Shown: positions 1-8,070 of the stretch, in pieces
Numbering within the stretch: the first letter of the stretch is position 1
Layout: every line of letters starts with the position of its first letter
From: Clostridia bacterium
GTDB taxonomy: Bacteria; Bacillota; DSM-521; Neomoorellales; Neomoorellaceae
Assembly (NCBI GenBank): GCA_030445875.1
Contig: JASUSX010000088.1
Coordinates: 1 to 8,070 of the forward strand
Length of the DNA: 8,070 nucleotides
Reading direction: 5' to 3'
Translations under genes and position numbers: made by a program
Notes under the pieces: generated by a model
The model's database searches: none
The model's input: only the letters and a program-made list of their open reading frames with translations
Told to the model about the DNA's origin: nothing

Positions 1-261
1 GTAGCTCGCCTGGCTGGTTTACCGGAGGAAGTGCTGCAACGTGCCCGGCAGCTCCTGGAGCAGCAGCCGGAAAGGGATACCCGGTTGCCGGGCAGTCAAG
101 CCAGGAAAATACCCCTGGTTAGTACAGAAAAACAGGTACTCCAGGAGCTGGTTTCCTTTAACCTGATAGCCGCTACACCTTTAGAAGCCATGGAACGGAT
201 CTTTCGCTGGCAGCAGCAACTGCAAAAACAACAGGCTATAGTGCCCATGGGGAGGAGGTGA
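1..261 (+). CDS. mutS: DNA mismatch repair protein MutS, C-terminal end (partial)
   Basis: The 5' part lies outside the window; the frame is open from base 1 and gives the last 86 residues. MutS is the mismatch-recognition ATPase that recruits MutL. The visible part starts with the family's post-ATPase motif VARLAGLPEEVL(Q)RA, the helical segment that follows the Walker domain. A variable linker follows, and then a short C-terminal helical region containing NLIAATPLEAMERIF, the 'TPLEAL' motif common near the end of MutS1 proteins. The Walker motifs are not in view. The stop overlaps the ribosome binding site of mutL, with 4 nt between the stop and the mutL start, so the two are translationally coupled. 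The gene order mutS-mutL also argues for MutS1 rather than MutS2. Confidence 0.93.
   Translation, partial: VARLAGLPEEVLQRARQLLEQQPERDTRLPGSQARKIPLVSTEKQVLQELVSFNLIAATPLEAMERIFRWQQQLQKQQAIVPMGRR
251..260 (+). promoter_or_regulatory. Ribosome binding site deciding the mutL TTG start
   Basis: GGAGGAGGTG lies five bases before the TTG at 266, within the last codons of mutS. It is the only strong Shine-Dalgarno sequence near the conserved mutL N-terminus. It therefore supports the non-ATG start and the extended N-terminus over later in-frame candidates. Confidence 0.75.
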
Positions 262-265
262 TCCC

Positions 266-2110
266 TTGCGTGAAAAGGTTGAAGCAGTGAGAGATAGCGC
301 TACCAGGGAGGCTGTACCGGGAGCCTCCCTTACCAGGATAGTTGTCCTGGATGCGGCCACTGCCAACCAGATAGCTGCCGGGGAGGTGGTGGAAAGGCCG
401 GGTTCGGTAGTCAAGGAGCTGGTGGAAAATTCCCTGGATGCCGTCGCCAGGCATATCGCGGTGGAGGTTAAAGGGGGTGGCCTGGAGTTAATCCGCGTCC
501 GGGATGACGGCCAGGGAATTTACCCGGAGGACGTCCCCCTGGCTTTTGCCCGCCACGCGACCAGTAAGATCCGCCGGGTGAGCGACCTGCTGGCGCTTAA
601 TACCCTGGGCTTCCGGGGGGAAGCCCTGCCCAGTATTGCCGCCGTAGCCAGGGTAGAAATGGACACCAGGCCCGCGGGGGAAATGGCTGGTACCAGGGTA
701 AGGATCGCCGGTGGTGGGGCCCCCGAAGTTACGACCACCGGTTGCCCGCCGGGCACGACGGTGACGGTCTGCGATCTCTTCTACAATACCCCGGCCCGGC
801 GCCAGTACTTAAAAAAACCGGCTACAGAGACACGGGCCATTGTCGCGGTGGTGGCAAGGCTCGCCCTGGCCCACCCGCAGGTAGCCTTGAGCCTGCAAAT
901 TGAAGGGAGGCGGGTGCTGGCTACCCCGGGTAACGCCGATTGGCAGGCGGTGGTAACAGCTGTCTATGGCCTGGAAACAGGCCGGGAGATGCTTCCCCTG
1001 GCCGGGGAAGGTGCAGGCTGGAGCCTGCAGGGATTCATTTCGCCACCGTGGTTGCACCGGGCGAACCGCAGCCAGCAGGTTTTAATTGTCAACGGCCGCT
1101 ATATCTTAAACCATGCCCTGACCTGGGCCGTGGAGAACTGCTACCAGGCCGTGATACCGGCCGGCCGCCACCCCCTCTTTATGCTGCAGCTGGCTATCGA
1201 CCCCTACCTGGTTGATGTTAACGTGCACCCGGCCAAAATGGAGGTCCGTTTTCAACAGGAAAGTGATCTGGTAAAGGGGGTTGCGGGCCTGGTGAACAGG
1301 GCCCTGCATACCCCAAAAGCTGTTCCCCCGGTAAAGGCCGGTATCCCAGTGCGCCAGCAGGGCTTTAATTTCCCCGTTAAGGAAAAGGAAGCCGGGTTTT
1401 GGGGAGAATATATACTGCGGGAAAAGCCGGCGGCGCAACCGGACCAAACATCCGGCCAGCCGGATGGCAGTCTTCAGCCTGAGAAAGAAGGCCGGGAAGC
1501 AGTACCGTTACCAGGCGGTGAGCAGCTCCTGCCACCTTTACGGGCCATAGGCCAGCTCTTTAATACTTATATCCTGGCTGAGGGCAGGGATGGCCTGTAT
1601 ATCATTGACCAGCATGCGGCCCACGAACGCTGCCGCTTTGAGAGCCTGCAGGAAAAGATAAATAGCGGCAGCCGGCCGCCGGCCCAGATGCTGGATCCCC
1701 CTGTTACCCTGCACCTGGCGCCAGATCTGGCTGTTAAGCTGGTGGACCAGATTGTGACCCTGCGGGAACTGGGGTTTATAGTTGAAAGTTTCGGCTCCAG
1801 CTCCTTTTTATTGCGTTCCGTACCCCTGGGAATACCCCCGGGCCAGGAAAGGAATGTCCTGGAGGACTTTCTGGCTGTCGATAGTATGCCAGCCCCGGAA
1901 AGGATGCTCAAGCTCATAGCCTGCCACGGGGCTATAAAAGCGGGCCAGCCCCTGGACAGGCTGGAGATCCAGAGCCTGCTGGCTGAAATCCAGGGCCTGC
2001 GGCGGCCCTTTACCTGCCCCCATGGCAGGCCCGCCGTGGTCCGCCTTGACCCGAATACCCTGGCGCGTTATTTTCACCGGCCACCAGCAGATAAAAACCT
2101 GCCGGGGTAA
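266..2110 (+). CDS. mutL: DNA mismatch repair protein MutL, endonuclease type
   Basis: A 614-residue MutL, the ATP-dependent effector of mismatch repair acting after MutS. The N-terminal GHKL ATPase shows ANQIAAGEVVERP (33-45), catalytic Glu51 and Mg-ligand Asn55 (by alignment with E. coli Glu29/Asn33), DDGQGI (80-85), and GFRGEAL (115-121). A proline- and glutamine-rich linker spans about 345-435. The C-terminal domain has the metal-dependent nicking motif DQHAAHERCRFE (448-459), which fits DQHA-x2-E-x4-E, plus ACHGAIKA (552-559) and CPHGRP (584-589). It is therefore a nicking MutL, as in bacteria lacking MutH. The start chosen is a TTG five bases after GGAGGAGGTG. It gives about 22 residues before the usual MutL N-terminus (VVLD..ANQIAAG). 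A GTG at 287 would shorten it by seven residues but has a weaker ribosome binding site. Confidence 0.96.
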   Translation: MREKVEAVRDSATREAVPGASLTRIVVLDAATANQIAAGEVVERPGSVVKELVENSLDAVARHIAVEVKGGGLELIRVRDDGQGIYPEDVPLAFARHATSKIRRVSDLLALNTLGFRGEALPSIAAVARVEMDTRPAGEMAGTRVRIAGGGAPEVTTTGCPPGTTVTVCDLFYNTPARRQYLKKPATETRAIVAVVARLALAHPQVALSLQIEGRRVLATPGNADWQAVVTAVYGLETGREMLPLAGEGAGWSLQGFISPPWLHRANRSQQVLIVNGRYILNHALTWAVENCYQAVIPAGRHPLFMLQLAIDPYLVDVNVHPAKMEVRFQQESDLVKGVAGLVNRALHTPKAVPPVKAGIPVRQQGFNFPVKEKEAGFWGEYILREKPAAQPDQTSGQPDGSLQPEKEGREAVPLPGGEQLLPPLRAIGQLFNTYILAEGRDGLYIIDQHAAHERCRFESLQEKINSGSRPPAQMLDPPVTLHLAPDLAVKLVDQIVTLRELGFIVESFGSSSFLLRSVPLGIPPGQERNVLEDFLAVDSMPAPERMLKLIACHGAIKAGQPLDRLEIQSLLAEIQGLRRPFTCPHGRPAVVRLDPNTLARYFHRPPADKNLPG

Positions 2111-2147
2111 GGGGCATCCAGGCCGGGAATGGAGAGGGGGTCCAGGT

Positions 2148-3107
2148 TTGACGGCAAAAACACCCCTGGCAGCCATTGTGGGACCTACAGCTACCGGCAA
2201 AACTGCTATCAGCCTGCAGGTGGCCGCCAGGCTCCGGGCCGAAATAATCTCCGTCGATTCGGCGCAGGTTTATCGTTACATGGACATTGGTACAGCCAAA
2301 CTACCCCCGGCCGCGAGGGTAGGTCCTGATGGCGTATCGATACCCCACCATTTAATCGACTTGATCGACCCGGATGAACCCTTCAGCGTAGCTGATTTTC
2401 AAAAGCTCGCCCGGAATATCATAACCTCCATCCACAGCCGCGGCCGCCTGCCCCTGCTAGTGGGAGGGACGGGCCTTTACTACCAGGCCGTCGTGGATCC
2501 CTACCTTTTTACTACTATGCCTGGAGACAAAATGATCAGGCAGAGGTTGGAGGAGCTGGCCCGGAACCGCGGCAATGATTACCTTCATGAGCAGTTAAAA
2601 AGGGTCGACCCGGTGGCAGCTGAGCGTATCCACGTCCATGACCGGCGCCGGCTGGTAAGGGCCCTAGAGGTATACGCCCTGACAGGGCAGCCTATTTCAG
2701 CCGCTATCGCGTGGCGCCAGCAACAGAAGACACCTTACCGCCTGGCGGCAGTAGCTCTGACTATGCCCCGGCCCCTGTTATACCGTCGTATTGAAGCCCG
2801 GGTCGATGCCATGCTCGAGCAGGGGTTGATCCAGGAGGTCAGGAGCCTCCTGCAGAGATATGACTACCGTTTACCTGCCCTCCAGGCCGTTGGTTATAAG
2901 GAAATTGGCGCCTATGTCCGGGGCGAGATGGAATTGCAAGAAGCCATAGAGCTGCTGAAGCGTAACACCAGGCGCCTGGCCAAAAGACAGCTCACCTGGT
3001 TCAGGCGGGACCAGCGCCTGCGCTGGTGGCAGGTTGAACCGGGTAAAATAGAGGAAATAGCGGCTGAGATTGCTAATTATATTGCAAGGGAGTTGATATT
3101 AATGTAG
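2148..3107 (+). CDS. miaA: tRNA dimethylallyltransferase MiaA
   Basis: MiaA transfers a dimethylallyl group from DMAPP to N6 of adenosine 37 in tRNAs that read codons starting with U. From the TTG start the protein has 319 residues, the normal family length. It shows the P-loop GPTATGKT (12-19), the substrate-binding stretch DSAQVYRYMDIGTAK (37-51; most relatives have DSMQVYR), HHLIDLIDPDEPFSV, VGGTGLYYQAV, and near the C-terminus QAVGYKEIG and TRRLAKRQLTWFRRD. The ORF is open from an ATG at 2022, but that start lies inside mutL and adds 42 residues unrelated to MiaA. The TTG at 2148 has GGAGAGGGGG (2131-2140) seven bases upstream and begins right before the P-loop strand. The mutL-miaA gap is 37 bp, consistent with one operon. 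Confidence 0.95.
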   Translation: MTAKTPLAAIVGPTATGKTAISLQVAARLRAEIISVDSAQVYRYMDIGTAKLPPAARVGPDGVSIPHHLIDLIDPDEPFSVADFQKLARNIITSIHSRGRLPLLVGGTGLYYQAVVDPYLFTTMPGDKMIRQRLEELARNRGNDYLHEQLKRVDPVAAERIHVHDRRRLVRALEVYALTGQPISAAIAWRQQQKTPYRLAAVALTMPRPLLYRRIEARVDAMLEQGLIQEVRSLLQRYDYRLPALQAVGYKEIGAYVRGEMELQEAIELLKRNTRRLAKRQLTWFRRDQRLRWWQVEPGKIEEIAAEIANYIARELILM

Positions 3108-3121
3108 AATAAGGATATACT
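3093..3121 (+). promoter_or_regulatory. Predicted sigma-A promoter for hfq
   Basis: TTGATA (3093-3098) and TATACT (3116-3121) are separated by exactly 17 bp. Each matches the sigma-A consensus at five of six positions. The -35 lies inside the last codons of miaA and the -10 in the miaA-hfq gap. Transcription would begin near 3128, about 25 nt before the hfq start. This would let hfq be made independently of the mismatch-repair genes. It is a prediction from sequence only. Confidence 0.7.
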
Positions 3122-3152
3122 AAACAAAAAATACCAACCTGGAGGGTAAAAG

Positions 3153-3407
3153 ATGAATAAAGGGCAAGGTAACCTGCAGGATTTATACTTAAACGTGCTG
3201 CGTCGGGACAATACCCCCGTGACTATCTACCTGGTTAACGGCTTTCAGCTCAAAGGGGTGGTGCGGGGTTTTGACAATTTTACCGTCGTACTGGATGCGG
3301 ACGGGAAGCAGCAGATGATCTACAAACACGCCATCTCTACCATCATGCCCTTCCGGCCGGTTAATGTCATGGCCGAGAGCAAAGGGGAAACAAATAACAG
3401 TAAATAG
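3153..3407 (+). CDS. hfq: RNA chaperone Hfq
   Basis: An 84-residue Hfq, the hexameric Sm-like protein that binds small RNAs and A-rich or U-rich mRNA segments. The conserved N-terminus [12 protein letters not shown] is followed by the Sm1 motif (about 23-48: [24 protein letters not shown]) and the Sm2 motif IYKHAIST (56-63). Gln9, Phe43, Lys58 and His59 correspond to the proximal-face uridine-binding residues. Two rim arginines (17, 18) are kept and the third position is Asn20. The C-terminal tail is short (about 18 residues), as in Gram-positive Hfq. GGAGGG sits six bases before the ATG. The gene lies 45 bp after miaA, the usual Firmicute arrangement, has its own predicted promoter, and is followed directly by a terminator. 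Confidence 0.97.
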
Positions 3408-3411
3408 CCGC

Positions 3412-3444
3412 AAGAAAATCCCGGCCTGGCCGGGTTTTTCTTTT
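3412..3444 (+). terminator. Intrinsic terminator after hfq
   Basis: CCCGG-CCTGG-CCGGG (3420-3434) forms a GC stem followed by TTTTTCTTTT. The A-rich AAGAAAA before the stem can pair with the T-run, so the element could also work on the other strand. It closes the mutS-mutL-miaA-hfq operon five bases after the hfq stop. Confidence 0.88.
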
Positions 3445-3462
3445 GTCTGGGAGAAAGATCCG

Positions 3463-3468
3463 TATAAT
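3463..3468 (+). promoter_or_regulatory. Possible -10 box (TATAAT) for the DUF1540 gene
   Basis: A perfect TATAAT lies 73 bp before the start codon, between the hfq terminator and the DUF1540 gene. The only -35-like hexamer nearby is TTGTCT at 3443-3448, and its 14-bp spacing is too short for a standard sigma-A promoter. The gene needs its own promoter because a terminator precedes it. A sporulation sigma factor is also possible, but I could not fit a clean consensus. Confidence 0.4.
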
Positions 3469-3541
3469 TCGTAAGCCGGGGTAAAAAAATAACATCCAGG
3501 TATGCATGATGCATCGTATGCCAACCGATGGAGGAATTATT

Positions 3542-3928
3542 ATGCCGGGACCCACGGTGAAGTGCAAGGTAAATACCTGTAACCACTGGATGAACGGCGA
3601 CCTGTGCTCGGCCGGTAATATTGATATTATGCATGAAGAAGAGGGCAGGATGGCTGGGAATCCTGAACAGACCCAGTGTAAGACCTTCTCACCCCGCCGG
3701 GGATTGGCCAACCTGATGGGTTCCCTGGATAATGTTAACTGGGGCGGTTTGCTGAGTAACACCTTTCTGCCGGGAGGAGAGCTTTACCCCTCGGTAACCT
3801 GTATTGTTAATAGCTGCTTTTACTGGGCTGAAGGTAATCACTGCCAAGCGGAGAAGATCGAGGTGGTAGGCGTCAACGCTGACGAAAGTCAGGACACCAA
3901 CTGCTTTGCCTATAAACGTAAAGGCTAA
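3542..3928 (+). CDS. Tandem DUF1540 domain protein (cysteine-rich, unknown function)
   Basis: A 128-residue soluble protein with two copies of the DUF1540 module. Copy one runs about 5-49 with Cys8, Cys13, Cys22 and Cys46. Copy two runs about 84-124 with Cys87, Cys92, Cys101 and Cys121. Both share the pattern V-x-C-x-V-N-x-C-x-x-W, then a third Cys followed by [S/Q]-A, and a final Cys followed by a two-residue aromatic ending. Four conserved cysteines per module suggest metal binding, probably zinc, but this is inference; the function of the family is unknown. The linker (50-83) is glycine-, asparagine- and leucine-containing without obvious motifs. The ATG at 3542 was chosen over one at 3506 because GGAGGAATT lies just before it and the domain begins immediately after. 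The gene stands alone between two terminators, upstream of spoVK. Confidence 0.85.
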   Translation: MPGPTVKCKVNTCNHWMNGDLCSAGNIDIMHEEEGRMAGNPEQTQCKTFSPRRGLANLMGSLDNVNWGGLLSNTFLPGGELYPSVTCIVNSCFYWAEGNHCQAEKIEVVGVNADESQDTNCFAYKRKG

Positions 3929-3929
3929 A

Positions 3930-3972
3930 AAGGAAAGAAATAGCAGGGCCGGTGCTGCCGGCCTTTTTTCTT
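3930..3972 (+). terminator. Intrinsic terminator after the DUF1540 gene
   Basis: GGCCGG (3947-3952), loop TGCTG, CCGGCC (3958-3963), then TTTTTTCTT. The preceding A-rich stretch can pair with the T-run. It separates the DUF1540 gene from spoVK. Confidence 0.87.
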
Positions 3973-4028
3973 AGCCGTAAGGGAGGTGCGTATAAATAAA
4001 ATAGGGCAGGGGAGGGAGAGGGAGAAGA

Positions 4029-5021
4029 GTGCAGGTTAAATTTGGCACCGGTAACTCCAAAATAAATGGCAGGCCCCTGATTCGCCCCCTGCAACGGGAT
4101 CGGAGCAGTGGGGACAGCGACCTGAACAGCCGGCGGCGGGTAGATAGCGTTATAGCTGAACTGGACCGGATGATTGGGTTAGAGAATGTTAAGGGCCTGG
4201 TTAAGGAATTGCGGGCCTTTGTGGAGATTCAGCGCCGGCGGCAGCGGGAAGGCCTGGCCAGTAACGTCAACACCCTGCATATGATCTTTAAGGGTAACCC
4301 GGGTACGGGGAAGAGTACCGTGGCCAGGTTGATGGGCAGGCTTTTTAAGGAGCTCGGGGTACTATCCCAGGGGCAGCTGGTGGAAGTAGAAAGGGCCGAC
4401 CTGGTGGGGGAATATATCGGTCATACAGCCCACAAAGCGCGGGAGCAATTAAAAAAGGCTATCGGGGGCATTCTCTTCATTGACGAGGCATATTCCCTGG
4501 CCCGGGGCGGGGAAAAGGACTTCGGCCGCGAGGCCATCGATGTTCTGGTCAAAGGGATGGAGGATCACCGCGAGAACATGATCCTTATCCTGGCTGGTTA
4601 CAGGGATGAAATGGACTATTTCCTGGAGACCAATCCGGGGTTGCGATCCCGTTTCCCCATCCAACTCGAATTTCCTGATTATACAGTACCTGAATTGCTG
4701 GCTATCGCCCAGTTAATGCTGGCCGAAAAACAATACCTGCTTACGCCGGGGGCGGTAACGGAATTGGAAAGGATGCTCCGCCGGGAGGTGCTTCTGGGCC
4801 ACCGCTATAACGGTAACGCCCGCATGGTCCGTAATATTATTGAGAGGGCCATGCGCCGCCAGGCCCTGCGGCTGGTAAATAAGAAGAACCTTACCCGGCA
4901 AGAGTTGATGAGCATTGAAAAAGAGGACCTTATGCGTCCGGTTCTACCAGCTGTGGTAAAAGCCGAGGCGGAAAAGGAGCTTTCGCCAGGGCCGCCGATC
5001 TGCTATAATAACTCCCGGTAA
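4029..5021 (+). CDS. spoVK: Stage V sporulation protein K, AAA+ ATPase (SpoVK/CbbX family)
   Basis: A 330-residue AAA+ ATPase. In Bacillus, SpoVK is needed for spore maturation; its substrate is not settled. The first 40 residues are divergent and basic. The AAA module shows Walker A GNPGTGKS (89-96), the family stretch ERADLVGEYIGHTA (121-134), Walker B ILFIDEAYSL (148-157), LILAGYRDEMD (186-196), arginine-finger region NPGLRSRFP (202-210) and sensor-2 region GNARMVRN (262-269). Length and these stretches match Bacillus SpoVK closely, which also separates it from the Rubisco activase CbbX, although they belong to one family. The GTG at 4029 is the only start that keeps the domain, because in-frame stops lie at 4002 and 3993. 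A purine-rich GGGGAGGGAGAGGGAG precedes it. It probably forms a unit with ynbB, 21 bp downstream. No clear promoter was recognised in the 56-bp leader. Confidence 0.93.
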   Translation: MQVKFGTGNSKINGRPLIRPLQRDRSSGDSDLNSRRRVDSVIAELDRMIGLENVKGLVKELRAFVEIQRRRQREGLASNVNTLHMIFKGNPGTGKSTVARLMGRLFKELGVLSQGQLVEVERADLVGEYIGHTAHKAREQLKKAIGGILFIDEAYSLARGGEKDFGREAIDVLVKGMEDHRENMILILAGYRDEMDYFLETNPGLRSRFPIQLEFPDYTVPELLAIAQLMLAEKQYLLTPGAVTELERMLRREVLLGHRYNGNARMVRNIIERAMRRQALRLVNKKNLTRQELMSIEKEDLMRPVLPAVVKAEAEKELSPGPPICYNNSR

Positions 5022-5042
5022 TTATAGTACGGGGGTTAAGAG

Positions 5043-6338
5043 TTGGATTGGTGTAAAGAGCTTACCCGGCTTTTTGCCATTGCCCCCTGGCTGGTAGAGA
5101 GACTGGTAACAGCCGAGGTGGCCAGCCGGGAGGCAATTGCCAGGGTACACGCTACCGGTGCCTGTAATCACCTCAAGGTTCTCCAGGCTTTCCAGGCTCA
5201 GGGGGTAAACGAGTACCATTTCCAGGATTCGACGGGCTATGCTTACGGCGACCTGGGGCGTTCTACCCTGGAGCGGATCTACGCCCGCCTCTTTGGCGGG
5301 GTATCCGCCCTGGTACGGCCGCAGATTGTTTCCGGTACCCATGCCCTGGCCCTGGCTTTAAGCGCCCTCCTGCGGCCCGGGGATAACATGTTATCCGCCT
5401 GTGGCCGCCCCTACGATACCTTGGCTACGGTTATCGGCCTGGGCCCGCGGGTACCGGGGAACCTGGGTGAGTGGGGGATAAAGTACGAGCAGGTGGATTT
5501 AGATCCCCGGGGACAACCAGACCTTACGAAACTGGCCGAGGCAGTCGCCAACCTGAAACCTCGCCTGTGTCTTATTCAGCGCTCCCGGGGATATAGCCTG
5601 CGTCCCTCCCTGGGCATAGCGGAAGTGGCCCGGGTGGTCGCTACCGTTAAAGAAGTTAACCGGGAAACCATCTGCCTGGTTGACAATTGTTACGGGGAAT
5701 TCGTCGAGGAACAGGAACCGGGTGAGGTAGGAGCTGACCTGGTGGTAGGTTCCTTAATTAAAAACCCCGGCGGTGGCCTGGCCCCGGGAGGGGGTTATAT
5801 AGTCGGGCAGGAAGACGCAGTAGAGCAGGTAGCGGCGCGCTTAACTGCTCCTGGTCTGGGGGGAGAGTTAGGGGCCTTTCAGGATAAACGCCTTTACTTT
5901 CAGGGTCTCTATCTGGCTCCCCTGGTGGTGCAGGAGGCCCTGACAGGGGCCATTGTGGCAGCTGCCTTTTTTCAGAGCCTGGGTTTTGACGTGCTACCCC
6001 GTCCCGAAGAACAGAGGGGGGATATCGTACAGTGCATTATCCTGGGCCAGCGGGAAAGGTTGGAAGCCTTTTGCCAGGGGCTACAAAAGGGCTGTCCGGT
6101 AGAAGCTTCGACAGTACCGGAGCCAGATCTGCTACCGGGGTATGAAGACCCGGTAATTATGGCTGGCGGGACTTTTATCCAGGGTTCCTCCATAGAACTC
6201 AGCGCCGATGGCCCTTTGCGGCCCCCCTTTGCCGTATTCCTCCAGGGCGGTCAGGCCTATCCTTATACCAGGGTGGCCCTCCTGCTGGCGGCTCAGGAAA
6301 TGGTAAACCGGGGTCTCCTTCAGGAGATGCGGCGGTAA
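5043..6338 (+). CDS. ynbB: YnbB-like PLP-dependent enzyme ('aluminium resistance protein', methionine gamma-lyase fold)
   Basis: A 431-residue fold-type I PLP protein of the Met_gamma_lyase/COG4100 family. These are often called aluminium resistance proteins or cystathionine beta-lyases involved in aluminium resistance; the physiological reaction is not established. Recognisable family stretches are STGYAYGDLGR, LVRPQIVSGTHAL, RPYDTL, IQRSRGYSLRPSL, DNCYGEFVE with Asp214 as likely cofactor-pyridine ligand, and GSLIKNPGGG in which Lys240 is the expected Schiff-base lysine. The length is close to Bacillus YnbB, and the neighbourhood (hfq, spoVK, ynbB) matches the Bacillus region, although hflX and glnR are not present here. 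The start is a TTG seven bases after GGGGG; a leading helix precedes the conserved core. The 3' end overlaps the lexA end by 19 bp on the opposite strand, and no terminator is seen after it. Confidence 0.9.
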   Translation: MDWCKELTRLFAIAPWLVERLVTAEVASREAIARVHATGACNHLKVLQAFQAQGVNEYHFQDSTGYAYGDLGRSTLERIYARLFGGVSALVRPQIVSGTHALALALSALLRPGDNMLSACGRPYDTLATVIGLGPRVPGNLGEWGIKYEQVDLDPRGQPDLTKLAEAVANLKPRLCLIQRSRGYSLRPSLGIAEVARVVATVKEVNRETICLVDNCYGEFVEEQEPGEVGADLVVGSLIKNPGGGLAPGGGYIVGQEDAVEQVAARLTAPGLGGELGAFQDKRLYFQGLYLAPLVVQEALTGAIVAAAFFQSLGFDVLPRPEEQRGDIVQCIILGQRERLEAFCQGLQKGCPVEASTVPEPDLLPGYEDPVIMAGGTFIQGSSIELSADGPLRPPFAVFLQGGQAYPYTRVALLLAAQEMVNRGLLQEMRR

Positions 6339-6940
6339 AGGCCAATAACCTTGCCCAGGATGGTTACTTCCTGGACCTTAATCGGGTGGAAGCGGCTGTT
6401 GGCCGGTAGCAGCTCGATGTGATCCTCATAGCGATGGAAGTATTTTACGGTAGCTTCCTCGTCCAGGAGGGCGACCACAATATCACCGTTCTCTGCCTGG
6501 TCCTGGGGCCTGACAATCAGGTAATCCCCGTCGAGGATACCGGCTTCGATCATGCTTTCCCCCCGGACCTGGAGCATGAAGGAATCCTCGCTCCCGGCTA
6601 GTTCGGAGGGTAAGGGGTAGACGTCCTCAATATTCTCCACTGCCAGGATGGGCTGGCCGGCAGCAATCTTTCCCAGCAGAGGGACGGAAACCATACTCCT
6701 GGTATTATGGCTGGCGGCAGGGTAGGGGGTCAGGATTTCAATAGCCCTGGAACGGGTGGGATCGCGGCGAATGTATCCTTTTTTCTCCAGGCGACTTAAA
6801 TGGCCGTGGACAGTAGAACTGGAACGCAGGCCGGTAGCCTGACAGATGTCCCGGACTGTAGGAGGATAGCCGTGGAGATCGATAAACTGGCGGATATAAT
6901 TGAGGACCATTTCCTGCCGGGGGGTTAAATCAGAGATCAA
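6320..6940 (-). CDS. lexA: SOS regulator LexA
   Basis: A 206-residue LexA: a repressor of SOS genes that cleaves itself when stimulated by RecA filaments. The N-terminal winged helix-turn-helix (about 1-70) reads LTPRQEMVLNYIRQF, GYPPTVRDICQATGLRSSSTVHGHLSRLEKKGYI. The S24-type protease domain shows the Ala94-Gly95 cleavage site (GKIAAGQP), catalytic Ser129 in GESM and Lys166 in ATVKY. All key residues are present, so it should be cleavable. The start is a TTG (6938-6940) six bases after AGGAGGAG on the minus strand. A promoter with a LexA-like box overlapping its -35 lies upstream, which points to autoregulation. The neighbouring minus-strand gene upstream ends in its own terminator, so lexA is probably monocistronic. 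Confidence 0.96.
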   Translation of the reverse strand: MISDLTPRQEMVLNYIRQFIDLHGYPPTVRDICQATGLRSSSTVHGHLSRLEKKGYIRRDPTRSRAIEILTPYPAASHNTRSMVSVPLLGKIAAGQPILAVENIEDVYPLPSELAGSEDSFMLQVRGESMIEAGILDGDYLIVRPQDQAENGDIVVALLDEEATVKYFHRYEDHIELLPANSRFHPIKVQEVTILGKVIGLYRRIS

Positions 6941-6976
6941 GTCAAACTCCTCCTAACCTGTAAACCTCTGCAATCT

Positions 6977-7005
6977 ATCCTAACATAATTTTACCCGGTA
7001 AACAA
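6977..7005 (-). promoter_or_regulatory. Predicted lexA promoter (extended -10)
   Basis: On the minus strand, TTGTTT (7005-7000) and TAGGAT (6982-6977) are separated by 17 bp. TG lies one base before the -10, making an extended -10 element (TGTTAGGAT). The start of transcription would be about 30 nt before the lexA TTG codon. The -35 is weak on its own. Confidence 0.6.
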
Positions 7006-7012
7006 CTGTTCG
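6999..7012 (-). promoter_or_regulatory. Degenerate LexA operator (SOS box) upstream of lexA
   Basis: The minus strand reads CGAAC-AGTT-GTTTA. It has one perfect half of the Gram-positive SOS box (CGAAC-N4-GTTCG) and a second half that differs at its last two bases. It overlaps the predicted -35 box of lexA, the position expected for an autoregulating repressor. Confidence 0.65.
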
Positions 7013-7182
7013 TTTCCAGGAAAGCAAAATATTTTAGATTTTCGACGGGATTTCGGCAGGATTACTGGAGAACATCAACCATGACTTCCGATAATAAATA
7101 TTATGTAAACCTAACGAAGGAATAAAAAAAGCATATGCAATAAAGCCGGTGATACTATGCATATCCAGCAATTATCCAGGGT
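7013..7182. other. AT-rich intergenic region upstream of lexA
   Basis: About 170 bp lie between the terminator of the predicted selenoprotein gene and the lexA operator. No ORF with a plausible ribosome binding site was seen. It contains short AT-rich inverted repeats (ATAAT-AAAT-ATTAT near 7091; ATATGCA at 7133-7139 with TGCATAT at 7158-7164) whose meaning is unknown. Confidence 0.5.
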
Positions 7183-7210
7183 TAAAAATATTACCGGTGC
7201 CAGCACCGGT
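7183..7210 (-). terminator. Intrinsic terminator after the predicted selenoprotein gene
   Basis: On the minus strand ACCGGTGC-TG-GCACCGGT (7210-7193) is a perfect 8-bp inverted repeat, followed by AATATTTTT. Its first base is the last base of the TAA stop at 7212-7210. The tight abutment to this TAA, and not to the earlier TGA, supports TAA as the true gene end. Confidence 0.85.
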
Positions 7211-7677
7211 TATTTATCACCCCGCATAGCTAATCCCTGGGCAATCACCGATTGCACCGCCGGGCTGCATCAGGTACCGGCGGGATTTTTGGTAAGGCAA
7301 TCGCGACCGGCATTAGCACCCGTATGCTCCCGGATGTCCTTTAAGTTATGGCGGCATTGCCGGGTTAGTATATGATCCAGTATCTCGCTATCCGTAACAT
7401 TATTACAGTAGCAGATTATCCGGGGCGAATTTTCCTTAAACCACACTGGCACGCGGATATGCCCTTTATAGAACACCCTGCCATCATCACTGTAGTAGAC
7501 AACGTTACACGCTGGTAACAGGCATAAATTGTACTGAGTGTCCCTTAAGGATGCCACCGCTTCCGCATTAAGTAAACTAGCAACCGTTACTGCCGGCACC
7601 TTTTGCCCGGTTGTACCACAAACCGGGCAAGGTGCGTCCGCCTCCTTGCTTTTACCCCCGCAGACTTGAGAACCCAC
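7210..7677 (-). CDS. Probable selenoprotein: CopZ-N/BFD-like zinc and [2Fe-2S] protein read through a UGA (Sec) codon
   Basis: The frame encodes 155 residues if the TGA at 7270-7272 is read as selenocysteine (residue 136); a simple ORF call stops there, at residue 135. The N-terminal part has CPVC (Cys17, Cys20) and a second pair, Cys52 and Cys57 (NLCLLPAC), followed by NVVYYSDDGRVFYKG. This is the zinc-type domain of the CopZ N-terminal family known from Archaeoglobus CopZ. The C-terminal part is BFD-like: CYC (Cys89, Cys91), then TGANAGRDC (Cys127) and TKNPAGT-U-C (Sec136, Cys137). Such cysteines bind a [2Fe-2S] cluster. No C-terminal HMA copper-binding domain follows, so a copper role is not shown. 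After the TGA, 19 sense codons lead to a TAA. I chose the GTG at 7677, eight bases after AGGGGGG; a TTG at 7722 is also open but overlaps the preceding small ORF and has no clear ribosome binding site. Confidence 0.75.
7235..7272 (-). promoter_or_regulatory. Predicted bacterial SECIS element (UGA plus downstream hairpin)
   Basis: Twenty bases after the UGA comes a GGU loop closed by a perfect 6-bp stem, GCAATC/GATTGC (7255-7250 and 7246-7241 on the minus strand). Below it a bulged U (7256) is followed by two more G-C pairs (7258-7257 with 7240-7239). A further CCC/GGG helix (7264-7262 with 7237-7235) can form beyond a small internal loop. A G at the top of the loop, a bulged U on the 5' side and a 16-37 nt distance from the UGA are the known marks of SelB-binding bacterial SECIS hairpins, as in E. 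coli fdhF. The fold was made by eye. Confidence 0.7.
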
Positions 7678-7690
7678 TGGCTTTACCCCC

Positions 7691-7825
7691 CTATTTATTC
7701 TCCGGTCCCCTTTCGGGGTCAATTATTACCTGCTTGCCGCGGATGCGGTGCAGTTCCCGGGCCCTTACCCTGGAACGGCGACCCTGGTTGGGGCCATGGC
7801 GGCTGAGTTTGAAACGTGCTGGCAT
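7691..7825 (-). CDS. Small basic protein of unknown function (44 residues)
   Basis: An ATG (7825-7823) is preceded by AGGGGTG with five-base spacing and opens a frame of 44 codons ending in TAG. The product is strongly basic, with ten arginines and three lysines, starting MPARFKLSRHGP and ending DPERGPENK. No signal peptide, membrane segment or cysteine is present. Its stop merges with the AGGGGGG that serves the following gene, and only 13 nt separate it from that GTG start, so the two are probably cotranscribed and coupled. I do not recognise the family; RNA or nucleic-acid binding would be a guess from charge alone. It may also be a leader ORF. The ribosome binding site and the tight spacing are the main evidence that it is translated. 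Confidence 0.5.
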   Translation of the reverse strand: MPARFKLSRHGPNQGRRSRVRARELHRIRGKQVIIDPERGPENK

Positions 7826-7850
7826 ATTTTCACCCCTGATATAGCCTGAT

Positions 7851-7864
7851 GGGGAATAGTCCCC
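7851..7864. repeat. Inverted repeat in the divergent intergenic region
   Basis: GGGGA-ATAG-TCCCC is a perfect 5-bp inverted repeat between the divergent small genes starting at 7825 (minus) and 7906 (plus). It lies where the -35 region of the plus-strand promoter would be. It could be an operator for an unknown regulator, but the short arms make chance possible. Confidence 0.35.
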
Positions 7865-7870
7865 GCCTTA

Positions 7871-7879
7871 TGGTACGAT
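7871..7879 (+). promoter_or_regulatory. Possible extended -10 promoter for the gene at 7906
   Basis: TGGTACGAT fits an extended -10 (TG-N-TAnnAT). No good -35 lies 17 bp upstream; that position holds the GGGGA/TCCCC repeat. Transcription would begin about 20 nt before the start codon. Confidence 0.35.
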
Positions 7880-7905
7880 AATAAGCTTCAAAGGGGGGAT
7901 TTCAG

Positions 7906-8061
7906 GTGCTTAGAGCCCGCTTTGCCATGGGAACGCGCCGTCAACGGCGCGGATGGCCCTGGTGGCTCACCCTGCTGGCTTACCCCATGGGCTTGCTGGA
8001 TGGGTATTTATTGAGCTTGTGGCTGCGACGGCGTCGCGCAGAACAAGAACCTGCCGGTTAG
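7906..8061 (+). CDS. Small single-helix membrane protein of unknown function (51 residues)
   Basis: A GTG start is preceded by AAGGGGGG with seven to eight bases of spacing. The 51-residue product has a basic N-terminal part (RFAMGTRRQRRG), a hydrophobic stretch at about 17-40 (WPWWLTLLAYPMGLL...LLSLWL) that could span the membrane once, and a second basic cluster RRRR (41-44) followed by an acidic, soluble tail. Basic residues on both sides leave the topology unclear. It is too short to place in a family and I do not recognise it. It is transcribed away from the predicted selenoprotein pair, across an 80-bp gap that may hold shared regulation. Confidence 0.5.
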   Translation: MLRARFAMGTRRQRRGWPWWLTLLAYPMGLLDGYLLSLWLRRRRAEQEPAG

Positions 8062-8070
8062 CCGGGGGCT

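What the first reader, a model, noticed from the sequence alone, without database searches (positions are those of the whole stretch)
7210..7677. Probable unannotated selenoprotein: CopZ-N/BFD-like [2Fe-2S] protein with Sec-Cys in place of Cys-Cys
Seen: the minus-strand frame reaches a TGA right after NPAGT, is followed by a Cys codon (TGC), stays open for 19 codons in the same frame and ends at a TAA that touches an intrinsic terminator. The protein up to the TGA carries only three of the four expected cluster cysteines; the fourth lies beyond the TGA. Known: relatives such as Archaeoglobus CopZ end this motif in NPxGxCC (from memory). Moorella-type acetogens make selenocysteine for formate dehydrogenase. 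Inference: TGA encodes Sec, giving a U-C motif next to or within a [2Fe-2S] site. Standard gene callers would truncate the gene. A selenocysteine beside or as a ligand of a [2Fe-2S] cluster would be unusual chemistry.
Basis: partly seen in the sequence, partly recalled or inferred. Interest (0 to 1): 0.93.

Follow-up and report, generated by a model that had tools for sequence, protein, structure and literature searches.

The report
Selenocysteine beside an iron-sulfur cluster
A small gene of a Moorella bacterium, predicted to make an iron-sulfur protein, contains a UGA codon that is very likely read as selenocysteine instead of stop, because dozens of relatives keep the same codon followed by the same almost unchanging DNA stretch that is predicted to fold as an RNA hairpin; this kind of selenoprotein is already in published lists, but the Moorella copies returned by our protein search are cut short at the UGA.

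Summary
The minus-strand gene (7677-7210) has an in-frame TGA at 7272-7270, then TGC, 18 further codons and a TAA touching a terminator-like hairpin. All 10 other genomes searched in the genus (Moorella) have the same TGA. A scan open to 384 synonymous spellings of a 17-nt tail stretch found 53 loci; 50 share one spelling and 3 differ by one synonymous base. The frozen stretch is a predicted SECIS-type hairpin 20 nt after the UGA; by my criteria such a hairpin occurs in 25 of 25 Sec tails but 5 of 39 Cys tails. Sec machinery is present in the genus; the window's own incomplete genome has tRNA-Sec and another known selenoprotein. So the TGA very likely encodes selenocysteine. The model's fold matches the Archaeoglobus CopZ N-domain. 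Structure-based alignment to Bfd suggests Sec lies one residue before the last [2Fe-2S] ligand, beside the cluster; a sequence alignment disagrees. The kind is not new: a 2026 review lists a CopZ-family (2Fe-2S) selenoprotein 'form 1', motif GxUC. New here are the Moorella members (135-136 aa in databases), the frozen hairpin, the one main origin and arsenic/mercury gene neighbours of some relatives. What the Sec does is untested.

The parts
7210..7677 (-). selenoprotein gene, 155 codons plus TAA, GTG start; predicted zf_CopZ + Fer2_BFD protein
   Evidence: translation; Pfam zf_CopZ 67.7 bits and Fer2_BFD 29.1 bits, both over the gathering score
7270..7272 (-). in-frame TGA, predicted Sec136
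   Evidence: same TGA in 10 of 10 other genus genomes; Cys at this place in the GxCC tails
7267..7269 (-). TGC, Cys137, predicted fourth [2Fe-2S] ligand
   Evidence: invariant in A3 and A5; range ends of the structure alignment put it opposite Bfd Cys41 (inference; the sequence alignment differs)
7241..7257 (-). frozen 17 nt GTGCAATCGGTGATTGC; hairpin stem 7255-7250 with 7246-7241, loop GGT 7249-7247: predicted bacterial SECIS
7456..7632 (-). zf_CopZ domain (residues 16-74; C17, C20, C52, C57)
7240..7419 (-). BFD-like [2Fe-2S] domain (residues 87-146; C89, C91, C127, U136, C137)
7193..7210 (-). terminator-like stem-loop with T-rich tail after the TAA
   Evidence: 4 terminator-like sites found in 6900-8070, 1.6 expected from shuffles

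Best explanation
The gene very likely encodes a 155-residue protein of the CopZ-N/BFD type in which the UGA at codon 136 is decoded as selenocysteine, directed by a predicted SECIS hairpin 20 nt downstream. Decoding would use the SelB/tRNA-Sec system of the genus. The protein is predicted to hold a zinc site (zf_CopZ domain) and a [2Fe-2S] cluster bound by C89, C91, C127 and C137. Sec136 would sit one residue before the last ligand, as a Sec-Cys pair at the cluster. Most likely role (inferred, about 0.4): a reducing metallochaperone in which the selenolate beside the cluster binds or reduces a soft metal or metalloid (Cu, Hg or As species) with electrons from the cluster. If translation stopped at the UGA, the product would lack the fourth predicted ligand and the predicted last helix.
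Against: No peptide or 75Se data. The fold energy of the window's tail is not better than that of shuffles (z 0.41 and 0.12). In 3 of 24 folded Sec tails (L059, L072, L076) the minimum-energy structure is not this hairpin. L089 misses the -7.5 kcal/mol rule (-5.1). Covariation is a single double change, and the slides of +1 and +3 also show one. The own genome (58.8% complete) has no selA, selB or selD over the cut-off. The tRNA-Sec model is also over its cut-off in 5 of 14 control genomes. In Moorella the next gene is lexA, not a metal gene, so the role is inferred from distant relatives; no background control for the neighbourhood was run. Ligands are inferred from alignment, and the sequence alignment puts Bfd Cys41 opposite C127, not C137.
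Confidence: 0.9

Rival explanations
1. The UGA is a true stop and the protein is 135 residues long, as public databases have it.
For: All 12 proteins returned by the search end there (P0002 is the window's own).
Against: The tail beyond the UGA is conserved in frame across many genera, holds the last predicted cluster ligand and is frozen at synonymous sites.
Confidence: 0.03
2. Both products are made: Sec readthrough when selenium is present, and stop at UGA as a regulated short form without the cluster when it is scarce.
For: Premature stop at UGA under selenium shortage is general knowledge of Sec decoding (recalled); the short form keeps the whole zf_CopZ half.
Against: No data on a short form; no conserved feature found here that would need it.
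Confidence: 0.15
3. Sec136 itself is a ligand of the [2Fe-2S] cluster, with Cys137 as the neighbour.
For: Position 136 is Sec or Cys in all 111 tree rows (chosen by that motif) and C137 is invariant in them, so conservation does not separate the two. The sequence alignment pairs Bfd Cys41 with C127 and leaves the UC pair unaligned.
Against: In the structure alignment the range ends (152 with 56, 153 with 57) put C137 opposite Bfd Cys41 if the last helix aligns without a gap. The ligand set C75, C77, C109, C119 of Archaeoglobus CopZ is recalled, not read; U136 aligns with C118.
Confidence: 0.15

Closest known systems
(2Fe-2S)-binding protein (copper chaperone Copz family) form 1, GxUC, in Table 1 of PMC13188914
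   Same: CopZ/BFD-like domain (listed as cd10141) and the Sec motif GxUC (here GTUC); one Sec; listed as predicted with high confidence
   Different: Its representative WP_245779778.1 could not be opened here, so the match is by motif and domain only; Moorella is not named in that row
Csac_0668 family (NF045877, CopZ_Nterm_CU), form 2, CU
   Same: Same two-domain architecture; also described as having selenoprotein members
   Different: In the six relatives with an N-terminal TGA (CU in L040, L045, L050-L052; DU in L039) the C-terminus keeps GxCC; three of the six are over the cut-off (L039, L040, L045). The window protein scores 133 bits against a cut-off of 190
Archaeoglobus fulgidus CopZ N-terminal domain (2hu9)
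   Different: CC instead of UC; full CopZ carries a further copper-binding domain (recalled) that the window protein lacks
Bacterioferritin-associated ferredoxin (Bfd, 6e6s/4e6k)
   Different: No zf_CopZ half, Cys instead of Sec, CxxC (C38, C41 in the printed chain) instead of the wider C127 to UC spacing

Membership tests
CopZ-family (2Fe-2S) selenoprotein form 1 (GxUC) | motif GxUC in a CopZ-like BFD domain | tested here: met
   GTUC with Fer2_BFD over the gathering score; motif as listed in PMC13188914; cd10141 itself was not scanned
CopZ-family (2Fe-2S) selenoprotein form 1 (GxUC) | homology to the representative WP_245779778.1 | not testable with these tools
   no tool used here opens that record by accession
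NF045877 Csac_0668 family | score over the curated cut-off of 190 bits | tested here: not met
   133 bits; 0 of 22 class genomes over the cut-off
NF047645 CopZ_Nterm_CC | score over the curated cut-off of 100 bits | tested here: not met
   88.5 bits
Pfam zf_CopZ and Fer2_BFD | score over the gathering cut-offs | tested here: met
   67.7 over 28.4 and 29.1 over 26
CopZ copper chaperone proper | further heavy-metal-binding (HMA) domain (recalled as defining) | tested here: not met
   Pfam scan of the 155 residues at E 0.001 gives only zf_CopZ and Fer2_BFD
bacterial SECIS | loop of 3-9 nt, upper stem of 4-16 bp, G in the first two loop positions, 16-37 nt from UGA, MFE of -7.5 kcal/mol or lower | tested here: met
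   loop GGU, 6 bp, 20 nt, -13.8 kcal/mol for the window
bacterial selenoprotein | Sec detected in the protein | not testable with these tools
   needs mass spectrometry or 75Se

The most novel reading that the evidence does not exclude
A clade-wide Sec-Cys pair in the second shell of a [2Fe-2S] cluster, joined in the same clade by a C108-C109 pair, forms a selenolate/thiolate site where cluster electrons reduce or load soft metals or metalloids: a selenium-tuned [2Fe-2S] metal reductase, fixed in this lineage by one ancestral Cys-to-Sec change.
Probability: 0.2. Interest if true: 0.72.

Novelty: new member of a known kind. Interest (0 to 1): 0.42.

Why it matters
It corrects a truncation of this protein in the Moorella entries seen here and shows a SECIS-type hairpin whose sequence is frozen across many genera, which gives a precise DNA signature for finding this family. 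If the geometry is as predicted, it offers a small, soluble system for testing what a selenolate does beside a [2Fe-2S] cluster.

Tried and rejected
Rfam scan of the window: nothing over the gathering scores. Treating the window protein as an NF045877 member was rejected: below the cut-off, and the TGA found in that family's relatives is N-terminal. Sec as the cluster ligand was considered and put second (see rivals; its odds were raised from 0.12 to 0.15 when I weighed the alignment again). The C108-C109 pair as a Sec-specific invention was weakened: the Pseudomonas Bfd chain shows a CC at the aligned place, the window itself has C108-R109, and the separate Sec row L089 lacks the pair.

Rows dropped. 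L109 and L126 carry the tail without a recognisable BFD domain and look like internal-deletion relics; P0001 found nothing in those two genomes, which by the tool's own note shows little. They were dropped. One search also left out L101, L118, L124, L141 and L142 (partial upstream frames), L011, L013, L045 and L090. In one search the extra TGA of L125 at position 109 was counted as Cys. In one search, 63 of 69 loci gave a tail; L011, L013, L045, L075, L090 and L091 did not fit the expression (L075 was added). In one search the L114 stretch was misplaced (it covered the tail and what follows), so its empty answer says nothing.

Structure searches gave 2hu9 and Bfd as the only clear matches. PMC2398784, which the review cites for form 1, does not hold the words CopZ, copper chaperone or 2Fe-2S in its main text (word search only). 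Searches of the paper library (listings seen) showed no title or abstract on a Moorella CopZ-type selenoprotein; up to 20 papers were listed per search.

Full report
What is there. On the minus strand, 7677 to 7210, a GTG-started frame reads 135 codons, a TGA (7272-7270), a TGC and 18 more codons to a TAA; a terminator-like hairpin starts at the last A of the TAA. With TGA as Sec the product has 155 residues, with a zf_CopZ domain (67.7 bits) and a BFD-like [2Fe-2S] domain (29.1 bits), both over Pfam's gathering scores. It stays below both related NCBIfam cut-offs (133 of 190 bits; 88.5 of 100 bits). The protein search returned 12 proteins, one of them the window's own, each 135-136 aa long and ending just before the TGA; the 8 with an NCBI name are all from Moorella, under names such as '(2Fe-2S)-binding protein'.

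The genus. Of 18 genomes of the family, 12 have a match: 11 in the window's genus, own genome included, each with the TGA, and one (G016) with Cys. In G007 the gene is split by a frame break and the TGA lies in the second piece. selA, selB and selD are over their cut-offs in 10 of 11 genus genomes; the miss in each case is the window's own genome, 58.8% complete. tRNA-Sec is over the gathering score in 11 of 11, best matches 69.5-73.8 bits, but that model is also over its cut-off in 5 of 14 control genomes; ARAGORN independently calls the own-genome copy tRNA-SeC, anticodon tca. A further known selenoprotein family, NF041239, is found with a TGA in 11 of 11, own genome included.

The tail. A scan of the genome collection (84,980 species, by the tool's description) with a pattern for U-C-x3-V-Q-S-V-I-A gave 53 loci. 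The pattern allows 384 spellings of the 17 nt: 50 loci have GTGCAATCGGTGATTGC and 3 differ by one synonymous base. In 52 sequences (51 named loci plus the window; L109 and L126 dropped) codons +5, +7 and +9 are a single codon in all, and +6 and +8 in 50 and 51, while conserved Pro, Gly, Cys and Thr codons around them use every synonym. The frozen stretch can pair G18-C23 with G27-C32, loop GGU, 20 nt after the UGA, which fits the published bSECIS rules (PMC13188914 section 5, read). On 49 distinct sequences 99.7% of cells pair; L075 changes G-C to U-A on both sides. A hairpin by my own criteria at -3 kcal/mol or better is present in 25 of 25 Sec tails (10 of them Moorella) and 5 of 39 Cys tails (at any energy: 13 of 39). 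Against: the energy alone is no better than that of shuffles; in 3 of 24 folded tails (L059, L072, L076) the minimum-energy structure is a different one; covariation is thin, because the helix hardly varies, and two slide controls also show one double change; L089 has a different, weaker hairpin.

Family history. An HMM survey of 398 genomes of the phylum found 81 with a match. Of 69 loci read tails were GxUC, 39 GxCC and 6 did not fit the expression. A tree of 111 rows (71 Sec; position 136 masked) puts 70 Sec rows in one clade (99/92), Moorella inside it (100/99), and one stand-alone BFD protein, L089, apart as a likely second origin; L089 is a long branch whose place the program calls unsure, and the root is a midpoint. 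Twelve Sec pairs are the same sequence met twice, so 59 Sec tails are distinct. The named rows were found through the TGA, so Cys reversions among them would have been missed; among the rows from the HMM and protein searches no Cys row fell in the Sec clade. In the same rows Cys is found at position 108 in 70 of 71 Sec and 2 of 40 Cys rows, and at 109 in 69 of 71 and 2 of 40 (the extra TGA of L125 counted as Cys); the window itself has Arg109.

Function. The review PMC7558416 says that the iron-sulfur domain of A. fulgidus CopZ mediates Cu(II) reduction (passages seen). Around the 53 loci, within 4 kb, an ACR3-like cluster occurs in 7, a MerR-like one in 6 and an ArsR-like one in 6, together 14 of 53. 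Among 111 near neighbours of the 46 non-Moorella loci, 4 match the ACR3 model and 5 the mercury MerR model; the same 5 also match copper, zinc and cadmium regulator models, with weaker best E-values. ArsR was named by eye. In the 5 named Moorella loci the next gene is a lexA homologue (in the window confirmed by Pfam) and I noticed no metal gene, though those neighbours were not scanned. I therefore think a soft-metal or metalloid reducing chaperone most likely, at about 0.4, all of it inferred.

Known or new. The kind is in print: Table 1 of PMC13188914 lists '(2Fe-2S)-binding protein (copper chaperone Copz family) form 1', cd10141, GxUC, under predicted with high confidence (section 7 parts 1 and 2 of 3 read), and PMC9312934 lists forms 1 and 2 (passage). 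Hence a new member of a known kind, with a refined SECIS, origin and ligand geometry.

Noticed in passing
window 7084-7106 (-): ACATAATNNTTATTATNGGAAGT, a palindromic 23-nt element between the selenoprotein gene and lexA; exactly one copy in each of 11 of 11 Moorella genomes and none for the reversed control. Possibly an operator or promoter element of lexA.
   Followed up: partly
L089 (G157), tail at the match: Stand-alone BFD protein with GTUC and its own possible hairpin GUUGAA-GUU-UUCAAC, a likely second origin of Sec in this family.
   Followed up: partly
L125 5108-5110 (-): A second in-frame TGA at the position of C109 (GCU), upstream of the GTUC TGA, in a Peptococcaceae MAG: a second Sec, a mutation or a sequencing error.
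   Followed up: no
L109, L126: Two Clostridia MAGs keep the UGA-hairpin tail without a recognisable BFD domain, possibly an internal-deletion relic.
   Followed up: partly
L114, L127, L130: Short frames that look BFD-only, with GxUC and the same frozen hairpin, in Sporomusaceae and Negativicutes MAGs (not confirmed by Pfam).
   Followed up: no
L039, L040, L045, L050-L052: Relatives whose TGA lies near the N-terminus (CU, in L039 DU) while the C-terminus keeps GxCC: the 'form 2' arrangement.
   Followed up: partly
window 5043-6338 (+): Methionine gamma-lyase homologue (Pfam 510.6 bits), convergent with lexA.
   Followed up: no
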